DNA of 64,000 bases, taken from NCBI RefSeq assembly GCF_004366375.1, contig NZ_SOEF01000004.1, forward strand, positions 1-64,000. Reading direction: 5' to 3'. This document shows, piece by piece, positions 1 through 64,000 of the stretch. This DNA comes from Halanaerobium congolense. GTDB lineage: Bacteria > Bacillota > Halanaerobiia > Halanaerobiales > Halanaerobiaceae. The translations under genes and the position numbers were made by a program. Under the pieces are notes generated by a model. It worked only from the letters and a program-made list of their open reading frames with translations, searched no databases and was not told the origin of the DNA. Every line of letters begins with the position of its first letter. Positions within the stretch are counted from its first letter, which is position 1.

Positions 1-66
1 AGCTATTCGATATTTTTTAAAAAAAGTTGAAACAGTAGAAAAAATCTTCTTATCATTCTGGTAAAT

Positions 67-161
67 TTGTGGTATAATTTTCATAGCATGAACCTTCGTT
101 ATGGTTTTTTGTTTTTTGCTATTCAATTATACTAGAAACGGGGGTTTCATGCTATTTTTTT
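67..161 (+). ncRNA. Possible short RNA closed by a terminator-like stem
   Basis: An extended -10 element (TGGTATAAT, about 70-78) is followed by the arm TAGCATGAA, which pairs with TTCATGCTA about 50 bases later and is followed by a run of seven T. A transcript starting near 85 would be about 75 nt, closed by its own terminal stem. No -35 match and no known RNA family was recognised. It could instead be the 3' end of a gene lying before the window, or part of the leader of the DUF3841 gene. Confidence 0.25.
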
Positions 162-243
162 GCTAAATAATATTGAAATTTCAAGGTGCAAAAGCACTTT
201 TACAAGTGCGAAGTTTGAGTTTATTAAAAAGAATGGAGATCAA

Positions 244-343
244 AGGGTACTCTATAATTAGGATTCTTAGTAAATAGACTCGGGGTAATAGAGTGAAAGT
301 CTGCTCGCAAACCTCGGAGTTTTGCCCCGAGGAGGGTCAAGGA
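244..343 (+). promoter_or_regulatory. Structured leader of DUF3841 gene
   Basis: The 100 bases before the start codon hold several mutually exclusive pairings: ACTCTAT (249) with ATAGAGT (287), AGACT (276) with AGTCT (298), CTCGGGG (279-285) with CCCCGAG (325-331), and CCTCGG (312-317) with CCGAGG (327-332). The last two end on the ribosome binding site GGAGGG (331-336), so folding could affect translation. This is inferred from pairing alone; no riboswitch class was recognised. Confidence 0.3.
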
Positions 344-934
344 ATGGCTAAAATTCAAAATGAAACTGATGACGCTAAAGTTAAAGTTTGGACCAGACAG
401 CATAAGAATGTGCTGAAAGTGCTTAAAGAAGAAAGGATTTATAAGGTAAAAGAAAGATATATCAGAAAAAAACTTGAAAATTGTGCTGATATTTATTTTG
501 ATGTATATAAATGGCTGCGCCATGAGTCGGCTAAAAGAATGGAGATTTCAGCAGAAGTTAAATATCCTATCTGGCTAAGCATAGAAGAGGAACTAAAACT
601 TCCTGCAGCTGAAGGAATGGTCTTTTTTGAACTTGAGATTCCAAGGGATCAAATAATGATTTTTGATATGATGAAGTGGGATTATATTGTTAATTATCTC
701 TATTTACCAAAAGATAGGAATGACAGAAAAAGATTTAAAGAAAAACTAAAAAAGTATAATATTAATGTTGAATCAGAGATCTATCTAGAGAATTTTTATC
801 CGCGGTTAAAAAAAGAAATGACTTCAAGCTGGAAAAGACTATTTGACTCAGAAATAGAGCTTTCAGATCAGAAAGTTGCAATCAGTTGGGAGCTAAGAGA
901 GGAGTGGGTGGTTGATTATGAGTACAAAGATTGA
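344..934 (+). CDS. DUF3841 family protein
   Basis: A 196-residue soluble protein of the DUF3841 family, whose function I do not know. Features seen: an N-terminal VWTRQH motif, a YPIWLSIEEEL segment in the middle, an IFDMMKWDYIVNYLYLP segment, and a C-terminal SWELREEWVV tail. It has no signal peptide or membrane segment. The ATG at 344 is chosen because GGAGGG lies 7 bases upstream; a GTG at 293 would extend the frame but lies inside the structured leader and has no Shine-Dalgarno sequence. The gene overlaps the start of a frameshifted paralogue by 17 bases, so the two form a tandem duplication. Family assignment is from remembered sequence pattern. Confidence 0.75.
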   Translation: MAKIQNETDDAKVKVWTRQHKNVLKVLKEERIYKVKERYIRKKLENCADIYFDVYKWLRHESAKRMEISAEVKYPIWLSIEEELKLPAAEGMVFFELEIPRDQIMIFDMMKWDYIVNYLYLPKDRNDRKRFKEKLKKYNINVESEIYLENFYPRLKKEMTSSWKRLFDSEIELSDQKVAISWELREEWVVDYEYKD

Positions 935-1502
935 GCTTTGGACACAGCAGAGCAAAAAAGTAAAGGAGCTTCTTTTTGATCAGCAGCGGCTGACAGCAAA
1001 AAAAGATATATTGAGCAAAAATATGGTTCAGAAGCTAAAATATTTTTAAAAGCATATGATTTCTTTGTCAAAGAAGCTAAAAAAATAGTTCAAAAACCTA
1101 ATGATGCTGAATATCCATTTTGGGCTGCAGCTGATCCTAAGACTGCTCTAAGTGGTGGCGGTGGATTTTTAATCCGATTAAAAGTGCCTAAAGATAAAGT
1201 TATATTTTTTGATAAAAAGAAGTGGAATCAAATTTTAAATCTTAGTTATATTGCTGATGATCAAGAAGACTTAAAAAAACATAAAAAAACTTTAAAAAAG
1301 TATGGAATTACTGATGATTCAGAGATTATTCTTTCCCCTCACTATCCGGTTAAAAAAGAAAATTAAAGAGAGCTGGGAGAAACTTTTTGAAGGTAAAAAT
1401 GATGGCTTTAATTCTGAGAAAAAAGGGGCAGCACTTTGGGAACTTCGATCTGAATGGGTGGAAGAGATTATTGAGAATAAGGAATATAGTAGGAAAAAAT
1501 GA
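918..1502 (+). pseudogene. Frameshifted DUF3841 paralogue
   Basis: Three reading-frame pieces line up along the length of the preceding DUF3841 protein. It starts at ATG 918 (IELWTQQ matches VKVWTRQ of the neighbour), shifts by -1 at a run of seven A (998-1004), continues through YPFWAAADP and a DKKKWNQILNLSYI segment, then shifts again near 1345-1350 and ends with ALWELRSEWVEEI. Adding one A at 998-1004 would restore the first junction. The first site resembles an A_AAA_AAA slippery heptamer, so slippage is conceivable there, but the second shift has no comparable motif. A decayed duplicate, or two sequencing errors, is the simpler reading. Confidence 0.7.
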
Positions 1503-1629
1503 CAATAAAGACAATGAGATGACTGAATATTCTATAGATAGTATACTTTATTAACAAACTAAATTTGACAATGCTTAAATATTTTTATGCAATGCTAGTA
1601 AAATTAGATATAATTAAATATCATAAGTA

Positions 1630-1668
1630 AGAGATTTGCTGTTCCTATACAGTAGATCTCTTTTTTTA
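1630..1668 (+). terminator. Intrinsic terminator
   Basis: Arms AGAGAT...CTGT (1630-1642) and ACAG...ATCTCT (1649-1661) form a stem with small internal mismatches, followed by seven T. It ends transcription from the DUF3841 pair. The rest of 1503-1790 is AT-rich and holds no gene; no convincing promoter for ugpB was identified. Confidence 0.7.
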
Positions 1669-1790
1669 TTTACCTAGAATTAACCTTTTGGAAATTTAGA
1701 TTTAACTTTTCAGTGTTAATATTATTGTTAGAGAAAAACATTTTAGTGGATTTCTATTTTCACCAAATTAAAAGGGAGTGAAAAAAATTT

Positions 1791-3122
1791 ATGAAAAAAA
1801 CTGTTTTGTTAGTTCTGGTAAGTCTCTGTTTTATAGTGAGTTTTTCGGCAGCGGCAGAAGAAGTTACAATTGATTTCTGGCATGCAATGGGAGGACATAA
1901 TCTCGAAGTAGTAAACACGTTAGTCGAAGAGTTTAATAGTAGTCAGGATCAAGTTGAGGTTAAGGCTCAGTATACAGGTTCTTATAATGATACTTTGACT
2001 AAAACTCAGTCAGCAGTTCAAACCGGAACTGCACCACATATTATTCAGATTTACGAAATTGGAACTCAGATGATGCTGGACAGCGGCATAATTATGCCGA
2101 TAGAGGATCTGGGCAAAGAGGTAGCGGGCGATAATAGTTTTGACTGGGACAAATTTTTAGTTCCGGTTTCAAATTACTACACAATGGACGGCAAATTGAA
2201 TTCTATGCCTTTTAACTCATCTACACCAATTTTATATTATGATAGAGATGCTTTTGAAGAAGCGGGTTTAGATCCTAATAGACCCCCTCAGACTTTTGCA
2301 GAACTAAAAGAGTATGCACGAAAATTAACAATTAAAAATGACGATGGCACAGTTGAGCGCTATGGATTTACACTGGGAATTGTTGGCTGGTTTGTAGAAC
2401 AGATGGTTGCAAACCAGGATGCAACTCTGGTTAACAATGATAATGGACGTAGTGCTAGAGCAACAGCGTCTAATCTAAACGAAGAGGCAGCAGTTCGTTT
2501 TGTTAAACTGTGGAAAGAAATGGTTGATGAAGGAATTATGCTTAATCCAGGACGAGGCTGGGATGGAGCAAATCAGGCATTTTCTTCCGGAAGAGCAGCA
2601 ATGTTAATAGAATCTACCTCTTCAGTGGCAGGGTTTACAGAAAATGCTGAGGCAGCAGGTTTTGAATTGGGAACCGGATTTTTACCAAGACCAGCAGCTG
2701 CTAATCGCGGGGGAGTAATTATTGGTGGTGCAAGTCTCTGGACAATTGCTGACCATCCAGAAGAGGAATTGAAAGCTACCTGGGAATTCTTAAAGTGGCT
2801 TTCGGAAGAAGAACAGCAGGTTTACTGGTTTGAAAATACAGGCTACTTCCCGGTAACCAAAGCGGCAGTTGAAAGAGAAATGAATAATAAGTTTTTTGCT
2901 GAAAATCCAAATTATCTAACAGCATTTTTACAGTTACTACTGAGTAAAAAGGCAGTTTCGACTCAGGGAGCACTAATCGGCACTTTCCCTGAAGTTAGAC
3001 AAATTGTGGAAGAATCAGTTGAAAAAACATTAGAAGGAAATATGACTCCTCAAGCGGCAATGGATGAGGCAGCAGAGAGAGTAAATAAATCACTTAAAGA
3101 ATATAATCAACTTAACGAATAA
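1791..3122 (+). CDS. ugpB: sn-Glycerol-3-phosphate-type ABC transporter, substrate-binding protein
   Basis: A 443-residue extracytoplasmic binding protein. The mature part begins with VTIDFWHAMGG and contains QIYEIGTQMM, MPFNSSTPILYYDRDAFEEAG and IIGGASLW, which follow E. coli UgpB closely along its length. The likely substrate is glycerol-3-phosphate or a glycerophosphodiester, though a related sugar cannot be excluded. The N-terminus is a signal peptide ending at an AAA-EE junction, with no lipobox: the only cysteine (residue 13) lies inside the hydrophobic core. It precedes two permease genes, separated from them by a strong hairpin. No ATPase gene lies in the cluster, so a shared MsmK/UgpC-type ATPase must be encoded elsewhere. 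Confidence 0.85.
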   Translation: MKKTVLLVLVSLCFIVSFSAAAEEVTIDFWHAMGGHNLEVVNTLVEEFNSSQDQVEVKAQYTGSYNDTLTKTQSAVQTGTAPHIIQIYEIGTQMMLDSGIIMPIEDLGKEVAGDNSFDWDKFLVPVSNYYTMDGKLNSMPFNSSTPILYYDRDAFEEAGLDPNRPPQTFAELKEYARKLTIKNDDGTVERYGFTLGIVGWFVEQMVANQDATLVNNDNGRSARATASNLNEEAAVRFVKLWKEMVDEGIMLNPGRGWDGANQAFSSGRAAMLIESTSSVAGFTENAEAAGFELGTGFLPRPAAANRGGVIIGGASLWTIADHPEEELKATWEFLKWLSEEEQQVYWFENTGYFPVTKAAVEREMNNKFFAENPNYLTAFLQLLLSKKAVSTQGALIGTFPEVRQIVEESVEKTLEGNMTPQAAMDEAAERVNKSLKEYNQLNE

Positions 3123-3152
3123 GAATTCATATAGTTTATTGTTGACAGCTGT

Positions 3153-3177
3153 CCCTTCCTGAAAATCAGGAAGGGAT
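3153..3177 (+). promoter_or_regulatory. Intercistronic hairpin between ugpB and ugpA
   Basis: A perfect 11-bp stem (TCCCTTCCTGA / TCAGGAAGGGA) with a 3-base loop sits in the 77-base gap. There is no T-run after it, so it more likely protects the 3' end of the binding-protein mRNA or causes pausing than terminates. This pattern is common where binding proteins are made in excess over permeases. Confidence 0.65.
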
Positions 3178-3199
3178 ATTATTATTGGAGGTGTATTTT

Positions 3200-4087
3200 T
3201 TGCAAAAATTAAATTATCGATCCCATTCACTTGTTCCATATTTACTTCTTTCCCCCACATTTATTGTTTTGTTATTGTTTTTATACTGGCCCAGTATTAA
3301 TTCAGTGTTTTTAAGCTTATTTAAACAGGCGCCATTTGGACGCAAAAGAATTTTTGTAGGAATCCAGAATTATATAAATTTATTTCAGGATCCAGCTTAT
3401 CTCAACAGCTTATTGAGATCTACATTATTTATTATCTTCACCATTACTATTGGGCTGGTATTTTCTCTGCTGCTAGCAGTTATTTTGAACCAGAATCTAA
3501 AAGGAATAAAATTTTACAGAGTTATATTTTTCATTCCTTATGCTATTTCGCCTACTGTAGCCGGTTCCCTCTGGGTTTTTTTGCTGAATCCGGTAGCAGG
3601 CCAGGTTAATTATTTATTAGATCTTGCTTTTAATATTCAGGTAAACTGGTTAACGAATAGTTTTTTTGCATTTCTGGCTATTATTATAGCAACTGTCTGG
3701 AAGAATATGGGCTTTAATATAATATTTTTTCTGGCAGGCCTGCAGGCAATCCCAGATAGTGTTTATGAGTCTGCAAAGATTGATGGGGCAGGAGCTATAA
3801 CTATATTTAAAGATATTACAATTCCCTTATTATCTCCCACAACTTTTTATTTAATTATCATGAATATTATTTTCAGTGTATTTGAAAGCTTTGGGATTGT
3901 AGATATTATGACTCAGGGTGGTCCCGCTGATTCTACAAATATTGTAATCTATAAATTATATCGGGAAATGTTTATTAATTTCAGGCCGGGAATTGCAGCA
4001 GCTCAATCTGTAATCTTATTAGCTCTGGTAATTATAGTGACTATTTTCCATTTTAAATATGGCGCAAATAATGTACATTATCAATAA
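3200..4087 (+). CDS. ugpA: sn-Glycerol-3-phosphate-type ABC transporter permease
   Basis: A 295-residue inner-membrane permease with about six membrane segments and the EAA-loop signature ESAKIDGAGAITIF, which contacts the ATPase. It pairs with the next gene product to form the channel. The TTG at 3200 is preferred over the TTG at 3185, because the ribosome binding site GGAGGTG (3187-3193) lies between them at 6 bases from 3200. The length matches UgpA/MalF-type permeases without the large periplasmic insertion. The specificity call follows from the UgpB-like binding protein upstream. Confidence 0.82.
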   Translation: MQKLNYRSHSLVPYLLLSPTFIVLLLFLYWPSINSVFLSLFKQAPFGRKRIFVGIQNYINLFQDPAYLNSLLRSTLFIIFTITIGLVFSLLLAVILNQNLKGIKFYRVIFFIPYAISPTVAGSLWVFLLNPVAGQVNYLLDLAFNIQVNWLTNSFFAFLAIIIATVWKNMGFNIIFFLAGLQAIPDSVYESAKIDGAGAITIFKDITIPLLSPTTFYLIIMNIIFSVFESFGIVDIMTQGGPADSTNIVIYKLYREMFINFRPGIAAAQSVILLALVIIVTIFHFKYGANNVHYQ

Positions 4088-4104
4088 GAGAAAGGTGATT
4101 AAAT

Positions 4105-4950
4105 ATGTTTGATTTAAATAGAGGTCCCTATAGTATTTATAAAAAAATAGCACTACATCTGGTCTTGATAATCATTTCTTTCATTGTCTTAATGCCGATT
4201 ATTTTCGGCATCAGTGTCAGTATGCAGCCCAGAGCCCAGATATTTTCTTATCCACCATCATTTTTACCTGACAGATTATACTTTGATAATTATATTAAGG
4301 CCTGGAATTTAGTCAGCCTTGATAAAATTTTAGTTAACAGTATTCTGGCTTCTTCTGTGGTGATGTTAGGGAAATTAGGGCTGGGAGTTTTGAGTGGTTA
4401 TGCATTTTCGCATTTTGAGTTCAAATACAAAAAGTTTTTGTTTTTTGCAGTCTTATTCACTTTAATGCTGCCGATGCAGGTGCGGGTAGTTCCTCTGTTT
4501 GAGTTTATAAGCAGATTGGGACTGGGAAATTCTTTTTCAGGTCTGGTTTTACCGTTTCTGGCAAGTGCCACTACAACTTTTTTGATGAGGCAGCATTTTT
4601 TGACTATTCCTAAGTCTATTATGGAATCTGCTCAAATAGATGGCTGTGGACCTTTTCGGTTTTTATTCCAGATTCTCTTACCCTTGTCGGGAGCTAATCT
4701 TGCTGGATTGGCTGTAGTTAACTTTTTAGTGATGTGGAATGCTTATCTCTGGCCGTTGATCATTATTAATGATGATCAAAAAAAGCTAGCTCAGCAGGGA
4801 GTAAAAATGCTTTTTGCCAGTTCTTCAGAACGGGACTGGGGAATTATTATGGCAGGAACTATTATGGTGGTAATTCCAACTCTAATTGTATTTTTACTGG
4901 CCCAAAAGTTTTTCGTAAAAGGAATTGCTACTCAGGGTATAAAAGAATAG
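4105..4950 (+). CDS. ugpE: sn-Glycerol-3-phosphate-type ABC transporter permease
   Basis: A 281-residue permease of the MalG/UgpE type with six predicted membrane helices and an EAA motif (ESAQIDGCGPFRFLFQ) in the fourth cytoplasmic loop. It starts with ATG after GAAAGGTGATT, 17 bases behind ugpA. With UgpA it forms the heterodimeric channel. It is the last gene of the unit and is followed by an intrinsic terminator. Confidence 0.82.
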   Translation: MFDLNRGPYSIYKKIALHLVLIIISFIVLMPIIFGISVSMQPRAQIFSYPPSFLPDRLYFDNYIKAWNLVSLDKILVNSILASSVVMLGKLGLGVLSGYAFSHFEFKYKKFLFFAVLFTLMLPMQVRVVPLFEFISRLGLGNSFSGLVLPFLASATTTFLMRQHFLTIPKSIMESAQIDGCGPFRFLFQILLPLSGANLAGLAVVNFLVMWNAYLWPLIIINDDQKKLAQQGVKMLFASSSERDWGIIMAGTIMVVIPTLIVFLLAQKFFVKGIATQGIKE

Positions 4951-4977
4951 ATATTATTTTTATGTTTAAATTTTGAT

Positions 4978-5013
4978 GAAAGATCTGCTGTTATTTAGTA
5001 GATCTTTCTTTTT
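4978..5013 (+). terminator. Intrinsic terminator between ugpE and the EIIA gene
   Basis: The stem GAAAGATCT / AGATCTTTC (4978-4986 and 5000-5008) is followed by a T-rich run on the plus strand. The right arm lies inside the last codons of the convergent EIIA gene. It terminates the ugp unit; it lacks a T-run on the minus strand. Confidence 0.7.
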
Positions 5014-5455
5014 CTCTAAAAAGTTCTATAAATTCTGTTTTTCCATCCGCATTGAGTAACTCTTTTCTAAAATTATCTTCTCTCAACCAACTTACCAGAG
5101 TCGAGACTAATTTTAAGTATTCAGGTGAATAATCTGGATAATCAGCTACCATAAATACTAAATTAACTTTCCTACCATCCAGACTGTGATATTCGATACC
5201 CTTTTTTGATCTACCAATACTTAAAGATAATTCGTTAACTGTTTCACTTTTACCGTGAGGAACAGCAATTCCCCTGCCAAAACCGGTGCTTCCTTCTCTT
5301 TCTCGTTCAATAATTTTTGCCAAAAATTTATCTTCTGACTCAATTTTATCTTCTTTTTTTAACAAATTGACCATTTCTATTAAAGCATCTTCTTTATCGT
5401 CGGTATTCAGCTTAAGATTAATTAAGTTTTTTGATATCATTTTAGTTATTTGCAT
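4991..5455 (-). CDS. PTS EIIA component, fructose/nitrogen type (EIIA-2)
   Basis: A 154-residue cytoplasmic PTS_EIIA_2 domain protein. The phospho-acceptor is His67 in the motif GIAVPHGKSE, and the family's GSTGFGRG loop precedes it. Such domains receive phosphate from HPr and either pass it to a sugar EIIB or act as regulators (PtsN-like). The gene stands alone, without EIIB/EIIC or a regulator domain, so a regulatory role or a scattered fructose/mannitol-type PTS are both possible. GGAGG is well placed before the ATG. It converges on ugpE and its 3' end is embedded in the terminator of that unit. Confidence 0.8.
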   Translation of the reverse strand: MQITKMISKNLINLKLNTDDKEDALIEMVNLLKKEDKIESEDKFLAKIIEREREGSTGFGRGIAVPHGKSETVNELSLSIGRSKKGIEYHSLDGRKVNLVFMVADYPDYSPEYLKLVSTLVSWLREDNFRKELLNADGKTEFIELFREKERSTK

Positions 5456-5582
5456 ATTTTACCTCCATTCCTGTATAGAATTATATAATAAATTATCTAC
5501 TTAAGTCAATTTATGTGAAAACAAGTATTATTTAATTTTTGCTTTATTTTATTTTTCATAGAATTAGTATTATTCGAGATAA

Positions 5583-5639
5583 AATCCCCTTTCTGGTAGA
5601 ACAGACTGTATTATTTAATCTGTTAACCATAAGGGGATT
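5583..5639. repeat. Long imperfect hairpin downstream of pdxT
   Basis: Nested pairings: AATCCCCTT with AAGGGGATT (outer), TGGT with ACCA, and AACAGA with TCTGTT. On the minus strand the outer arm is followed by a short TTTTAT run, so it may terminate pdxST. The region 5456-5672 holds no gene. Confidence 0.45.
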
Positions 5640-5672
5640 ATGTCATTATTTAGCTGTATTTAAAAATACAAA

Positions 5673-6260
5673 TTAATTGCTAAGGCTTTTAACTTTTTCA
5701 ACAAAATATTGATGAAAAATAGTACTTTTAGTTAGTTCCGGATGAAAAGCAGTGGCAATTATATTTTTGTTTTCTACAGCAGCAATTTGGCCTTCTTTTT
5801 GGTATAGTATATCAATATCTTGGCCAACTTCTGTAATTAAGGGTGCTCTGATAAAGACAAGTTCCTGGACTGAATCAGAAACTTTTGGAATTACAGCTTT
5901 ATCAATGAAACTATCTAACTGACTGCCAAAGGCATTTCTTTTAACTTTAATATTTAAAAGTGCCAGCTGCTCGTTATTTTCTCCTTCAATTTCAGCTGCC
6001 AGCAAAATTAAACCTGCACAGCTTCCCCAGATAACTTTTTGCTGTTGATCAAAAGCCTTAATTGCTTCTGTAAAATTATAATGTTTAATTAATTTTCTCA
6101 TTGTTGTGCTCTCACCGCCAGGTATAATTAAGCCGTTACAGTCATTTAATTGTTCAGGCTTTTTAACAGGTGCAACTTGAACATTTTCAATCTGGTTTAA
6201 ATGATTTAAATGTTCAGTTACTCCTCCCTGGAGGGCAAGCACCCCCACTTTAACCTTCAT
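5673..6260 (-). CDS. pdxT: Pyridoxal 5'-phosphate synthase glutaminase subunit
   Basis: A 195-residue class I glutamine amidotransferase that hydrolyses glutamine and channels ammonia to PdxS. Seen: the N-terminal VGVLALQGG, the PGGEST loop, the nucleophile Cys81 in WGSCAGL and the catalytic His/Glu pair in AFHPEL. The ATG at 6260 gives the normal family length; the longer open frame to 6395 only overlaps pdxS. Start and pdxS stop are one base apart, so translation is probably coupled. Likely controlled by the divergent MocR regulator. Confidence 0.95.
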   Translation of the reverse strand: MKVKVGVLALQGGVTEHLNHLNQIENVQVAPVKKPEQLNDCNGLIIPGGESTTMRKLIKHYNFTEAIKAFDQQQKVIWGSCAGLILLAAEIEGENNEQLALLNIKVKRNAFGSQLDSFIDKAVIPKVSDSVQELVFIRAPLITEVGQDIDILYQKEGQIAAVENKNIIATAFHPELTKSTIFHQYFVEKVKSLSN

Positions 6261-6261
6261 T

Positions 6262-7140
6262 TTACCAGCCCCGATCAGCCATTTTTTCAGCATCTGTAAG
6301 CCCATTAATATCAATGCCAGACATTGCTTTACCGAGGTCTTCGGATACTTCTGCAATAATCTGTGGATCCTGATAGTGGGTTGTTGCTCTAACAATTGCT
6401 GCTGCTCTTTTAGCTGGATTACCGGAACGGAAAATTCCTGAACCTACAAAAACTCCATCACAACCAAGCTGCATCATTAAAGCCGCATCAGCAGGAGTAG
6501 CAATTCCTCCAGCTGCAAAATTAACTACTGGAAGTTTACCGTGTTCTGCTATGTACTCCACAAGTTCAAAGGGAGCCTGCATCTCTTTGGCTGCAGTCAT
6601 TAATTCTTCACTACCTAAAGTTGTTAAATTATTGATTTGAGAATTGATTTTTCTCATATGACGAACAGCCTCTACCACGTTTCCAGTTCCAGCTTCTCCC
6701 TTAGTTCTAATCATAGCCGCACCTTCTCCAATTCTTCTTAATGCCTCACCTAGATTCGTAGCTCCACAGACAAAAGGAATCTCAAATTTTCTTTTATCAA
6801 TATGAAAGGCCTCATCAGCAGGAGTTAAAACTTCACTTTCATCAATATAGTCTATTTTTAAAGACTCTAAAATTTGAGCTTCCACAAAATGACCAATCCT
6901 AACCTTTGCCATTACTGGTATAGAAACAGTGGCTACAATTTTTTTGATCATTTTTGGGTCTGACATTCTAGCAATTCCGCCATCTTTTCTAATATCAGCT
7001 GGAACTTTTTCTAAAGCCATAACAGCTACTGCACCAGCTTCTTCAGCAATTTTTGCTTCTTCAGCAGTAGTTACATCCATAATGACTCCACCTTTTAACA
7101 TTTGAGCTAAATTTTTGTTTAAACGATATTTTTCTGACAT
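6262..7140 (-). CDS. pdxS: Pyridoxal 5'-phosphate synthase lyase subunit
   Basis: A 292-residue TIM-barrel protein that makes PLP from ribose-5-phosphate, glyceraldehyde-3-phosphate and PdxT-derived ammonia. Seen: GGVIMDV near the N-terminus, the catalytic Lys79 in VMAKVRIGH, the second lysine in [12 protein letters not shown], and the full-length C-terminus. Members are usually 290-295 residues, so it is complete. It is the first gene of the pdxST unit, reading away from the pdxR-like regulator across a 175-base operator region. Confidence 0.96.
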
Positions 7141-7171
7141 AAATTTTGTTCCTCCTAATTGATTAATTTAG

Positions 7172-7187
7172 ATTGTAGTGATACAAT
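7172..7187. promoter_or_regulatory. Proposed PdxR operator, pdxS side
   Basis: The palindrome ATTGTA-N4-TACAAT lies about 30 bases upstream of pdxS. The same TTGTA-N4-TACAA design recurs at 7286-7299 next to the regulator gene, and single TACAA half-sites lie between them. MocR regulators typically bind such repeats in the intergenic region they share with pdxST. The assignment is by position and symmetry only. Confidence 0.5.
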
Positions 7188-7285
7188 AATGATAAATAAG
7201 CTTGTTTTTGTTTAATTAACAATACAATTATACGATAAAGCGATACAAAAAGTCAAATATATAATACAATAATTTTTAAATGATT

Positions 7286-7299
7286 TTGTACTAATACAA
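7286..7299. promoter_or_regulatory. Proposed PdxR operator, regulator side
   Basis: The palindrome TTGTA-N4-TACAA lies 16 bases before the regulator start codon, a position suited to autoregulation. It matches the pdxS-side site in arm sequence and spacing. Confidence 0.5.
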
Positions 7300-7315
7300 T
7301 AAAAGAGGTGAAATT

Positions 7316-8752
7316 ATGTTAAAAATAAAATTAAAAGAAGAGAGTAATTCTGCTCTTTATCTGCAGCTTTATAAAGAATTAAAAAAGAAAATAAAAAGTG
7401 AGCTCGAATCTGATACTAAACTGCCTCCAATCAGAAAATTGGCAGACGATGTAGGAGTTAATCCCGCTACAGTTGTTAAAGCATACGATATGCTTGCTGA
7501 TGAAGAATTAATTTATAAAAAAGTAGGTAGCGGAAGTTTTGTAGCACCAGACAGAAAAATAATCAAATCTGAAAATGGAGAAGATATGTTAAAACATGGG
7601 CAGATTAAGCTGTCAGAAAGTATTAATTTTGCTAGTGCTGCTCCTAGTACAGATTTATTTCCGGTAGAAGATTTTAAATATGCAATCAATCAAGTTTTAG
7701 AGCGGGATCAGGGTGAAGCTTTTAGTTATCAAAAAAGTCAGGGTTTTTTGCCTTTAAGGAAATCTATCAGAAAATATTTAACAAAAAGAGGAATTGATTC
7801 TTCTTTAAATCAAATTCAGGTTGTATCTGGAGCTCAACAGGCAATAGATATTATAAGTAAAATATTTTTAGATTATAAAGATCAGATTATAGTTGAAGAT
7901 CCTACCTATTTTGGAGCTCTACAGGCTTTTAAATCTCGAAAAGCAGATATAAAATGTGTTAAAATGGAAGAGGATGGGGCAGATTTAGAAGAAATGGAGT
8001 CTTATCTTAAGAAAAATAAGATAAAGTTTTTCTTTACTATGCAGAATTTCCAAAACCCAACTGGTGTTAATTGGAGTCAAGAAAAACAACTTCAGCTGCT
8101 TGAGCTGGCAAGAAAATATGATTTTTATATTATAGAAGACGATATTTTATCTGATCTATATTATAATCAAAATAGGGTAAATAATTTAAAGGAATTGGAT
8201 GATCAGGGGAGGGTAATCTATATTAAAAGCTTTTCAAAAGTATTTATGCCCGGCTTGAGGCTTGCTTTTATTGTTTTACCGGAAACACTTTTGCCAGAGA
8301 TGTTAGAAGCTAAATATGCTACTGATATTTCCAGTGGGGGTCTGACTCAGAGAGCTTTTGACTATTACATCAGAGAAGGATTATTAGATAAACATATTAG
8401 CTTACAAAGAAATTTGTTTAAAAAGCGATATAAACTGATGAAAAATCAAATAATCAATAATTTGCCAAATGAGATAAAAATAACTTTTGAAATAACAGGC
8501 GGACTCTATTTTTGGTTAAAATTGCCTGAAAAACAAGATGCTCAAAAATTATATGAAAAAGTTGCTCAAAAAGGTTTGGTTTTTTCTCCTGGGTATCTGT
8601 TTAGTAACAATAATCGATATTCTAATTATTTCCGACTCAGTTTCGCCGCTGTAGATGACAAGCAAATAGTGAGAGGTATTACACTTTTAAGAGATATTTA
8701 TAATGAATTTAGAGGAACAGCCAAAAATGATGATTATAGTCCTCTACTTTAA
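7316..8752 (+). CDS. pdxR: MocR-family transcriptional regulator of PLP synthesis
   Basis: A 478-residue fusion of a GntR-type winged helix (residues about 10-77, LPPIRKLADDVGVNPATV) to a fold-type I aminotransferase domain (about 100-465). The PLP-binding lysine is Lys308 in SFSKVFMPGLRL. In this family the PLP-bound aminotransferase domain senses vitamin B6 and changes DNA binding, often activating pdxST when PLP is low. The divergent position next to pdxST and the paired palindromes between the genes support that role; the gene symbol rests on this context. The ATG follows AGAGGTG at a good distance. Confidence 0.85.
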   Translation: MLKIKLKEESNSALYLQLYKELKKKIKSELESDTKLPPIRKLADDVGVNPATVVKAYDMLADEELIYKKVGSGSFVAPDRKIIKSENGEDMLKHGQIKLSESINFASAAPSTDLFPVEDFKYAINQVLERDQGEAFSYQKSQGFLPLRKSIRKYLTKRGIDSSLNQIQVVSGAQQAIDIISKIFLDYKDQIIVEDPTYFGALQAFKSRKADIKCVKMEEDGADLEEMESYLKKNKIKFFFTMQNFQNPTGVNWSQEKQLQLLELARKYDFYIIEDDILSDLYYNQNRVNNLKELDDQGRVIYIKSFSKVFMPGLRLAFIVLPETLLPEMLEAKYATDISSGGLTQRAFDYYIREGLLDKHISLQRNLFKKRYKLMKNQIINNLPNEIKITFEITGGLYFWLKLPEKQDAQKLYEKVAQKGLVFSPGYLFSNNNRYSNYFRLSFAAVDDKQIVRGITLLRDIYNEFRGTAKNDDYSPLL

Positions 8753-8763
8753 ATAAATTCTGC

Positions 8764-8792
8764 TTGACTTTAAAAATTGCATCTGTTAATAT
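8764..8792 (+). promoter_or_regulatory. Promoter of the purine operon leader
   Basis: TTGACT (8764-8769), 17 bases, TAATAT (8787-8792). Transcription would start around 8800, shortly before the guanine aptamer, leaving both aptamers in the leader RNA. Confidence 0.6.
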
Positions 8793-8821
8793 TATGTTGT
8801 AAAACTAAAAATTAAATTGTA

Positions 8822-8889
8822 CCTCATATAATAGTGGGAATATGGCCCACAAGTCTCTACCGGACACCGTAAACTGTTCGACTATGAGG
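8822..8889 (+). promoter_or_regulatory. Guanine riboswitch aptamer
   Basis: All purine-riboswitch core elements are present: the P1 arms CCTCAT and ATGAGG, the junction TATAAT, ATATGG, the loop TCTACC, the CCGTAAA loop partner, and GACTATGA. The base equivalent to position 74 is C (8882), which specifies guanine/hypoxanthine rather than adenine. It is directly followed by a PRPP aptamer, so the two act in series on one terminator. Confidence 0.93.
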
Positions 8890-8890
8890 G

Positions 8891-9033
8891 AAGTGTACCT
8901 AGGTTTCCGCAGCACTTATAGGATTATTTTGTTTAGATTATTTTAAAGCAGATTAGATCTTATATTGCTGGCTGGTCCGAGCGGTACAGATATGAATATT
9001 ATATATTACACCGAAGGGATAAAAGCCCAGGCG
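8891..9033 (+). promoter_or_regulatory. PRPP riboswitch aptamer (ykkC subtype 2b)
   Basis: ykkC-class landmarks are present in order: GTGTACCTAGGTTTCCGC (8893-8910), CTGGTCCGAG (8972-8981), and ACACCGAAGGGATAAAAGCCC (9008-9028). The location before purD and directly behind a guanine aptamer identifies it as the PRPP-sensing subtype rather than guanidine or ppGpp. Tandem guanine-PRPP riboswitches upstream of purine genes are known in Firmicutes and act as a logic gate: genes are on when PRPP is present unless guanine is also abundant. Outer boundaries are approximate. Confidence 0.88.
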
Positions 9034-9088
9034 GGGAGGTTCTACTCATAATAGGTAGAATCTTCCTACCTGGGCTATTCTATTTTTA
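9024..9088 (+). terminator. Riboswitch-controlled attenuator
   Basis: GCCCAGG (9024-9030) pairs with CCTGGGC (about 9069-9075), and TTCTAC pairs with GTAGAA inside, followed by TATTCTATTTTTATA. The left arm overlaps the conserved AAAAGCCC end of the PRPP aptamer, so ligand binding to that aptamer would prevent terminator formation. Confidence 0.85.
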
Positions 9089-9100
9089 TAATGTTTTTGT

Positions 9101-9132
9101 ACCAGGTACAAATCGACCGATTTGTACCTGGT
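9101..9132. repeat. Palindromic repeat copy 1 (ACCAGGTACAAAT family)
   Basis: Arms ACCAGGTACAAATCG and its complement are separated by two bases. The 13-base core recurs as a longer perfect palindrome at 26446-26487. It lies in the purD leader between attenuator and start codon. No transposase gene is in the window. Confidence 0.75.
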
Positions 9133-9174
9133 TATAGTAAATTAATTCACAAAAAAGGAAATGGAGTGGATAGA

Positions 9175-10446
9175 ATGAACATTCTTCTCATCGGTAGTGG
9201 TGGAAGAGAAAACGCGCTCGCCTGGAAGTTAGCACAAAGCAGCAGAGTAGAAGAGTTATATATAGCAGCAGGTAATCCAGGGACGGCTAAATTTGGCGAA
9301 AATCTTGACTTTGATGAAAGCAATCAGCAAGCACTTTTAGAGTTTGCTCTAAAAGAGAAAATTGATATCACAGTAGTTGGACCAGAGGCCCCTCTGGCAG
9401 CAGGAATAGTTGATCTTTTTGAAAAACATGGACTTAAAGTTTTTGGTCCAAATCAGAATGCGGCTCAGCTTGAAAGTTCAAAGGCCTTTTCTAAAAAGTT
9501 AATGCAGAAGTATCAGATTCCAACTGCAGCCTACTGCAGCTTTACAGAAGCAGAAAAAGCATTAGAATATATTGAAGAAAAAGGGGCTCCCATTGTGGTT
9601 AAAGCTTCAGGCCTGGCAGCAGGTAAAGGAGTTATTGTAGCCCAGACAAAAATGGAAGCGAAAGCAGCAGTTGAAACAATAATGAAAGATGAAAAATTTG
9701 GTCAAGCAGGAGAAAAAGTTGTGATTGAAGAATTTTTAGAAGGAGAGGAAGCAACAATTCTTGCTTTTTGTGATGGTAAGACTATAGTACCGATGATTGC
9801 TTCCCAGGATCACAAACCTGCTTATGATGGTGGTGAAGGTCCTAACACTGGCGGTATGGGTGCTTATGCACCTGCTCCAGTTGTATCTGATCAAATTATG
9901 GAAGCTTTCAGAGTGGAAATTATGAAGCCAACTAAAAAAGCTCTGCAGAGTGAAGGACTTAATTTTAAAGGAATAATATATTTTGGTTTGATGATTAATG
10001 CTGGAAAAGTTAAGGTTTTAGAATATAATGTTCGTTTTGGTGATCCAGAAGCTCAGGTGATACTTCCGCTCTTAGAAACAGATCTAGTAGATATTATGGA
10101 AGCAGTAATTACAGGTGATTTAGATCAGCTTGAAATAAAATGGAAAGATCAAAAAGCTCTCTGTGTGGTAATGGCATCTGGTGGCTATCCGGTAAAATAT
10201 GAAAAAGGTAAGGAAATTTATGGAATCGAAGATGCTGAATCAGCTGAAGATATAATTGTATTTCAGGCGGGAACAGAACTTAAAGATGGAAAATTACTGA
10301 CAGCTGGAGGTAGAGTTTTAGCAGTTACAGCCTTAGGAGATAGTTTTCAGGAAGTGATTGATAAGGCTTATAAAGGAGTAGAAAAAATTTACTTTGAAGA
10401 TTTTCATATTAGAAATGATATTGGCCAGAAAGCATTAGTGAAATAA
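9175..10446 (+). CDS. purD: Phosphoribosylamine-glycine ligase
   Basis: The 423-residue GAR synthetase joins glycine to phosphoribosylamine using ATP, the second step of purine synthesis. Seen: the N-terminal MNILLIGSGGRENALAWKL, the ATP-grasp glycine loop (KASGLAAGKGV), GGMGAYAP, and FGDPEAQ. The ATG at 9175 gives the exact family N-terminus and follows a GGAGTGG site; an upstream in-frame start at 9091 would translate through the palindromic repeat and is rejected. It is first in the operon and directly controlled by the tandem riboswitch. In Bacillus purD is last, so the gene order differs. Confidence 0.96.
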   Translation: MNILLIGSGGRENALAWKLAQSSRVEELYIAAGNPGTAKFGENLDFDESNQQALLEFALKEKIDITVVGPEAPLAAGIVDLFEKHGLKVFGPNQNAAQLESSKAFSKKLMQKYQIPTAAYCSFTEAEKALEYIEEKGAPIVVKASGLAAGKGVIVAQTKMEAKAAVETIMKDEKFGQAGEKVVIEEFLEGEEATILAFCDGKTIVPMIASQDHKPAYDGGEGPNTGGMGAYAPAPVVSDQIMEAFRVEIMKPTKKALQSEGLNFKGIIYFGLMINAGKVKVLEYNVRFGDPEAQVILPLLETDLVDIMEAVITGDLDQLEIKWKDQKALCVVMASGGYPVKYEKGKEIYGIEDAESAEDIIVFQAGTELKDGKLLTAGGRVLAVTALGDSFQEVIDKAYKGVEKIYFEDFHIRNDIGQKALVK

Positions 10447-10467
10447 ATTTAAGCTGGAGGTTATAAT

Positions 10468-11634
10468 TTGAAATTTAAAGATAAAACCAGACAGAAAATT
10501 GGAATTATCGGTGGTGGTCAGCTTGGTAAGATGATGATTTTAGAGGCAAAGAAAATGGGCTTTTATGTTACAATTTTAGATCCAACAAAAAAATGTCCAG
10601 CTCACAGCATTGCTGATCAGCATCTGATTGCTGATTTTGACGACAAAGCAGCAATTAGAAAACTTGCAGAGAAATCAGATCTAATAACTTATGAATTTGA
10701 ACATATAGGAGTTGAAGTTTTAAAAGAATTAGAAAGTGAAGAATATAAGATTTATCCAACAGCCCGCAGTTTAGAAATTATTCAGAATAAATATCATCAA
10801 AAAAATGTATTAAAACAAGATAAGATAGCTGTGCCGGAATTTAAAAAAGTCAGCAGCCCTGATGATATTAAAGAAGCTGCTCAAGAACTGGGCTATCCAC
10901 TGATGTTAAAAAGCTGTACAGGTGGTTATGATGGTAAAGGTAATGCTTTAATTGACAGTCAGGATAAAGTAGAAGAAGCCTTTCGGGAACTGGGAGTAGG
11001 AAAAATTCAACTGATGGTAGAAAAATATATTCCTTTTAAAAAAGAAATTTCTATAATTGCTGCCCGCGGTTTAAGTGGTGGGATGAAGGTCTATCCAATT
11101 GGAGAAAATAATCATAGAGAAAATATTTTATATGAAACAAAAGTGCCGGCAGAAATTTCAGCTGAGCTGGAAGAAAAGGCCGAAGATTTTGCCAGAGAAG
11201 TACTTAAAGTTTTTGATGGAATAGGAATTTTCTGTGTCGAAATGTTTGTTACAGAAGATGGTGAGCTTTTAGTTAACGAAATTGCTCCCCGGCCTCACAA
11301 TTCAGGCCATTATACGATTGAAGGCTGTGTGACTTCTCAGTTTGAACAGCACATTAGAGCAATTACGGGGCTGCCTTTGGGGGATACTGCTCTGCTGAGA
11401 CCAACTGTAATGAGAAATATCATAGGCAGTGGAGAAGAAGGCAAAGCTGAGGTGATTGGACTGGAGCCAGCTCTGGCAGTAAAAGGAGTTAAGGTCCACA
11501 TTTATCAGAAGACTATTTCCAGATCCGGCCGCAAAATGGGCCATCTGACTGTGACAGCAGATAGTTTAGATCAAGCTTCTGAGCGTGCTTTAGAAGCCAG
11601 CCAGTTTATTGAAATTAAAGGTGAAAAAAATTAG
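10468..11634 (+). CDS. purK: N5-carboxyaminoimidazole ribonucleotide synthase
   Basis: A 388-residue ATP-grasp enzyme converting AIR, bicarbonate and ATP to N5-CAIR. Seen: IGIIGGGQLGKMM at the N-terminus, the YEFEHI motif, KSCTGGYDGKGN ATP-binding loop, and the C-terminal EIAPRPHNSGHYT motif typical of PurK. It starts with TTG at 10468, with GGAGG 7 bases upstream and no better ATG. It works in sequence with PurE, encoded 14 bases downstream. Confidence 0.95.
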   Translation: MKFKDKTRQKIGIIGGGQLGKMMILEAKKMGFYVTILDPTKKCPAHSIADQHLIADFDDKAAIRKLAEKSDLITYEFEHIGVEVLKELESEEYKIYPTARSLEIIQNKYHQKNVLKQDKIAVPEFKKVSSPDDIKEAAQELGYPLMLKSCTGGYDGKGNALIDSQDKVEEAFRELGVGKIQLMVEKYIPFKKEISIIAARGLSGGMKVYPIGENNHRENILYETKVPAEISAELEEKAEDFAREVLKVFDGIGIFCVEMFVTEDGELLVNEIAPRPHNSGHYTIEGCVTSQFEQHIRAITGLPLGDTALLRPTVMRNIIGSGEEGKAEVIGLEPALAVKGVKVHIYQKTISRSGRKMGHLTVTADSLDQASERALEASQFIEIKGEKN

Positions 11635-11648
11635 GGAGGTAAAATTTT

Positions 11649-12179
11649 ATGAAGCCTAGAGTAGGAGTTGTTATGGGCAGTGATTCTGATCTGCCGGTAA
11701 TGAAAGAAACAGCAGAAATTTTAGATCAATTTGAGGTAAAATATGAGCTGACAGTTGTTTCAGCTCACCGAACACCGGATAGATTGTACAACTATGCAGA
11801 GACAGCAGAAAAAAAAGGGCTGGATGTAATTATAGCTGGAGCTGGAGGTGCAGCTCACCTACCGGGAATGGTAGCTGCTTTGACAACAGTTCCGGTAATA
11901 GGAGTTCCTGTTAAAACATCAAAATTAAGTGGACTTGACTCACTTTATTCAATAGTGCAGATGCCGCCAGGAGTTCCAGTGGCTACAGTTGCAATCAACG
12001 GAGCCAAAAATGCCGCCTTACTGGCAGTACAGATTTTAGCCCGCAGTGATGAAGAATTAAACAAAAAGCAGAAAAAATACCGTCAGGAAATGAAAGCTAA
12101 AGTTTTAAAAACAGCAGCTGAATTAAAGGATATGGGATATCAAGAATACCTTGAGAGGAGCGAAAAATTTGCAGACTAG
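11649..12179 (+). CDS. purE: N5-CAIR mutase, class I
   Basis: A 176-residue enzyme that moves the carboxyl group of N5-CAIR to carbon 4, giving CAIR. Motifs: [19 protein letters not shown] (class I active-site histidine), [11 protein letters not shown] and [15 protein letters not shown]. The presence of PurK next door confirms the two-step class I route. The 3' end overlaps purB by 11 bases, implying translational coupling. Confidence 0.96.
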
Positions 12180-13581
12180 AGATATTTTTGCCAATATAAG
12201 TCCCCTTGATCACCGATATTCAAGGAGGAAAAAGAATTTTGATCAGATTGGGAAATACCTTTCGGAAAATGCGACTATTGAGTTTCAGGCGGAGGTTGAG
12301 TTGGCTTTGGTTAAGGTTCTAGCCAGAAAAGGTATGGCCCCAGAGCAGGCTCCAGCTGAAGTCGAAAAGGCGATTAATGAATTAACTACGGAAGAGATTT
12401 ACGCAGAAGAAGCTAAAACTAAACATAATATTCGTGCTTTAGTTAACTGTATCCAGAAAAAAGTAAGTAAAGACATCCGTCCCTATATTCACTTTACAGC
12501 TACTTCTTATGATATTGTAGATACAGCCAACTCACTCCGCTATCAGAAGGCAGCACAGGAATTAATCTTACCCAAATTAAAAGAATTACATAAAAGTTGG
12601 GCAGAGATTGCTCTGCGTGAAAAGGATAGAGTTCAAATCGGAAGAACCCACGGTCAGCACGCAGTACCGGTGACCTTTGGTTTTACAATAGCTGAATATG
12701 TAGCCCGTCTGGGAGAAAGAATAGAAGAAATCGAAGCTAAAGCAGACAAACTTGTCGGCAAATTTTCTGGTGCGGTTGGTGCCTATAATGCCAGCAGTAT
12801 CTTTTTTGAAGATCCAGAAGAGTTTGAAAAAGAAGTTTTAGCTGAACTCGGTTTAAAACCGGGTGAGCATTCAACTCAGATAGTCCAGGCTGAGCCGATT
12901 ACAGATTTTATTCATGCACTTGTTTCAACTTTTAGTGTACTGGCAGCCTTTGCTGATGATATGCGCCACCTGCAGCGTTCCGAAATTGCAGAAATTGGTG
13001 AGCACTTCGGCAAAGATCAGGTTGGTTCTTCAACCATGCCCCACAAAAGAAATCCGATTAACTATGAAAATGTAAAGAGCCTCTGGAAGGCTTTTATGCC
13101 TCAGATGACTACAGTTTATATGGACCAGTTATCTGAACATCAGCGTGATCTGACCAACTCGGCTTCATCCCGCTTTATTCCCGAATTAATTACAGCTCTG
13201 CTTTCAGCAGCAGCTCGTTTAACCAGAGTCAGCTCCAAGATGGCGGTTGACCAGGAAAATATAAAAAAGAATTTTGAACAGAATAAGAAAATGATTGTTG
13301 CAGAACCGTTATATATTTTACTAGCTGCAGCCGGTCATCCTGATGCACATGAGGCTGTACGAAAGTTGACCTTAATGGCCCAGGAGACTGATTTTTCTTT
13401 AAGAGAACTGGTTGAACAGAGTCAGGAACTGCAGGGTTATTGGGATAAATTTACTAAAAGGCAGAAAGAATTAATTTTGAAACCGGAAAAATATACAGGT
13501 ATAGCAGCTGAGAAAACAGAAAAAATCGTTAAGAACTGGCAGCATAAATTTGACTATGATCTCAAAACGGAGGTTTTATAA
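12169..13581 (+). CDS. purB: Adenylosuccinate lyase
   Basis: The 470-residue fumarase/aspartase-superfamily enzyme acts twice: SAICAR to AICAR and adenylosuccinate to AMP, releasing fumarate. Seen: the signature loop [13 protein letters not shown], the [13 protein letters not shown] segment and [10 protein letters not shown]. The TTG at 12169 is preferred because GAGAGGAG lies 8 bases upstream; a TTG at 12151 would precede that site. It lies inside the end of purE. Length and architecture are normal for the family. Confidence 0.93.
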
Positions 13582-13584
13582 AAG

Positions 13585-14304
13585 ATGAAAAAAAAGAAAA
13601 TGATTTATGAGGGCAAGGCTAAGCAGATTTTCAGCACCGATCAGGATGATCAGGTTATTGTCCACTTTAAAGATGATGCAACTGCTTTTGACGGTCAGAA
13701 AAAGGGTCAGATCGCAGAAAAGGGAAAGATTAATAATAAGATCAGCAACTTCTTTTTTAAGCTCTTAGAAGAAAAGGGAATCAAAACTCATTTAATTGAA
13801 GAACTAAATGAGCGTGACTCTTTGGTTAAAAAAGTTGATATAATACCTCTGGAAGTTGTAATGCGAAATGTCGCAGCCGGAAGTCTGGCTAAAAGAATTG
13901 GGATGGAAGAAGGGGAGCCGCTTCAGCAGCCGGTAATCGAATTTTACTATAAAGATGATGATTTGGGAGATCCTTTAATCAATGTTTCTCATATTGAACT
14001 TTTAGGACTGGCAGGACGAGAAGAACTGGAAAAATTAATTGCTCTGGGACACAAGATAAATGATATATTAGTTAAATTTTTGAAAAAGAGAAATGTAGAT
14101 CTGGTTGACTTTAAGCTTGAATTTGGTAAAACAGCAGCGGGAGAAATAATTTTGGCTGATGAGATTACTCCTGATACCTGCCGTTTCTGGGACAGTGAGA
14201 CTAAAGAAAAGCTGGATAAAGATCGTTTTCGTCGGAATCTCGGTAATGTGGAAGAGGCTTATCATGAAATGTATAAACGGATTACCGGCAAGGACTGGAA
14301 ATAA
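13585..14304 (+). CDS. purC: SAICAR synthase
   Basis: A 239-residue enzyme condensing CAIR with aspartate. Motifs: IYEGKAKQIF at the N-terminus, DDATAFDGQKKG, IPLEVVMRNVAAGS, and the C-terminal DFKLEFG and DEITPDTCRFWD. The ATG lies 3 bases after the purB stop with GGAGG upstream. Directly behind it, where many Firmicutes have purSQL, the operon goes straight to purF. Confidence 0.96.
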   Translation: MKKKKMIYEGKAKQIFSTDQDDQVIVHFKDDATAFDGQKKGQIAEKGKINNKISNFFFKLLEEKGIKTHLIEELNERDSLVKKVDIIPLEVVMRNVAAGSLAKRIGMEEGEPLQQPVIEFYYKDDDLGDPLINVSHIELLGLAGREELEKLIALGHKINDILVKFLKKRNVDLVDFKLEFGKTAAGEIILADEITPDTCRFWDSETKEKLDKDRFRRNLGNVEEAYHEMYKRITGKDWK

Positions 14305-14329
14305 GTTTAAGATTAAGGGAGGAAAATTG

Positions 14330-15805
14330 ATGAGAGGAAGTTGTAATTTCTCTAAAAAAGGAAATACAGTTCAGCAGAGTTCAAATGAGGTAGAATTAAC
14401 TCAGGCTGAGCTGAATGAAGATAAAATGAGCGAAGAGTGTGGAGTTTTTGGTATTTTTAATGCTGATGCTGAAAGCAGTGCAGCCGAATTGACCTATCTT
14501 GGTTTAATTGCCTTACAGCACCGGGGGCAGGAAAGTGCCGGTATTTGTGCCAACTATCAGGAGAATTTTAATCTGCATAAAGGAATGGGTTTGGTAGAAA
14601 GTGTTTTTGAAAAAGAAGATATTAAAAATCTAAAAGGTGAGATGGCAATTGGTCATGTTCGCTATTCTACAAGCGGCTCCAGTAAACTTGCCAATGCTCA
14701 GCCAATTTTGATTAATAGTATTAAAGGTGATCTGGCTTTAGCTCATAATGGTAATCTGGCCAATGGAGCTGAGTTAAGAAATAATTTAGAGCAGAATGGA
14801 TCAATTTTTCATTCTAACTTAGATACGGAAGTAATTGCACATTTGGTGGCCCGTTCCTTTGAAGATAATATTGTTGAGGCTTTAGTTCAGAGTTTACACC
14901 AGCTAAAAGGTGGTTTTTCATTGGTGGCAATGACCAAAGATCAGCTGGTGGCAATCCGTGATCCACGTGGATTTAGACCACTTTCAATTGGGAAATTAGG
15001 TAACAGTTATATTGTGGCTTCAGAAAGCTGTGCCTTTGATATTATTGGGGCAGAGTTTGTAAGAGATGTGGACCCAGGTGAAGTAGTAGTGATTGATGAG
15101 GATGGAATTAAAAGTAGGCGCTATACAGGAGAAAATGGTACCAGCCTCTGTGTTTTTGAATATATTTATTTTGCCCGTCCAGACAGCAACATTGCTGGAC
15201 AAAATGTACTGCTGGCCAGAAAAAAAATGGGTAAACAGCTGGCTCGCGAGATAGATATTGAGGCAGATATTGTAGTTCCAGTACCAGATTCCGGTATTGC
15301 TGCAGCTTTAGGTTTTGCTGAGGAATCGGGTATTCCTTATGCTCAGGGGATTTTAAGGAACCGCTATATGGGCAGGACTTTTATTCAGCCGACTCAGGAG
15401 ATCAGAGATTTAAAAGTCAGGCTCAAGCTCTCACCGATCAAAGAAATTATTGAAAATAAAAAAGTTATTTTAATTGATGATTCAATTGTTCGAGGTACGA
15501 CAAGTAAACAGATTATAGGTAGGATTAAAGAGGCAGGAGCCAAAGAAGTTCATATGGCAATTTCTTCACCGCCTGTAGAACATCCCTGTTATTTTGGGCT
15601 TGACACCTCACGTCGGCAGGAGTTAATTGCCAGCAGTAATTCGGTAGAAGAAATAAGTGAGAGCATTGGTGCTGACAGTCTTCATTACTTGAGTCAGACA
15701 GGAATGCTCAAATCAATCAAAACTGAGGTTGAGCTCGGTTTTTGTACTGCCTGTTTTGATGGAGATTATCCGATAGATAATCGCTACTTAAGTGAGGAGG
15801 ATTAG
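14330..15805 (+). CDS. purF: Amidophosphoribosyltransferase
   Basis: The 491-residue enzyme commits PRPP to purine synthesis. It is an N-terminal nucleophile glutaminase (Cys37 in EECGVFGIF, exposed by propeptide cleavage) joined to a phosphoribosyltransferase domain with VILIDDSIVRGTTS. Four cysteines, in LCVFEYIYF, HPCYFGLD and GFCTACFD, match the iron-sulfur cluster ligands of the Bacillus-type enzyme, which is oxygen-labile. The ATG at 14330 follows GGGAGG by 7 bases and gives a 36-residue propeptide, longer than the 11 residues in Bacillus. The open frame further upstream overlaps purC and is not used. Confidence 0.94.
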   Translation: MRGSCNFSKKGNTVQQSSNEVELTQAELNEDKMSEECGVFGIFNADAESSAAELTYLGLIALQHRGQESAGICANYQENFNLHKGMGLVESVFEKEDIKNLKGEMAIGHVRYSTSGSSKLANAQPILINSIKGDLALAHNGNLANGAELRNNLEQNGSIFHSNLDTEVIAHLVARSFEDNIVEALVQSLHQLKGGFSLVAMTKDQLVAIRDPRGFRPLSIGKLGNSYIVASESCAFDIIGAEFVRDVDPGEVVVIDEDGIKSRRYTGENGTSLCVFEYIYFARPDSNIAGQNVLLARKKMGKQLAREIDIEADIVVPVPDSGIAAALGFAEESGIPYAQGILRNRYMGRTFIQPTQEIRDLKVRLKLSPIKEIIENKKVILIDDSIVRGTTSKQIIGRIKEAGAKEVHMAISSPPVEHPCYFGLDTSRRQELIASSNSVEEISESIGADSLHYLSQTGMLKSIKTEVELGFCTACFDGDYPIDNRYLSEED

Positions 15806-15807
15806 CT

Positions 15808-16842
15808 ATGGGTTTAGATTACAAAAAAGCTGGAGTCGATATTGATGCCGGCAATCAGGCAGTTGAGTTAATTAAAGAAGATGTTAAGTCAACCTTTGGT
15901 CCGGAAGTAATGACGGGTCTTGGAGGTTTTGGTGGGCTTTTCAAACCTGATTTAAGTAATTATCAGAATCCGGTTTTAGTTTCCGGAACAGATGGAGTTG
16001 GTACTAAACTTAAACTGGCTTTTGAACTGAATATTCATAATACAATTGGTATTGACCTTGTAGCAATGTCAGTTAACGATATCTTAGCTCAGGGAGCTCA
16101 GCCTTTATTTTTCCTAGACTATTTGGCGGCAGGGAAACTGGAGCCTAAAAAAACAGCTGAGATTGTAAAAGGAATTGCAGCTGGTTGTAAGCAGGCTGGG
16201 GCAGCGCTGATTGGCGGAGAAACTGCCGAGATGGCCGGTTTTTATCAGTCAGGAGAATACGATCTGGCAGGTTTTGCAGTTGGAATTGTCGATCAAGATC
16301 AGATTATTACTGGTAAAGAGATTACAGCAGGAGATTTAGTTATCGGTCTTAAGTCAGATGGACTGCACAGCAATGGTTTTACACTGGCTCGAGCCGCACT
16401 TTTTGATAAAGCTGGTTATGATTATACTGCTCAAGTAAAGGGGCTTGAAAAAAATCTCGGAGAAGAGCTGCTCAGACCGACAAAAATTTATGTAAAAACA
16501 GTATTAGAGATTTTAGCTGGGTTTGAGATTAAAGGAATTGCTCATATTACAGGAGGTGGCTTAATTGAAAATCTACCTCGAATTCTGTCTGCAGGGCTCA
16601 AAGCTGAAATAAGAAGGAAAAGCTGGCAGCCCCAGATAATTTTCAAGCTGATCCAGGAAGCAGGAGAAATTGCAGAAAAAGAAATGTATAGAACCTTTAA
16701 TATGGGTATTGGCATGATCTTAGTTATACATAAAAAAGATAAAGATCAAATTTTAGATAAATTAAAGCAGATGGGAGAAGAAGCCTGCTTGATTGGAGAA
16801 ATAAAAGCAGGAGCTGGAGATAGCTCTCTCGAATTAAAGTAA
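15808..16842 (+). CDS. purM: Phosphoribosylformylglycinamidine cyclo-ligase
   Basis: A 344-residue AIR synthetase using ATP to close the imidazole ring. Motifs: YKKAGVDIDAGNQAV at the N-terminus, VSGTDGVGTKL, IGGETAEMAGFY, LHSNGFTLAR and HITGGGL. It follows purF by 2 bases with GGAGG in the purF end. It consumes FGAM, the product of PurSQL, which are not encoded in this window. Confidence 0.96.
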   Translation: MGLDYKKAGVDIDAGNQAVELIKEDVKSTFGPEVMTGLGGFGGLFKPDLSNYQNPVLVSGTDGVGTKLKLAFELNIHNTIGIDLVAMSVNDILAQGAQPLFFLDYLAAGKLEPKKTAEIVKGIAAGCKQAGAALIGGETAEMAGFYQSGEYDLAGFAVGIVDQDQIITGKEITAGDLVIGLKSDGLHSNGFTLARAALFDKAGYDYTAQVKGLEKNLGEELLRPTKIYVKTVLEILAGFEIKGIAHITGGGLIENLPRILSAGLKAEIRRKSWQPQIIFKLIQEAGEIAEKEMYRTFNMGIGMILVIHKKDKDQILDKLKQMGEEACLIGEIKAGAGDSSLELK

Positions 16843-16855
16843 AGAAGGTGCAGAA

Positions 16856-17470
16856 ATGCTTAAAATAGCTGTTTTTGCCTCAGGCAGAGGCTCAAATTTT
16901 CAATCAATTATTGACAATATCAAAAATGGAAAGATTCCGGCAGAAGTAAAACTTTTAATTAGTGATAATCAGGATGCCGGTGTTTTAAAGCGAGCAGAAA
17001 GCGAGAATATTGAGCATTTATTTATTGACCCTGCTCATTTTGAAACAAAAGCTGATTACGAAGAAGAGCTGATCGGACTTTTAAAAAACGCCGGAGTTGA
17101 GCTTGTAGTTCTGGCCGGGTATATGCGGATTTTATCCCCACTTTTTGTAAGACATTTTAAAAATAAGATTATCAATATTCATCCTTCACTCTTACCTGCA
17201 TTTAAAGGGCTTAATGCTCAAAAACAGGCTGTTAAATATGGTGTGAAATACAGCGGTTGTACAGTGCATTTTGTTGATCAGGGAATGGACACCGGTCCGA
17301 TTATCAAACAGGCAGTGGTAGAGGTTAAAGAAGATGACAATGCAGATGATTTAGCAGCAAGAATTTTAAAAAAAGAACATAAAATTTATCCTGAAGCAGT
17401 AAAATTAATTGCAGAGGGAAGAATAAAAATTGAAGGACGGAAAGTTAAAATTATAAAGGAGGAAAAATAA
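16856..17470 (+). CDS. purN: Phosphoribosylglycinamide formyltransferase
   Basis: A 204-residue folate-dependent GAR transformylase. Motifs: IAVFASGRGSNFQSI, LAGYMRILSPLFV, the catalytic NIHPSLLPAFKGL (Asn, His) and the aspartate in VDQGMDTGPII. It lies 13 bases after purM, with AGAAGGTG before ATG. No ATP-dependent PurT was seen in the window. Confidence 0.95.
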   Translation: MLKIAVFASGRGSNFQSIIDNIKNGKIPAEVKLLISDNQDAGVLKRAESENIEHLFIDPAHFETKADYEEELIGLLKNAGVELVVLAGYMRILSPLFVRHFKNKIINIHPSLLPAFKGLNAQKQAVKYGVKYSGCTVHFVDQGMDTGPIIKQAVVEVKEDDNADDLAARILKKEHKIYPEAVKLIAEGRIKIEGRKVKIIKEEK

Positions 17471-17472
17471 CT

Positions 17473-19050
17473 TTGTCTAAAATTAAAAGAGCATTACTCA
17501 GTGTTTCAAATAAGGAAGGTATTGTAGATTTTGCCAAAGGCTTAAAAGAATTTGATGTAGAAATTATTTCAACAGGTGGTACTGGTAGAATGTTGAAAGA
17601 AAATGGAATTGAAGTTACAGATATTGATGAAGTAACAAATTTTCCGGAAATGATGGACGGAAGGGTTAAGACTTTACATCCAGCAGTTCACGGTGGTATT
17701 TTAGCAGTTAGAGGTAATGAAGAGCACTTAAAAGAAATTGCAGCTCAGGATATCGAACCAATTGATCTGGTAGTCTGCAATCTCTATCCTTTTGCCGAAA
17801 CTATTGCCAAAAAAGATGTGACTTTAGAAGAAGCAATTGAAAATATTGATATAGGTGGTCCGACAATGATCCGCTCAGCTGCCAAAAATAATAATGATGT
17901 AGCAGTTGTAGTTGATCCGGCTGATTATGATCAATTTTTAGCTGAAATGAAAGTTGGCAGTGGAGCTTTGACAAAAACTAAAAAATTAAAGCTTGCCTAT
18001 AAGGCTTTCCACCACACTGCTGAATATGATCAGAGAATACAGAAGTATTTAGAAGAAATTGTGCTGTCTGAGGAGGAGAAAAAAGAACTTCCAGAGACAT
18101 TACTCGACCGCTATGATAAAAGGGAAGACCTACGCTATGGAGAAAATCCGCATCAGAAAGCAGCTTTTTATTTAGAACAGGAGCAGAATGAGCCTTCGAT
18201 TTCTACTGCTGAGCAGCTGCACGGTAAAGGAATGTCCTATAATAACATTAATGATACTGATGGAGCTTTAGAGTTGATTAAAGAATTCAACGCAAAACCA
18301 GCTGCAGCAGTAATTAAACACGCCAATCCCTGTGGAATGGCAACGGCTGATAATCTAAAAGAAGCTTTTGTTAATGCTCATGCAGGTGATCCCTTATCTG
18401 CCTTTGGTTCAATTGTAGCAGCCAACAGGAGGATTGATGCAGCAACAGCTAAAGAAATTGCTGATCAGGACAAATTTATTGAAGTTGTAATTGCTCCCGA
18501 TTATGAGGCTGAGGCTTTAGAAATTTTAAAAAAGCGTTCTGATAAAATGCGTATTCTAAAAACCGGAGAGCTTTCTATTAATCGGGAAAAACCAGGTTAC
18601 AGCATGAAAAAGGTAACAGGTGGACTTTTAGTACAGGATAGAGATTTAGCTCAGACTACTGCTGAAGATCTGGAAGTAGTAACCGAAAAAGCTCCAACTG
18701 AAGAGCAGATCAATGACTTACTATTTTCCTGGAAGGTAGTAAAACACGTTAAATCAAATGCAATTGTAATGGCCAAAGATGAGATGGTAGTTGGTGTTGG
18801 AGCTGGTCAGATGAGTCGAGTTGATTCGATGATTATTTCCGGACGCAAAGCTGACGGCCGTCAGGAGGGTGGAGTTGTGGCCTCAGATGCCTTTTTCCCA
18901 TTTCCTGATGCAGTTGAAAAAGCAGCTGAACTGGGAATCAAAGCAATTATTCAGCCCGGTGGTTCAATCCGTGATGATCAGGTTATAGAAGCCTGTAATA
19001 AATTAGGAATTGCCATGGTCTTTACAGGGAAGAGGCACTTTAGACATTAG
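17473..19050 (+). CDS. purH: Bifunctional AICAR transformylase / IMP cyclohydrolase
   Basis: A 525-residue protein completing IMP synthesis. The N-terminal MGS-like cyclohydrolase (about 1-190) has STGGTGRML and GRVKTLHP; the C-terminal transformylase has RYGENPHQKAAF, IKHANPCG, SNAIVMAKD and PGGSIRD. It starts with TTG 2 bases after purN, with AAAGGAGG upstream. It is the last gene of the operon, followed by an intrinsic terminator. Confidence 0.96.
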   Translation: MSKIKRALLSVSNKEGIVDFAKGLKEFDVEIISTGGTGRMLKENGIEVTDIDEVTNFPEMMDGRVKTLHPAVHGGILAVRGNEEHLKEIAAQDIEPIDLVVCNLYPFAETIAKKDVTLEEAIENIDIGGPTMIRSAAKNNNDVAVVVDPADYDQFLAEMKVGSGALTKTKKLKLAYKAFHHTAEYDQRIQKYLEEIVLSEEEKKELPETLLDRYDKREDLRYGENPHQKAAFYLEQEQNEPSISTAEQLHGKGMSYNNINDTDGALELIKEFNAKPAAAVIKHANPCGMATADNLKEAFVNAHAGDPLSAFGSIVAANRRIDAATAKEIADQDKFIEVVIAPDYEAEALEILKKRSDKMRILKTGELSINREKPGYSMKKVTGGLLVQDRDLAQTTAEDLEVVTEKAPTEEQINDLLFSWKVVKHVKSNAIVMAKDEMVVGVGAGQMSRVDSMIISGRKADGRQEGGVVASDAFFPFPDAVEKAAELGIKAIIQPGGSIRDDQVIEACNKLGIAMVFTGKRHFRH

Positions 19051-19119
19051 ATTCTAATTGAAGAAGCAATTTAAATTAAAAAATCCAGTTAAATTGGATT
19101 AATATAGATTTCCCTAATC

Positions 19120-19181
19120 AATTCTCCATTTCTTATTAATGGTACCTACCCAGCCATTAATCAGGGTGGAGAATTTTTATT
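19120..19181 (+). terminator. Terminator of the purine operon
   Basis: The two-part stem AATTCTCCA / TGGAGAATT (19120-19128, 19167-19175) with inner ATTAATGG / CCATTAAT is followed by TTTTTATTATA. The rest of 19051-19597 holds no plus-strand gene; it carries a minus-strand terminator with possible small RNA, an AT-rich stretch, and the iron promoter. Confidence 0.85.
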
Positions 19182-19187
19182 ATAAAA

Positions 19188-19325
19188 ATGAAAAAAACCG
19201 CCTCGGGAAAAAGGCGGTTAAAACAAGGAGAAAAGTATCTATTACTTTTATCTATGCTTAAAGCTGTCCTCTGCAACAGCTTCAAAAAGGGGATAACAAA
19301 TCTCTATCTCTTTGCTACAATTATA
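19188..19325 (-). ncRNA. Candidate small RNA on the minus strand
   Basis: On the minus strand a GC-rich hairpin (AACCGCCT / AGGCGGTT, 19196-19203 and 19212-19219) is followed by seven T, a strong intrinsic terminator with no minus-strand gene in front of it. About 110 bases upstream lies a TATAAT hexamer (about 19323-19328). Between them is a second hairpin (AAGCTGT / ACAGCTT, 19261-19282) and an unpaired C-rich stretch TTATCCCCTTTTTG that could pair with Shine-Dalgarno sequences. No -35 was identified and no known RNA family was recognised. Confidence 0.4.
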
Positions 19326-19509
19326 TAATATCAGTGGATTATTAAAAAAACTTTAAATAAAGATTAGAAAATGATTAAAAAGAAAAAATTGACTAATTTT
19401 AGTTTTTAGTTGATTAGAAAATGCAACTTTAAATAACATTAAAATTATCAGTAATAGTTACTAATTACCAGTATAACAGGGATAATAGCTATGTTTTTTA
19501 CAAATAATC

Positions 19510-19538
19510 TTGACAAAGTAAATAGGTTTAGTTATAAT
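19510..19538 (+). promoter_or_regulatory. Consensus promoter of ferric ABC operon
   Basis: TTGACA (19510-19515), 17-base spacer, TATAAT (19533-19538): a full consensus sigma-A promoter. A Fur box lies just downstream, at the likely transcription start. Confidence 0.85.
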
Positions 19539-19553
19539 TAGAAGCGTCTGAAG

Positions 19554-19570
19554 TTGAGAATCATTTTCAA
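19554..19570. promoter_or_regulatory. Fur box
   Basis: TTGAGAATCATTTTCAA is a near-perfect 17-bp palindrome resembling the Fur half-site arrangement. It lies over the transcription start of the ferric transporter operon. An almost identical sequence precedes the feo operon at 23129-23145. Confidence 0.75.
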
Positions 19571-19597
19571 ACAAAATAAGATCAAGGAGGAATTAAG

Positions 19598-20617
19598 GTG
19601 AAAAAATTAATTATAGTAACAATTATAATTAGCATTTTTGTTGGTCTGGGAACAGCTGCTGCAGCAGCAGAAGAGGTAAATTTATATACAAATCGTCATT
19701 ATGATACAGATGAGGAGATTTTGAATCGTTTTACAGAAGAAACAGGAATTGAAGTTAATGTACTTAAGGGTGATTCTGATCAGTTAATCGAAAGAATTGC
19801 CAGAGAAGGGAAAAATTCTCCCGCTGATGTTTTAATAACTGCCGATGCAGGTAGGTTACATAGAGCAAAGGAAAGAGATATTCTGCAGTCAGTTAGTACT
19901 GAAACACTGACTCAAAATGTACCAGCAAATTTAAGAGATGAAGATAATTACTGGTATGGCTTAACAATAAGAGGTAGAGTCATAGTTTATTCTAAAGATC
20001 GAGTTGATCCAGAAGATTTAGCAGGTTATGGAGATTTAACTTCAGATCAATGGCAGGATAAAATTGTAGTAAGATCTTCCGAAAATATTTATAATCAGTC
20101 ACTTTTAGCTTCTTTAGTTTCAATTTATGGAGAAAAGTGGGCTGAAGACTGGGCAGCTGGTATTGTTGACAATATGGCCCGTAAGCCACAGGGTAATGAC
20201 CGCGCTCAGGCAACAGCTGTTGCAGCAGGTGAAGGAGATCTGGCAATTATGAACACCTATTATTTAGGAAAAATGATTAATTCTGATAATCCGGCTGAAG
20301 TTGAAGTAGCAGAAAATGTTGGCATCCATTTTCCTGATGGTGAAAACGGGACCCATATTAATGTAAGTGGAGCCGGTGTTGTCAAAAATGCTCCCAATAA
20401 GGATAATGCTGTTAAGCTCTTAGAATATCTTAGTTCAGCTTCAGCACAGAAATTCTTTGCTTCTGCAAATTACGAATATCCGGTTAATCCAGAAGTAGAG
20501 GCCTCTGAACTTCTGCAGTCCTGGGGAGATTTTGAAACACAGAATATTAATCTGACAGAACTTGGAATCCACAATCAGACAGCGGTAAGAATTTTTAACC
20601 GTGTGGGCTGGCAGTAA
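19598..20617 (+). CDS. Ferric iron ABC transporter, periplasmic binding protein
   Basis: A 339-residue FbpA/FutA/IdiA-type iron(III) binding protein. The signal peptide ends at AAAAA-EE with no lipobox cysteine. The mature chain opens with VNLYTNRHYDTDEEIL, has the PADVLITADAGRLHRAKE segment, NTYYLG with paired tyrosines typical of iron ligands, and GTHINVSGAGV. It starts with GTG, with AAGGAGG upstream. The Fur box supports iron repression. It is separated by 96 bases from the permease gene. Confidence 0.86.
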   Translation: MKKLIIVTIIISIFVGLGTAAAAAEEVNLYTNRHYDTDEEILNRFTEETGIEVNVLKGDSDQLIERIAREGKNSPADVLITADAGRLHRAKERDILQSVSTETLTQNVPANLRDEDNYWYGLTIRGRVIVYSKDRVDPEDLAGYGDLTSDQWQDKIVVRSSENIYNQSLLASLVSIYGEKWAEDWAAGIVDNMARKPQGNDRAQATAVAAGEGDLAIMNTYYLGKMINSDNPAEVEVAENVGIHFPDGENGTHINVSGAGVVKNAPNKDNAVKLLEYLSSASAQKFFASANYEYPVNPEVEASELLQSWGDFETQNINLTELGIHNQTAVRIFNRVGWQ

Positions 20618-20672
20618 AATTAAGGTCCAGCAGTTAACTTTTAGTATTCGATTTATTTAAAAATCATATTTG

Positions 20673-20684
20673 GGACATTTGTCC
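20673..20684 (+). promoter_or_regulatory. Short hairpin before the ferric permease gene
   Basis: GGACA-TT-TGTCC lies in the 96-base gap between binding-protein and permease genes. A comparable TGTCC-TTC-GGACA hairpin occurs in the feo leader (23192-23204). Their role is unclear; they may mark mRNA processing sites. Confidence 0.3.
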
Positions 20685-20713
20685 TATAGTATATTAATGA
20701 GGTTGGTGTAAAA

Positions 20714-22363
20714 ATGCAGCTATTAAAAAAGCTAAAAAAAGCTTCGCCAGGCTGGTTTTTGCTGACAGTCGGGATTATAATTCTGCTTTTAATTCCAAAT
20801 TTAAATATTATTATTAATTTATTTGGAGAAGCAGGTGAGAACTGGGAGCATGTAAGAAATTATCTGCTTGTTAACTACTTTCAAAACTCTCTGATATTAG
20901 TACTTGCTACCGGTCTGCTGGCGGCCTTTTTAGGAGCAGGTTTAGCCTGGGTAATAGCTGCTTATAATTTTCCAGGAAGGGATTTTTTGAGCTGGGGGCT
21001 GATTTTGCCTCTGGCTATTCCTCCCTATATAGGAGCCTATGTTTATCAGGGAATGTTTAGCTATACAGGGCCATTACAGACATTTTTGAGAAATAAATTT
21101 CAACTGCGACTTTCACAGCAGTATTTTGATTTCATGAACATCAGAGGTGCTATTTTTATCTATACAATTTTTCTTTTTCCTTATGTTTTTTTAATGACCA
21201 GAGCCTTTTTGTCTAAACAGTCAGCTTCTCTGCTGGAAAGCTCAAGGCTTCTGGGAAAAAGTGACAATACTATCTTTTTTAAAATCATTCTGCCTCTTTC
21301 CCGCGGAGCAGTAGTTGCCGGCAGCAGTCTGGTAATGATGGAGGTTTTAAATGATTATGGTGTTGTAAAATATTTTGGGATTAGTACCTTTACCACAGCA
21401 ATTTTTAAAAGCTGGTTTGGAATGGGAGATTTACCAACATCGGTGAGGCTGGCAGTAATGGCTATGCTGGTGATATTTGTAGTTTTGTTTATAGAAAAAC
21501 TGCTGCGGGGAGGTAGAAAGTACAGCTATTCTACTTCTAATATTAGACCGGTGAGCAGAAGAAAACTAGAAGGGAGTAGAAAAGTACTGGCTCAGCTTTT
21601 TACCTATGGAGTTTTCTTTTTTGGGTTTCTACTTCCCACGGTTCAACTTTTATACTGGAGTTTTTTAAGCAGAGGTGGAGGGTTAATGGAAACTCTGCAT
21701 TTTGCTTTCACTTCCTTTTTAACTGGAGGAGGGGCAGCGGTTCTAATTTTGACAGGTGCAGTGATAATTGCAACAACAGCCCGGATGAGTTCCAATTTTG
21801 TCTCCAATCTTTTAGCACGGATTACAATTCTTGGCTATTCTATTCCTGGGGCTGTAATTGCAGTTGGAGTTTTGCTTTTTATGCTGCAGCTTGATGGTGT
21901 CTTATCTTTTCTGCAGACGGGATTTGGAATAGAAGCAAACGTTGTTTTAAGCAGTACCTTAGTTATGTTAATTTTTGCCTATGCCGTGCGTTTTATGGGA
22001 ATTGCTTTTAATTCGGTTAACAGCGGTTATGAAAAAATTGGTGAAAGCTATTTTGAAGCTTCCAGAACTCTGGGTAAAGGAGTTACGGAAACATTCTTTA
22101 AAATTGATCTGCCGATGCTGAAACCAGCTTTAATGAGTGGATTTTTACTTGTTTTTATAGAAATAATGAAAGAACTACCGCTGACCATGATTTTAAGACC
22201 TTTTAATTTTGATACCCTGGCAACAAAAGCTTTTGAATATGCTTCTGATGAGATGATTTATAGAGCCGCCGATCTATCTCTGGTTCTAATTTTCTTTTCA
22301 GCAGCTGCTATCTATTTAATTACTCATCACCGAAGGAGGAAAAATAATGCAGTTAGAAATTAA
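20714..22363 (+). CDS. Ferric iron ABC transporter, two-domain permease
   Basis: A 549-residue FbpB/FutB-type permease in which two six-helix permease domains are fused in one chain. Each half carries an EAA loop: LLESSRLLGKSDNTIFFK in the first and YFEASRTLGKGVTETFFK in the second. It forms the whole channel without a partner. The 3' end overlaps the ATPase gene by 17 bases, so the two are translationally coupled. Confidence 0.86.
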   Translation: MQLLKKLKKASPGWFLLTVGIIILLLIPNLNIIINLFGEAGENWEHVRNYLLVNYFQNSLILVLATGLLAAFLGAGLAWVIAAYNFPGRDFLSWGLILPLAIPPYIGAYVYQGMFSYTGPLQTFLRNKFQLRLSQQYFDFMNIRGAIFIYTIFLFPYVFLMTRAFLSKQSASLLESSRLLGKSDNTIFFKIILPLSRGAVVAGSSLVMMEVLNDYGVVKYFGISTFTTAIFKSWFGMGDLPTSVRLAVMAMLVIFVVLFIEKLLRGGRKYSYSTSNIRPVSRRKLEGSRKVLAQLFTYGVFFFGFLLPTVQLLYWSFLSRGGGLMETLHFAFTSFLTGGGAAVLILTGAVIIATTARMSSNFVSNLLARITILGYSIPGAVIAVGVLLFMLQLDGVLSFLQTGFGIEANVVLSSTLVMLIFAYAVRFMGIAFNSVNSGYEKIGESYFEASRTLGKGVTETFFKIDLPMLKPALMSGFLLVFIEIMKELPLTMILRPFNFDTLATKAFEYASDEMIYRAADLSLVLIFFSAAAIYLITHHRRRKNNAVRN

Positions 22364-22982
22364 AAATTTAACTTTTGCCTATAATAAAAAAGAAGCTAAT
22401 ATAGTTGATAATTTTAACCTGGAAGTAAAAAAGGGGGAGGTTGTAGCTTTAGTTGGTGCCAGCGGCAGTGGTAAAAGTACGGTTCTGCGTTTAACTGCAG
22501 GTCTGGAAATCCCTGACAGTGGAAAAATTTCAATTGCAGGTCAGACTGTAGCTGGAGACCATAAATTTAGAGCAGCAGAAAAAAGAGAAGTGGGAATGGT
22601 TTTTCAGGATTATGCCCTTTTTCCCCATTTGAGTGTGGAAAAAAATATTGGCTTTGGTATTGATCATTTAAGTAAATCTAAAAGAAAAGCCAGAGTCAAA
22701 GAGCTTTTAAAACTGGTAAACTTAGAAGGTTTTGAAAAAAGATATCCCCATCAATTATCAGGGGGGCAGCAGCAGCGAATAGCTCTGGCTAGAACCCTTG
22801 CTCCAGGGCCAAAACTTTTACTTTTAGATGAACCTTTCAGCAACCTGGATGCCGAATTAAAAGATAAAATCAGGGGTGAATTGAATCAGATAATTAAAGA
22901 AATTGGAGTTACAACTATTTTAGTTTCACATGATAGAGAAGATGCAGAATTTATGCAGGCTAGAGAGATTATAATGAATTAA
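22347..22982 (+). CDS. Ferric iron ABC transporter, ATP-binding protein (short form)
   Basis: A 211-residue ABC ATPase with every core motif: Walker A GASGSGKST, Q-loop VFQDYALF, signature LSGGQQQR, Walker B LLLLDEP and switch His in VSHDRED. It stops soon after the H-loop, while FbpC-type proteins usually continue for over 100 residues with a regulatory TOBE domain. It is therefore a minimal ATPase rather than a classical FbpC, or a shortened gene; the next 290 bases are regulatory, so no detached tail was found. Confidence 0.83.
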   Translation: MQLEIKNLTFAYNKKEANIVDNFNLEVKKGEVVALVGASGSGKSTVLRLTAGLEIPDSGKISIAGQTVAGDHKFRAAEKREVGMVFQDYALFPHLSVEKNIGFGIDHLSKSKRKARVKELLKLVNLEGFEKRYPHQLSGGQQQRIALARTLAPGPKLLLLDEPFSNLDAELKDKIRGELNQIIKEIGVTTILVSHDREDAEFMQAREIIMN

Positions 22983-23088
22983 AATGATTTTTAAAAAAGC
23001 GAATAGGCTTTAAGTTTTCTTATTAGTAACAATTATTAATAATAACTGTTATGACGGGCAGAATAAACAATTTTTTTGCAAAAAAATC

Positions 23089-23117
23089 TTGACAAAAGTA
23101 ATTTAGTTATATATAAT
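23089..23117 (+). promoter_or_regulatory. Consensus promoter of feo operon
   Basis: TTGACA (23089-23094), 17 bases, TATAAT (23112-23117). The layout matches the ferric operon promoter at 19510, including the Fur box 12-16 bases downstream. Confidence 0.85.
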
Positions 23118-23128
23118 TTTACTTGAAG

Positions 23129-23145
23129 TTGAGAATCGTTTTCAA
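23129..23145. promoter_or_regulatory. Fur box of feo operon
   Basis: TTGAGAATCGTTTTCAA differs at one base from the Fur box at 19554-19570 and sits at the same distance from its promoter. Repression by Fur-iron is inferred. Confidence 0.75.
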
Positions 23146-23241
23146 TTAATTATCTTGATTAATTATCTTTTAATAAGAAATAAGAACAAAATGTCCTTCG
23201 GACAATCTGTAATATAGTAAGGTTAAATTTTTTTAGATTAG

Positions 23242-23259
23242 TTTTAGGTTAACCTAAAA
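23242..23259. promoter_or_regulatory. DtxR/IdeR-type palindrome
   Basis: TTTTAGGTTAACCTAAAA is a perfect 18-bp palindrome with the TTAGGTTAACCTAA core of DtxR-family operators. It lies immediately before the DtxR-FeoA gene, well downstream of the Fur-controlled promoter, which suggests autoregulation by roadblock or control of a second promoter. Confidence 0.7.
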
Positions 23260-23275
23260 ATTGGGGGAAAAGAAA

Positions 23276-23953
23276 GTGGAAGCAGAGATTAATTTATCAG
23301 AATCACTGGAAGATTATCTGGAAGCTATTTTTAATTTGATCAAAGAAAATGGCTCAGCTAGAGTAACAGATATTGCACGTTATTTAGAAATAGCAGCGTC
23401 TTCTGTCAATCAGGGTTTAAAAAAATTGAATCAAGAAGGTCTAATTAGTCAAGAAAAGTACGGTCCAATAAAATTGACTAAAAGTGGTTTCAAAGCAGCA
23501 GAAAAGATCTACTGCAGACATAAAATTTTATATATTTTTTTTAATAAAACACTCGGTGTAAGTAAAAAAAATGCTGATCAGGATGCCTGTAGTATTGAAC
23601 ATGCTTTAAGTGAAGAAAGTTTCAGCAAAATGGTTGAATATCTAATTAAAAATAATTATATAGAAAAGAAAAATTGTGCTTTCGAAATGAACACCGAGAA
23701 GGAGGAAGTAAAAATGACAGCAGAACAGCTGATGCTGGATAAAATTAAAGTTGGCTCTAAAGTAGAGGTAGTAAAAATTGAGTCTAAAGGTCGTTTAAAA
23801 AGAAAATTAATGGATATGGGTTTAAATAGAGGTGCTAAGGTTGAAGTTAAAGGCAAGGCGCCAATGGGAGATCCAATCGAAATTAAGGTTAGAGGTTACA
23901 GTTTGAGTTTACGCCGGGATGAAGCAGCAGAGATCCTGGTAAAGGAGGTTTAA
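23276..23953 (+). CDS. DtxR-family iron regulator fused to FeoA domain
   Basis: A 225-residue protein. Residues about 5-70 form the DtxR winged helix (DYLEAIFNLI, then VTDIARYLEIAASSVNQGLKKL). Residues 70-140 are the dimerisation domain with metal ligands; the ligand motif is ACSIEHAL, where cysteine replaces the glutamate of manganese-sensing MntR, as in iron-sensing DtxR/IdeR. Residues about 150-225 are an SH3-like FeoA domain. GTG 23276 is preferred, with GGGGG 8 bases upstream; TTG 23261 is the alternative. A perfect ribosome binding site inside the gene could also yield the FeoA part alone. It heads the feo operon. Confidence 0.87.
   Translation: MEAEINLSESLEDYLEAIFNLIKENGSARVTDIARYLEIAASSVNQGLKKLNQEGLISQEKYGPIKLTKSGFKAAEKIYCRHKILYIFFNKTLGVSKKNADQDACSIEHALSEESFSKMVEYLIKNNYIEKKNCAFEMNTEKEEVKMTAEQLMLDKIKVGSKVEVVKIESKGRLKRKLMDMGLNRGAKVEVKGKAPMGDPIEIKVRGYSLSLRRDEAAEILVKEV
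23714..23953 (+). other. Possible internal in-frame FeoA start within DtxR-FeoA
   Basis: AAGGAGG followed by 8 bases and ATG at 23714 forms an ideal ribosome binding site inside the fusion gene, in frame. The 79-residue product would be a normal stand-alone FeoA. The stretch encodes TEKEEV in the fusion, a linker where sequence is little constrained. The site may therefore be selected to give two products, or be a relic of a recent gene fusion. Confidence 0.5.
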
Positions 23954-23958
23954 AATTG

Positions 23959-24189
23959 ATGCCTTTAGCGATGTTAAGAAAAGGAGAAACAGCCTGTATC
24001 AAAGAAATAATTGGCGGCAGAACAGCAAAGGGTAAATTAACAGATTTAGGTTTTGTCAGCGGGAAAAAAGTTAAGATTCACAGCAGTTCAGGTGGTCCCT
24101 TAATTGTAGCTTTGGGAGACAATAGAGTTGCACTGGGACACGGACTGGCTCATAAAGTAATGGTAGATACTGAAGGATGTGAAAGTTAA
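23959..24189 (+). CDS. feoA: Ferrous iron transport protein A
   Basis: A 76-residue SH3-like FeoA protein (PLAMLRKGETACIKEIIGG, LTDLGFVSGKKVKI, then LGHGLAHKVMV), thought to bind and modulate FeoB. AAGGAGG precedes both TTG 23956 and ATG 23959; ATG is chosen, TTG is possible. With the FeoA domain of the preceding gene, this operon carries two FeoA modules. Its stop codon overlaps the FeoB start in TAATG. Confidence 0.92.
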   Translation: MPLAMLRKGETACIKEIIGGRTAKGKLTDLGFVSGKKVKIHSSSGGPLIVALGDNRVALGHGLAHKVMVDTEGCES

Positions 24190-26237
24190 TGTCATTAAAT
24201 AAATTAAGAGGAAAAAATAATGAAGTTAAATTAGCTCTGGCTGGCAATCCCAACTCCGGTAAGACAACTATGTTCAATGAACTTACAGGTTCCAGACAGC
24301 ATGTTGGAAACTGGCCGGGTGTTACAGTAGAAAAGAAAACAGGTAGGGCTTCCTATCAGAATTATTCACTGGAGGTTATTGACCTTCCTGGTACATATTC
24401 TCTGGGAGCATATTCGGAAGATGAAGTAGTGGCAAGAGATTTTCTAACTACCGGCGATTATGATGTAGTTTTAAATATTATTAATTCTGCTAATCTTGAT
24501 CGTAATCTATATTTTACAGTTCAGCTTTTAGAGATGGGTGTAGATTTAATTGCAGTCTTAAATATGGCTGATGAGGCTGAGAAAAAGGGAATTAAGATTG
24601 ATAAACAGAAACTTGGTCAGCTGTTGGGCACTCCTGTTGTAGAAACTGTTGCTAGTAAAGGTCGAGGAATTGACAATCTATTTGCGGAAACTGTTCAGCA
24701 TCGTGATTTATCTGAGGCTGCTTTAAAAATCGATTACGGCAGTGAGGTAGAAGCTTTAATTTCCGAAGTAGTTTCAATGCTCAAGAAATTTGATTTCACC
24801 GGTCAGATCAATCAGCGCTGGGCAGCAGTTAAGTTGATTGAGCATGATCCGGAAGCTGTAAAATTACTGGAGAGAGAAGTCGGAGCTTCTAAGGCTAAAA
24901 AAATCAAGAGTTTAATTGCGGAGAGGGAACTCAAGGCTGAAGATGATTTTGATAATATTATAATTGATCGAAAGTATGAATTTATAAATAAAGTTATTGC
25001 CGAAAGTGTACAGCGGCCAGCAGAAGATCAGGAGCTGGAAAATGTATCTGATAAAATTGACACGATTGTAACCAATAAGTATCTTGGGATTCCTATCTTT
25101 ATGACAGTTATGTGGGCAATTTTTAAGTTCACATTTACTGTTGGTGAACCACTGATTGGGTATATAGAGACTTTCTTTGAAGCTGCAGGGGGCTGGATTG
25201 GCAGTCTGCTTTTAGGAGCAGGAGCTTCACCACTTATTACTTCCTTTATAACTGATGGAATTATTGGTGGGGTAGGTTCGGTACTGGTTTTTATTCCAAA
25301 TATTTTTCTATTATTTCTGGCGATTGGTGTTTTAGAAGACAGCGGTTATATGTCCCGAGCAGCCTATGTTATGGATAAGGTAATGAGCAAACTTGGTTTG
25401 CACGGAAAGTCCTTTATTCCCATGATTGTTGGCTTTGGCTGTAATGTGCCAGGAGTAATGGCAACCAGAACTTTAGACAGTAAGCGGGACAGAATTATTT
25501 CAATTTTAATTAATCCACTGATGTCCTGTTCAGCCAGATTACCTGTTTATGTAGTATTTGCTGGTGCTTTATTTTCCAATCATGCCAGTACAGTTGTCTT
25601 TTCACTCTATGCATTGGGGATTGTAATGGCAGTAATTATGGCAGGTGTCTTTAATAAAATATTATTCAAAGGTGAGCGTTCTCACTTTGTAATGGAACTG
25701 CCACCTTACCGTTTTCCAACTTTAAAAGGTGTCTTTATTCATATGTGGGAAAAGGTTGGAGCCTTTCTAAAAAAAGCGGGTACAATTATTTTCTCAGTTG
25801 TAGTCTTAATCTGGGTACTTGCTAATTTACCACTGGGTGTAGAATATGCTTCTGCAGAAAGCTTAATTGGTCAGTTTGGACAGCTGATAGCTCCAATTTT
25901 TGAACCCTTAGGATTTGGCAGTTGGCAGGCAGCATCATCACTTGTCTTTGGTATTTTAGCAAAAGAGGTAGTTGTTGGCACTTTAGGTGTGGTTTATGCA
26001 GCTGGAGAAGGCGGCTTGAGAGCAGCTTTAACAGCAAACTTCAGTCCACTGGCAGCCTATTCATTTTTAACCATGGTGCTTTTATATACTCCCTGTATTG
26101 CTACTCTGGGAGCTATTAAATCAGAAACTCAGAGCTGGAAGTGGCCCTTAATTACAGCCTCTTATCTTTTTGTCCTGGCCTGGGTAGTAGCTTTTATAGT
26201 TTACCAGGGTGGAATGCTGCTCGGTTTAGGAGTTTAA
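24189..26237 (+). CDS. feoB: Ferrous iron transporter B
   Basis: A 682-residue Fe(II) transporter. The N-terminal G domain has G1 GNPNSGKT (19-26), G3 DLPGTYSL and G4 NMAD. A helical spacer of about 100 residues follows, then the membrane region (from about 295) with the two Gate motifs, including the cysteine-containing FGCNVPGVMATR and LMSCSARLPVYV. It is complete for the family. It starts within the feoA stop (TAATG) and is followed by a small partner gene. Anaerobic growth makes Fe(II) uptake the expected main route. Confidence 0.96.
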   Translation: MSLNKLRGKNNEVKLALAGNPNSGKTTMFNELTGSRQHVGNWPGVTVEKKTGRASYQNYSLEVIDLPGTYSLGAYSEDEVVARDFLTTGDYDVVLNIINSANLDRNLYFTVQLLEMGVDLIAVLNMADEAEKKGIKIDKQKLGQLLGTPVVETVASKGRGIDNLFAETVQHRDLSEAALKIDYGSEVEALISEVVSMLKKFDFTGQINQRWAAVKLIEHDPEAVKLLEREVGASKAKKIKSLIAERELKAEDDFDNIIIDRKYEFINKVIAESVQRPAEDQELENVSDKIDTIVTNKYLGIPIFMTVMWAIFKFTFTVGEPLIGYIETFFEAAGGWIGSLLLGAGASPLITSFITDGIIGGVGSVLVFIPNIFLLFLAIGVLEDSGYMSRAAYVMDKVMSKLGLHGKSFIPMIVGFGCNVPGVMATRTLDSKRDRIISILINPLMSCSARLPVYVVFAGALFSNHASTVVFSLYALGIVMAVIMAGVFNKILFKGERSHFVMELPPYRFPTLKGVFIHMWEKVGAFLKKAGTIIFSVVVLIWVLANLPLGVEYASAESLIGQFGQLIAPIFEPLGFGSWQAASSLVFGILAKEVVVGTLGVVYAAGEGGLRAALTANFSPLAAYSFLTMVLLYTPCIATLGAIKSETQSWKWPLITASYLFVLAWVVAFIVYQGGMLLGLGV

Positions 26238-26284
26238 TCAAATAATTAAAAATGTTTTAAGCTTGTAAGTTTAAGGAGGTAATT

Positions 26285-26428
26285 ATGGAATATTTATTTT
26301 TAGGAGTTTTAGGTTTTGGCAGTCTTTATTATATAGGGAAAAAGGTTTACGGTGGGATTAAGGGAACAGATAGTCCTTGTGCCGGCTGTAGTGATAAAAG
26401 CTGTCCGGCAGCAGGTGGAAAAGAGTAA
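26285..26428 (+). CDS. FeoB-associated Cys-rich membrane protein
   Basis: A 47-residue protein: one N-terminal membrane segment (residues about 3-18), a basic stretch, then a cytoplasmic tail with three cysteines in the pattern CAGC-x4-C. This is the layout of the FeoB-associated Cys-rich family that replaces FeoC in many Firmicutes and Bacteroidetes. AAGGAGG lies 7 bases before the ATG, 47 bases after feoB. The cysteines may bind iron or a cluster and modulate FeoB; that function is inferred. Confidence 0.87.
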   Translation: MEYLFLGVLGFGSLYYIGKKVYGGIKGTDSPCAGCSDKSCPAAGGKE

Positions 26429-26445
26429 TATAGGTATATATAATA

Positions 26446-26487
26446 TAGGTACCAGGTACAAATAAGCTTATTTGTACCTGGTACCTA
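26446..26487. repeat. Palindromic repeat copy 2, perfect 42-bp palindrome
   Basis: Two 21-base arms with no loop, containing the core ACCAGGTACAAAT shared with the copy at 9101-9132. It lies between the convergent feo operon and cstA and may end transcription from either side, although no T-run follows. Confidence 0.8.
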
Positions 26488-26494
26488 ATAATAT

Positions 26495-27940
26495 TTAAAT
26501 TGCCTGTTCCTGTTCTGAAAGCATAATTTCTTCTTCAAAATGAGTACTGTTAATTTTTCTAATGTAAATTCCCATTGTGGTAATAGCAACTACAATACCG
26601 GCTATAACTGAGAAGTTATAAGCAAGTTGGAAACCCTCAGGTGCATAGAGAATATAGGTTACAGAAACAGCTGTCATAAAGAAAGCTGGAATTGAAGCGA
26701 TCCAGTGATTTTTACCGCGCTTAGCAAGCCACATTGCTCCAGCCCATAAAACAACCATTGCTACTGTCTGATTTGACCAGGCAAAATAACGCCAGAGAGC
26801 ATCAAAGTTAATCTGAGATAGAGCTCCACCAACAATGAAAATTGGAATAGCAAGCAGTAATCTATTTTTAACAGACTTCTGCTCGAGTCCAAAAATATCA
26901 GATAAAGTTAAACGCACACTTCTAAAAGCAGTATCTCCAGAAGTGATTGGAGCTGCAATTACACCTAACATTGCCAGCACTCCACCGACAGCTCCCATCA
27001 TTGTACCTGTAATCTCGTGGACGACACCGGCCGGTCCACCAAGAGAAGCTAGAGCTTCATTTAAGCCACCAGTTCCCTGGAAGAATGTCATAGCTGCAGC
27101 AGCCCAGATTAGTGCCACAATACCTTCTGCTACCATTGCACCATAGAAAATTTTGCGTCCTTCTTTTTCACTGCTTGTACAGCGAGCCATAATTGGTGAC
27201 TGAGTTGAGTGAAAACCACTAATTGCACCACAGGCGATTGTTACAAATAGTAAAGGCCAGATTGGTAATTCACCAGGGTGCAGATTGTTTAAAGCGATAT
27301 TTGGAATATTATAATCTCCAAAAATCAATCCTCCACCAACACCCAGAGCCATAATTAAAAGTGCACCACCAAAGATTGGATATAATTTACCGATTATTTG
27401 ATCAACTGGTAAAAAAGTAGCAATAAAATAGTAAGCCAGAATAATAACTAACCAGATATTGACTCCCATAAAGCCTGGTGTTAAGTTAGCCAGCAGCATA
27501 GCAGGGCCAGTCATAAAAACAGTTCCCACTAAAACTAAAAGCACAATACTAAAGACCCTCATAATCTGTCTAATTGTGCCGCCAAGATTTTCCCCAATAA
27601 TCTCAGAGATGGAGGCTCCACCAGAGCGGATAGAAAGCATGCCGGAAAGATAATCATGAACACCACCGGCAAAAATTGTTCCAAATACTATCCAAAGAAA
27701 AGCACTTGGGCCCCATAATGCACCGGCGATCGCCCCAAAAATTGGTCCTAAACCAGCAATGTTTAAAAACTGAATTAAAAACGCTTTTTTCCAGTCCATT
27801 GCTATGTAATCTACACCGTCTTCCATCGAAATTGCAGGAGTTTCTCGCTCCGACTGTGAATCAAAGATTTTGTCTACAATTTTTCCATAAGTAAAATAAC
27901 CAATAATTAAAACAGCTAAAGAAATAAGAAAAGATGCCAT
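26495..27940 (-). CDS. CstA/BtsT-family peptide or pyruvate transporter
   Basis: A 481-residue polytopic membrane protein of the carbon-starvation CstA family. Conserved segments include FLNIAGLGPIFGAIAGALWGP, GGVHDYLSGMLSIRSGG and GFHSTQSPIMARC. E. coli CstA and BtsT import pyruvate and possibly peptides; the protein is shorter than E. coli CstA (about 700) and matches the compact Firmicutes form. The two genes upstream encode a LytS/LytTR pair like BtsSR, which controls btsT, supporting pyruvate transport. It has its own 106-base upstream region with a TATAAT hexamer on the minus strand. Confidence 0.85.
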   Translation of the reverse strand: MASFLISLAVLIIGYFTYGKIVDKIFDSQSERETPAISMEDGVDYIAMDWKKAFLIQFLNIAGLGPIFGAIAGALWGPSAFLWIVFGTIFAGGVHDYLSGMLSIRSGGASISEIIGENLGGTIRQIMRVFSIVLLVLVGTVFMTGPAMLLANLTPGFMGVNIWLVIILAYYFIATFLPVDQIIGKLYPIFGGALLIMALGVGGGLIFGDYNIPNIALNNLHPGELPIWPLLFVTIACGAISGFHSTQSPIMARCTSSEKEGRKIFYGAMVAEGIVALIWAAAAMTFFQGTGGLNEALASLGGPAGVVHEITGTMMGAVGGVLAMLGVIAAPITSGDTAFRSVRLTLSDIFGLEQKSVKNRLLLAIPIFIVGGALSQINFDALWRYFAWSNQTVAMVVLWAGAMWLAKRGKNHWIASIPAFFMTAVSVTYILYAPEGFQLAYNFSVIAGIVVAITTMGIYIRKINSTHFEEEIMLSEQEQAI

Positions 27941-28046
27941 AAAATATAACCCCCTAATAGTTTTTTAATACATCTTAATTATATCTGGATCAGGGGATTA
28001 TAAAAGGCATTTTAACTGAATTGTAAAAATATTATACTCAATTGCA

Positions 28047-28832
28047 TTATTTAAGATTTAACAGTGTATTTATTTGATCAACCTTGGATCTGCTGACTGG
28101 AATTTTATGTTCCGAAAAATCTTCCATTAATACCTGATATTTACCTTTAAACCAGGGAATTACAGCTTTGATATGCTTTAGATTAACAATATAGCTTTTA
28201 TGAATTCGAAAAAATTGTTCCGGCAGCATATTTTCTAAGTCTTTGAGCTGAAATTGGGTTATATATGATTTTTTATAACAGTGAGCCCAAACCTTTTTAT
28301 TTTTTGTTGAAAAGTAGTAGATATCTTTAAAGTTAAGCATCAGATAATAATCTTTTTCCATAACGGCAATTTTATTTAGACATTCTTTTTGTTTGGAATT
28401 ATTTAAATTGGCAAAAAGATTTTCTAACTGCTGATTAAAATTATTATTATTATTATTATTATTATCCCTAATTTCTTTTTTTGCCTTTTCTAAACTTTCC
28501 TGCAGCCGTTGGTCAGAAATCGGTTTCAGCAGATAATCTACAGCAGATAGCTGAAAAGCTTCAACAGCATATTCATCATAAGCAGTTGTAAAGATTATAT
28601 AAGGAGCATTTTGCTGCTGGTTTAAAATTCTAGCAATTTCGATTCCACTTTTACCAGGAATCTGAATATCTAGAAAGAGCAAATCAATTTTTACTTTCTT
28701 TAATAACGAAAGTGCCTTTTCACCATCAGCTGTTTCAGAGATAACTTCAAAGTCAGGATCTTCTTCAATTAAAAATTTTAATTCATCTCGAGCCAGCTTC
28801 TCATCTTCGACAATCATAGTTTTGACTATCAA
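28047..28832 (-). CDS. LytTR-family response regulator
   Basis: A 261-residue regulator: receiver domain (1-120, phospho-acceptor Asp55 in LLFLDIQIPG, conserved K in LLKPIS) and LytTR DNA-binding domain (about 155-261, with RIHKSYIVNLKHI). The linker contains eight asparagines encoded by an ATT/AAT microsatellite. It starts with TTG at 28832, overlapping the kinase stop as TTGA, with GAGAGGAG 9 bases upstream; an ATG five codons later is possible. It probably activates cstA downstream. Confidence 0.88.
   Translation of the reverse strand: MIVKTMIVEDEKLARDELKFLIEEDPDFEVISETADGEKALSLLKKVKIDLLFLDIQIPGKSGIEIARILNQQQNAPYIIFTTAYDEYAVEAFQLSAVDYLLKPISDQRLQESLEKAKKEIRDNNNNNNNNFNQQLENLFANLNNSKQKECLNKIAVMEKDYYLMLNFKDIYYFSTKNKKVWAHCYKKSYITQFQLKDLENMLPEQFFRIHKSYIVNLKHIKAVIPWFKGKYQVLMEDFSEHKIPVSRSKVDQINTLLNLK
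28440..28465. repeat. ATT trinucleotide microsatellite
   Basis: Eight consecutive ATT units in the linker of the response regulator gene, encoding polyasparagine. Unit changes would alter linker length without breaking the frame. Confidence 0.85.
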
Positions 28833-30535
28833 TTTGCTTTTCTCCTCTCAAAAAGAAATTCAGAAGGGATATTTATTATATTGCGGGTACCCTTATTATT
28901 TTTAGCCTCTATAATAAGTTCAGCGTTATTTCCATAGACAGAGTGCAGTCTTTCCTGGATATTGCTAATTCCTATGCGATCATTATTTCCTTTTTCAATT
29001 TCAAAAATTTTATCCTGAGAAATTCCACAACCATTATCTTCGATGATGACCTGAAGTTTATCAGCTATTTTTTGAGCATTAATAATTATTTTGCCGCCCT
29101 TTTCCTGAGGATAAATTCCATGTTTAATAGAATTCTCAATTAAGGGTTGAATAATAAAAGGTGGGATAATTGTATCTTTTAATTCAAATGGTATTTCCCA
29201 TTTAACTTCAAGCCTTTTATCCAATCTAGCCTTTTCTATACTTAAATAGTCTTTGCAAAAATCAATTTCTTCAGCTAAAGTTATTTGGTAGACATCTCTT
29301 TTCAATGTTCTGCGAAAAATTCCGGCTAGTTTTATCAGTAGTTCTCTGGCTTGTTGGGGTTTGGTTCTGCAAACTGCAGCTACTGCATTGAGCGAATTAA
29401 AAAGAAAATGGGGGTTGATTTGTGCCTGTAAAGCTTTTAGCTCCGCCTCACTTTTTAGTTCAGCTTGTTTTGATAATTTTGCAAGTTTAATTTGAGTAGC
29501 TAAAAAGCTTGCTATTCCCTCAGCTAATTTAATATCGAGGACAGTTATTTTCTGCTGACAGCGATACAATTTTAACAGGCCGTAAATACTATCTTCAATT
29601 TTTAAAGGTGTAATGACTGCATCTGTTAATTGACAGCTGTCATGTTTACAGTTAATATTTTTTTTACTGTCTATTAAAATCGTCTTTTTTTCTGCTATGG
29701 CTTTGCGGCTGGCTTCTGTTTTAATTTTTTCGCCTGCTAAATGGTGATCTGCTCCGGTTCCAGTAAAAGCAATAACTTTTTCTTTGTCAGTTAGGGAAAC
29801 TGCATCAACCTGACTTTCCTTTTTAATCATTTTTATAATTTCTGCAGCAGCTTCTGGATTTAAATCATTTTGGAGCAAAGGTAAGGATCGATCAGCAATA
29901 GAAAGTACTTTTTCTGCCTGGAAAGCTCTAATTTTTTCATTATCTTCTTTTACCTTATTCAAAATACTGATAAAAATAGCAATTCCAATACTGTTGCTTA
30001 AAATCATTGGGATCCCAATGATTTTAACTAATTCAACAGCTTGACTAATTGGGCGACTGAAGAGCACAACAATAATCATTTCAATTGTTAAAGCAACAAC
30101 ACCAATTAAAAAGCCGTTTTTGAAGTCAATTTCATTATTTTTGTATTTTTTATAAAAAAGACCACCGATTAATCCACTACTTGTCGTACCAATTGCACAG
30201 GCTAAAGCAGTAAAACCACCTAGAGAAAAGCGGTGCAGACCGGCAATCAAACCTGCTGTTATCCCAACAAGCGGACCACCGAGAAGTCCCCCCATTAAAG
30301 CACCAATAGCCCGAATGTTGGCATAGGCATTCATAATAATGATGCCCAAAAAAGTTCCAGTGATCGAAAGTACGGCAAAGAAAATTGTTAAAAATATTTT
30401 TTCATATTTATTAAAATTATCATCAAAAATGTGTTTTACACTACTGAGACGGCTGAGAATATATGCAAAAGTAGCAATAACACTCATGCTTTTGAATAAA
30501 GTAAATAGTAATTCCAAAATTTTATTGTTAAACAT
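28829..30535 (-). CDS. LytS/BtsS-type sensor histidine kinase
   Basis: A 568-residue membrane kinase. The N-terminal 5TMR-LYT sensor (about 1-195) has the family's NIRAIGALMGGLLGGPLVG segment. A GAF-like region follows (about 215-350), then the His_kinase domain with QINPHFLFNSLNA and an ATPase domain with ENSIKHGIYP and DNGCGIS. ATG 30535 gives the normal N-terminus after GGAGAGGATC; a longer frame to 30604 adds an unrelated segment. The relatives BtsS and YpdA sense pyruvate. It is coupled to the response regulator gene. Confidence 0.88.
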   Translation of the reverse strand: MFNNKILELLFTLFKSMSVIATFAYILSRLSSVKHIFDDNFNKYEKIFLTIFFAVLSITGTFLGIIIMNAYANIRAIGALMGGLLGGPLVGITAGLIAGLHRFSLGGFTALACAIGTTSSGLIGGLFYKKYKNNEIDFKNGFLIGVVALTIEMIIVVLFSRPISQAVELVKIIGIPMILSNSIGIAIFISILNKVKEDNEKIRAFQAEKVLSIADRSLPLLQNDLNPEAAAEIIKMIKKESQVDAVSLTDKEKVIAFTGTGADHHLAGEKIKTEASRKAIAEKKTILIDSKKNINCKHDSCQLTDAVITPLKIEDSIYGLLKLYRCQQKITVLDIKLAEGIASFLATQIKLAKLSKQAELKSEAELKALQAQINPHFLFNSLNAVAAVCRTKPQQARELLIKLAGIFRRTLKRDVYQITLAEEIDFCKDYLSIEKARLDKRLEVKWEIPFELKDTIIPPFIIQPLIENSIKHGIYPQEKGGKIIINAQKIADKLQVIIEDNGCGISQDKIFEIEKGNNDRIGISNIQERLHSVYGNNAELIIEAKNNKGTRNIINIPSEFLFERRKAN

Positions 30536-30693
30536 GATCCTCTCCTTTAAAAAGTCAAAGTCAGCACCTAAATAAATAATACTACAATATAAGTCTTTAT
30601 TCAAATTTGATTGATTGCTATTATTTAACTTAATTGATATACTAAAGGGTATAGTAGAGAATAAGAATTTAAAAAAGATCTAGGAGGAGGAAA

Positions 30694-31581
30694 ATGGAAA
30701 AAGAAAATATACGTTATCAACAAGGGAAAAAAATATCAATTATTAGCATCTTAAGTAATGTTTTACTTGCTGTACTTAAAATATTTATTGGATTTTTTGC
30801 TAATAGTAAAGCCTTAATTGCAGATGGGTTTCATTCTGTTTCAGATATGGCCTCAACAATGATTGTGATGGTTAGTATGAAATTTTCAGAAACACCAGCT
30901 GATAAAAATCATCCTTATGGACATGAAAAAGCTGAAGCACTTGGGACCAATATTTTAGCAGTTATTTTAGTTTTGACTGCTTTTTTTCTGGGACGAGATG
31001 CAGTTTTAACAATTGTGAGTGGTAATATTGCGGAGCCTGGGAGCTGGGCTTTATTTGCTGCTTTTGTTTCAATTATAGTTAAAGAAATACTTTATAGATT
31101 TACAATAAAAATTGGAGAAGAAATTAACAGCAGAGGCTTGATTGCAGATGCTCATCATCACCGCTCAGACGCTTTATCATCAATAGCAGCTCTGATCGGA
31201 ATTGGGGGAGCTAAATTAGGCTTTAGGTTTTTAGATCCGCTGGCAGGGTTGGTTGTAGCACTTTTAATTTTAAAAGTTGGTTATGAAATAATGAGGGATA
31301 CTTCTTATGAACTAATGGATGGACGTCCGGATAAAGAAAAAATTAATGAAATTAGAGACTTGGCAGCTGAGATTGAAGGTGTGATCGAGATTCATGACAT
31401 TAAACTAAGAAGCTATGGCCCCAATTATATTGTTGATTTAAAAATAGTTGTTGAAGATCAGCTTTCGGTAGCTGATGGGCACAATATTGCCTGCCTGGTA
31501 GAAAAAAAGATTATTAAAAATAGTGATGATGTTAAAGATGTGATGGTACATGTAGATCCACTTTCTGCTCATCAAAACTAA
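30694..31581 (+). CDS. Cation diffusion facilitator family transporter
   Basis: A 295-residue CDF exporter with six membrane helices and a C-terminal cytoplasmic dimer domain (about 205-295). Metal-site motifs are LIADGFHSVSDM in helix 2 and DAHHHRSDALSS in helix 5, a DxxxD/HxxxD arrangement, with HPYGHEKAEA between helices. It expels divalent metal (Zn, Fe, Mn or Co) in exchange for protons; specificity cannot be read safely. GGAGGAGG precedes the ATG. Confidence 0.9.
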   Translation: MEKENIRYQQGKKISIISILSNVLLAVLKIFIGFFANSKALIADGFHSVSDMASTMIVMVSMKFSETPADKNHPYGHEKAEALGTNILAVILVLTAFFLGRDAVLTIVSGNIAEPGSWALFAAFVSIIVKEILYRFTIKIGEEINSRGLIADAHHHRSDALSSIAALIGIGGAKLGFRFLDPLAGLVVALLILKVGYEIMRDTSYELMDGRPDKEKINEIRDLAAEIEGVIEIHDIKLRSYGPNYIVDLKIVVEDQLSVADGHNIACLVEKKIIKNSDDVKDVMVHVDPLSAHQN

Positions 31582-31614
31582 TTTTATTACTTTAAAATAT
31601 AGGAGAGGGCTGCA

Positions 31615-33459
31615 GTGTTAAAAATAATTACTATCATCAGGGATGTAATAGAGAAAAATAAAATAGAAGCCTATCTTAATCAGGCGAAAAGAAAAATTGA
31701 CAATGTTGATTTTGAACTAGTTGGGGGATTTAATGATAATCGAAAAGCGGTTAATTATCTTTATCAAAATGATGATATCGATATCATCATAGTTGAAAAT
31801 AGAGAAGACGAAATTTTTTCAGGATTAGATTTATTAATGTTGGCTGATAAAGAATTTACAGGATCAAGCATTATGCTGTTAACTGAATCAGATAAAAAAC
31901 TGGATCTTGATTATGAAAACACCAATAATTTAACAGCTATTTTTAATAAAAATGATAGTTATTCAGCTTTTGCTAACCTATTATCATTAACAATGTTTAA
32001 GCAAAAAAAGAAAAAAGAAGATTTAAAAGCTAGAGAAGAGAAACTAAATGATTATCGAACTATTATTGATCATACTCATGATGCAATATTTTTAATTAGA
32101 GTTGACTGTGATGATAATTTCTATTATAAAAGAATTAATGCAACACATGAGCGTTTAACAGCTTTAACTGATAAAGAAATTAGAGGTAAGCGGGTCAACC
32201 AAATTTTTAGTGAAGAAGTAGCTGTCGAACTAGAGGCGAAATACAGTAAATGTTTAAGAAAAAAAGAAAAAATTAATTATACTGAAAAAATAACTTTTCC
32301 AGCTGGTCAGAAAGCATGGCAGACTACTTTATATCCTGTGGTCAGGAACGGAAGAGTAGAAGAAATTGTAGGGGCCTCTTATGATATAACAGAGTTAGAG
32401 AAGCAGGAACAGAAATTAAATCACATAAAAAGATATGATAAGCTTACTGGCTTATATAATAAAGAGTATTTTAACCAACTTTTTGGAGAGTTGAATCAGA
32501 ATAATGAGGATAAACTAGCATTAATCTTAATTAATGTAGAAAATTTTCATTTAATTAATAAATTTTTTAGTTATCAGCAGGGAGATGAGGTCTTAAAACA
32601 AATAGCCTCAATTCTGGCTCAAATTTCAAATAAGGATATAATTACAGCTCATTTATATGCTGATCATTTTGCAGTGATGTTAAAAAATAAAAGTGATTTT
32701 CAAATAGATCAAAAACTTAATTTTGTACGGAAAAAACTTGCGAAAATTAATATTAATGGGATCTATATTGATATATCAGCAGTTTCAATGATCAAATTAG
32801 ATAAAAAAACAACTGCCCAGAATTTTTTTAATGATGGGGTTTCCAAAATCAATTTTAGTAAGTATAAACAAAGTAAGGAAAGTAAGTTTTATAGTTCAAT
32901 CTTAAATTATGTAGAAGAAAATAATTATATCAACTTAAGGCAGGGAAATAGACTTTTAAAAATTTCTAAAAAGACTGCAGAATATTTTAATTTAAATTCT
33001 GAAGAAAGATCTAAGCTGCTGCTTTTAGCTAAGCATCATGATCTAGGAAAGTTAGCTCTTGCCAAAAATATTGTCAAAAAGGGTGCTAAATTAACAGAGG
33101 TAGAATGGTATGAATATCAAAAATATGTTCTAAATTCAGCAGTTTTTGCAGCTTACTATCGTGATTTAGTTGATATTTGTGATCTTATTTATTCTCAGGC
33201 AGAACACTTTGACGGGAATGGATGGCCTCAGGCTTTAAAAGGAGACCAAATTCCATATTTAAGCAGACTTTTTGCAGTAATTAATTTTTACAGTAAATTA
33301 AAATCAAATATTTACTTCCCTTTTCTGCAAAATAAGTACTATTTTGGAGCTTTAGAGGAAAAGGAAATCATTGATGAATTAGAATATTATAAATCTAAAG
33401 TATTTGATCCAGAAATTGTGGATAAATTCATTAATTTTTTAAATAATAAAAATAAATAG
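31615..33459 (+). CDS. Degenerate REC-PAS-GGDEF-HD-GYP signalling protein
   Basis: A 614-residue cytoplasmic protein. A receiver-like region (1-125) lacks a clear phospho-acceptor aspartate. A PAS domain (about 145-260) follows. The GGDEF-like domain (about 275-425) begins normally (KLTGLYNKEYF) but has ADHF in place of GGDEF, so it should not make c-di-GMP. The HD region (about 445-605) keeps HDLGK (about 474), but the second histidine pair is replaced (QAEHFDGNGWP). It is probably a binding or scaffolding protein. It starts with GTG after GGAGAGGG. No target is evident from neighbours. Confidence 0.75.
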   Translation: MLKIITIIRDVIEKNKIEAYLNQAKRKIDNVDFELVGGFNDNRKAVNYLYQNDDIDIIIVENREDEIFSGLDLLMLADKEFTGSSIMLLTESDKKLDLDYENTNNLTAIFNKNDSYSAFANLLSLTMFKQKKKKEDLKAREEKLNDYRTIIDHTHDAIFLIRVDCDDNFYYKRINATHERLTALTDKEIRGKRVNQIFSEEVAVELEAKYSKCLRKKEKINYTEKITFPAGQKAWQTTLYPVVRNGRVEEIVGASYDITELEKQEQKLNHIKRYDKLTGLYNKEYFNQLFGELNQNNEDKLALILINVENFHLINKFFSYQQGDEVLKQIASILAQISNKDIITAHLYADHFAVMLKNKSDFQIDQKLNFVRKKLAKININGIYIDISAVSMIKLDKKTTAQNFFNDGVSKINFSKYKQSKESKFYSSILNYVEENNYINLRQGNRLLKISKKTAEYFNLNSEERSKLLLLAKHHDLGKLALAKNIVKKGAKLTEVEWYEYQKYVLNSAVFAAYYRDLVDICDLIYSQAEHFDGNGWPQALKGDQIPYLSRLFAVINFYSKLKSNIYFPFLQNKYYFGALEEKEIIDELEYYKSKVFDPEIVDKFINFLNNKNK

Positions 33460-33482
33460 AATACAACCAATTAAAATTCATG

Positions 33483-33682
33483 TTATCCACAAGTTATTAA
33501 CAAAACAGGTGTTTTATCCACAGTTGTTAACATTTAATTAACAAAAGATGTGGATTAATCAGCATAGTTACCAACATGTTATCCACAAATTGTGGATATT
33601 AAAAATGATTATCACTTACAATGATCGATAATATGTAAATAAAAGCCATTCTAGTAGATTTTATAAAGATTAATGTGGATAA
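33483..33682. promoter_or_regulatory. Cluster of six DnaA boxes
   Basis: Four exact TTATCCACA boxes (33483-33491, 33514-33522 and 33579-33587 on plus; 33674-33682 on minus) and two one-mismatch boxes on minus (33549-33557, 33591-33599) lie in 200 AT-rich bases without genes. They are interspersed with GTTATTAACA/GTTGTTAACA-type repeats. No dnaA or dnaN gene lies nearby, so this is more likely a DnaA titration or regulatory site than oriC, but an origin is not excluded. Confidence 0.75.
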
Positions 33683-33702
33683 AATAATAAAGGAGGTAGA
33701 AC

Positions 33703-34755
33703 ATGAGAAAATTTTCTCGAATAAAATCAAGTGAGATCGGTCATACACCCGGAACTTTACATGGTATAGAGAAAGAAATTGATGCAGAAATTGAACTGAT
33801 AAGATTTAATGAGGATGATATTAAGCGGGAAATGATCGAAGAATTTTCACTTGAGCTGATTGAAGAAGAGAATTATGTTAACTGGATTAATATTACCGGC
33901 ATTCATGATGTTGAGCTGGTAAAGGAAGTTGGTAAGTTAATTCAGCTGCATCCACTTACACTAGAAGACATTACAAATACCAGACAACGTCCTAAAAAAG
34001 AAGAGTTTGATAATTATATAATTACAATTTTAGATATGCTTAGTTATCAAGGAGAGTACATACAGTCAGAACAGGTGAGTTTAATCTTATTAGAAAATGC
34101 AGTTATAACTTTCCAAGAAGCACATGGAGATGATTTTAATCAAGTTAGAGTTAGGATTGAAGAAAATAAAGGTCAAATTAGAAAAAAGGGTGCAGATTAT
34201 TTATTTTATGCTCTCTTAGATGCAATTGTAGACAATTATTTTCATATTTTAGAAAGAAACGAAGAAGTGCTGGAGGAACTTGATGATCTGGTTGTTGCAG
34301 CTAAAACTGGCCCGGATACTTTAGAAAACATTCAGGATTTAAAACAGGAAATAGTTTTTTTGCGCAAAACTATCTGGCCTTTAAATACGATCTTTGGTAA
34401 TTTATATCGGGTTGAATCACCGCTTTTATCAAAAGAAACAGATTATTATTTGCGTGATGTTTATGATCATGTAGGACAATTAATGGATGAAATTGATGTG
34501 GGTCGCGATATGCTTTCCAGTATGCTGGAAATTTATCTTTCAAATAAGAGCAACAAAATGAATGAAGTAATGCAGTTTTTAACTGTAATTTCTACTATTT
34601 TTATTCCCCTTACTTTTATTGCCGGAGTTTATGGAATGAATTTCAAATATATGCCAGAACTGGACTATAAAATTGCTTATCCTGCTGTTATGTTCTTAAT
34701 GCTGTTGATTGCTGTTGTACAGCTGATTTATTTTAGGAGCAAAAAATGGCTTTAG
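33703..34755 (+). CDS. corA: Magnesium/cobalt transporter CorA
   Basis: A 350-residue CorA-type channel: cytoplasmic alpha/beta domain, long stalk helix, and two C-terminal membrane helices joined by the selectivity motif YGMNF (about 309). It moves Mg2+ (or Co2+/Ni2+) inward as a pentamer. AAGGAGG precedes the ATG. The DnaA-box cluster lies directly upstream. Its last 10 bases overlap the next gene. Confidence 0.95.
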   Translation: MRKFSRIKSSEIGHTPGTLHGIEKEIDAEIELIRFNEDDIKREMIEEFSLELIEEENYVNWINITGIHDVELVKEVGKLIQLHPLTLEDITNTRQRPKKEEFDNYIITILDMLSYQGEYIQSEQVSLILLENAVITFQEAHGDDFNQVRVRIEENKGQIRKKGADYLFYALLDAIVDNYFHILERNEEVLEELDDLVVAAKTGPDTLENIQDLKQEIVFLRKTIWPLNTIFGNLYRVESPLLSKETDYYLRDVYDHVGQLMDEIDVGRDMLSSMLEIYLSNKSNKMNEVMQFLTVISTIFIPLTFIAGVYGMNFKYMPELDYKIAYPAVMFLMLLIAVVQLIYFRSKKWL

Positions 34756-37700
34756 ATTTATTAGCAATTATTTCGGCAGCAGGGACAGGGGCGATAACTG
34801 GCTATTTAACAAATAATCTGGCCTTAAAGATGATTTTTAAAGAGTACGGTCCACTTGGGGGAGTGGTAATCAAGACTAAAGATGAGTTTATTGACAGCAT
34901 TTCTGCTTTAGTTGAAAGAGATTTGATTAATCATCATACTTTAAAAGAAGAATTTTCTCATCCGAATTTCAAAAAAGAATTTAGTAGAACTGTAGATGAC
35001 TTTATAAATAACCATTTAGAAAATCATAGTTCTAAAACTTTAATTTCTGATATACCTGCCTGGGAAGATAACCTTGAAATACTAACAGAGGGTGCAGCTG
35101 AAGCAATAGTGGAGCTTTTAGGTGTCAGTAGTGAACAACTAAAAGACGTTGAATTAAATAAACTTATTGCTGACTCTGATCAGAAGAAAATTACTGCTGA
35201 AATTTACAGCAGAATTCTGAAAAAGCTAGAATCTGAGGCTGTGGTAGAAAAGCTAGTCATTGAATTTTATCAGCAGCTGCAGAATAAAGAGTTAAAAGAG
35301 CTCTTAAATGTTGAAAGCAGAAAGCAGCTTAAAAATACCATTAAGAAGCTAAATGAAAATTTTAAGAACAACTATCAAAAACTTAACCAGCTTGAAAAAA
35401 ATGATTTTAAAGAAAAAACTAAAGAACTTTTGAATTTAGAAGATTTTAGTAAAGATATAATAAATGAGATTAAAAAGATTAGAATTAATGACCTTTTAAA
35501 AAGTAAAACTGAGATTGAAAAGGCGAAAGATAAAGCAAAAATCAGGAAGATATTAAAAGAGATGTTGGTAAACATTAAAATTGAACTTAACAATTCTGAT
35601 TTTATCTTAGCAGATTTTTTAACTGAAGATCTCGAGGCAGAATTAAAGGCTGAAGTAGAAAAAATTATCTCTGCTGGAGATTCAGAACTATTAAACTTCT
35701 TAACTGAAGAAGAAAACGAGTTAAATAGCTTAATCTTTGAGGCTGTAGAAGCTGAGATCGAAGCCAGTGCTGGTTTTAAAGCAATGAGTCGTCAGGGTAT
35801 TTATAGTAAATATCAAGAAAATATAGACGAATATGCTTTGCCAACAACTTATCTAATAGACTATCTTAGAGACAATCTAAATGCTGATAAGCAAAAGATA
35901 ACAGAGTTCTTTTTTAGCAAAATAAAAAAAATAAAGATAAATAAACTAGTAAGTAAAATTGAGATAGAAGAGCTTACTAATAATTTAGAAACTTTAATCT
36001 GGGATTTTTATCAGCAAAATAAAGATAAAAGATTAATAGAACTTTTTTCTGAAGATTTTTTTGCTCAGGACTATTTTTCAAATAAAATTATGGATTTGTT
36101 GTTCTCCCTGATAAAAAAATTAAGCGAGGAATCAGAATCAATAGATATTATGGTTGATTATGTATTTAACTTTAGATTGAAGGATTTAATTACAGAGACA
36201 GCAGTTAATAATAAAAAGGAGATTGCTGCAGCTAATTTTTATAAATTCATGCAGGAAGAGAATGTAATTCAGGCACAAACTGCTGCTTATTTGAATCAAA
36301 ATTTCTTTGCTATTTTAAATAGTAAAGTTAATAATTCTAAAGCTAAATTTAAAAATTTAATTCAAAGGTCCTTTAGTAATTTAAAAACCACATTGTCAGC
36401 AGAGGAAATATCTTCTTTTTATAGGGTTTTTAGAGACAATCCAGAAGCTGTTGCAGATTTAACTGAATCAATATCGACTTTCTTTTATAATAATTTACCT
36501 GAACTATTAGAAGGCAAAATTGCTGAAGCAGCATCAACAAATTTACATAAACTTTCAGATCAGGAAGTTCAGGCTGCGATAGAAGATTTTATGGGTAAAG
36601 AATTAAAACCAATTACTTATCTAGGAGCTTTGCTGGGTGCTGCTGCTGGGTTGATTTTTGCTGCCAGTGGTGCAGAAACTGCGATCTTTAACGCTTCCCC
36701 GGTTTGGGTTGACTATTTAAGTTCAGCTGTATTATACGGTGGGGTGGGTTGGTTAACTAATGTTTTAGCAATCTGGATGATCTTTCATCCTTATCAGCAG
36801 AAAAAATTAGCTGGTTTCAAATTGCCTTTCACTCCAGGAATAGTAGCAAAGAATAGAAGTCGTTTTGCTAATTCTATGGGTAGATTTGTAGAAAAGGAGC
36901 TGCTAAAAGCTAATTCTGCAGCAGAAATTATAGAACAAAATCATTCACAAATTAGTGCTCGGACTGTAGAATTTTTTGAAGAAAATGACTATCAGCAATT
37001 TTTTGATCTTATTACAGAGAATAATCAAATTTTAGCTGAGACAATTTTGAACAGTTTAAAAAGTATAATTTCTGAATTAGATCAGCAGAGCTTTGAAAGT
37101 GCAGCAGCAGCTTTTAATCAGGAATTAAATTTATTATTTAAAGAGAAAGCTGGAGACTTTGATTTTGCTTTTGAGTTTACTAAATATTTAAAAGAAGATA
37201 ATGATTTCTTAAATTTAGAGTCCAGACTTAGTTCCAATTTTAAGACGGAAAAAATAATTGAAGCAGCTGCTGGTGAATATAATTTAGAATTTAGTTCAAA
37301 AGAGCTGAAAAATTTTATGCAGAACAAAGAACTTTATCCCATAGTAAAATTTTTAGTCCCGTATTTATTTGAAAGAGAAATTGATTTTGATTTAAAACAA
37401 TATCTAATTAACATTGCAAAAGAAGAAGCTGATCATTATTTGGATCAGGGTCGATCTCTATTTTTGGAGCAGCAGGAAAAAACGGCTCGTTTGATTAATT
37501 TTAAGAAAGATGAAATTATAGAAAAAGAAAAAGAGAAAAAAGGTGGTCTGCTTAAAAACACCTTAATTTCTGGCGCACTCTACATGGCTGATTTAGATGA
37601 ATTTATAGATTCTGTTGTGGCAAGAGTGTTTAAGCAGCTGGAAGATGAATATTTTATAGAAAATAGAAGTAAATTAGAAAGTATATATTTCTCATTTATA

Positions 37701-38495
37701 AATAAGATTGAAAATAAAGAACTAATGACTAAAGATAGTTTGAAGACTAATCAGATACTGAAAAGATTCTTAAATACAGAAGCGGGATCTGAACTTTTAA
37801 CAGAAGCTTTATATTTAAATGAAGATCTTCTGACTGATTTAATTGATTTAACTTTTAAGTCAGAAAACAAAAAGCTTTTTTCCTTGAATTTAAGCATTGA
37901 ATCTGAATTAGTTGAGTTTTTTATAAATGAGCATTTAAATCTTGAACAGAAGTTAGAGATTTTAATTCAGTTCAAAAAATTAATTTCTACAGATAATATA
38001 AAAAAGGAACTTGGTCAGTTAATAAGACAGCTTGACTTTGGTCTTTTAAATCAAGAGTTAAAGAAGATATTTGGCGGGCTTAAATTATTAGATGCCGGAT
38101 ATTTTGATGCTGAATTCTTAGCAAAATTTAAAGAAAATAGCAGCTCGTTATTAGATGATCAAAAATTAAGGAGATCTTTGCTAAGTCAACTTGAAGCTGA
38201 GATTTCAAAAGTGACTGAGACTTTAAAAATTGAAATGAACAGAGACAGTTTAAGATATTTATTGACTTTAGTTATTGAAGCAGGAATTGATAGTTTCAAA
38301 ACCAATTCCGAAGCTTTACTTTCAAGTCTTGAATTAAAAGAGTTGACTGCCAAAGAAATACGGAAAATGAATCCAGCAGAAATAGAGAATATTTTTGATA
38401 GTTTTGCCGGAGAATATTTCAATCATCTAAAACAGTACGGCTGGTTTGGTGGTGTTTTTGGTGTGCTGCAGCTGCTTTTAAGAACAGTGATTTAA
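34746..38495 (+). CDS. Giant protein with two DUF445 modules
   Basis: A 1249-residue membrane-attached protein of unknown function. The first DUF445 signature is at the N-terminus (GTGAITGYLTNNLALKMIF). A second, with a longer hydrophobic stretch, starts near residue 625 (YGGVGWLTNVLAIWMIFHP, then FTPGIVAKNRSRFA). Long Lys/Glu/Leu-rich helical regions follow each, and a hydrophobic tail ends the chain (WFGGVFGVLQLLLRTVI). Single-module relatives (YheB/YjiN type) are about 380-450 residues, so this looks like an internal duplication or fusion. It starts inside corA, with AGGAG, and is translationally coupled to it. Confidence 0.72.
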   Translation: MALDLLAIISAAGTGAITGYLTNNLALKMIFKEYGPLGGVVIKTKDEFIDSISALVERDLINHHTLKEEFSHPNFKKEFSRTVDDFINNHLENHSSKTLISDIPAWEDNLEILTEGAAEAIVELLGVSSEQLKDVELNKLIADSDQKKITAEIYSRILKKLESEAVVEKLVIEFYQQLQNKELKELLNVESRKQLKNTIKKLNENFKNNYQKLNQLEKNDFKEKTKELLNLEDFSKDIINEIKKIRINDLLKSKTEIEKAKDKAKIRKILKEMLVNIKIELNNSDFILADFLTEDLEAELKAEVEKIISAGDSELLNFLTEEENELNSLIFEAVEAEIEASAGFKAMSRQGIYSKYQENIDEYALPTTYLIDYLRDNLNADKQKITEFFFSKIKKIKINKLVSKIEIEELTNNLETLIWDFYQQNKDKRLIELFSEDFFAQDYFSNKIMDLLFSLIKKLSEESESIDIMVDYVFNFRLKDLITETAVNNKKEIAAANFYKFMQEENVIQAQTAAYLNQNFFAILNSKVNNSKAKFKNLIQRSFSNLKTTLSAEEISSFYRVFRDNPEAVADLTESISTFFYNNLPELLEGKIAEAASTNLHKLSDQEVQAAIEDFMGKELKPITYLGALLGAAAGLIFAASGAETAIFNASPVWVDYLSSAVLYGGVGWLTNVLAIWMIFHPYQQKKLAGFKLPFTPGIVAKNRSRFANSMGRFVEKELLKANSAAEIIEQNHSQISARTVEFFEENDYQQFFDLITENNQILAETILNSLKSIISELDQQSFESAAAAFNQELNLLFKEKAGDFDFAFEFTKYLKEDNDFLNLESRLSSNFKTEKIIEAAAGEYNLEFSSKELKNFMQNKELYPIVKFLVPYLFEREIDFDLKQYLINIAKEEADHYLDQGRSLFLEQQEKTARLINFKKDEIIEKEKEKKGGLLKNTLISGALYMADLDEFIDSVVARVFKQLEDEYFIENRSKLESIYFSFINKIENKELMTKDSLKTNQILKRFLNTEAGSELLTEALYLNEDLLTDLIDLTFKSENKKLFSLNLSIESELVEFFINEHLNLEQKLEILIQFKKLISTDNIKKELGQLIRQLDFGLLNQELKKIFGGLKLLDAGYFDAEFLAKFKENSSSLLDDQKLRRSLLSQLEAEISKVTETLKIEMNRDSLRYLLTLVIEAGIDSFKTNSEALLSSLELKELTAKEIRKMNPAEIENIFDSFAGEYFNHLKQYGWFGGVFGVLQLLLRTVI

Positions 38496-38530
38496 ATATA
38501 CATCAATTTAAATTAATAGGGTGATATAAT

Positions 38531-39457
38531 ATGAATTTAAAAGGAAAAATAATTGCATTTGTTTTATTAATTTTAATATTAACTATACCTTTTTCTGGTA
38601 AGGCTGCCAAAACAACTGTGGCAGTAACTATAATGCCCCAGCTGGAAATGGTGGAGGCAGTAGCGGGGGCAAGGGTAGAAGTTGTTGAAATGATACCAAA
38701 AGGCTTCAGCCCATCTAATTATGCACCATCTCCTGCTGAAATGAGAGCCTTTAATGAGGCAAGCATTTATTTTTCGATAGGAGTCCCAGCCGATATGCAG
38801 AATATTTTACCAAGAGCGGAAGACCAGTCAGATTTAGAAGTAGTAAAATTATTTGAAAGAATTGAGTCTAAATATCCTCATCGTTATTTTGGAGGAGGGG
38901 ATGCTGAAGCTGAAGAGGAACATCAGGAAGTTGAGGCTGATGAACATGGTCATGGGGGGAGAGATCCCCATATTTGGCTTTCACCAGCAAGGGTTAGTTA
39001 TATGGTAAAAATAATTAGAGATGAATTAATTGAGATTCTGCCTCAGTATGAAGCAGAATTTAATAAAAATGCCGAAGTTTATTTAGAAAAGCTGGCGGCA
39101 GTAGATCAAGAAAACAAGGAAATCTTAGCTCCTTATGAGGGTGAGAAAATACTGGTTTATCATCCAGCGTTTGGATATTTTATAGAGCATTATGGCCTGG
39201 AAATGATAGCAATAGAAGCTGAGGGGAAAGAGCCCGGTCCCAGACATCTGCAGGAAATTATTGAATTTGCTAAGGCAGAAGGAATAAACAATGTTTTTTA
39301 TCAGGCAGAAATTGATAGTACAAAAACAAGAGCTGTTGCTGAAGAATTGGGTGGAAAAACTATCCAGCTCAATCCATTAGCTAAAAATTATCTTGAAAAT
39401 TTAAAAATAATGGCTGTTAAAATGGAAGCTGAACTTAAGGAAAGAGATGATAATTAG
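38531..39457 (+). CDS. Zinc/manganese-type ABC transporter binding protein (cluster A-I)
   Basis: A 308-residue ZnuA/TroA-like metal-binding protein. The signal peptide ends near GKA-AK, with no lipobox. It has an acidic, His-rich loop (residues about 128-145, with EADEHGHGG), DPHIWLSP and YHPAFGYF, and a C-terminal acidic ligand region. The first ligand site, normally PHxYEP, reads SPSNYAPS, so the usual first histidine is missing. Metal choice is therefore uncertain. It is the first gene of a three-gene operon. Confidence 0.85.
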   Translation: MNLKGKIIAFVLLILILTIPFSGKAAKTTVAVTIMPQLEMVEAVAGARVEVVEMIPKGFSPSNYAPSPAEMRAFNEASIYFSIGVPADMQNILPRAEDQSDLEVVKLFERIESKYPHRYFGGGDAEAEEEHQEVEADEHGHGGRDPHIWLSPARVSYMVKIIRDELIEILPQYEAEFNKNAEVYLEKLAAVDQENKEILAPYEGEKILVYHPAFGYFIEHYGLEMIAIEAEGKEPGPRHLQEIIEFAKAEGINNVFYQAEIDSTKTRAVAEELGGKTIQLNPLAKNYLENLKIMAVKMEAELKERDDN

Positions 39458-40230
39458 TGAGTTATGCAGTAGAACTGAAAGATGTTTCAGTTAAATATGG
39501 TAATTTGGATGCCTTGAAAAATATCAGTCTCCAGGTTGCAGAAGGTTCTTTTTTAGGGGTTATTGGCCCTAACGGTGGTGGTAAAACTACTCTATTAAAG
39601 GTCATACTGGGGCTGATTGAACCTACAACAGGAGACATTAAAATATTTGGTCATCCTTTAGATCAGGCAGTGGATAAGATTGGTTATGTGCCTCAAATTT
39701 CAAACTTTGATCGAAACTTTCCAATTAGTGTGCTCGATGTAGTATTGATGGCTCGGCTTGGAGGAAGAGTTAGATTTTTTCATCAGTATAAAAAAGAAGA
39801 TATAGAAAAAGCAGAAGCGGTATTGGAACAGCTGAATCTGCTGCAGCTTAAAGATCGTCAGATTGGAAAGCTATCTGGGGGTCAGCTGCAGAGAGTTTTA
39901 ATTGCCAGAGGTCTGACTGTAGAGCCTGAGATTTTACTTTTAGATGAGCCTACTGCAAATGTTGATGCTAGTTCTACTTCGCAAATTTATCAGTTATTGA
40001 AAGAGTTAAATAAAGAAAAAACTATCATAGTTGTAACCCATGATATGGCAGCTGTTTCTTCTTATTTTGATAGTTTAGCCTGTTTAAATGAAAAACTTTA
40101 TCATCACGGGGATAAACAGCTGGATCAGCATACAACTGAACAGGTTTTTGGCTGTCCTGTTGATCTAATCGCACATGGCCATCCTCATCATGTATTTGAA
40201 CCTCATGGAGAGGGGGAAAATGATGATTGA
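39457..40230 (+). CDS. Metal ABC transporter ATP-binding protein
   Basis: A 257-residue ZnuC-type ATPase: Walker A GPNGGGKTT, Q-loop YVPQ, signature LSGGQLQR, Walker B LLLLDEP and VTHD switch. The C-terminus is His-rich (AHGHPHHVFEPHGEG), often seen in metal transporters. It starts with GTG that shares one base with the binding-protein stop (TAGTG). The permease gene starts 11 bases before its end. Confidence 0.92.
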   Translation: MSYAVELKDVSVKYGNLDALKNISLQVAEGSFLGVIGPNGGGKTTLLKVILGLIEPTTGDIKIFGHPLDQAVDKIGYVPQISNFDRNFPISVLDVVLMARLGGRVRFFHQYKKEDIEKAEAVLEQLNLLQLKDRQIGKLSGGQLQRVLIARGLTVEPEILLLDEPTANVDASSTSQIYQLLKELNKEKTIIVVTHDMAAVSSYFDSLACLNEKLYHHGDKQLDQHTTEQVFGCPVDLIAHGHPHHVFEPHGEGENDD

Positions 40231-41029
40231 TGCAATTTTGAATTATCAATTTATGCAGAATGCTTTTTTTGCTGCAGTTTTGGCCAGCATTGCCTGTGGT
40301 TTGATTGGGACAATAATTGTTGAAAAAAAACTAGTGATGTTAAGTGGAGGTATAGCTCATACCTCTTTTGGAGGTATTGGACTTGGCTATCTTTTGAATA
40401 TCGAGCCCATTTATGGAGCTTTTGCTTTTGCAGTTGCTGCTTCTTTGGCAATTGCTTCTATTCGCCGCAAAATTGGCACCGGTTCTGATACTTTAATTGG
40501 TATGTTTTGGTCTCTTGGAATGTCTTTAGGTGTATTATTTATTGGCTTTACTCCTGGTTATCCACCGGATATCTCATCTTATTTATTTGGTGATATTTTA
40601 ACTGTCCGGAGAGTAGATGTTTGGCTGATGGCAGCTTTAACTATTTTTATGATAACTGCAATCAGCAGTCTTTTTAATTATTGGAAAGCTTATTTATTTG
40701 ATGAAGAATTTTTGCAAGTATTGGGAGTTAAATCTAATCTTTTAGAAAATTTTCTTTTTATTATGATTGCTATTGCAATAGTAATTTTAATCAGAGTTGT
40801 AGGAATTGTTTTGGTAATTGCACTTTTAACAGCACCACCAGCGGCAGCTCGACTATATACAGACGATTTAAAGAAAATCATGGGTCTTGCCGTTATTTTG
40901 GGTCTTGTTTTTTCATTTAGTGGTTTAACTTTTTCTTATTATTATGATCTTCCATCTGGTGCAGTGATTATTATTACAGCGGCAATTTTCTATTTTGGTT
41001 CTGTAGCTGTTAAAGGTCGAAATGATTAA
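40220..41029 (+). CDS. Metal ABC transporter permease
   Basis: A 269-residue ABC-3 family permease (ZnuB/TroC type) with about eight membrane helices. Conserved: GGIAHTSFGGIGLGY and the LTAPPAAARLYTDDLKK cytoplasmic loop. ATG 40220 follows GAGAGGGGG; 40223 is an equal alternative and the longer frame from 40175 is not needed. It is the last gene of the operon. Confidence 0.9.
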   Translation: MMIDAILNYQFMQNAFFAAVLASIACGLIGTIIVEKKLVMLSGGIAHTSFGGIGLGYLLNIEPIYGAFAFAVAASLAIASIRRKIGTGSDTLIGMFWSLGMSLGVLFIGFTPGYPPDISSYLFGDILTVRRVDVWLMAALTIFMITAISSLFNYWKAYLFDEEFLQVLGVKSNLLENFLFIMIAIAIVILIRVVGIVLVIALLTAPPAAARLYTDDLKKIMGLAVILGLVFSFSGLTFSYYYDLPSGAVIIITAAIFYFGSVAVKGRND

Positions 41030-41229
41030 ATACTTAAATTTAATTCTATCAATTATCAGAAAACAAAAAGTGAGTATTTTAAAGAAAAATTATCTTTAAT
41101 TAGCGCTTAGCTTTAAATTTGTCTGTAGATTCTAATTGAAATATTTGTGATTTGTCTATAAATGTATTAAGATAAAAATAGTTAATTAAAAATTGAATAG
41201 TTTTAAATAAGGGTTTTAGTCACTATTTT

Positions 41230-41398
41230 GGTGTTAATAGCGAAAATAACTGGCTGAATTAAAATGGGAAAGAGGTGAAAAACCTCTGCGGTCCCGCCGC
41301 CGTAAGGTTTAAAGATAATCAAAATTGTCACTGGGAAACTGGGAAGGCTGATTATTAACTGAACCGAGCCGGAAGACCTGCCTTTATTTATAAACACC
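41230..41398 (+). promoter_or_regulatory. Cobalamin riboswitch
   Basis: P1 arms GGTGTT and AACACC enclose the conserved core: GGGAA, GGTGAAAAACCTC, GCGGTCCCGCCGCCGTAA, the B12 box region GTCACTGGGAAACTGGGAAGG, and GAACCGAGCCGGAAGACCTGCC as two consecutive motifs. It precedes the nrdD unit by about 260 bases, with a terminator between. High B12 should switch off the B12-independent class III ribonucleotide reductase. Region 41030-41229 holds no gene. Confidence 0.94.
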
Positions 41399-41518
41399 AT
41401 AAACTCACGGGTCATGAGGGGGTGTTGAGCAGATTTTATTTAATAAACTACAGCTTATTCTGGTTTAAGCGTAATGAGCTAATTTTAAATAAAATTCTGA
41501 CAACTAACTTTAATTATC

Positions 41519-41561
41519 AATCCTTTTCGTGCGGCCTGTGCGGAGAGGATTTTGTTTATTT
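41519..41561 (+). terminator. Attenuator of the cobalamin riboswitch
   Basis: AATCCT / AGGATT with further G-U and G-C pairs inside, followed by TTGTTTATTTA. It lies between aptamer and nrdD. The expression platform linking it to the aptamer was not resolved. The rest of 41399-41660 shows no gene. Confidence 0.6.
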
Positions 41562-41660
41562 ACATCAGTTTTTTAAAAAAATTAGAATTAAGAGGGAATG
41601 TTTAATAAAACTGAAAAATATTTAAATATTGCTCAAACATAAGTTCGAAAAGGAGGAATT

Positions 41661-44600
41661 ATGAATTTAGATTATGTAATAAAGCGAGATGGAAAAAAGG
41701 TAGAATTTAAATCAGAAAAGATTGAAAATGCTGTGGCAATGGCAGTTTCCGCAGTAAAGCAGGCTGATCCTAAAATTGCTGCTGAGATAACAGCTGAGGT
41801 ATTGTCTTATTTAAAGATTTTTTTTAAAAATGGTGGCACAGTAGAGGTAGAACAGATCCAGGATCTGGTGGAAAAAGTTTTGATCGAAAAAGGTTATGCC
41901 GAAATCGCAAAGGCCTATATTCTCTACCGGGAACAGCACAGTAAACTTAGAGACAGCAAAAAGCTTTTTGCTGATGCGGTTGATATTATGGACGATTATT
42001 TAGACCGCAGTGACTGGAAGGTAAATGAAAATTCTAATATGAGTTATTCACTTCAGGGCTTAAATAATTATATCGCCTCAGAGGTGACGGGTCAGTATTG
42101 GCTGCAGGAAATTTATCCTGAGGAGACTGCAGATCTGCACAGCAGTGGTGATTTACATATTCATGATCTGGGCAATTTGAGTGTTTACTGCTGTGGCTGG
42201 GATTTAGAGGAGCTTTTGAGGACCGGTTTTAGAGGGGTGACTACCAAAATTGAAAGCTTACCACCAAAACACTTAAAGACAGCTCTTGGGCAAATTGTAA
42301 ATTTTTTCTATACACTCCAGGGGGAGAGCGCTGGTGCCCAGGCTTTTTCTAACTTTGATACTTATCTGGCCCCCTTTATCGCCTATGATGGTCTCAACTA
42401 CAAAGAAGTTAAACAGGCGATGCAGGAATTTTTATTTAATATGAATGTACCAACCAGAGTTGGTTTTCAGACCCCTTTTACAAATATCACCATGGACCTT
42501 GAGGTGCCCAATTATTTAAAAGATCAGGCGGTTATAATTGGTGGTCAGTATCAGGAAAAGTGTTATGGTGAATTTCAACAGGAAATGGAGATGCTTAATC
42601 GAGCTTTTGCTGAACTAATGATGGAGGGTGATGCTAAGGGCAGAATGTTTTCCTTTCCAATTCCTACTTATAATATAACTGAGGACTTTGAGTGGGAAAA
42701 TAAAAAATTGGATCCGGTCTGGGAAATGACAGCTAAATTTGGGATACCATATTTTTCTAATTTTATCAATTCAGATATGGATCCCGAAGATGCAAGAAGT
42801 ATGGCAATACTTGGTGCACAGGAAGTTATTTATAAAAATCAAAACGGTAATATAGCAAAGAATGAAATAAGACATCTTGTAAATAATTGGATTGAAGCTC
42901 CAAAAAACAAAAAACCGGATTATAAAATGTTAATGGATGGGAAATTTGTTGATATTATTGATATGTTTGAAGTACCATATGAAAATTATTCTACTTATAT
43001 AAATATAGAATTAGAAAATGGGTATAAGCAGAGTTTTTCATATGAACACAAATGTGCAGTTGTTAGAAATGGCGAGTTTAAAGAAGTTGAAAGTCAGAAT
43101 CTTTTAGTTGGAGATGAATTCTTACTGTCAAGAAAAGCTTATAGTCAAAGTTTTATAGGAAATTATCAATCTGGTAAGATTTTGGGTTACTATCTGGGAG
43201 AAGGTTGGATAAATAATCATAGTAAAGGGGAAATTTGTTTTGCTATAAATATCAATAGAAAAGATATTGTTGATGAAATAAAAAATTATTTTAATGAAAT
43301 AGCCTGTAAGGTTAAAATAGAAAAAATTGATTCAGACAGCATTTATAAAATTAATGTTTATGGAAAACAGGCTGTTGGGTTTGTTAAAGACTACATTAGA
43401 GGGAAAAAAGCGACTACAAAAAGATTAAATAACTTTGTCTGGAATAGCTCATTAGAGTTTAGAACAGGAATTGTTGATGGGCTTTATGAAACAGATGGTA
43501 ATAAAAATAATAATATTCTTTTCCACACAACTAATAAAAAACTTGCTGAAGATTTAATTACTCTTGCTAATACTGTTGGAAAAAGATTAAAATATAGAGA
43601 AAACAATAAAAACACCAGATATTTTAAACAAGATAAGTCTGACAAAGAAATCTTTACAAGCTATGAACTAAAATTCAAAGATGATTATAATACCTTTAAA
43701 TTGGATAATAGTAATTTTGATTTAGTTAAAATTAAAAATTTAAGACAAATAGGTACAAAAACAGATACAGTATATAACTTTACTGTAGATACCAACCGAC
43801 ATCTTTATGAGTTGCCAAATGGAATAATAACTCATCAATGCTGCAGATTGAGGTTGGATAACAAAGAGCTCCGCAAAAGAGGAGGTGGCTTATTTGGGGC
43901 TAATCCTCTAACTGGTTCGATAGGTGTAGCAACTTTAAACATGCCCCGCATCGGTTATCAGGCTCAGACTAAAGAAGAGTTTATGGAAAGAGTCTATTAT
44001 CTGATGGATCAGGCAAAAGAAAGCCTGGAAGTTAAGCGCAGAGTTTTAGAAACTCTAACTGAGCAGGGCCTATACCCCTACGCAAAGTTTTATTTAAGAG
44101 ATATAAAAAAACGCTTTGATCAGTACTGGAAAAATCACTTTAACACAATTGGGCTCAATGGAATGAATGAAGCTCTGCTCAATTTCATGGGTAAAGATAT
44201 TTCAACTCCAGCCGGACAGAAGTTTTCTGAAGAAGTAATGGAAAAGATGAGAGAGCGTCTGCAGCAGTATCAGGAAGAAACAGATAATATGTATAATCTT
44301 GAGGCAACTCCAGCTGAAGGAACAGCCTATCGTTTTGCCCGCTTGGATCGAGAAAAGTTTGGAGATCAGATTATTGCTGCCAATCAGGAGCGGGTAATTA
44401 AGGAAGATGCAGATCCCTATTATACCAACTCAACTCAATTACCGGTAGGATTAACTGATGATATTTTTACAGCTTTAGAGCTGCAGGATGAACTTCAGTC
44501 ACTTTATACTGGGGGCTGCATTGAAAAAGGTAATAAAGTTTTAACAAATAAAGGTGCAATTAAAATTGAAAAAATTGTGAGAGATTATGAAAATTTAAAA

Positions 44601-46001
44601 CCAATTAAGGCTTTAAGTTATAATGCAAAAGAAGATAGATCTGAGTGGGATTTAATTACAGATGCTATGTCAATAGATGTCAGTAAAAATAATAAGATAA
44701 GAGTTACTGCTGAAAAAGGTCTTGATATAACTACAAGTGACTGGCATCCATTTTTTGTATTAGAGAAAATATCAGTTAAGGATAAATGTCCAATTTGTGG
44801 AGAAAAGGTTAAGGGGACAAAGTCGTTTTCAACCCATACAAGGTATAATCCTGAATACAGAAAAAAATATAAAACAATGTTTAAATTTAAAGTTGTAGAA
44901 AAAAGAGCTGATGAACTAAATATTGGAGATTATATACTTCAAAATAGTGAAAATTTATACCCCGAAAAAGAATCGTTGCTGGACAATGATTTAATGTGGC
45001 TTTTTGGATATTTTATTGGAAATGGCTCAATTAGTGAATATGAAGACAATCGTGGTGGTAATCATCTAAAAAAATATAAATTGAGATTTAATGATGAACA
45101 CTTGAGTAATTTAGAAAAAGCTAAAAAAGTAATTAATAATAAATTTAATACAGATATTAATATAATAAAAAATGACAAAAGAAGTGAAAAATTATATGAA
45201 CTAGCTACAACTATGTATTCAGTTAATGAGTATTTTTTAAAGTATTGTTTTTTTAGCGGCGAAAAATGTTATGAAGTTAATATTCCAGAGCAAGTAAAAG
45301 CTAATATAACAAAGAATAATGTTTATTCTTTGTTATCAGGTTTAATTGATAGTGATGGGCATATAAATAAGAAACATGGAGATATAGAGTATTATACTGT
45401 TTCTGAAGAGTTAGCTGATGATATTGTTGAAATATTGTCCACTGCAGGTATCATGGTTTCTAAAGAAGATAAACCCAGTAAAAGAAAAAATGAAGTAGAT
45501 GGATTTAGAATACGAATTCCAGCACAGCAGGCAACTAAAATAAAAAATAAGTTAACGATTACAAATGATGCAGATTTTATTAAAGATAAGTTATCTTTAA
45601 GAAAAAGAAGACAGCTGCCAGTTGTTAGGGTTAAGAAAACTAGTAAAATTGAAATAGAAGATAATGAATTTTATGATTTAACAACAGAAAAAAACCATAA
45701 TTATTTAGCTGGAAATAGAACAATGGTTTTTATTCATAATACGGTCCTCCATGGATTTCTGGGAGAAAAAATTGATTCCATTAAAGCTACTAAAAAGCTG
45801 GTCAGACGAATTGCTGAAAACTTTAAGCTCCCCTATTATACTTTAACACCATCCTTTAGTATCTGTCCGGTTCACGGATATCTGCCGGGAGAGCATGAGT
45901 ACTGTCCTAAATGTGAGGCAGAAACAGAGGCTGAACCAGAAACAGTTGAGGCAAATTTTGCTTTTAGCGAAAAAAATAATTCAGAAAGTGATGTGGAATA
46001 G
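41661..46001 (+). CDS. nrdD: Anaerobic (class III) ribonucleotide reductase, interrupted by two inteins and lacking its glycyl-radical tail
   Basis: A 1446-residue precursor. Residues 1-90 are the ATP cone; the catalytic barrel follows, with DLHIHDLGNLSVYCCGWDL. Intein 1 (382-726) splits RSM|CCRLRL and intein 2 (953-1360) splits YTGG|TVLHGFLGE. Splicing would leave a 693-residue enzyme. The C-terminus reaches SICPVHGYLPGEHEYCPKC, the zinc-site region, then a short acidic tail, and stops without the RVxGY motif where class III enzymes carry the glycyl radical. That motif is encoded by a separate small ORF after nrdG. AAGGAGG precedes the ATG. Control is by the cobalamin riboswitch. Confidence 0.95.
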   Translation: MNLDYVIKRDGKKVEFKSEKIENAVAMAVSAVKQADPKIAAEITAEVLSYLKIFFKNGGTVEVEQIQDLVEKVLIEKGYAEIAKAYILYREQHSKLRDSKKLFADAVDIMDDYLDRSDWKVNENSNMSYSLQGLNNYIASEVTGQYWLQEIYPEETADLHSSGDLHIHDLGNLSVYCCGWDLEELLRTGFRGVTTKIESLPPKHLKTALGQIVNFFYTLQGESAGAQAFSNFDTYLAPFIAYDGLNYKEVKQAMQEFLFNMNVPTRVGFQTPFTNITMDLEVPNYLKDQAVIIGGQYQEKCYGEFQQEMEMLNRAFAELMMEGDAKGRMFSFPIPTYNITEDFEWENKKLDPVWEMTAKFGIPYFSNFINSDMDPEDARSMAILGAQEVIYKNQNGNIAKNEIRHLVNNWIEAPKNKKPDYKMLMDGKFVDIIDMFEVPYENYSTYINIELENGYKQSFSYEHKCAVVRNGEFKEVESQNLLVGDEFLLSRKAYSQSFIGNYQSGKILGYYLGEGWINNHSKGEICFAININRKDIVDEIKNYFNEIACKVKIEKIDSDSIYKINVYGKQAVGFVKDYIRGKKATTKRLNNFVWNSSLEFRTGIVDGLYETDGNKNNNILFHTTNKKLAEDLITLANTVGKRLKYRENNKNTRYFKQDKSDKEIFTSYELKFKDDYNTFKLDNSNFDLVKIKNLRQIGTKTDTVYNFTVDTNRHLYELPNGIITHQCCRLRLDNKELRKRGGGLFGANPLTGSIGVATLNMPRIGYQAQTKEEFMERVYYLMDQAKESLEVKRRVLETLTEQGLYPYAKFYLRDIKKRFDQYWKNHFNTIGLNGMNEALLNFMGKDISTPAGQKFSEEVMEKMRERLQQYQEETDNMYNLEATPAEGTAYRFARLDREKFGDQIIAANQERVIKEDADPYYTNSTQLPVGLTDDIFTALELQDELQSLYTGGCIEKGNKVLTNKGAIKIEKIVRDYENLKPIKALSYNAKEDRSEWDLITDAMSIDVSKNNKIRVTAEKGLDITTSDWHPFFVLEKISVKDKCPICGEKVKGTKSFSTHTRYNPEYRKKYKTMFKFKVVEKRADELNIGDYILQNSENLYPEKESLLDNDLMWLFGYFIGNGSISEYEDNRGGNHLKKYKLRFNDEHLSNLEKAKKVINNKFNTDINIIKNDKRSEKLYELATTMYSVNEYFLKYCFFSGEKCYEVNIPEQVKANITKNNVYSLLSGLIDSDGHINKKHGDIEYYTVSEELADDIVEILSTAGIMVSKEDKPSKRKNEVDGFRIRIPAQQATKIKNKLTITNDADFIKDKLSLRKRRQLPVVRVKKTSKIEIEDNEFYDLTTEKNHNYLAGNRTMVFIHNTVLHGFLGEKIDSIKATKKLVRRIAENFKLPYYTLTPSFSICPVHGYLPGEHEYCPKCEAETEAEPETVEANFAFSEKNNSESDVE
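42804..43838 (+). mobile_element. NrdD intein 1 (LAGLIDADG type, Ala1)
   Basis: 345 residues inserted in the conserved sequence RSM|CCRL. The first residue is Ala, not Cys or Ser, and the last pair is His-Gln, followed by extein Cys; these are non-canonical splice residues seen in a minority of inteins. A block B-like histidine lies in FSYEHKC. Two LAGLIDADG endonuclease motifs are visible (ILGYYLGEG and GIVDGLYETDG). AT-rich, Lys/Asn-rich codon use differs from the flanking extein, consistent with a mobile insertion. Confidence 0.92.
44517..45740 (+). mobile_element. NrdD intein 2 (LAGLIDADG type, Cys1)
   Basis: 408 residues inserted at YTGG|TVLH. It starts with Cys, ends His-Asn, and is followed by extein Thr: canonical class 1 splice residues. 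Block B is TSDWHPFF; the endonuclease motifs are LFGYFIGNG and LLSGLIDSDGH. A possible zinc-binding insertion (CPICGEKV) lies before the endonuclease. Its sequence differs from intein 1, so they are independent invasions. Confidence 0.94.
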
Positions 46002-46700
46002 ATGCAGCTGGCCGGATTACAGAAAACTTCAGTTATCGATTTTCCGGATCAGATTTCTGCCGTGGTCTTTACTCAGGGCTGTAATTTTCACTGTCCTTAC
46101 TGCCATAACAGTCAGCTGATCCCGATGAAAATTTCAGCTGAGCAGGAGTTGATGCCGGAAGAATATTTTTTCAACTTTCTTAAACAGCGGAAAGCTCTGC
46201 TGGATGGAGTAACAATTACCGGGGGAGAGCCGCTGCTGCAGTCGGATCTAAAAGAATTTATGCTGAAAATAAAAAAAGAACATCAGCTGCTGCTTAAACT
46301 GGATACTAATGCAGCCAATTTCAAAAAGTTAAAAGAACTAATTGAGTCAGATTTAATTGATTATCTGGCAGTTGACATAAAATTTAGCTGGTCTAGCTAT
46401 CAGCAGCTGGCCCCACCTGGACTGCTTTCGGAAATAAAAAGATCTGTTGAGTTAATTATAAATTCTGATTTAGATTATGAATTTAGAACCACAGTAGTGC
46501 CCGGTCTGCATGACAGAGAAGAAATAAAAAAAATTGCTCAGCAAATTGAAAATGCAGAAAACTATTTTATTCAAAATTTTAGGCCGGTTAATACTTTAGC
46601 TCCAGAATTGAGAAAGCAGCGTTCTTTTGCACCATCAGAACTGCAGGAGTTTAAAGTAACTGCAGATAAATATCTTAAAAATGTTCATATTAGAAATTAA
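46002..46700 (+). CDS. nrdG: Anaerobic ribonucleotide reductase activating protein (radical SAM)
   Basis: A 232-residue radical SAM enzyme with the cluster motif CNFHCPYC and TITGGEPLLQ for SAM binding. It generates the glycyl radical on the reductase. Its ATG directly follows the nrdD stop codon. Its length fits the longer NrdG form (also like PflA-type activases). Its natural target should be the glycine in the small downstream ORF rather than in NrdD itself. Confidence 0.93.
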   Translation: MQLAGLQKTSVIDFPDQISAVVFTQGCNFHCPYCHNSQLIPMKISAEQELMPEEYFFNFLKQRKALLDGVTITGGEPLLQSDLKEFMLKIKKEHQLLLKLDTNAANFKKLKELIESDLIDYLAVDIKFSWSSYQQLAPPGLLSEIKRSVELIINSDLDYEFRTTVVPGLHDREEIKKIAQQIENAENYFIQNFRPVNTLAPELRKQRSFAPSELQEFKVTADKYLKNVHIRN

Positions 46701-46815
46701 TATTTTAAAGCTGGCAGTGCTGCCGGCAGCTGTCTATTTTCAATGAAGAAAAGGAGTCAGCAAATTTATATCTTATTTAAAATGAATCAATTTTTAAATT
46801 TAAGGAGGGACAAAA

Positions 46816-46944
46816 ATGGCTAAAAAACAAAAATGTGAAATTTATTCACGAGTTGTTGGTTATCTATCACCTGTTTCTGAGTGGAATAAAGGAAAAAAGG
46901 AAGAATTTAAAGATCGAAAAACATTTAATTATCAAGAAAAATAA
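46816..46944 (+). CDS. Detached glycyl-radical domain of class III ribonucleotide reductase
   Basis: A 42-residue protein whose core CEIYSRVVGYLSPVSEWN plus KGKKEEFKDRKTF matches the C-terminal tail of ordinary NrdD, where the glycine of RVxGY (here Gly15) becomes the radical. The 693-residue spliced NrdD ends just before this segment. It has its own strong site (AAGGAGGGACAAAA before ATG) and lies 115 bases after nrdG, before an intrinsic terminator. The radical would have to be supplied in trans, as with GrcA/YfiD for pyruvate formate-lyase. Identity of the domain is clear; the trans mechanism is inferred. Confidence 0.88.
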   Translation: MAKKQKCEIYSRVVGYLSPVSEWNKGKKEEFKDRKTFNYQEK

Positions 46945-46959
46945 TATTTTACCGAATCT

Positions 46960-47003
46960 AGCTTTCACCTAGCAAAATCTGCTAAAGTGAAAGCTTTGTT
47001 CTT
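46960..47003 (+). terminator. Terminator of the nrd operon
   Basis: AGCTTTCAC (46960-46968) pairs with GTGAAAGCT (46987-46995), with TAGC/GCTA inside, followed by TTGTTCTTTT. It closes the unit after the small glycyl-radical ORF. Confidence 0.8.
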
Positions 47004-47092
47004 TTATGCAGGAATTTACAGTTTTAGATAGAAAAGAATTAAATAGATAGAATTTTTAATTTTTTAAAATATTTTTATGGAGGGTGTAAAAG

Positions 47093-49624
47093 GTGCAGAT
47101 AAAAATTGGGAGATGTTATAATTTAGAAGAATGTTATGAGTTCTTTAAAAAACTTGAAGATGATTCAGAACAACTTGTTCAAATCATTACTCCAGAATCG
47201 GAAGCTGTAAACAAAAAAATAATAGAAAAATTTAACCTTTTACTTCCCTTATCAGAATTAATAGGTGTTACTGCTGGTGAAGGAATTATAAATAGTGATA
47301 TTACTGAGCAGACAATTATTATTACTGCTGTTAGATTTGAGGAAAGCAGTTTTGAATTAATTCAAAGAGATTCTAGTTCTGATTTAAATGCTGAAATAAT
47401 TGCACAAAATATACAGCAGAATACAAAAGCTGTAATAGTTTTATCTGATAATAAATATACTGATGGAGATAATTTTGTAAATATTTTTAATAAATATGCT
47501 GAAAATATTATTTTAGCAGGAGGCTTGGCTGGTTTTGCTACTAAAGATGGGCAGTCATATATATTCGATAAAAATGGTATTATAAAAAGTGGTTCTATTG
47601 GAATCATATTAAATGGAAATAAGCTTCGGGCTGACTGGACTTTCAGCATGGGATGGGAAAGCATAAGTCGTGAGATGGAAATTACAAAGGCAGAAGATAG
47701 GGTTATTTATGAACTTGATGGTCGAAGTATATTTAAGGTTTATTCTGAATTTTTAGGAGAAAATATAAAAAACAAACTACCTTCTGCTGCTGTAAACAAA
47801 TTTCCTTTAGTGTTAAGTGGTAATTTTAAAAATGCACGTTCAGCTATGGAAGTTGTTAATGATGGAATTAGATTTTCTGGTAATTTAAAAGAAGGAGATA
47901 AAGTTAAAATTGCATATGGCAGTTTAAATAAAATTTTAAGGAATGCAGTTTACTTAAGAAATAACCTTAATTTTTTCCCAGAGATAGCCTTTGTTTATTC
48001 TTGTAGTGGCCGCAGTGATTATTTAAAATCACTTAATTCGAGTCTGAGTACAGAACTGCAGGTTATTCCCTGTCAGAATACAGGTTTTTGTACCAGTGGT
48101 GAATATGGAACAATAACTTCCAAAGCACAATTTTTAAATATTACAACAACAGTTCTTTATTTAAGTGAAAGTGATGAATTAATAGATCGAAAGCTAGATT
48201 TTAAAACAGAAATTCCTGAAGTTAAAACAGAACATCTTTTTCACCTTTCTAAAAAAGTAATTTCAGAATTAGAAATGATCAATCAGAAAATGAGAAAGGC
48301 AAACCAAAGTATTGGAGATAAAAAAATATCTTTGACTGCAGAGACTATTTTTAAAATGCTTTTTAATGATAAAAAATATACCGGTGGTATTGTAATTAAA
48401 GAAGCTGAAAATTTAACCAATATTTATCTTGATGATAGTCTGGGCAAGCAAGGTTATGATATTTTCAGAACTTTTTGGAATATGAATATTTCAGAAATTA
48501 AAATCAAAAACAATGTTCTGGGCTTTAAGCAAGCATTTTTAATTCCATTGAAAAAAGAAGTTGAAGCATTAATTATTATTTTAAGTGATGAAATTGATCT
48601 GTATGATATTAAAAAAAATGATTTATTTATTCAACAAATTCCAAATTATTTAAAAAAATCACTCTTATATGAAAGTTTAGAACGAAATTTGGCCAGTTTA
48701 TCAACTTTAGAACAGACATCTGATTTTCTTTACTCAACATTAGATCTTGAACTTTTGTATGAAAGAATTTTAGATATAATTGTTGGAACAATGGGCATGT
48801 CAGCCGCAATTATTTTTAAAAAAGAAGAAACAGAACTAAAAAGTGTAAAAAATATTAATGTACCTAAAAATAGTGAGTTGTTTTATTATCTGAAAGGTCA
48901 TTTCAAAAATATATCGCTTAGCGAAAAAATAATAATTGCAAATAATATAGATTTTAAGAAAAATATTGAAACACTAATTGCGATTCCAATCAGCCTTAAT
49001 AATTATCAGGGTGTTTTATATGCAATACAGTCTAAATATAAACAGTTAATTAATGAAAATCAAAAAAAGTTTATTAGAACTTTGGCAAATCAAATTAGAG
49101 TAAGTATTAGGAATGCTTTAAACCATAATAAGGTAAAGAGACTATCAGTTACTGATGGCTTAACCGATTTGTATAATCATTCCTATTTTCATAAAGAATT
49201 AAAGGAAAAAGATGGAGAAGAATATTCAGTTGCAATTATGGATATTGATAACTTTAAAGAGTTTAACGATTTTTATGGACACCAGGTAGGTGATCGAGTA
49301 CTGCAGAAACTATCAAAACTTTTGAAAAATGAAATTAGAGAAGATGATATTGTAGCTCGCTATGGAGGCGAAGAGTTTGTAATTTATTTTAATATAGTGC
49401 AGGAAAGATTGTTATCCAAAATTATAAATAGGTTGATGAGGAAAATAAGAGAACTTGAAATTAACTTTGAGAATAAAAAATTGAAAGTTACAGTTTCTTT
49501 AGGTGTAGCAATTAATAAGAATGGAGAATATTCTTCAGAAAAACTAATCAAACAGGCGGATACTGCATTGTATATAGCCAAAGGTGCCGGGAAAGATATG
49601 GTTAAGTTTTATAGAAGCACATAA
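47093..49624 (+). CDS. FIST-GAF-diguanylate cyclase
   Basis: An 843-residue cytoplasmic signalling protein. FIST N and C domains (about 25-370), thought to bind small ligands such as amino acids, are followed by a linker and a GAF-like domain (about 520-670). A complete GGDEF domain (about 680-843) comes last, with GGEEF (about 757) and an RxxD product-inhibition site (REDD) five residues before it, so it should make c-di-GMP with feedback control. It starts with GTG after GGAGGGTG. It stands as a single gene. Confidence 0.87.
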   Translation: MQIKIGRCYNLEECYEFFKKLEDDSEQLVQIITPESEAVNKKIIEKFNLLLPLSELIGVTAGEGIINSDITEQTIIITAVRFEESSFELIQRDSSSDLNAEIIAQNIQQNTKAVIVLSDNKYTDGDNFVNIFNKYAENIILAGGLAGFATKDGQSYIFDKNGIIKSGSIGIILNGNKLRADWTFSMGWESISREMEITKAEDRVIYELDGRSIFKVYSEFLGENIKNKLPSAAVNKFPLVLSGNFKNARSAMEVVNDGIRFSGNLKEGDKVKIAYGSLNKILRNAVYLRNNLNFFPEIAFVYSCSGRSDYLKSLNSSLSTELQVIPCQNTGFCTSGEYGTITSKAQFLNITTTVLYLSESDELIDRKLDFKTEIPEVKTEHLFHLSKKVISELEMINQKMRKANQSIGDKKISLTAETIFKMLFNDKKYTGGIVIKEAENLTNIYLDDSLGKQGYDIFRTFWNMNISEIKIKNNVLGFKQAFLIPLKKEVEALIIILSDEIDLYDIKKNDLFIQQIPNYLKKSLLYESLERNLASLSTLEQTSDFLYSTLDLELLYERILDIIVGTMGMSAAIIFKKEETELKSVKNINVPKNSELFYYLKGHFKNISLSEKIIIANNIDFKKNIETLIAIPISLNNYQGVLYAIQSKYKQLINENQKKFIRTLANQIRVSIRNALNHNKVKRLSVTDGLTDLYNHSYFHKELKEKDGEEYSVAIMDIDNFKEFNDFYGHQVGDRVLQKLSKLLKNEIREDDIVARYGGEEFVIYFNIVQERLLSKIINRLMRKIRELEINFENKKLKVTVSLGVAINKNGEYSSEKLIKQADTALYIAKGAGKDMVKFYRST

Positions 49625-49663
49625 GTATTTCATTAAAAGTCAAAATTTGTTAAGAATAAACCC

Positions 49664-49692
49664 TTGAAATGGAAATTTTCTTATGCTATAAT
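49664..49692 (+). promoter_or_regulatory. Promoter of the cold-shock gene
   Basis: TTGAAA (49664-49669), 17 bases, TATAAT (49687-49692), leaving a 5' leader of about 65 bases before the start codon, as is usual for cold-shock genes. Confidence 0.75.
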
Positions 49693-49762
49693 AATTATCG
49701 ATGGGTGAAGTTTTAACTGAACGACCCCAAATATAGAATATTCCTAGGGGGAATGAATTAAT

Positions 49763-49966
49763 ATGATTTACACAGGTAAAGTAAAATGGTTTGACGCGAA
49801 AAAAGGGTATGGTTTTATTGAAAGAGAAGATGGCGACGATGTATTTGTACACTTCTCAGCTATTCAGGACGAAGGTTTTAAAACACTTGAAGACGAACAA
49901 GAAGTAGAATTCGAAATCGTTGAAGGCGACCGTGGTCCACAAGCTGAAAACGTTGTTAAGTTATAG
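49763..49966 (+). CDS. Cold-shock domain protein
   Basis: A 67-residue single CSD protein with both RNA-binding motifs: KGYGFIE (RNP1) and DVFVHFSAI (RNP2). It is a nucleic-acid chaperone that melts mRNA structure. Its GC content is higher than its neighbours and codon use looks optimised, in keeping with high expression. It is monocistronic, with its own promoter and a strong terminator. Confidence 0.95.
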
Positions 49967-49996
49967 AGTTTAAAACTGTATAAACTAAGACAACTT

Positions 49997-50028
49997 ACCC
50001 CGTCCAGGGTTCTTGGGCGGGGTTTTTA
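49997..50028 (+). terminator. Terminator of the cold-shock gene
   Basis: ACCCCGTCC (49997-50005) pairs with GGGCGGGGT (50015-50023), followed by TTTTA. Confidence 0.85.
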
Positions 50029-50125
50029 TGATTTTAGGACATTATTTAATGTAAAAAAGAGATTATTTATGATAAAATGATTAATAAGGAATATTAAAAT
50101 TAAGAAAATATAAGGGGGCGTTATT

Positions 50126-51553
50126 TTGGAGAATCCTGTTATTTTACAGACATTTTATTGGGAAATGAATACAGGGAAATATGCGGAAGAATATCCGGAA
50201 GAGTCTAATCTTTGGAAATTGCTTGCTAATCAAGCTGCTGAAATTTCAGAGGCTGGCTTTGATTTTCTCTGGTTACCACCTGCAAATAAAGGGGCAGCTG
50301 GAATAGAAGATGTTGGTTATGGGACTTATGATCTTTGGGATTTGGGTGAGTTTAAGCAGAAAGGTACTAAAAGAACTAAGTACGGAACTAAAAAACAACT
50401 TGAAAATGCAGTAAAAAAATTACACAAAAATAATTTAAAACTCTTATATGATGCTGTTTTAAATCATCGACTAGGTGCTGATGATAAAGAAGAAGTTAAG
50501 CTCAAAGATAACAAAAATGCTGAAGTTTGGACAGTATTTAATTTTGAAGCTCGGGCTAATAAATATAGTGACTTGAAACTTGACTGGAGAGTATTTGATG
50601 GTGTTGACTGGGATGAAAGAACTAAAAGAGCTGGAGAGTTCCTTTTCAAATGCAAAGAATGGGATGATTCTTATGAAGATGATTATTTGATGGGAGCAGA
50701 TATAGATTATGAAAATCCAGAAATAAAAGAAGATGTTATTAACTGGGGTAAATGGATAGTTAATGAGATTGATTTTGATGGTTTTCGCTTTGATGCCAGT
50801 AAACATGTTGATAATGAAATGATTCATGATTTTATTGAAGTTACAAATAATAGTACTGATAAAGATTTATTTTTTATCGGCGAAGCCTGGGTAAATGATG
50901 TTGAAACTCTAAAAGACTATTTAAATACAGTTGGTCAAGAAAAACTTAATGTGTTTGATTTTCCTTTAAGAGAAAATTTTGTAAAGATGATGCAGGGTAA
51001 TCTTGATATGCGCTGGCTTGGTGATAAGGGTTTGGTGAACGAAAATGATTATAAGAGTAGAGCTATTACTTTTGTGGAAAATCATGACACTGAACGTGAT
51101 GGTACAAATGAATATGGAACAGAAGCAATAGTTTATAGAAAAATGCAGGCTTACTGCTATATTTTGATGCGGAGGGATGGAGTACCTACAATTTTTTGGA
51201 AGGATTATCACACTCAGGATTTAAAAGAAAGAATTAACAAATTAATTGAAGCAAGGAAAAAATTTGCTTATGGTGATGACTATGAAAGTGATCAAAATGA
51301 TAAAAATACTTATTCCTATATTCGAGCTGGTAATGAAGAGCATCCAGGTAGTGGTCTGGTAATGATGATTACTCAGCATGAAAATGAGAAGATTATCGAA
51401 AAAAAGATTAATACAGGTCAAGCTAATCAAGTTTATTATGATTTCACCGGTAATATAGATGAAAAAGTAAAGACTGATGCAGAAGCAAATGGGATTTTTA
51501 AGGTTAAAGGAACGGCTGAAGAAGGTTATTCTGTCTGGGTGCCGGCTGAATAA
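50126..51553 (+). CDS. Cytoplasmic alpha-amylase, GH13 subfamily 5-like
   Basis: A 475-residue glycoside hydrolase 13 enzyme hydrolysing alpha-1,4-glucans. Catalytic residues are in GFRFDASKHV (nucleophile Asp), IGEAWV (acid/base Glu) and FVENHDTE (transition-state Asp); the N-terminus VILQTFYWE is typical of the intracellular AmyA group. There is no signal peptide, so it probably acts on stored glycogen or imported maltodextrin. The protein is rich in Asp/Glu, in line with a salty cytoplasm. It starts with TTG after AAGGGGG. Confidence 0.9.
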   Translation: MENPVILQTFYWEMNTGKYAEEYPEESNLWKLLANQAAEISEAGFDFLWLPPANKGAAGIEDVGYGTYDLWDLGEFKQKGTKRTKYGTKKQLENAVKKLHKNNLKLLYDAVLNHRLGADDKEEVKLKDNKNAEVWTVFNFEARANKYSDLKLDWRVFDGVDWDERTKRAGEFLFKCKEWDDSYEDDYLMGADIDYENPEIKEDVINWGKWIVNEIDFDGFRFDASKHVDNEMIHDFIEVTNNSTDKDLFFIGEAWVNDVETLKDYLNTVGQEKLNVFDFPLRENFVKMMQGNLDMRWLGDKGLVNENDYKSRAITFVENHDTERDGTNEYGTEAIVYRKMQAYCYILMRRDGVPTIFWKDYHTQDLKERINKLIEARKKFAYGDDYESDQNDKNTYSYIRAGNEEHPGSGLVMMITQHENEKIIEKKINTGQANQVYYDFTGNIDEKVKTDAEANGIFKVKGTAEEGYSVWVPAE

Positions 51554-51687
51554 TAATTAAATTGATTAGATATTCTTAGAATCGATGCAGGAAAAAGATT
51601 GAGTTATGTAGAAAATATATATAAGTGGAAATTATTTTTTTTATCAAATTTATATCTTAAAACTTTAATGTGATAAAACATTCAAAG

Positions 51688-51716
51688 TTGACAACAACAC
51701 TAAAGATTGATATAAT
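51688..51716 (+). promoter_or_regulatory. Consensus promoter before the C26 hydrolase gene
   Basis: TTGACA (51688-51693), 17 bases, TATAAT (51711-51716), about 70 bases before the ATG. It probably drives the hydrolase and the dipeptide transporter behind it. Confidence 0.8.
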
Positions 51717-51785
51717 TTTTTAAAATATAAGCTATTAATAACAAGCTTACAACAACGGTTAAAAGCTTTTGGATGGAGGAAGAGT

Positions 51786-52550
51786 ATGTATCCTAAAATT
51801 TTAATTACGTCTTTTAAAGTACCAACAGAAAAAATGGGAGAGCAGTACAGTTTAGGGGGGGTAGATTTTTCTTTAGTCACTCAAGATTATTCGGAATCAT
51901 TGAGTATGGCTGGTGCTATACCATTAATAATGCCCTACCTTGAGTCAAGAATTGATGATAAAAAGTATATTAGAGAGGTATTAGATGAAGTTGATGGTGT
52001 GATTTTACCTGGGGGAAGTGATATCGATCCGTCATTATATAATTCGTATCCGGAAAAAAACTTAGGTGATATTTCTCCTGAAAGAGATCGCTGGGAGCTG
52101 AAAATATTAGAAATGGCTGTGGAAATGAAGAAGCCAATTTTAGGTATTTGTAGAGGCTTTCAGTTAATAAATATATATTATGGCGGTTCTTTAAAGGTAG
52201 ATGTCTGTGGTAATAATGATGAGAGTAAAATTCCCCATATGGCTTTAATGGTGCCTAAATATTACAAAACTCATCAGTTAGAAATTAAAGAAAACACCCG
52301 CTTGGCCAAAGTGCTTGCTGGAAATGAGGTTGCGGTTAATTCTTATCACCACCAGGCTGTAGATAAAGTTGGTGAAGGTTTGACGGTTTCTGCTGTAGCT
52401 CCAGATGGTTTTGTAGAAGCTGTTGAAGATAAAAATTATCCATACTTGCTGGGAGTGCAGTGGCACCCTGAAATGATGGCTGCCAAAGATCCAATTCAGT
52501 TAAAGTTATTTAAAGACTTTGTTGATTTTGTGGACCGCAGTAGAAATTAA
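51786..52550 (+). CDS. Gamma-glutamyl peptide hydrolase-like protein (peptidase C26)
   Basis: A 254-residue class I glutamine-amidotransferase-like hydrolase (PuuD type). The nucleophile is Cys in GICRGFQ, with the His-Glu pair in VQWHPE and the loop LPGGSDIDPSLY. The family splits gamma-glutamyl bonds in gamma-glutamyl-GABA or related peptides. Directly downstream is a peptide ABC transporter, so it may process imported gamma-glutamyl peptides. GGATGGAGG precedes the ATG. Confidence 0.88.
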   Translation: MYPKILITSFKVPTEKMGEQYSLGGVDFSLVTQDYSESLSMAGAIPLIMPYLESRIDDKKYIREVLDEVDGVILPGGSDIDPSLYNSYPEKNLGDISPERDRWELKILEMAVEMKKPILGICRGFQLINIYYGGSLKVDVCGNNDESKIPHMALMVPKYYKTHQLEIKENTRLAKVLAGNEVAVNSYHHQAVDKVGEGLTVSAVAPDGFVEAVEDKNYPYLLGVQWHPEMMAAKDPIQLKLFKDFVDFVDRSRN

Positions 52551-52626
52551 TGGAAACAAGCAAATTTATATTTAAATGGTGATATATTTCAATATCGCTA
52601 AGTATATTATACGAGGAGGAAGTATG

Positions 52627-54174
52627 ATGAAAAATAAGTTTTTAATTTTATTGTTGCTTTCATTATTTTTATTTTCAATGTTTTCAGCTGTTCAGGCACA
52701 GGAAACTGAAAGATTTGTAATGGGAATTGAGGATGAGGTAAGCAACCTTGATCCTGGTGAGACTACTATTTCGGTTAATGAAAGAGTTGCTTCATTAATA
52801 TTTGACGGTTTAGTAGAATATGGTGAGGCAAATAAGATAGTCCCTGGTATCGCAGAGGATTGGACAATCTCAGAAGATGGTTTAGAATATACTTTTAATT
52901 TAAGAGAAGGTGTAATGTTCCACAATGGTCAGGAACTTACAGCTGCGGATGTAGAGTATACTTACAATAGAATTTTAAATCCTGATTATGGTTCTGGTTT
53001 AAGAGCTAAAATAGAATCAATAGAATCAATTGAGGTAATAGATGATTATACAATTAAATTTACTTTAAGTGAACCTTATGCACCATTTATCTTAGCTATG
53101 ACTTTTGGTATTGTTCCTGAAGAATATGCTGAAGAAGTTGGAGACGACGAATTAGGTAGAAATCCTATCGGTGCTGGTCCCTTTAAAATGGAAGAATGGG
53201 ATGCCGGTAATCAGATAATATTATCGGCTTTTGAAAACCACTGGAATAAGGTGCCTAACATTAAAGAATTAGTTATTAGATCTATACCAGAATCTGCAAC
53301 TCAAGCAATGGAGTTACGAAGTGGTGGTATTGATTTTGGTGTTAACTTAGATGTAGGTCAGCTGGAATCATTTACTGATAATCCTGATTATCAGGTTAAA
53401 TCAGCTGCTGGAGCAGGAATTAACTTTTTGGGCTTTAATTTTGAAATGGAGCCAACACATGAGCGTAAATTTAGAGAAGCTGTACTGCAGGCAGTACCTT
53501 TTGATCAGATTATTCCACAGATATTTGGTATTTTAGGTGAAAGAGCATATTCAATGTTACCACCAACAATCTGGCCGGAAGAAAGAGAATTTTTAAAAGA
53601 AAATGCTGTTGGGTTTGATCCACAAGCTGCTGCTCAGAAGTTTGAAGAATTAAAAGCAGATGGAGTTATTCCTGAAGATTATGTAGCTCAAATTTATGTT
53701 TCAAACAGTCGTCCAAATCAGGTTAAAACTGCAGAAGCAATGGTTACTGCTTTAAATCAGTCAGGGCTTAAAGCTGAAGTTAATTCAATGGAGTTTGGAA
53801 CAATGTGGGATATGCTGGGACGTGGTGAAATCGGTATGTTCTTCTTGAGATTTGTTTCTGATCCAGATCCTGATTACTGGTTATATAGATTCTTTAAATC
53901 TCCTGATGAAGGCGGATCTTTAAACAGAGCTTTTTATTCAGACGAAGAGGTTGATCAGTGGTTAGAAGAAGCTAGAGCGATTTCTGATCAGGCTAAAAGA
54001 GAAGAACTTTATAATAAGGTTTTAAGAAAAGTTTTAATAGAAGATCTAGTTTTCCATCCATTAGCTCATTCGACTCAAATCTATGTAATGCAGGATAATG
54101 TAAGAGAGTTAGAACCAGGAAATTCACTTTTAATTCCTTTAGTTACACCAACTGCAAATGTTTATAAGGAATAA
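52627..54174 (+). CDS. Dipeptide/oligopeptide ABC transporter, periplasmic binding protein
   Basis: A 515-residue family 5 binding protein (DppA/OppA type). Seen: the signal peptide ending at VQA-QE with no lipobox, DPGETTISVNERVASLIFDGL, the family motif EDGLEYTFNLREGVMFHNGQ in two overlapping parts, and AEDVEYTYNRIL-like spacing. ATG 52627 is preferred with GAGGAGGA 6 bases upstream; ATG 52624 is too close. The substrate is probably a di- or oligopeptide. A terminator-like hairpin separates it from the permeases. Confidence 0.87.
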   Translation: MKNKFLILLLLSLFLFSMFSAVQAQETERFVMGIEDEVSNLDPGETTISVNERVASLIFDGLVEYGEANKIVPGIAEDWTISEDGLEYTFNLREGVMFHNGQELTAADVEYTYNRILNPDYGSGLRAKIESIESIEVIDDYTIKFTLSEPYAPFILAMTFGIVPEEYAEEVGDDELGRNPIGAGPFKMEEWDAGNQIILSAFENHWNKVPNIKELVIRSIPESATQAMELRSGGIDFGVNLDVGQLESFTDNPDYQVKSAAGAGINFLGFNFEMEPTHERKFREAVLQAVPFDQIIPQIFGILGERAYSMLPPTIWPEEREFLKENAVGFDPQAAAQKFEELKADGVIPEDYVAQIYVSNSRPNQVKTAEAMVTALNQSGLKAEVNSMEFGTMWDMLGRGEIGMFFLRFVSDPDPDYWLYRFFKSPDEGGSLNRAFYSDEEVDQWLEEARAISDQAKREELYNKVLRKVLIEDLVFHPLAHSTQIYVMQDNVRELEPGNSLLIPLVTPTANVYKE

Positions 54175-54226
54175 AATTTTTATTGAAAGTGAAATTATTT
54201 TTACTAAAGATAAATTATTTTAAATC

Positions 54227-54263
54227 ACTATGCAGATAGCTTAGACTATCTGCATAGTCTTTT
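54227..54263 (+). terminator. Terminator-like hairpin between binding protein and permeases
   Basis: A perfect 13-bp stem (ACTATGCAGATAG / CTATCTGCATAGT), 6-base loop, followed by CTTTTTAG. It should stop part of the transcripts, leaving fewer copies of the permease mRNA. Confidence 0.8.
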
Positions 54264-54281
54264 TAGAAAGAGGTGAACAAA

Positions 54282-55220
54282 TTGTTTGCTTATATTATTA
54301 AAAGGTTGCTCTGGTTAATTCCAGTTGTGATAGGAGTTTCCTTAATTTTATTTGGGATTATGCAGCTTGTTCCCGGTAATCCAGCTGCCATAATGCTTGG
54401 TACAAATATAACTCCTGAAGCAGTGGCAGCTCTAAATGAAAAATTCGGTTTTAATGAACCATTTTATGTCAGATATTTTTTAATGCTTAAAAATTTTTTA
54501 ACCGGAGAATTAGATTCGATTTATTATGGTGATAAAGTCATTAATATCATTGGGAGAAGAATGACAGCAACAATTGAGCTTGGATCACTTTCTTTAATTA
54601 TTGCTGTTTTAATTGCTATTCCCACCGGTGTTATTGCAGCGGTTAAAAAGAATTCTTTATTTGATCTTTTTAGTATGTTTATTGCCACTATAGGTATCTC
54701 AGTTCCTGCTTTTTTTACAGGTATTATTTTTATTTATTTATTTTCAGTCTATTTTCAAATCCTACCTTCTTCCGGTTATGGGGGGCGGTTCTGGACTTTA
54801 TCTGGTTTAAGACATTTAATTTTGCCTGCCTTTTCATTAAGTACAGTTATGATTGCCAGCACCAGCCGTTTAACCAGATCATCAATGCTTGATATAATGA
54901 AAGAGGATTATTTGGTCACAGCGCGTTCGAAAGGTGTGGCTGAGAAAATAATAATTTTAAAACATGCTTTTAGAAATGCTTTGATTCCAATTATTACTAA
55001 CATCGGCAATCAGCTGGCAATGATGTTTGGGGGAGCAATTTTGATTGAGTCTGTTTTTGCCTGGCCTGGAGTAGGAAGATTGGCTGTTAAAGCAGTTGAG
55101 TTTAGAGATCAGCCACTGGTTTTTGGCTCAATTTTAATTTTATCAATGCTCTATGTTGTAGTAAATCTTATGGTAGATATAATTTATGTTTTTATTAATC
55201 CCAGAATTAGCTACAAATAG
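54282..55220 (+). CDS. Dipeptide ABC transporter permease DppB-type
   Basis: A 312-residue permease with six membrane helices: the family N-terminus FAYIIKRLLWLIPVVIGVSL, GNPAAIMLG, and the EAA-type loop VTARSKGVAEKIIILKHAFRNA. The TTG at 54282 is preferred because AAGAGGTG (54268-54275) is 6 bases upstream; a GTG at 54273 lies within that site. It pairs with the next permease. No DppD/DppF ATPases are encoded nearby. Confidence 0.88.
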   Translation: MFAYIIKRLLWLIPVVIGVSLILFGIMQLVPGNPAAIMLGTNITPEAVAALNEKFGFNEPFYVRYFLMLKNFLTGELDSIYYGDKVINIIGRRMTATIELGSLSLIIAVLIAIPTGVIAAVKKNSLFDLFSMFIATIGISVPAFFTGIIFIYLFSVYFQILPSSGYGGRFWTLSGLRHLILPAFSLSTVMIASTSRLTRSSMLDIMKEDYLVTARSKGVAEKIIILKHAFRNALIPIITNIGNQLAMMFGGAILIESVFAWPGVGRLAVKAVEFRDQPLVFGSILILSMLYVVVNLMVDIIYVFINPRISYK

Positions 55221-55242
55221 TGTAGAATCGAGGTGTTAAAAT

Positions 55243-56274
55243 TTGAAAAATAAAATTATCTTGTTTATACTGTTATTAATTCAAATATATGTAAATTATC
55301 AAAATTGGATTATAGAGGGTAGAGTTTGGAGCAGCCTGGAATACAAATTTGCTACAGTATTTTCAATAATTGTTATAATTTCACTTTTACTGCTTCTCTT
55401 TAAAAACAGCATATTTCTTAAATTTAAAGAAAATGATCTTTATGCCAAAACTTTAAAAGAATTTAATAAGGGTTATGGAGGTAAAATTGCTGTATTTATT
55501 CTGGCCTTCATTTTTTATGCAGCCTTTATGGCACCATTTATTGCACCTTATTCGCCAACTGAGATTGACTACAGTAATATGACTTATGCTGCTCCGTCCT
55601 GGAATCACTGGTTTGGAACAGATGATTTTGGACGGGATATGTTTTCTCGAGTTATTTATGGTGCTAGAATAGCCTTAGGTGTTGGTTTTGCTGCGGTTTT
55701 AGTAAATGCAAGCCTAGGTGTTACTTTAGGCTTAATGGCTGGTTATTATGGTGGAAAAGCTGATATGATTATTATGAGAGTTGTTGAGATATGGAATTCA
55801 ATACCTTTTATTCTCCTGGCTCTGGCAATTATTTCTGCCCTAGGAAAAGGTATTTTTAATATTATAATTGCTGTTGGAGTTACAGGCTTGATAAACTTTT
55901 CCCGCCTAACACGCTCTATTGTCCTGCAGATTAAAGAAAAAGAATATGTTGCTGCAGCCAAGGCTTTAGGAGCCGGTGATTTAAGAATTTTATATTATCA
56001 TATCTTACCAAACTCAATCTCATCTTTAATTGTACTTGCTACTTTGAGAATTGGTATTTCTATACTGGTAGTTGCTGGGCTCAGCTTTTTAGGTTTAGGT
56101 ATTCAGCCCCCAACTGCAGCTTGGGGTACTATGTTGAATAGGGGACAAGAATATTTAATTCAGGCGCCTTGGATGTCTATTTTCCCGGGCTTGGCAATTA
56201 TAATCACAGTTTTAAGCTTTAATTTACTTGGAGATGCTTTGAGAGATGCTTTAGATCCAAGACAGCTTGATTGA
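55243..56274 (+). CDS. Dipeptide ABC transporter permease DppC-type
   Basis: A 343-residue permease. The core shows APFIAPYSPTEID, WFGTDDFGRDMFSRVIYGAR, the EAA loop YVAAAKALGAGDLRILYYHIL, and the C-terminal LSFNLLGDALRDALDPR. Before the usual OppC N-terminus it carries an extra 75 residues or so, with two hydrophobic segments. It starts with TTG after CGAGGTG. It is the last gene of the transporter cluster. Confidence 0.87.
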   Translation: MKNKIILFILLLIQIYVNYQNWIIEGRVWSSLEYKFATVFSIIVIISLLLLLFKNSIFLKFKENDLYAKTLKEFNKGYGGKIAVFILAFIFYAAFMAPFIAPYSPTEIDYSNMTYAAPSWNHWFGTDDFGRDMFSRVIYGARIALGVGFAAVLVNASLGVTLGLMAGYYGGKADMIIMRVVEIWNSIPFILLALAIISALGKGIFNIIIAVGVTGLINFSRLTRSIVLQIKEKEYVAAAKALGAGDLRILYYHILPNSISSLIVLATLRIGISILVVAGLSFLGLGIQPPTAAWGTMLNRGQEYLIQAPWMSIFPGLAIIITVLSFNLLGDALRDALDPRQLD

Positions 56275-56375
56275 TAGTTGGAGTAATAAAGATGTTTTAA
56301 TGATTAAGATTAACTAGATTAAACAACAAGAATTAGAGTAGTCAAGATATTTGCTTAAAGGGGTAGATTAGACTT

Positions 56376-57104
56376 ATGTCACAGAGTAATGAGAAGCTAG
56401 TAAATAAAGAAAATATTAGAACCAAGCTTAAAGATTCAAATTTTAAAAATGGTATCAAAGATGCTTTTCCAATAGTTTTGGGCTATCTGCCAATTGGGAT
56501 GGCTTTTGGAATGCTTGCAGTTAACAAAGGACTGACTTCCCTGCAGGCAACAGCAATGTCTATCTTTATTTTTGCTGGTTCAGCCCAGCTTGTGTCAATT
56601 GAAATGATTGCATCAGGTGCTGCAGCAGCAGCAATAGTAGCAATGACTTTTTTGGTTAATTTAAGACATCTACTTTTATCTGCATCACTTAGTCTACATC
56701 TGAGAAATTTACCATTTTATTATTATCCTTTTTTAGGATTTTTAATTACTGATGAATCTTTTGCAGTTGGGATGAGCAAAATAAGTAACCAGAAAAACAA
56801 ACATCGATATTTCTTTGGTTTAGGTGTAACAGCTTATTTGGGCTGGGTATCCAGCTCAGCTTTAGGAGCATTTTTAACCGGCTTCATTAATTTTGGCAGT
56901 GGTGGAGCTTTAGATTTTGTTTTACCAGCAATGTTCATTGTCTTATTAGTGATGCAGATTAGTTCAAAGAGTGAGATTATTGTAGCTGTTTTTTCAGCCT
57001 TATTATCTATTTTCTTTGCTTTAACTATTGATGGAAGCTGGAATATAATTTTAGCAACAGTTTTAGCTTCATTTTTAGGGGTGTATATCAGTGGAAATAA
57101 TTAA
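56376..57104 (+). CDS. azlC: Branched-chain amino acid exporter large subunit AzlC
   Basis: A 242-residue AzlC-family membrane protein (FPIVLGYLPIGMAFGMLAV, FAGSAQLVSIEMI, NLRHLLLSASLS). With AzlD it exports branched-chain amino acids or analogues. AAAGGGG lies upstream of the ATG. Its end overlaps azlD by 14 bases. It follows the peptide transporter, where export of surplus amino acids would be useful. Confidence 0.9.
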   Translation: MSQSNEKLVNKENIRTKLKDSNFKNGIKDAFPIVLGYLPIGMAFGMLAVNKGLTSLQATAMSIFIFAGSAQLVSIEMIASGAAAAAIVAMTFLVNLRHLLLSASLSLHLRNLPFYYYPFLGFLITDESFAVGMSKISNQKNKHRYFFGLGVTAYLGWVSSSALGAFLTGFINFGSGGALDFVLPAMFIVLLVMQISSKSEIIVAVFSALLSIFFALTIDGSWNIILATVLASFLGVYISGNN

Positions 57105-57414
57105 ATTCATATTAATGATTATTGGCATGTTTTTAGTTACCTTTATTCCACGAGTAATACCGCTGATTTTATTAGGAAATAAAGAACTTCCTGAAAAAGT
57201 GATTCTTTGGTTGAGTTTTATTCCAGCTGCTGTCCTATCAGCACTATTAGCACCTTCAATCCTGCTTCAAAATGGTTCTTTATCTTTAAAGTTAGCAAAT
57301 ACTTCGCTTGTCGCCTTTTTTCCGACATTATTAGTTGCTTATAAAACAAAGAATATTTTTTATACTGTAAGTGGGGGGCTTGTTTTTTATTTAATAACTG
57401 CTGCCTTATTTTAA
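57091..57414 (+). CDS. azlD: Branched-chain amino acid exporter small subunit AzlD
   Basis: A 107-residue AzlD-family protein with four hydrophobic segments and the motif IPRVIPLILL near the N-terminus. It starts with GTG inside azlC and is translationally coupled. The two subunits act together in the membrane. Confidence 0.88.
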   Translation: MEIIKFILMIIGMFLVTFIPRVIPLILLGNKELPEKVILWLSFIPAAVLSALLAPSILLQNGSLSLKLANTSLVAFFPTLLVAYKTKNIFYTVSGGLVFYLITAALF

Positions 57415-57467
57415 AGAAATCTAAATTTAAATTATTTACATTTAAAAATAAAAATGGGGGTTTTAAA

Positions 57468-58505
57468 ATGGAAATTAAAGTAGATTTAATTAGTGACACA
57501 GGAACCAGACCTTCTCAGGATATGAGAAGATTTATGGCTGAGGCTGAAGTTGGGGATGAGCAGTTAGGAGAGGATCCAAGTGTCAACCGTCTCTGCCGAA
57601 TGGCAGCTGAAATGCTGGGCAAAGATGAGGCGATTTATTTACCCTCTGGTTTAATGGCAAATCAAATTTCATTTGCTGTACATACGAAACAGGGTGATGA
57701 AATAATAATGGACCAAACAGCACACCCAATTCATTATGAGAGCGCTGCTCTTGCGGTTATTTCTGGAGTTTCAATTAAGCCTTTACAGGGTGAAGGGGGA
57801 ATTTTTACTGCCCAGCAGGTGGAGCAGGCGATTAGAGATAATGACTATCACAGTCCACAGACTAAAGTTATTTCGATTGAGCAGACAACTAACTTAGGTG
57901 GTGGCCGTATTTGGCCTTTAGAGAGGATTAAAAAAGTTGCCGAGCTGGCTGTAGAAAATGATCTGAGAATGCACATGGATGGTGCAAGAATTTTAAATGC
58001 TGCTGTAGAAGCAGATGTGAATCCGGCTGAATATGGACAATATTTTGATTCAATTTGGCTTGATTTAAGTAAAGGACTGGGAGCTCCAGTAGGTTCGGTA
58101 CTGGCTGGTTCAGCAGAATTTATTGAGCAGGCTAGATTTTGGAAACAGAGATTAGGAGGAGCAATGAGACAGGCTGGAATTATAGCAGCCGGAGGAATTT
58201 TCGCTCTTGAACATAATGTCGCACGTTTAAAAGAAGATCACAAACATGCTAAAATGCTTGCAGAAACAATTGCTGATCAAAAAGGTTTAGAAATTAATCC
58301 TGATACAGTAGAAACTAACATTGTTCTTTTTTCAGTAGCAGATGGAAAAACAGATCTATTTGCTGATGAGCTTTTAAAGAAGGGGATTAGAGTTAGTAGA
58401 ATGGAAGGAAAATTAAGAGCAGTGACTCATTTAGATGTAAGTTTAGAAGATATTCGTTATGCAGTTAAGCATATTGAAAAAACAGCTAAAAAGGTTTTTG
58501 CTTAA
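57468..58505 (+). CDS. Low-specificity threonine aldolase
   Basis: A 345-residue PLP enzyme of fold type I that cleaves threonine or allo-threonine to glycine and acetaldehyde. Seen: VDLISDTGTRPS at the N-terminus, GEDPSVNRLC, HMDGARILNAA and the PLP lysine in LSKGLGAPVGS. GGGGG precedes the ATG. It lies behind the peptide and amino-acid transport genes, so amino-acid catabolism is a plausible role. Confidence 0.92.
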   Translation: MEIKVDLISDTGTRPSQDMRRFMAEAEVGDEQLGEDPSVNRLCRMAAEMLGKDEAIYLPSGLMANQISFAVHTKQGDEIIMDQTAHPIHYESAALAVISGVSIKPLQGEGGIFTAQQVEQAIRDNDYHSPQTKVISIEQTTNLGGGRIWPLERIKKVAELAVENDLRMHMDGARILNAAVEADVNPAEYGQYFDSIWLDLSKGLGAPVGSVLAGSAEFIEQARFWKQRLGGAMRQAGIIAAGGIFALEHNVARLKEDHKHAKMLAETIADQKGLEINPDTVETNIVLFSVADGKTDLFADELLKKGIRVSRMEGKLRAVTHLDVSLEDIRYAVKHIEKTAKKVFA

Positions 58506-58623
58506 ATTAAATTATGAAAAAGGCAGGATTTTAGTTTTTTGTCAAGAATATTTAAATATGACCTGAATAATAAGTAATTGATAAACTTAACTTTATTAAA
58601 TTCAAAAGAGGAGAGTGAGTCCG

Positions 58624-59277
58624 ATGGAACAGGTGTACGAAAAAAAGCGTGAACAGCTTCTTGATGATCTCAGTGATATGAGTGAAGTTGCTGAAGAAAT
58701 GCTGCAGAGTGTAATGAAGGCTCTAGAAAATGTAGATGTTGATGCAGCACATGAAATTATAGCTAAAGATGATGTTGTTGATAACTATTTAATAACTATT
58801 GAAGAAGAAGTTTCACGCTTGTTAACCCTGGATCAACCCCTGGCAGCTGATACCTGGTTTAGTATTGCGATGATTAAAATTGCCAATGACTTAGAGAGAA
58901 TAGGAGATCAAGCAACAAATATAGCAGAAATCTTATTGCAATTAAAGCATGATGGTATTTTAAAACCTTTAGTAATGATTCCAGAACTTGCTGATATTGT
59001 AAGTGAAATGTTAGATGTAGTTTTAGAATCGTTTTCTATTAGAAATGCTGATTTAGCAGAAGCAGCCTGCCGAATGGACGAAAAAGCGGATAATCTTTAC
59101 GACGAAATTTATCATAAAGCGATTAAAATGATAACAAAAGCTGAGGAGCGAGAAGATATCAAACAAATAGTACAGCATATTAATTTAGCTAAAGCCCTGG
59201 AGAGGGTAGGAGATCATGCAACTAATATTGGGGAAGAAACTATCTTTTTTGTAACTGGAAAAAGAGTTAAATATTAA
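58624..59277 (+). CDS. phoU: Phosphate transport system regulator PhoU
   Basis: A 217-residue protein of two PhoU three-helix repeats. The metal-binding repeats read NDLERIGDQATNIAE and ALERVGDHATNIGE, both intact. PhoU dampens phosphate uptake and the Pho two-component response. No pst or phoPR genes lie next to it. ATG 58624 is preferred, with AGAGGAG about 10 bases upstream; GTG 58615 abuts that site. Confidence 0.92.
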   Translation: MEQVYEKKREQLLDDLSDMSEVAEEMLQSVMKALENVDVDAAHEIIAKDDVVDNYLITIEEEVSRLLTLDQPLAADTWFSIAMIKIANDLERIGDQATNIAEILLQLKHDGILKPLVMIPELADIVSEMLDVVLESFSIRNADLAEAACRMDEKADNLYDEIYHKAIKMITKAEEREDIKQIVQHINLAKALERVGDHATNIGEETIFFVTGKRVKY

Positions 59278-59310
59278 AATAATAAAAAAGAGAATAATAT
59301 AAATTAGAAA

Positions 59311-59338
59311 AGAGGCCTTTTTCAGGCCTCTTTTTTTA
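59311..59338. terminator. Bidirectional terminator between phoU and the DmpA-like gene
   Basis: AGAGGCCT (59311-59318) and AGGCCTCT (59324-59331) form an 8-bp GC-rich stem. Seven T follow on plus and TTTTC on minus, so it can serve both convergent genes. Confidence 0.85.
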
Positions 59339-59362
59339 TGTTTGCCTGGCATGAATATTTTG

Positions 59363-60271
59363 CTAATCAGCAGCTGAGATTATGGCTTTTTTAACCGCTT
59401 CAGCAGCCATAACACCAATCTGGTTAAGATCAGCCTGATATTGATTTGATGCAAGTGTAAAAACTGTATCCCCATCTAAAAGAGTATGAACCGGGTAGAT
59501 TGTCCTGCTTAAAGCACTATGGGCCATCATTGAAACTCTATTAGCCTCCGATTTGTTTAAAATTGCGTTAGTTGTTAGAACAATCAAAGTTGTGTTCTGC
59601 CTTAAAAAGTCGAGGTTGATTTGTTGCTTTTCAATAATCATTTTTTCAGTATCTAAAAAGTTTCCATTGTTATTTTTAGCTCCAGCAATAATTTGACCAT
59701 TATTAGGATTTTTTATGTCACCAAAGGCATTTACTACTGCTAGAGCAGCTGTAGTTAAAATTCCATTTTTAACAGCAGCGTGTCCCATAACTGTTTTAGC
59801 AGCAGAGTCCATGCCCTTAATTTTTCCACAGGTAGCTCCAGCTGCTGCTCCAATACTTTTGTTAGGTTGTTCTATATTATCCGCTTTTAAACAAGCCTGA
59901 TAAGCCATCTTCTGGTCAGGATAGTTATTACTTTTATATTCTAAATCATAAATAACTGCAGTCGGAACAATAGGTACAACTCCACCTCCGGTTTGAAAAC
60001 CGATATTTTTTTCTTTTAAATACTTCATGACTCCACCAGCAGCATCCAGCCCAAAAGCGCTGCCGCCGCTTAAAAAAATAGCATTTGCTTTATCAACAGC
60101 AGCTCTACTGTCTGTTAAAGCTATTTCTCTGGTTCCTGGAGCTCCTCCACGAACATCTGCTCCAATAGTAAAATTTCCTTCGGCTAAAACTACAGTACAA
60201 CCAGTCCCATCATCCTGATTTGCAGCATGTCCAACTTTGATTCCTTTTACAGCTGTTATGTCATTATTCAT
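59363..60271 (-). CDS. P1-family (DmpA-type) aminopeptidase
   Basis: A 302-residue peptidase family S58 protein. Seen: VGHAANQDDGTGCTVVL at the N-terminus, GADVRGGAPGTRE, FLSGGSAFGLDAAGGV and, near residue 230, NTTLIVLTTNAIL, where the family cleaves itself to expose a Ser or Thr nucleophile (here probably Thr). Relatives release N-terminal or D-/beta-amino acids. No signal peptide is present. It is divergent from the nucleotidase gene. Confidence 0.87.
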   Translation of the reverse strand: MNNDITAVKGIKVGHAANQDDGTGCTVVLAEGNFTIGADVRGGAPGTREIALTDSRAAVDKANAIFLSGGSAFGLDAAGGVMKYLKEKNIGFQTGGGVVPIVPTAVIYDLEYKSNNYPDQKMAYQACLKADNIEQPNKSIGAAAGATCGKIKGMDSAAKTVMGHAAVKNGILTTAALAVVNAFGDIKNPNNGQIIAGAKNNNGNFLDTEKMIIEKQQINLDFLRQNTTLIVLTTNAILNKSEANRVSMMAHSALSRTIYPVHTLLDGDTVFTLASNQYQADLNQIGVMAAEAVKKAIISAAD

Positions 60272-60437
60272 TTACTACCGCCTCCAATTATATTATAAAT
60301 GATAATAAGAATTTAATAAACTACTATTTATCAATTCAAGAAAACATTTCTTTTGTTAAGCAGGAAACTGTGGGTTTATCACTAATAATATATTATAAGA
60401 TTAAAATTAATTTTCAAAAAATTCGGAGGTGGAATTT

Positions 60438-61952
60438 GTGAAATTCAAAAAACTTTCAATTACTTTATTAACTTTAATTTTAGTGATGACTCTATCTTTT
60501 ACTATTCTAGCGGAAGAGGTTAACTTAAGGATTTATCATGTTAATGATGTTCACTCCAGAGTAGAAGAAGATGATTATGCTGGCAGCATGGGTTATGCTA
60601 AAATGGCAGCACTGATCAAGGAAGCCAGAAGAGAAAAAGAAAATGTAATGTTCTTAGATGCTGGAGATACTTTTCATGGTCAGACTATTGCTAATATAAA
60701 TGAAGGTGAATCTATTAGTCATATTTTAGATCTGATGAAGCTTGACGCTGTAAGCTTAGGAAATCATGATTTTAATTATGGACAGGATAGATTAATTGAA
60801 TTAGATGAAATGAGCAGATTTCCATTTTTAGCTGCTAACTTAAGCAGAGAAGATGGAGAAGAAATTTCGTATACTAAGGATTATATTATTAAAGAATATG
60901 ATGGAGTTAAAGTTGGTGTTTTTGGTTTAGCAACACCTGAAACCAGCTATAAAACTCATCCTAAAAATGTTGAAGGACTTGTTTTTGAAAATCCAATTAC
61001 AACTGCAGAAGAGGTTGTAAATGAATTAGAAGACCAGGTAGATGTTGTGGTTGCACTAACTCATTTAGGAATTAGTAAAGGTAGTGAATATACAAGCATA
61101 AAATTAGCAGAAGAAGTATCTGGCATTGATTTAATAATTGATGGCCACAGCCATAATGTGCTGGAAGAAGGTATGATGGTTAATGATACAATGATTGCTA
61201 TGGCTGGTGAATATTCTAAATACCTTGGTTATGTAGATCTGACTGTTGAAAATGGTGAGGTAGAAGCCATTAATGCTAATTTAATTCCAAGAGAAGAGAC
61301 AGCAGAAGTAGAAAAAGACTATGTTATTTCATTAGTTGTAGATAGAGTTAATAAAGCTAATGAGGTTATTACATCTCAGGTAGTAGGAAGAACTGCTGTT
61401 GAATTAAATGGAGCTAGAGGAAATGTTAGAACTGGGGAAACTAATCTTGGTAATCTAATTACAGATGCGATGAAGGCCAAATTTGGTGCAGATGCAGCAA
61501 TCACAAATGGTGGTGGAATTCGTGCTTCAATTGACCAGGGTGAAATAACTCAGGGTGAAGTAATTACTGTTCTACCATTTGGTAATACAGCTATGTTGAT
61601 GGAATTAAGTGGTGCTGATCTTAAAGCTGCCCTAGAACATGGTGTTTCCGAATATCCTGCAGCAGAAGGTTTATTCCCACAGGTTTCAGGAATTAAGTTT
61701 AACTTTAATGGTGATGCTGAGCCTGGAAATAGAGTTCAAGAAGTTTGGGTTGGCGGCGAGAAATTAGATCCAAACAAGATGTATACTGCTGCTACAAATG
61801 ACTTTATGAAAGCAGGTGGAGATGGTTATTCTATGTTTGCAGATGCTCCAATAGTAAGTGAAGCTGGGGGTCTTGAAGAAGTATTAATGGAATATATTGA
61901 AGCTAATACTCCTGTAGCTCCAGAAGTTGAAGGAAGAATAATAGCTGATTAA
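60438..61952 (+). CDS. Periplasmic 5'-nucleotidase / UshA-family phosphoesterase
   Basis: A 504-residue exported metallophosphoesterase. The signal peptide ends at ILA-EE with no lipobox and the C-terminus has no sortase or anchor motif, so it should be free in the periplasm. The metal domain shows YHVNDVHSRV, DAGDTFHGQ, LGNHDFNYG, THLG and DGHSHN; the C-terminal substrate domain has ITNGGGIRASI and TNDFMKAGGDGYS. It releases phosphate and nucleosides from external nucleotides. GTG 60438 follows GGAGGT by 7 bases; GTG 60429 overlaps that site. Confidence 0.9.
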   Translation: MKFKKLSITLLTLILVMTLSFTILAEEVNLRIYHVNDVHSRVEEDDYAGSMGYAKMAALIKEARREKENVMFLDAGDTFHGQTIANINEGESISHILDLMKLDAVSLGNHDFNYGQDRLIELDEMSRFPFLAANLSREDGEEISYTKDYIIKEYDGVKVGVFGLATPETSYKTHPKNVEGLVFENPITTAEEVVNELEDQVDVVVALTHLGISKGSEYTSIKLAEEVSGIDLIIDGHSHNVLEEGMMVNDTMIAMAGEYSKYLGYVDLTVENGEVEAINANLIPREETAEVEKDYVISLVVDRVNKANEVITSQVVGRTAVELNGARGNVRTGETNLGNLITDAMKAKFGADAAITNGGGIRASIDQGEITQGEVITVLPFGNTAMLMELSGADLKAALEHGVSEYPAAEGLFPQVSGIKFNFNGDAEPGNRVQEVWVGGEKLDPNKMYTAATNDFMKAGGDGYSMFADAPIVSEAGGLEEVLMEYIEANTPVAPEVEGRIIAD

Positions 61953-62007
61953 ATTTCAGCTTTATAATTTAATCTATTAAATTAATAAAACAAGGGAGGT
62001 TTTTATT

Positions 62008-63726
62008 ATTAGTGGAGAAACAGTTGGTTTTTTATCAATTATCCCACCTATACTAGCTATTATCCTTGCTATGTATACAAGGGAGGTACTTATTTCTTTA
62101 TTTGCTGGTGTTTGGTCTGCTGCTTTGATTATCAGCAGTTGGAACCCACTTTCTGCAACTTCATTATCTCTACGCTGGATTGTAAATACAGTTAATGATC
62201 CCTGGAATGCTAAATTTTTGATTTTGATAATGCTGATGGGAGCGGGAGCTGCTTTGATTTATAAGTCCGGTAGTGTTTTGGCCTTAGAAAATTGGATGGG
62301 AAGTGCAGTTAAGACTTCAAGGGACTCACAAATCTTAACCTGGATGATCGGGATGTTTATCTTTATTGATTCTTATACCAGTACAATTGTTACAGGAAAT
62401 GCAACTCGTGATGTAAGCATGAAAAATAATACATCTAGAGAAGCTCATTCTTATATTTTGGACTCAACAACAGCACCTGTAACAACCTTTGGCCCGGTTT
62501 CTAACTGGATAGGCTATCAGGTTTCTATGATTGCTGTTGGCTTTTCTGCAGCGGGGATTACTGCTGAACAGATTGGGATGACTCCATACACGGTATTTTT
62601 AAAATCAATACCATGGAATTTTTATTGTCTTTTAGCCTTTTTTACAGTTGGTTTTGTTGTAATTACCCAGAGATATTATGGTCCAATGCTGGATGCAGAG
62701 TGGCGTTCACGTAAAGAAGGTAAATTAATGAAAGATGGAGCAGAAGCCCTGTCAGATATTAGCACTGATGTAGGTGAGCAGAGTAGTTTAAATCCAAAAC
62801 TGATTAATTTCTTTTTACCTATTATTTCTTTATTAATTGTTAGTGTATTTTCAATGTGGTGGCTTGGTGATGGTTACCAGGCAGGAGTAAGTGTTGCCCA
62901 GGCTTTTCAGGAGACTGATATTGCTTTAGCCTTACTTTATGGTTCTTTTGCTTTTGTCTTTTTTGCCTTTATTGGATCCTTGGCTTATCAGACTATGTCT
63001 TTAAGTGAAGCCAGTGATGCTATAATTGATGGTTTTAAAACAATGATTATTGCTGCAGCAATTATTATTTTAGCCTGGACAATTGGTCACGCGACAGATC
63101 AGGTAGGTACAGCAGAATATGTTGTCAGTATTTTAATGAATATTGGTCTGCCGGGTAGAGCTCTACCAATAATAATCTTTTTAGCGGCAATGTTTATTTC
63201 ATTTACTACTGGAACTTCCTGGGGTACAATGGCTATTTTAACTCCAATTGCTGTTTCAACAGGTTACGAGTTAGTAGGTTTTAGTATTGTACCGGTATTG
63301 ATGGGGATTTTATTTGGAGGAGCTATTTTTGGTGATCATGTTTCACCAATTTCTGATACAACTGTAATGTCTTCAATATTTGCTGGTTCTGATCATATAG
63401 ATCATGTGACTTCACAGATTCCTTATGCGCTGACAACAGCCGGGGTTACTATTTTTACTCTAGTTTTATATGCCCTTGGAATCGACTCTGTAGCAATTCT
63501 TTTAACTATCGCTTTTGTTCTGACAATTGCTCTAATAGTTATTTTGAATAAATTTGATGCTAAAAGAAAGAATTTGCCAGAGATAATGCCGACAGCAGAT
63601 GAAATTAAAGCAGGAAGTACTTCTAACAGTAAGATAAAGGTATTTAATAAAATTGCTGTTGCAGCAGCTAGTTTTTATTTAATTTATATGATTAGTATTT
63701 TTCTATTCGCTAATTTGGCATCTTAA
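62008..63726 (+). CDS. NhaC-family Na+/H+ antiporter, likely ATT start
   Basis: A 572-residue polytopic membrane protein of the NhaC family; motifs include GVWSAALIISSW, FIDSYTSTIVTGNATRDV, SFTTGTSWGTMAIL and FGDHVSPISDTTVMSS. The first ATG (62071) would cut off the conserved FLSIIPPILAIILAMYTREV start. Upstream in frame there is no ATG, GTG or TTG, but ATT at 62008 lies 8 bases behind GGGAGG. ATT initiation is therefore proposed. Sodium export fits a halophile. It could also exchange malate/lactate or arginine/ornithine-type substrates, as some relatives do. Confidence 0.85.
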   Translation: MSGETVGFLSIIPPILAIILAMYTREVLISLFAGVWSAALIISSWNPLSATSLSLRWIVNTVNDPWNAKFLILIMLMGAGAALIYKSGSVLALENWMGSAVKTSRDSQILTWMIGMFIFIDSYTSTIVTGNATRDVSMKNNTSREAHSYILDSTTAPVTTFGPVSNWIGYQVSMIAVGFSAAGITAEQIGMTPYTVFLKSIPWNFYCLLAFFTVGFVVITQRYYGPMLDAEWRSRKEGKLMKDGAEALSDISTDVGEQSSLNPKLINFFLPIISLLIVSVFSMWWLGDGYQAGVSVAQAFQETDIALALLYGSFAFVFFAFIGSLAYQTMSLSEASDAIIDGFKTMIIAAAIIILAWTIGHATDQVGTAEYVVSILMNIGLPGRALPIIIFLAAMFISFTTGTSWGTMAILTPIAVSTGYELVGFSIVPVLMGILFGGAIFGDHVSPISDTTVMSSIFAGSDHIDHVTSQIPYALTTAGVTIFTLVLYALGIDSVAILLTIAFVLTIALIVILNKFDAKRKNLPEIMPTADEIKAGSTSNSKIKVFNKIAVAAASFYLIYMISIFLFANLAS

Positions 63727-63780
63727 ATTGGTTAAGTTAAGTTAAAATGAGTTAAAATAAGATATATATAGAATCTAATT

Positions 63781-63840
63781 AGTCCCCTGCACCGCTTCAG
63801 TATGAGTATCTTTTAGGTGAAGCAGCAGGGGCTTTATTTT
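63781..63840 (+). terminator. Terminator after the NhaC gene
   Basis: AGTCCCCTGC...GCTTCA pairs with TGAAGC-AGCAGGGGCT (63818-63833) with a small bulge, followed by TTATTTTT. The remaining 63841-64000 is AT-rich, with TATAAT near 63903 that may serve a gene beyond the window; no gene is visible. Confidence 0.85.
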
Positions 63841-64000
63841 TAGTAAATAAAATGATAAAACAATTAATTCGGATGTGATTCGATTTAGAGAGCTTTTTCT
63901 GTTATAATAATGAGTAGATTGCTCATATTTAATTTTTATTTATTAAAAATAATTTAAGCTAATAAAAATAGGTGTTATTGATAAATGTTAATTTAAATAA

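Follow-up and report, generated by a model that had tools for sequence, protein, structure and literature searches.

In Bacillus subtilis, six clusters of DnaA boxes lie outside oriC, and the available parts of two sources report that deleting all of them leads to early initiation (PMC13220808, PMC5295017); in the portion available, the second judges the role of these clusters to be minor. The accessible text of a third report places them at ywcI/vpr, gcp/ydiF, trmE/jag, ywlC, yqeG/sda and yydA, and describes the strongest in vitro binding of B. subtilis DnaA at array-like regions (PMC4447404). In Escherichia coli, the sections at hand of PMC5742627 describe ATP-DnaA assembly at oriC on low-affinity boxes that share one direction, and give same-direction boxes plus an IHF site as requirements of datA. 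The DARS core, as covered by the available text of two articles, contains one opposed box (PMC5742627, PMC10380432), and PMC10380432 describes the head-to-head pair as essential in DARS.

We analysed a window of 64,000 nucleotides from Halanaerobium congolense (contig NZ_SOEF01000004.1, positions 1 to 64,000), in which an earlier note had described a cluster of six DnaA boxes (four perfect) between 33460 and 33702. An exact 9-mer recount bore this out: exactly six 9-mers in the interval were within one mismatch of TTATCCACA, with perfect boxes at 33483+, 33514+, 33579+ and 33674− and one-mismatch boxes at 33549− (TAATCCACA) and 33591− (ATATCCACA). A fifth perfect box (33417−) stood just outside, within the 3' end of the upstream gene. 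The same note's claim that this is far more than chance would give also held. Sixty third-order Markov surrogates of the window contained at most one perfect box per 266 bp (observed, five), and a Poisson estimate based on the 51 perfect boxes genome-wide gave ~6 × 10−8 such stretches expected per genome. Across the whole window there were 83 near-boxes of TTATNCACA versus 86.9 expected; because there was no overall enrichment, the box signal is local. As judged from the aligned sequences, the six boxes differ in weight, and the conserved part is 33478-33622. The features of the locus are as follows.

31615-33459, plus strand: upstream PAS-GGDEF-HD gene (Pfam, synteny); not found next to the cluster in G004, G021 and G022 (3/14).
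33417-33425, minus strand: perfect box lying in the terminal part of the upstream coding sequence and probably incidental; perfect in 7/12 genus genomes, within codons, and absent in G004, where the upstream gene is missing.
33478-33622, plus strand: conserved ectopic DnaA-box element of ~145 bp, the whole unit matched by model R1 (alignment and model).
33483-33491, plus strand: box 1, TTATCCACA; invariant in 14/14 family genomes.
33494-33502, plus strand: weak box TTATTAACA, 11 bp past box 1; mean score with the oriC-derived PWM 3.2 bits (12 genomes), with no score ≥0 at that column in G021.
33502-33515, no strand: palindrome AAAACA-GG-TGTTTT between boxes 1 and 2; AAAACANNTGTTTTATCCACA once per genome in 13/14 family genomes, absent in G021.
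33514-33522, plus strand: box 2, TTATCCACA, 31 bp (~3 turns) past box 1; position and letters invariant, 14/14.
33524-33532, plus strand: weak box TTGTTAACA, 10 bp past box 2; PWM mean 4.4 bits; TTTTACACA one column later in G021, none in G022.
33535-33543, plus strand: weak box TAATTAACA, 11 bp past the 33524 box; PWM mean 5.7 bits; G021 and G022 have weak sites at the corresponding position.
33549-33557, minus strand: box 3, opposed, TAATCCACA; PWM mean 12.1 bits; in G021 and G022 an opposed box falls at this column or the one after it.
33568-33576, plus strand: weak box TTACCAACA, 11 bp ahead of box 4; PWM mean 5.0 bits; stronger in G021 (TTATCAACA) and G022 (TTATTCACA).
33579-33587, plus strand: box 4, TTATCCACA; perfect in 10/12 genus genomes; in the other two, G001 and G003, a 1-bp deletion disrupts it.
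33591-33599, minus strand: box 5, opposed, ATATCCACA, 12 bp past box 4 with ACA ends facing; invariant in 12 genus genomes; G021 and G022 also have an opposed box here, again spaced by 12 bp.
33674-33682, minus strand: perfect box close to where corA begins, not conserved (2/12 genus genomes, G000 and G005).
33703-34755, plus strand: corA (Pfam); not found next to the cluster in G001, G003, G009 and G022 (4/14).
34746-38495, plus strand: DUF445 gene (Pfam); downstream of the cluster in 14/14 genomes (cut by a contig end in G010).

The PWM was built from 160 boxes in the oriCs of 14 genomes, each differing from TTATCCACA at no more than one position, a set that leaves out weaker oriC boxes. Its nine best sites in the element were the five strong boxes (33483, 33514 and 33579 on the plus strand, 33591 and 33549 on the minus strand) followed by the four weak ones, in the order 33535, 33568, 33524 and 33494; the tenth scored lower and was an opposite-strand site overlapping that at 33524. 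All four weak boxes are on the plus strand and each lies 10-11 bp from another plus-strand box, a chain that random placement of four sites reproduced in 7 of 400,000 trials, in a test designed after the sites had been seen. The layout is kept in two halves in G021 and G022, where the distance between the halves is shifted by 1 and 5 bp. Strong and weak roles are swapped in the right half of both, with the 11- and 12-bp spacings unchanged, and a counterpart is missing for the weak 33494 site in G021 and for the weak 33524 site in G022. An Rfam scan of 33000-34200 gave no structured-RNA match at E up to 1, and no terminator was found in a scan of 33380-33760. We also considered AAAACA-NN-TGTTTT as a widespread operator and rejected it, the longer form occurring once per genome in 13/14 genomes and the core motif six times in the 800 kb sampled.

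The element is strongly conserved. A search for pairs of perfect boxes separated by no more than 30 bp gave a single non-oriC place in each of the 12 genus genomes, where the gap was exactly 22 bp every time, and the other matches were at oriC. The alignment of these genomes (A1) had 90 invariant columns out of 153 and a mean identity of 86%; in the same nine genomes, 72/103 columns were invariant in the element core versus 540/1053 in corA. Model R1 matched its own genome at E = 1.4 × 10−36 and two further genera at E = 3 × 10−15 and 1 × 10−19, and the element was at the same locus in 14/14 genomes of the Halanaerobiaceae examined, from three genera. The earlier note had proposed that loss of the boxes in close relatives would weaken a regulatory role; this check did not count against it, as all 14 genomes retain the element. 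A class-wide search matched 16/59 genomes at E up to 10−4, comprising the 14 family genomes and G015 and G016, whose matches were near their dnaA; the other 45 class genomes had no non-oriC match under stricter filters, which could miss weak relatives. Scanning for three perfect boxes within 300 bp outside oriC gave no second place in G000, G001 or G004, and lone two-box pairs outside oriC occurred once each in G000 (C4:85781/85972) and G004 (1555427/1555463). Thus, on comparison of these genomes, this is a conserved, family-specific DnaA-box element outside oriC. Its kind is already known; the instance and the lineage are new as far as literature searches show, which returned no paper on DnaA clusters in Halanaerobium by title or abstract start and covered few subscription papers.

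The coding neighbourhood showed features of its own. DUF445 proteins within the genus are 40-57% identical to that of the window; this 1249-aa protein evolves fast, while the non-coding element upstream is nearly fixed. About 8 kb downstream of the cluster (41661-46001), an anaerobic ribonucleotide reductase (NRDD) frame of 1446 aa is broken up by segments resembling inteins, which have LAGLIDADG and homing-endonuclease matches; the apparent homologue in G022 has 680 aa.

The only strong dnaA match in the genome was on contig C45, and there was no dnaA-type match on the window's contig. From a reading of the C45 ORFs by eye, we take the order there to be gyrA, gyrB, recF, dnaN, dnaA, a box-rich gap (oriC), rnpA, a membrane-insertase-like gene and a GTPase. 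The checks of GC skew and dnaA position that the earlier note had suggested both placed the cluster away from the origin. In the complete congeners G004 and G001, sampled at 20 stretches of 20 kb per genome, the skew stayed positive between dnaA and roughly the middle of the chromosome and was negative in the rest, turning at dnaA and not at the cluster, which lay well inside one replichore. The window had positive skew on either side of the cluster, and the sign was the same on both sides in 14/14 genomes. The cluster is 218 kb (9.5% of the chromosome) to the right of oriC on the plus strand in G004 and 153 kb (5.8%) to the left on the minus strand in G001, mirror positions on opposite arms that both point with the fork. 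Boxes 1, 2 and 4 were on the G-rich strand in all 14 genomes. As a separate observation, contigs C5, C14 and C16 of G000 each have a perfect DnaA box at position 58-66, and this shared offset suggests a repeat common to the contig ends.

These properties are close to those of the B. subtilis clusters as the available literature describes them, which are likewise groups of DnaA boxes outside oriC, several intergenic, described as oriC-proximal and set in a YabA background. YabA is present here as well, so initiation control looks B. subtilis-like. Dense boxes outside oriC were found here too, close to it in the two complete congeners (5.8% and 9.5%). In contrast to the six clusters reported for B. 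subtilis, there was one by perfect boxes in G000, G001 and G004, at a different locus, and the Halanaerobiaceae element has a strict phased layout kept across genera. With datA, as presented in the accessible part of PMC5742627, the element shares a non-coding cluster near oriC of strong and weak boxes in the same direction, which are essential in datA; by layout, the element has this same-direction arrangement of strong and weak boxes. The box spacing differs. datA needs an IHF site between boxes; in the element a palindrome lies between boxes 1 and 2. The Halanaerobium oriC has a common box vocabulary with the element, including weak boxes spaced by 11 bp (TTATCAACA pairs) and opposed boxes. 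Unlike oriC, the element has no dnaA neighbour, which origins usually but not always have, and no skew switch, and its palindrome (AAACANNTGTTT) was absent from 13/14 oriCs scanned. The earlier note had offered three explanations, namely a DnaA-titrating site, a DnaA-controlled corA promoter and a displaced origin. The first is the best supported, given the conservation, the oriC-proximal position in two complete relatives and an architecture that would suit a DnaA oligomer.

Regulation of corA itself is disfavoured. The cluster did not travel with corA, being kept where corA (4/14) or the upstream gene (3/14) was missing, and because it persists in genomes with no adjacent corA we rejected corA-specific regulation as the main reason for its conservation. 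A broader form of this explanation, in which the element is a DnaA-controlled promoter or operator of the [corA]-DUF445 operon, perhaps onward, so that DnaA would activate or repress these genes according to the replication state and conservation would reflect cis-regulation, we consider unlikely. DUF445 was downstream of the cluster in all 14 genomes, so cis-regulation could also explain the conservation; this link counts for little because much of the neighbourhood is syntenic anyway. In G001 and G003, DUF445 starts ~27 bp past box 5, and any local promoter there must therefore overlap the cluster. The available text on B. subtilis also describes DnaA as activating or repressing genes beside several clusters (PMC4447404). 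However, promoter-like sites were at shuffle level (3 found, 3.1 expected), and at 14/14 loci from other families (L123-L136) no more than one near-box lay in the region of up to 1.5 kb upstream of the DUF445 homologue, although some of these DUF445 matches start inside the gene. A DUF445 link conserved outside the family was thus rejected, as there were no box clusters upstream there.

A DARS-like element, whose opposed boxes and in-line third box would strip ADP from DnaA and promote initiation, is doubtful. The half formed by 33568+, 33579+ and 33591− has the +,+,− arrangement of the E. coli DARS core, two in-line boxes and one opposed, with box I head-to-head with II and III in line. However, the spacing is 11 and 12 bp here versus 12 and 14 bp in E. 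coli K-12, where we measured boxes at −12, 0 and +14 in both DARS1 and DARS2. The opposed-pair pattern matched 19/38 order genomes and was outside oriC in 18 (all but G021). Eight of these loci were outside the family (G024-G030 and G032), representing few independent loci by their flanking genes, and seven of the eight had a third box at −11, which is not part of the pattern; in G024 and G029 the triad shares a contig with dnaA, at distances of ~55 and ~34 kb, respectively. When named genomes were searched for the 11/12 triad, at least 19 stretches matched, a lower bound because the scan is blind to variants with other letters. Eleven were outside Halanaerobiales, and among the matches listed, 8 of those 11 were inside oriC, beside dnaA or rnpA (the oriC context of L226 was read from the lines between L224 and L229). 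Since the triad is common inside oriCs, including those of other Bacillota, it is an assembly module of the origin type that has been redeployed outside origins, and it is not diagnostic of DARS. DARS membership was rejected on these grounds, the topology fitting but the spacing differing, and B. subtilis is described as lacking DARS loci in the available part of a review (PMC13220808). In another family of the order (L100:7650-7760, L101:1790-2100, L206-L211), there are smaller groups of DnaA boxes that include an opposed pair, located between an MFS and a ThiF gene or close to these genes. A Phascolarctobacterium MAG has a DnaA-box cluster with an 11/12 triad (L229, ~6759, locus reverse strand), and the 2.2 kb covered on each flank contains no dnaA.

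Descent alone is a very improbable explanation: a relict of an old oriC duplication would account for box types like those of the family's oriC, including the shared TTATCCACA-N22-TTATCCACA spacing, but the element is more conserved than its flanking genes, box strengths turn over as positions stay, and decay of the layout was not seen in the three genera examined. A displaced or second origin, for which the oriC-like box array speaks, is refuted for practical purposes by the dnaA gene and canonical oriC on C45 and by a skew that turns only at dnaA and near mid-chromosome in G001 and G004.

The reading that we favour, and consider probable, is a dedicated, non-origin, oriC-proximal DnaA-binding control cluster of the Halanaerobiaceae that restrains initiation by nucleating a DnaA oligomer and would act in the manner of the B. 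subtilis clusters or of datA in E. coli. From the layout we infer that DnaA would occupy the strong boxes first, and that the weak same-orientation boxes 10-11 bp away would then support a head-to-tail oligomer, as at an origin, with the two opposed boxes closing each half of the element. Being early in the replichore, the element would be copied soon after initiation, and because an oriC-near element doubles at that time, DnaA would be held back and the next initiation delayed. The element may also favour DnaA inactivation. A pure sink would need no such strict letters and spacing, and the invariant 23-bp stretch with its palindrome suggests something beyond titration. It is conceivable, if improbable, that the element is an active switch of the DnaA nucleotide state outside the Proteobacteria, similar to DARS or to datA, which stimulates ATP hydrolysis by DnaA, with a second factor on AAAACA-GG-TGTTTT, and that the triads of other Halanaerobiales families are further instances.

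To our knowledge, the control of initiation timing in Bacillota outside Bacillus is largely unknown. Clusters of DnaA boxes away from origins could be sinks that arose by accident or devices shaped by evolution, a question that we regard as open. The element provides a compact target of 145 bp for binding and deletion tests. Box phasing that has been held over three genera, with the neighbouring genes changing, indicates an evolved device.
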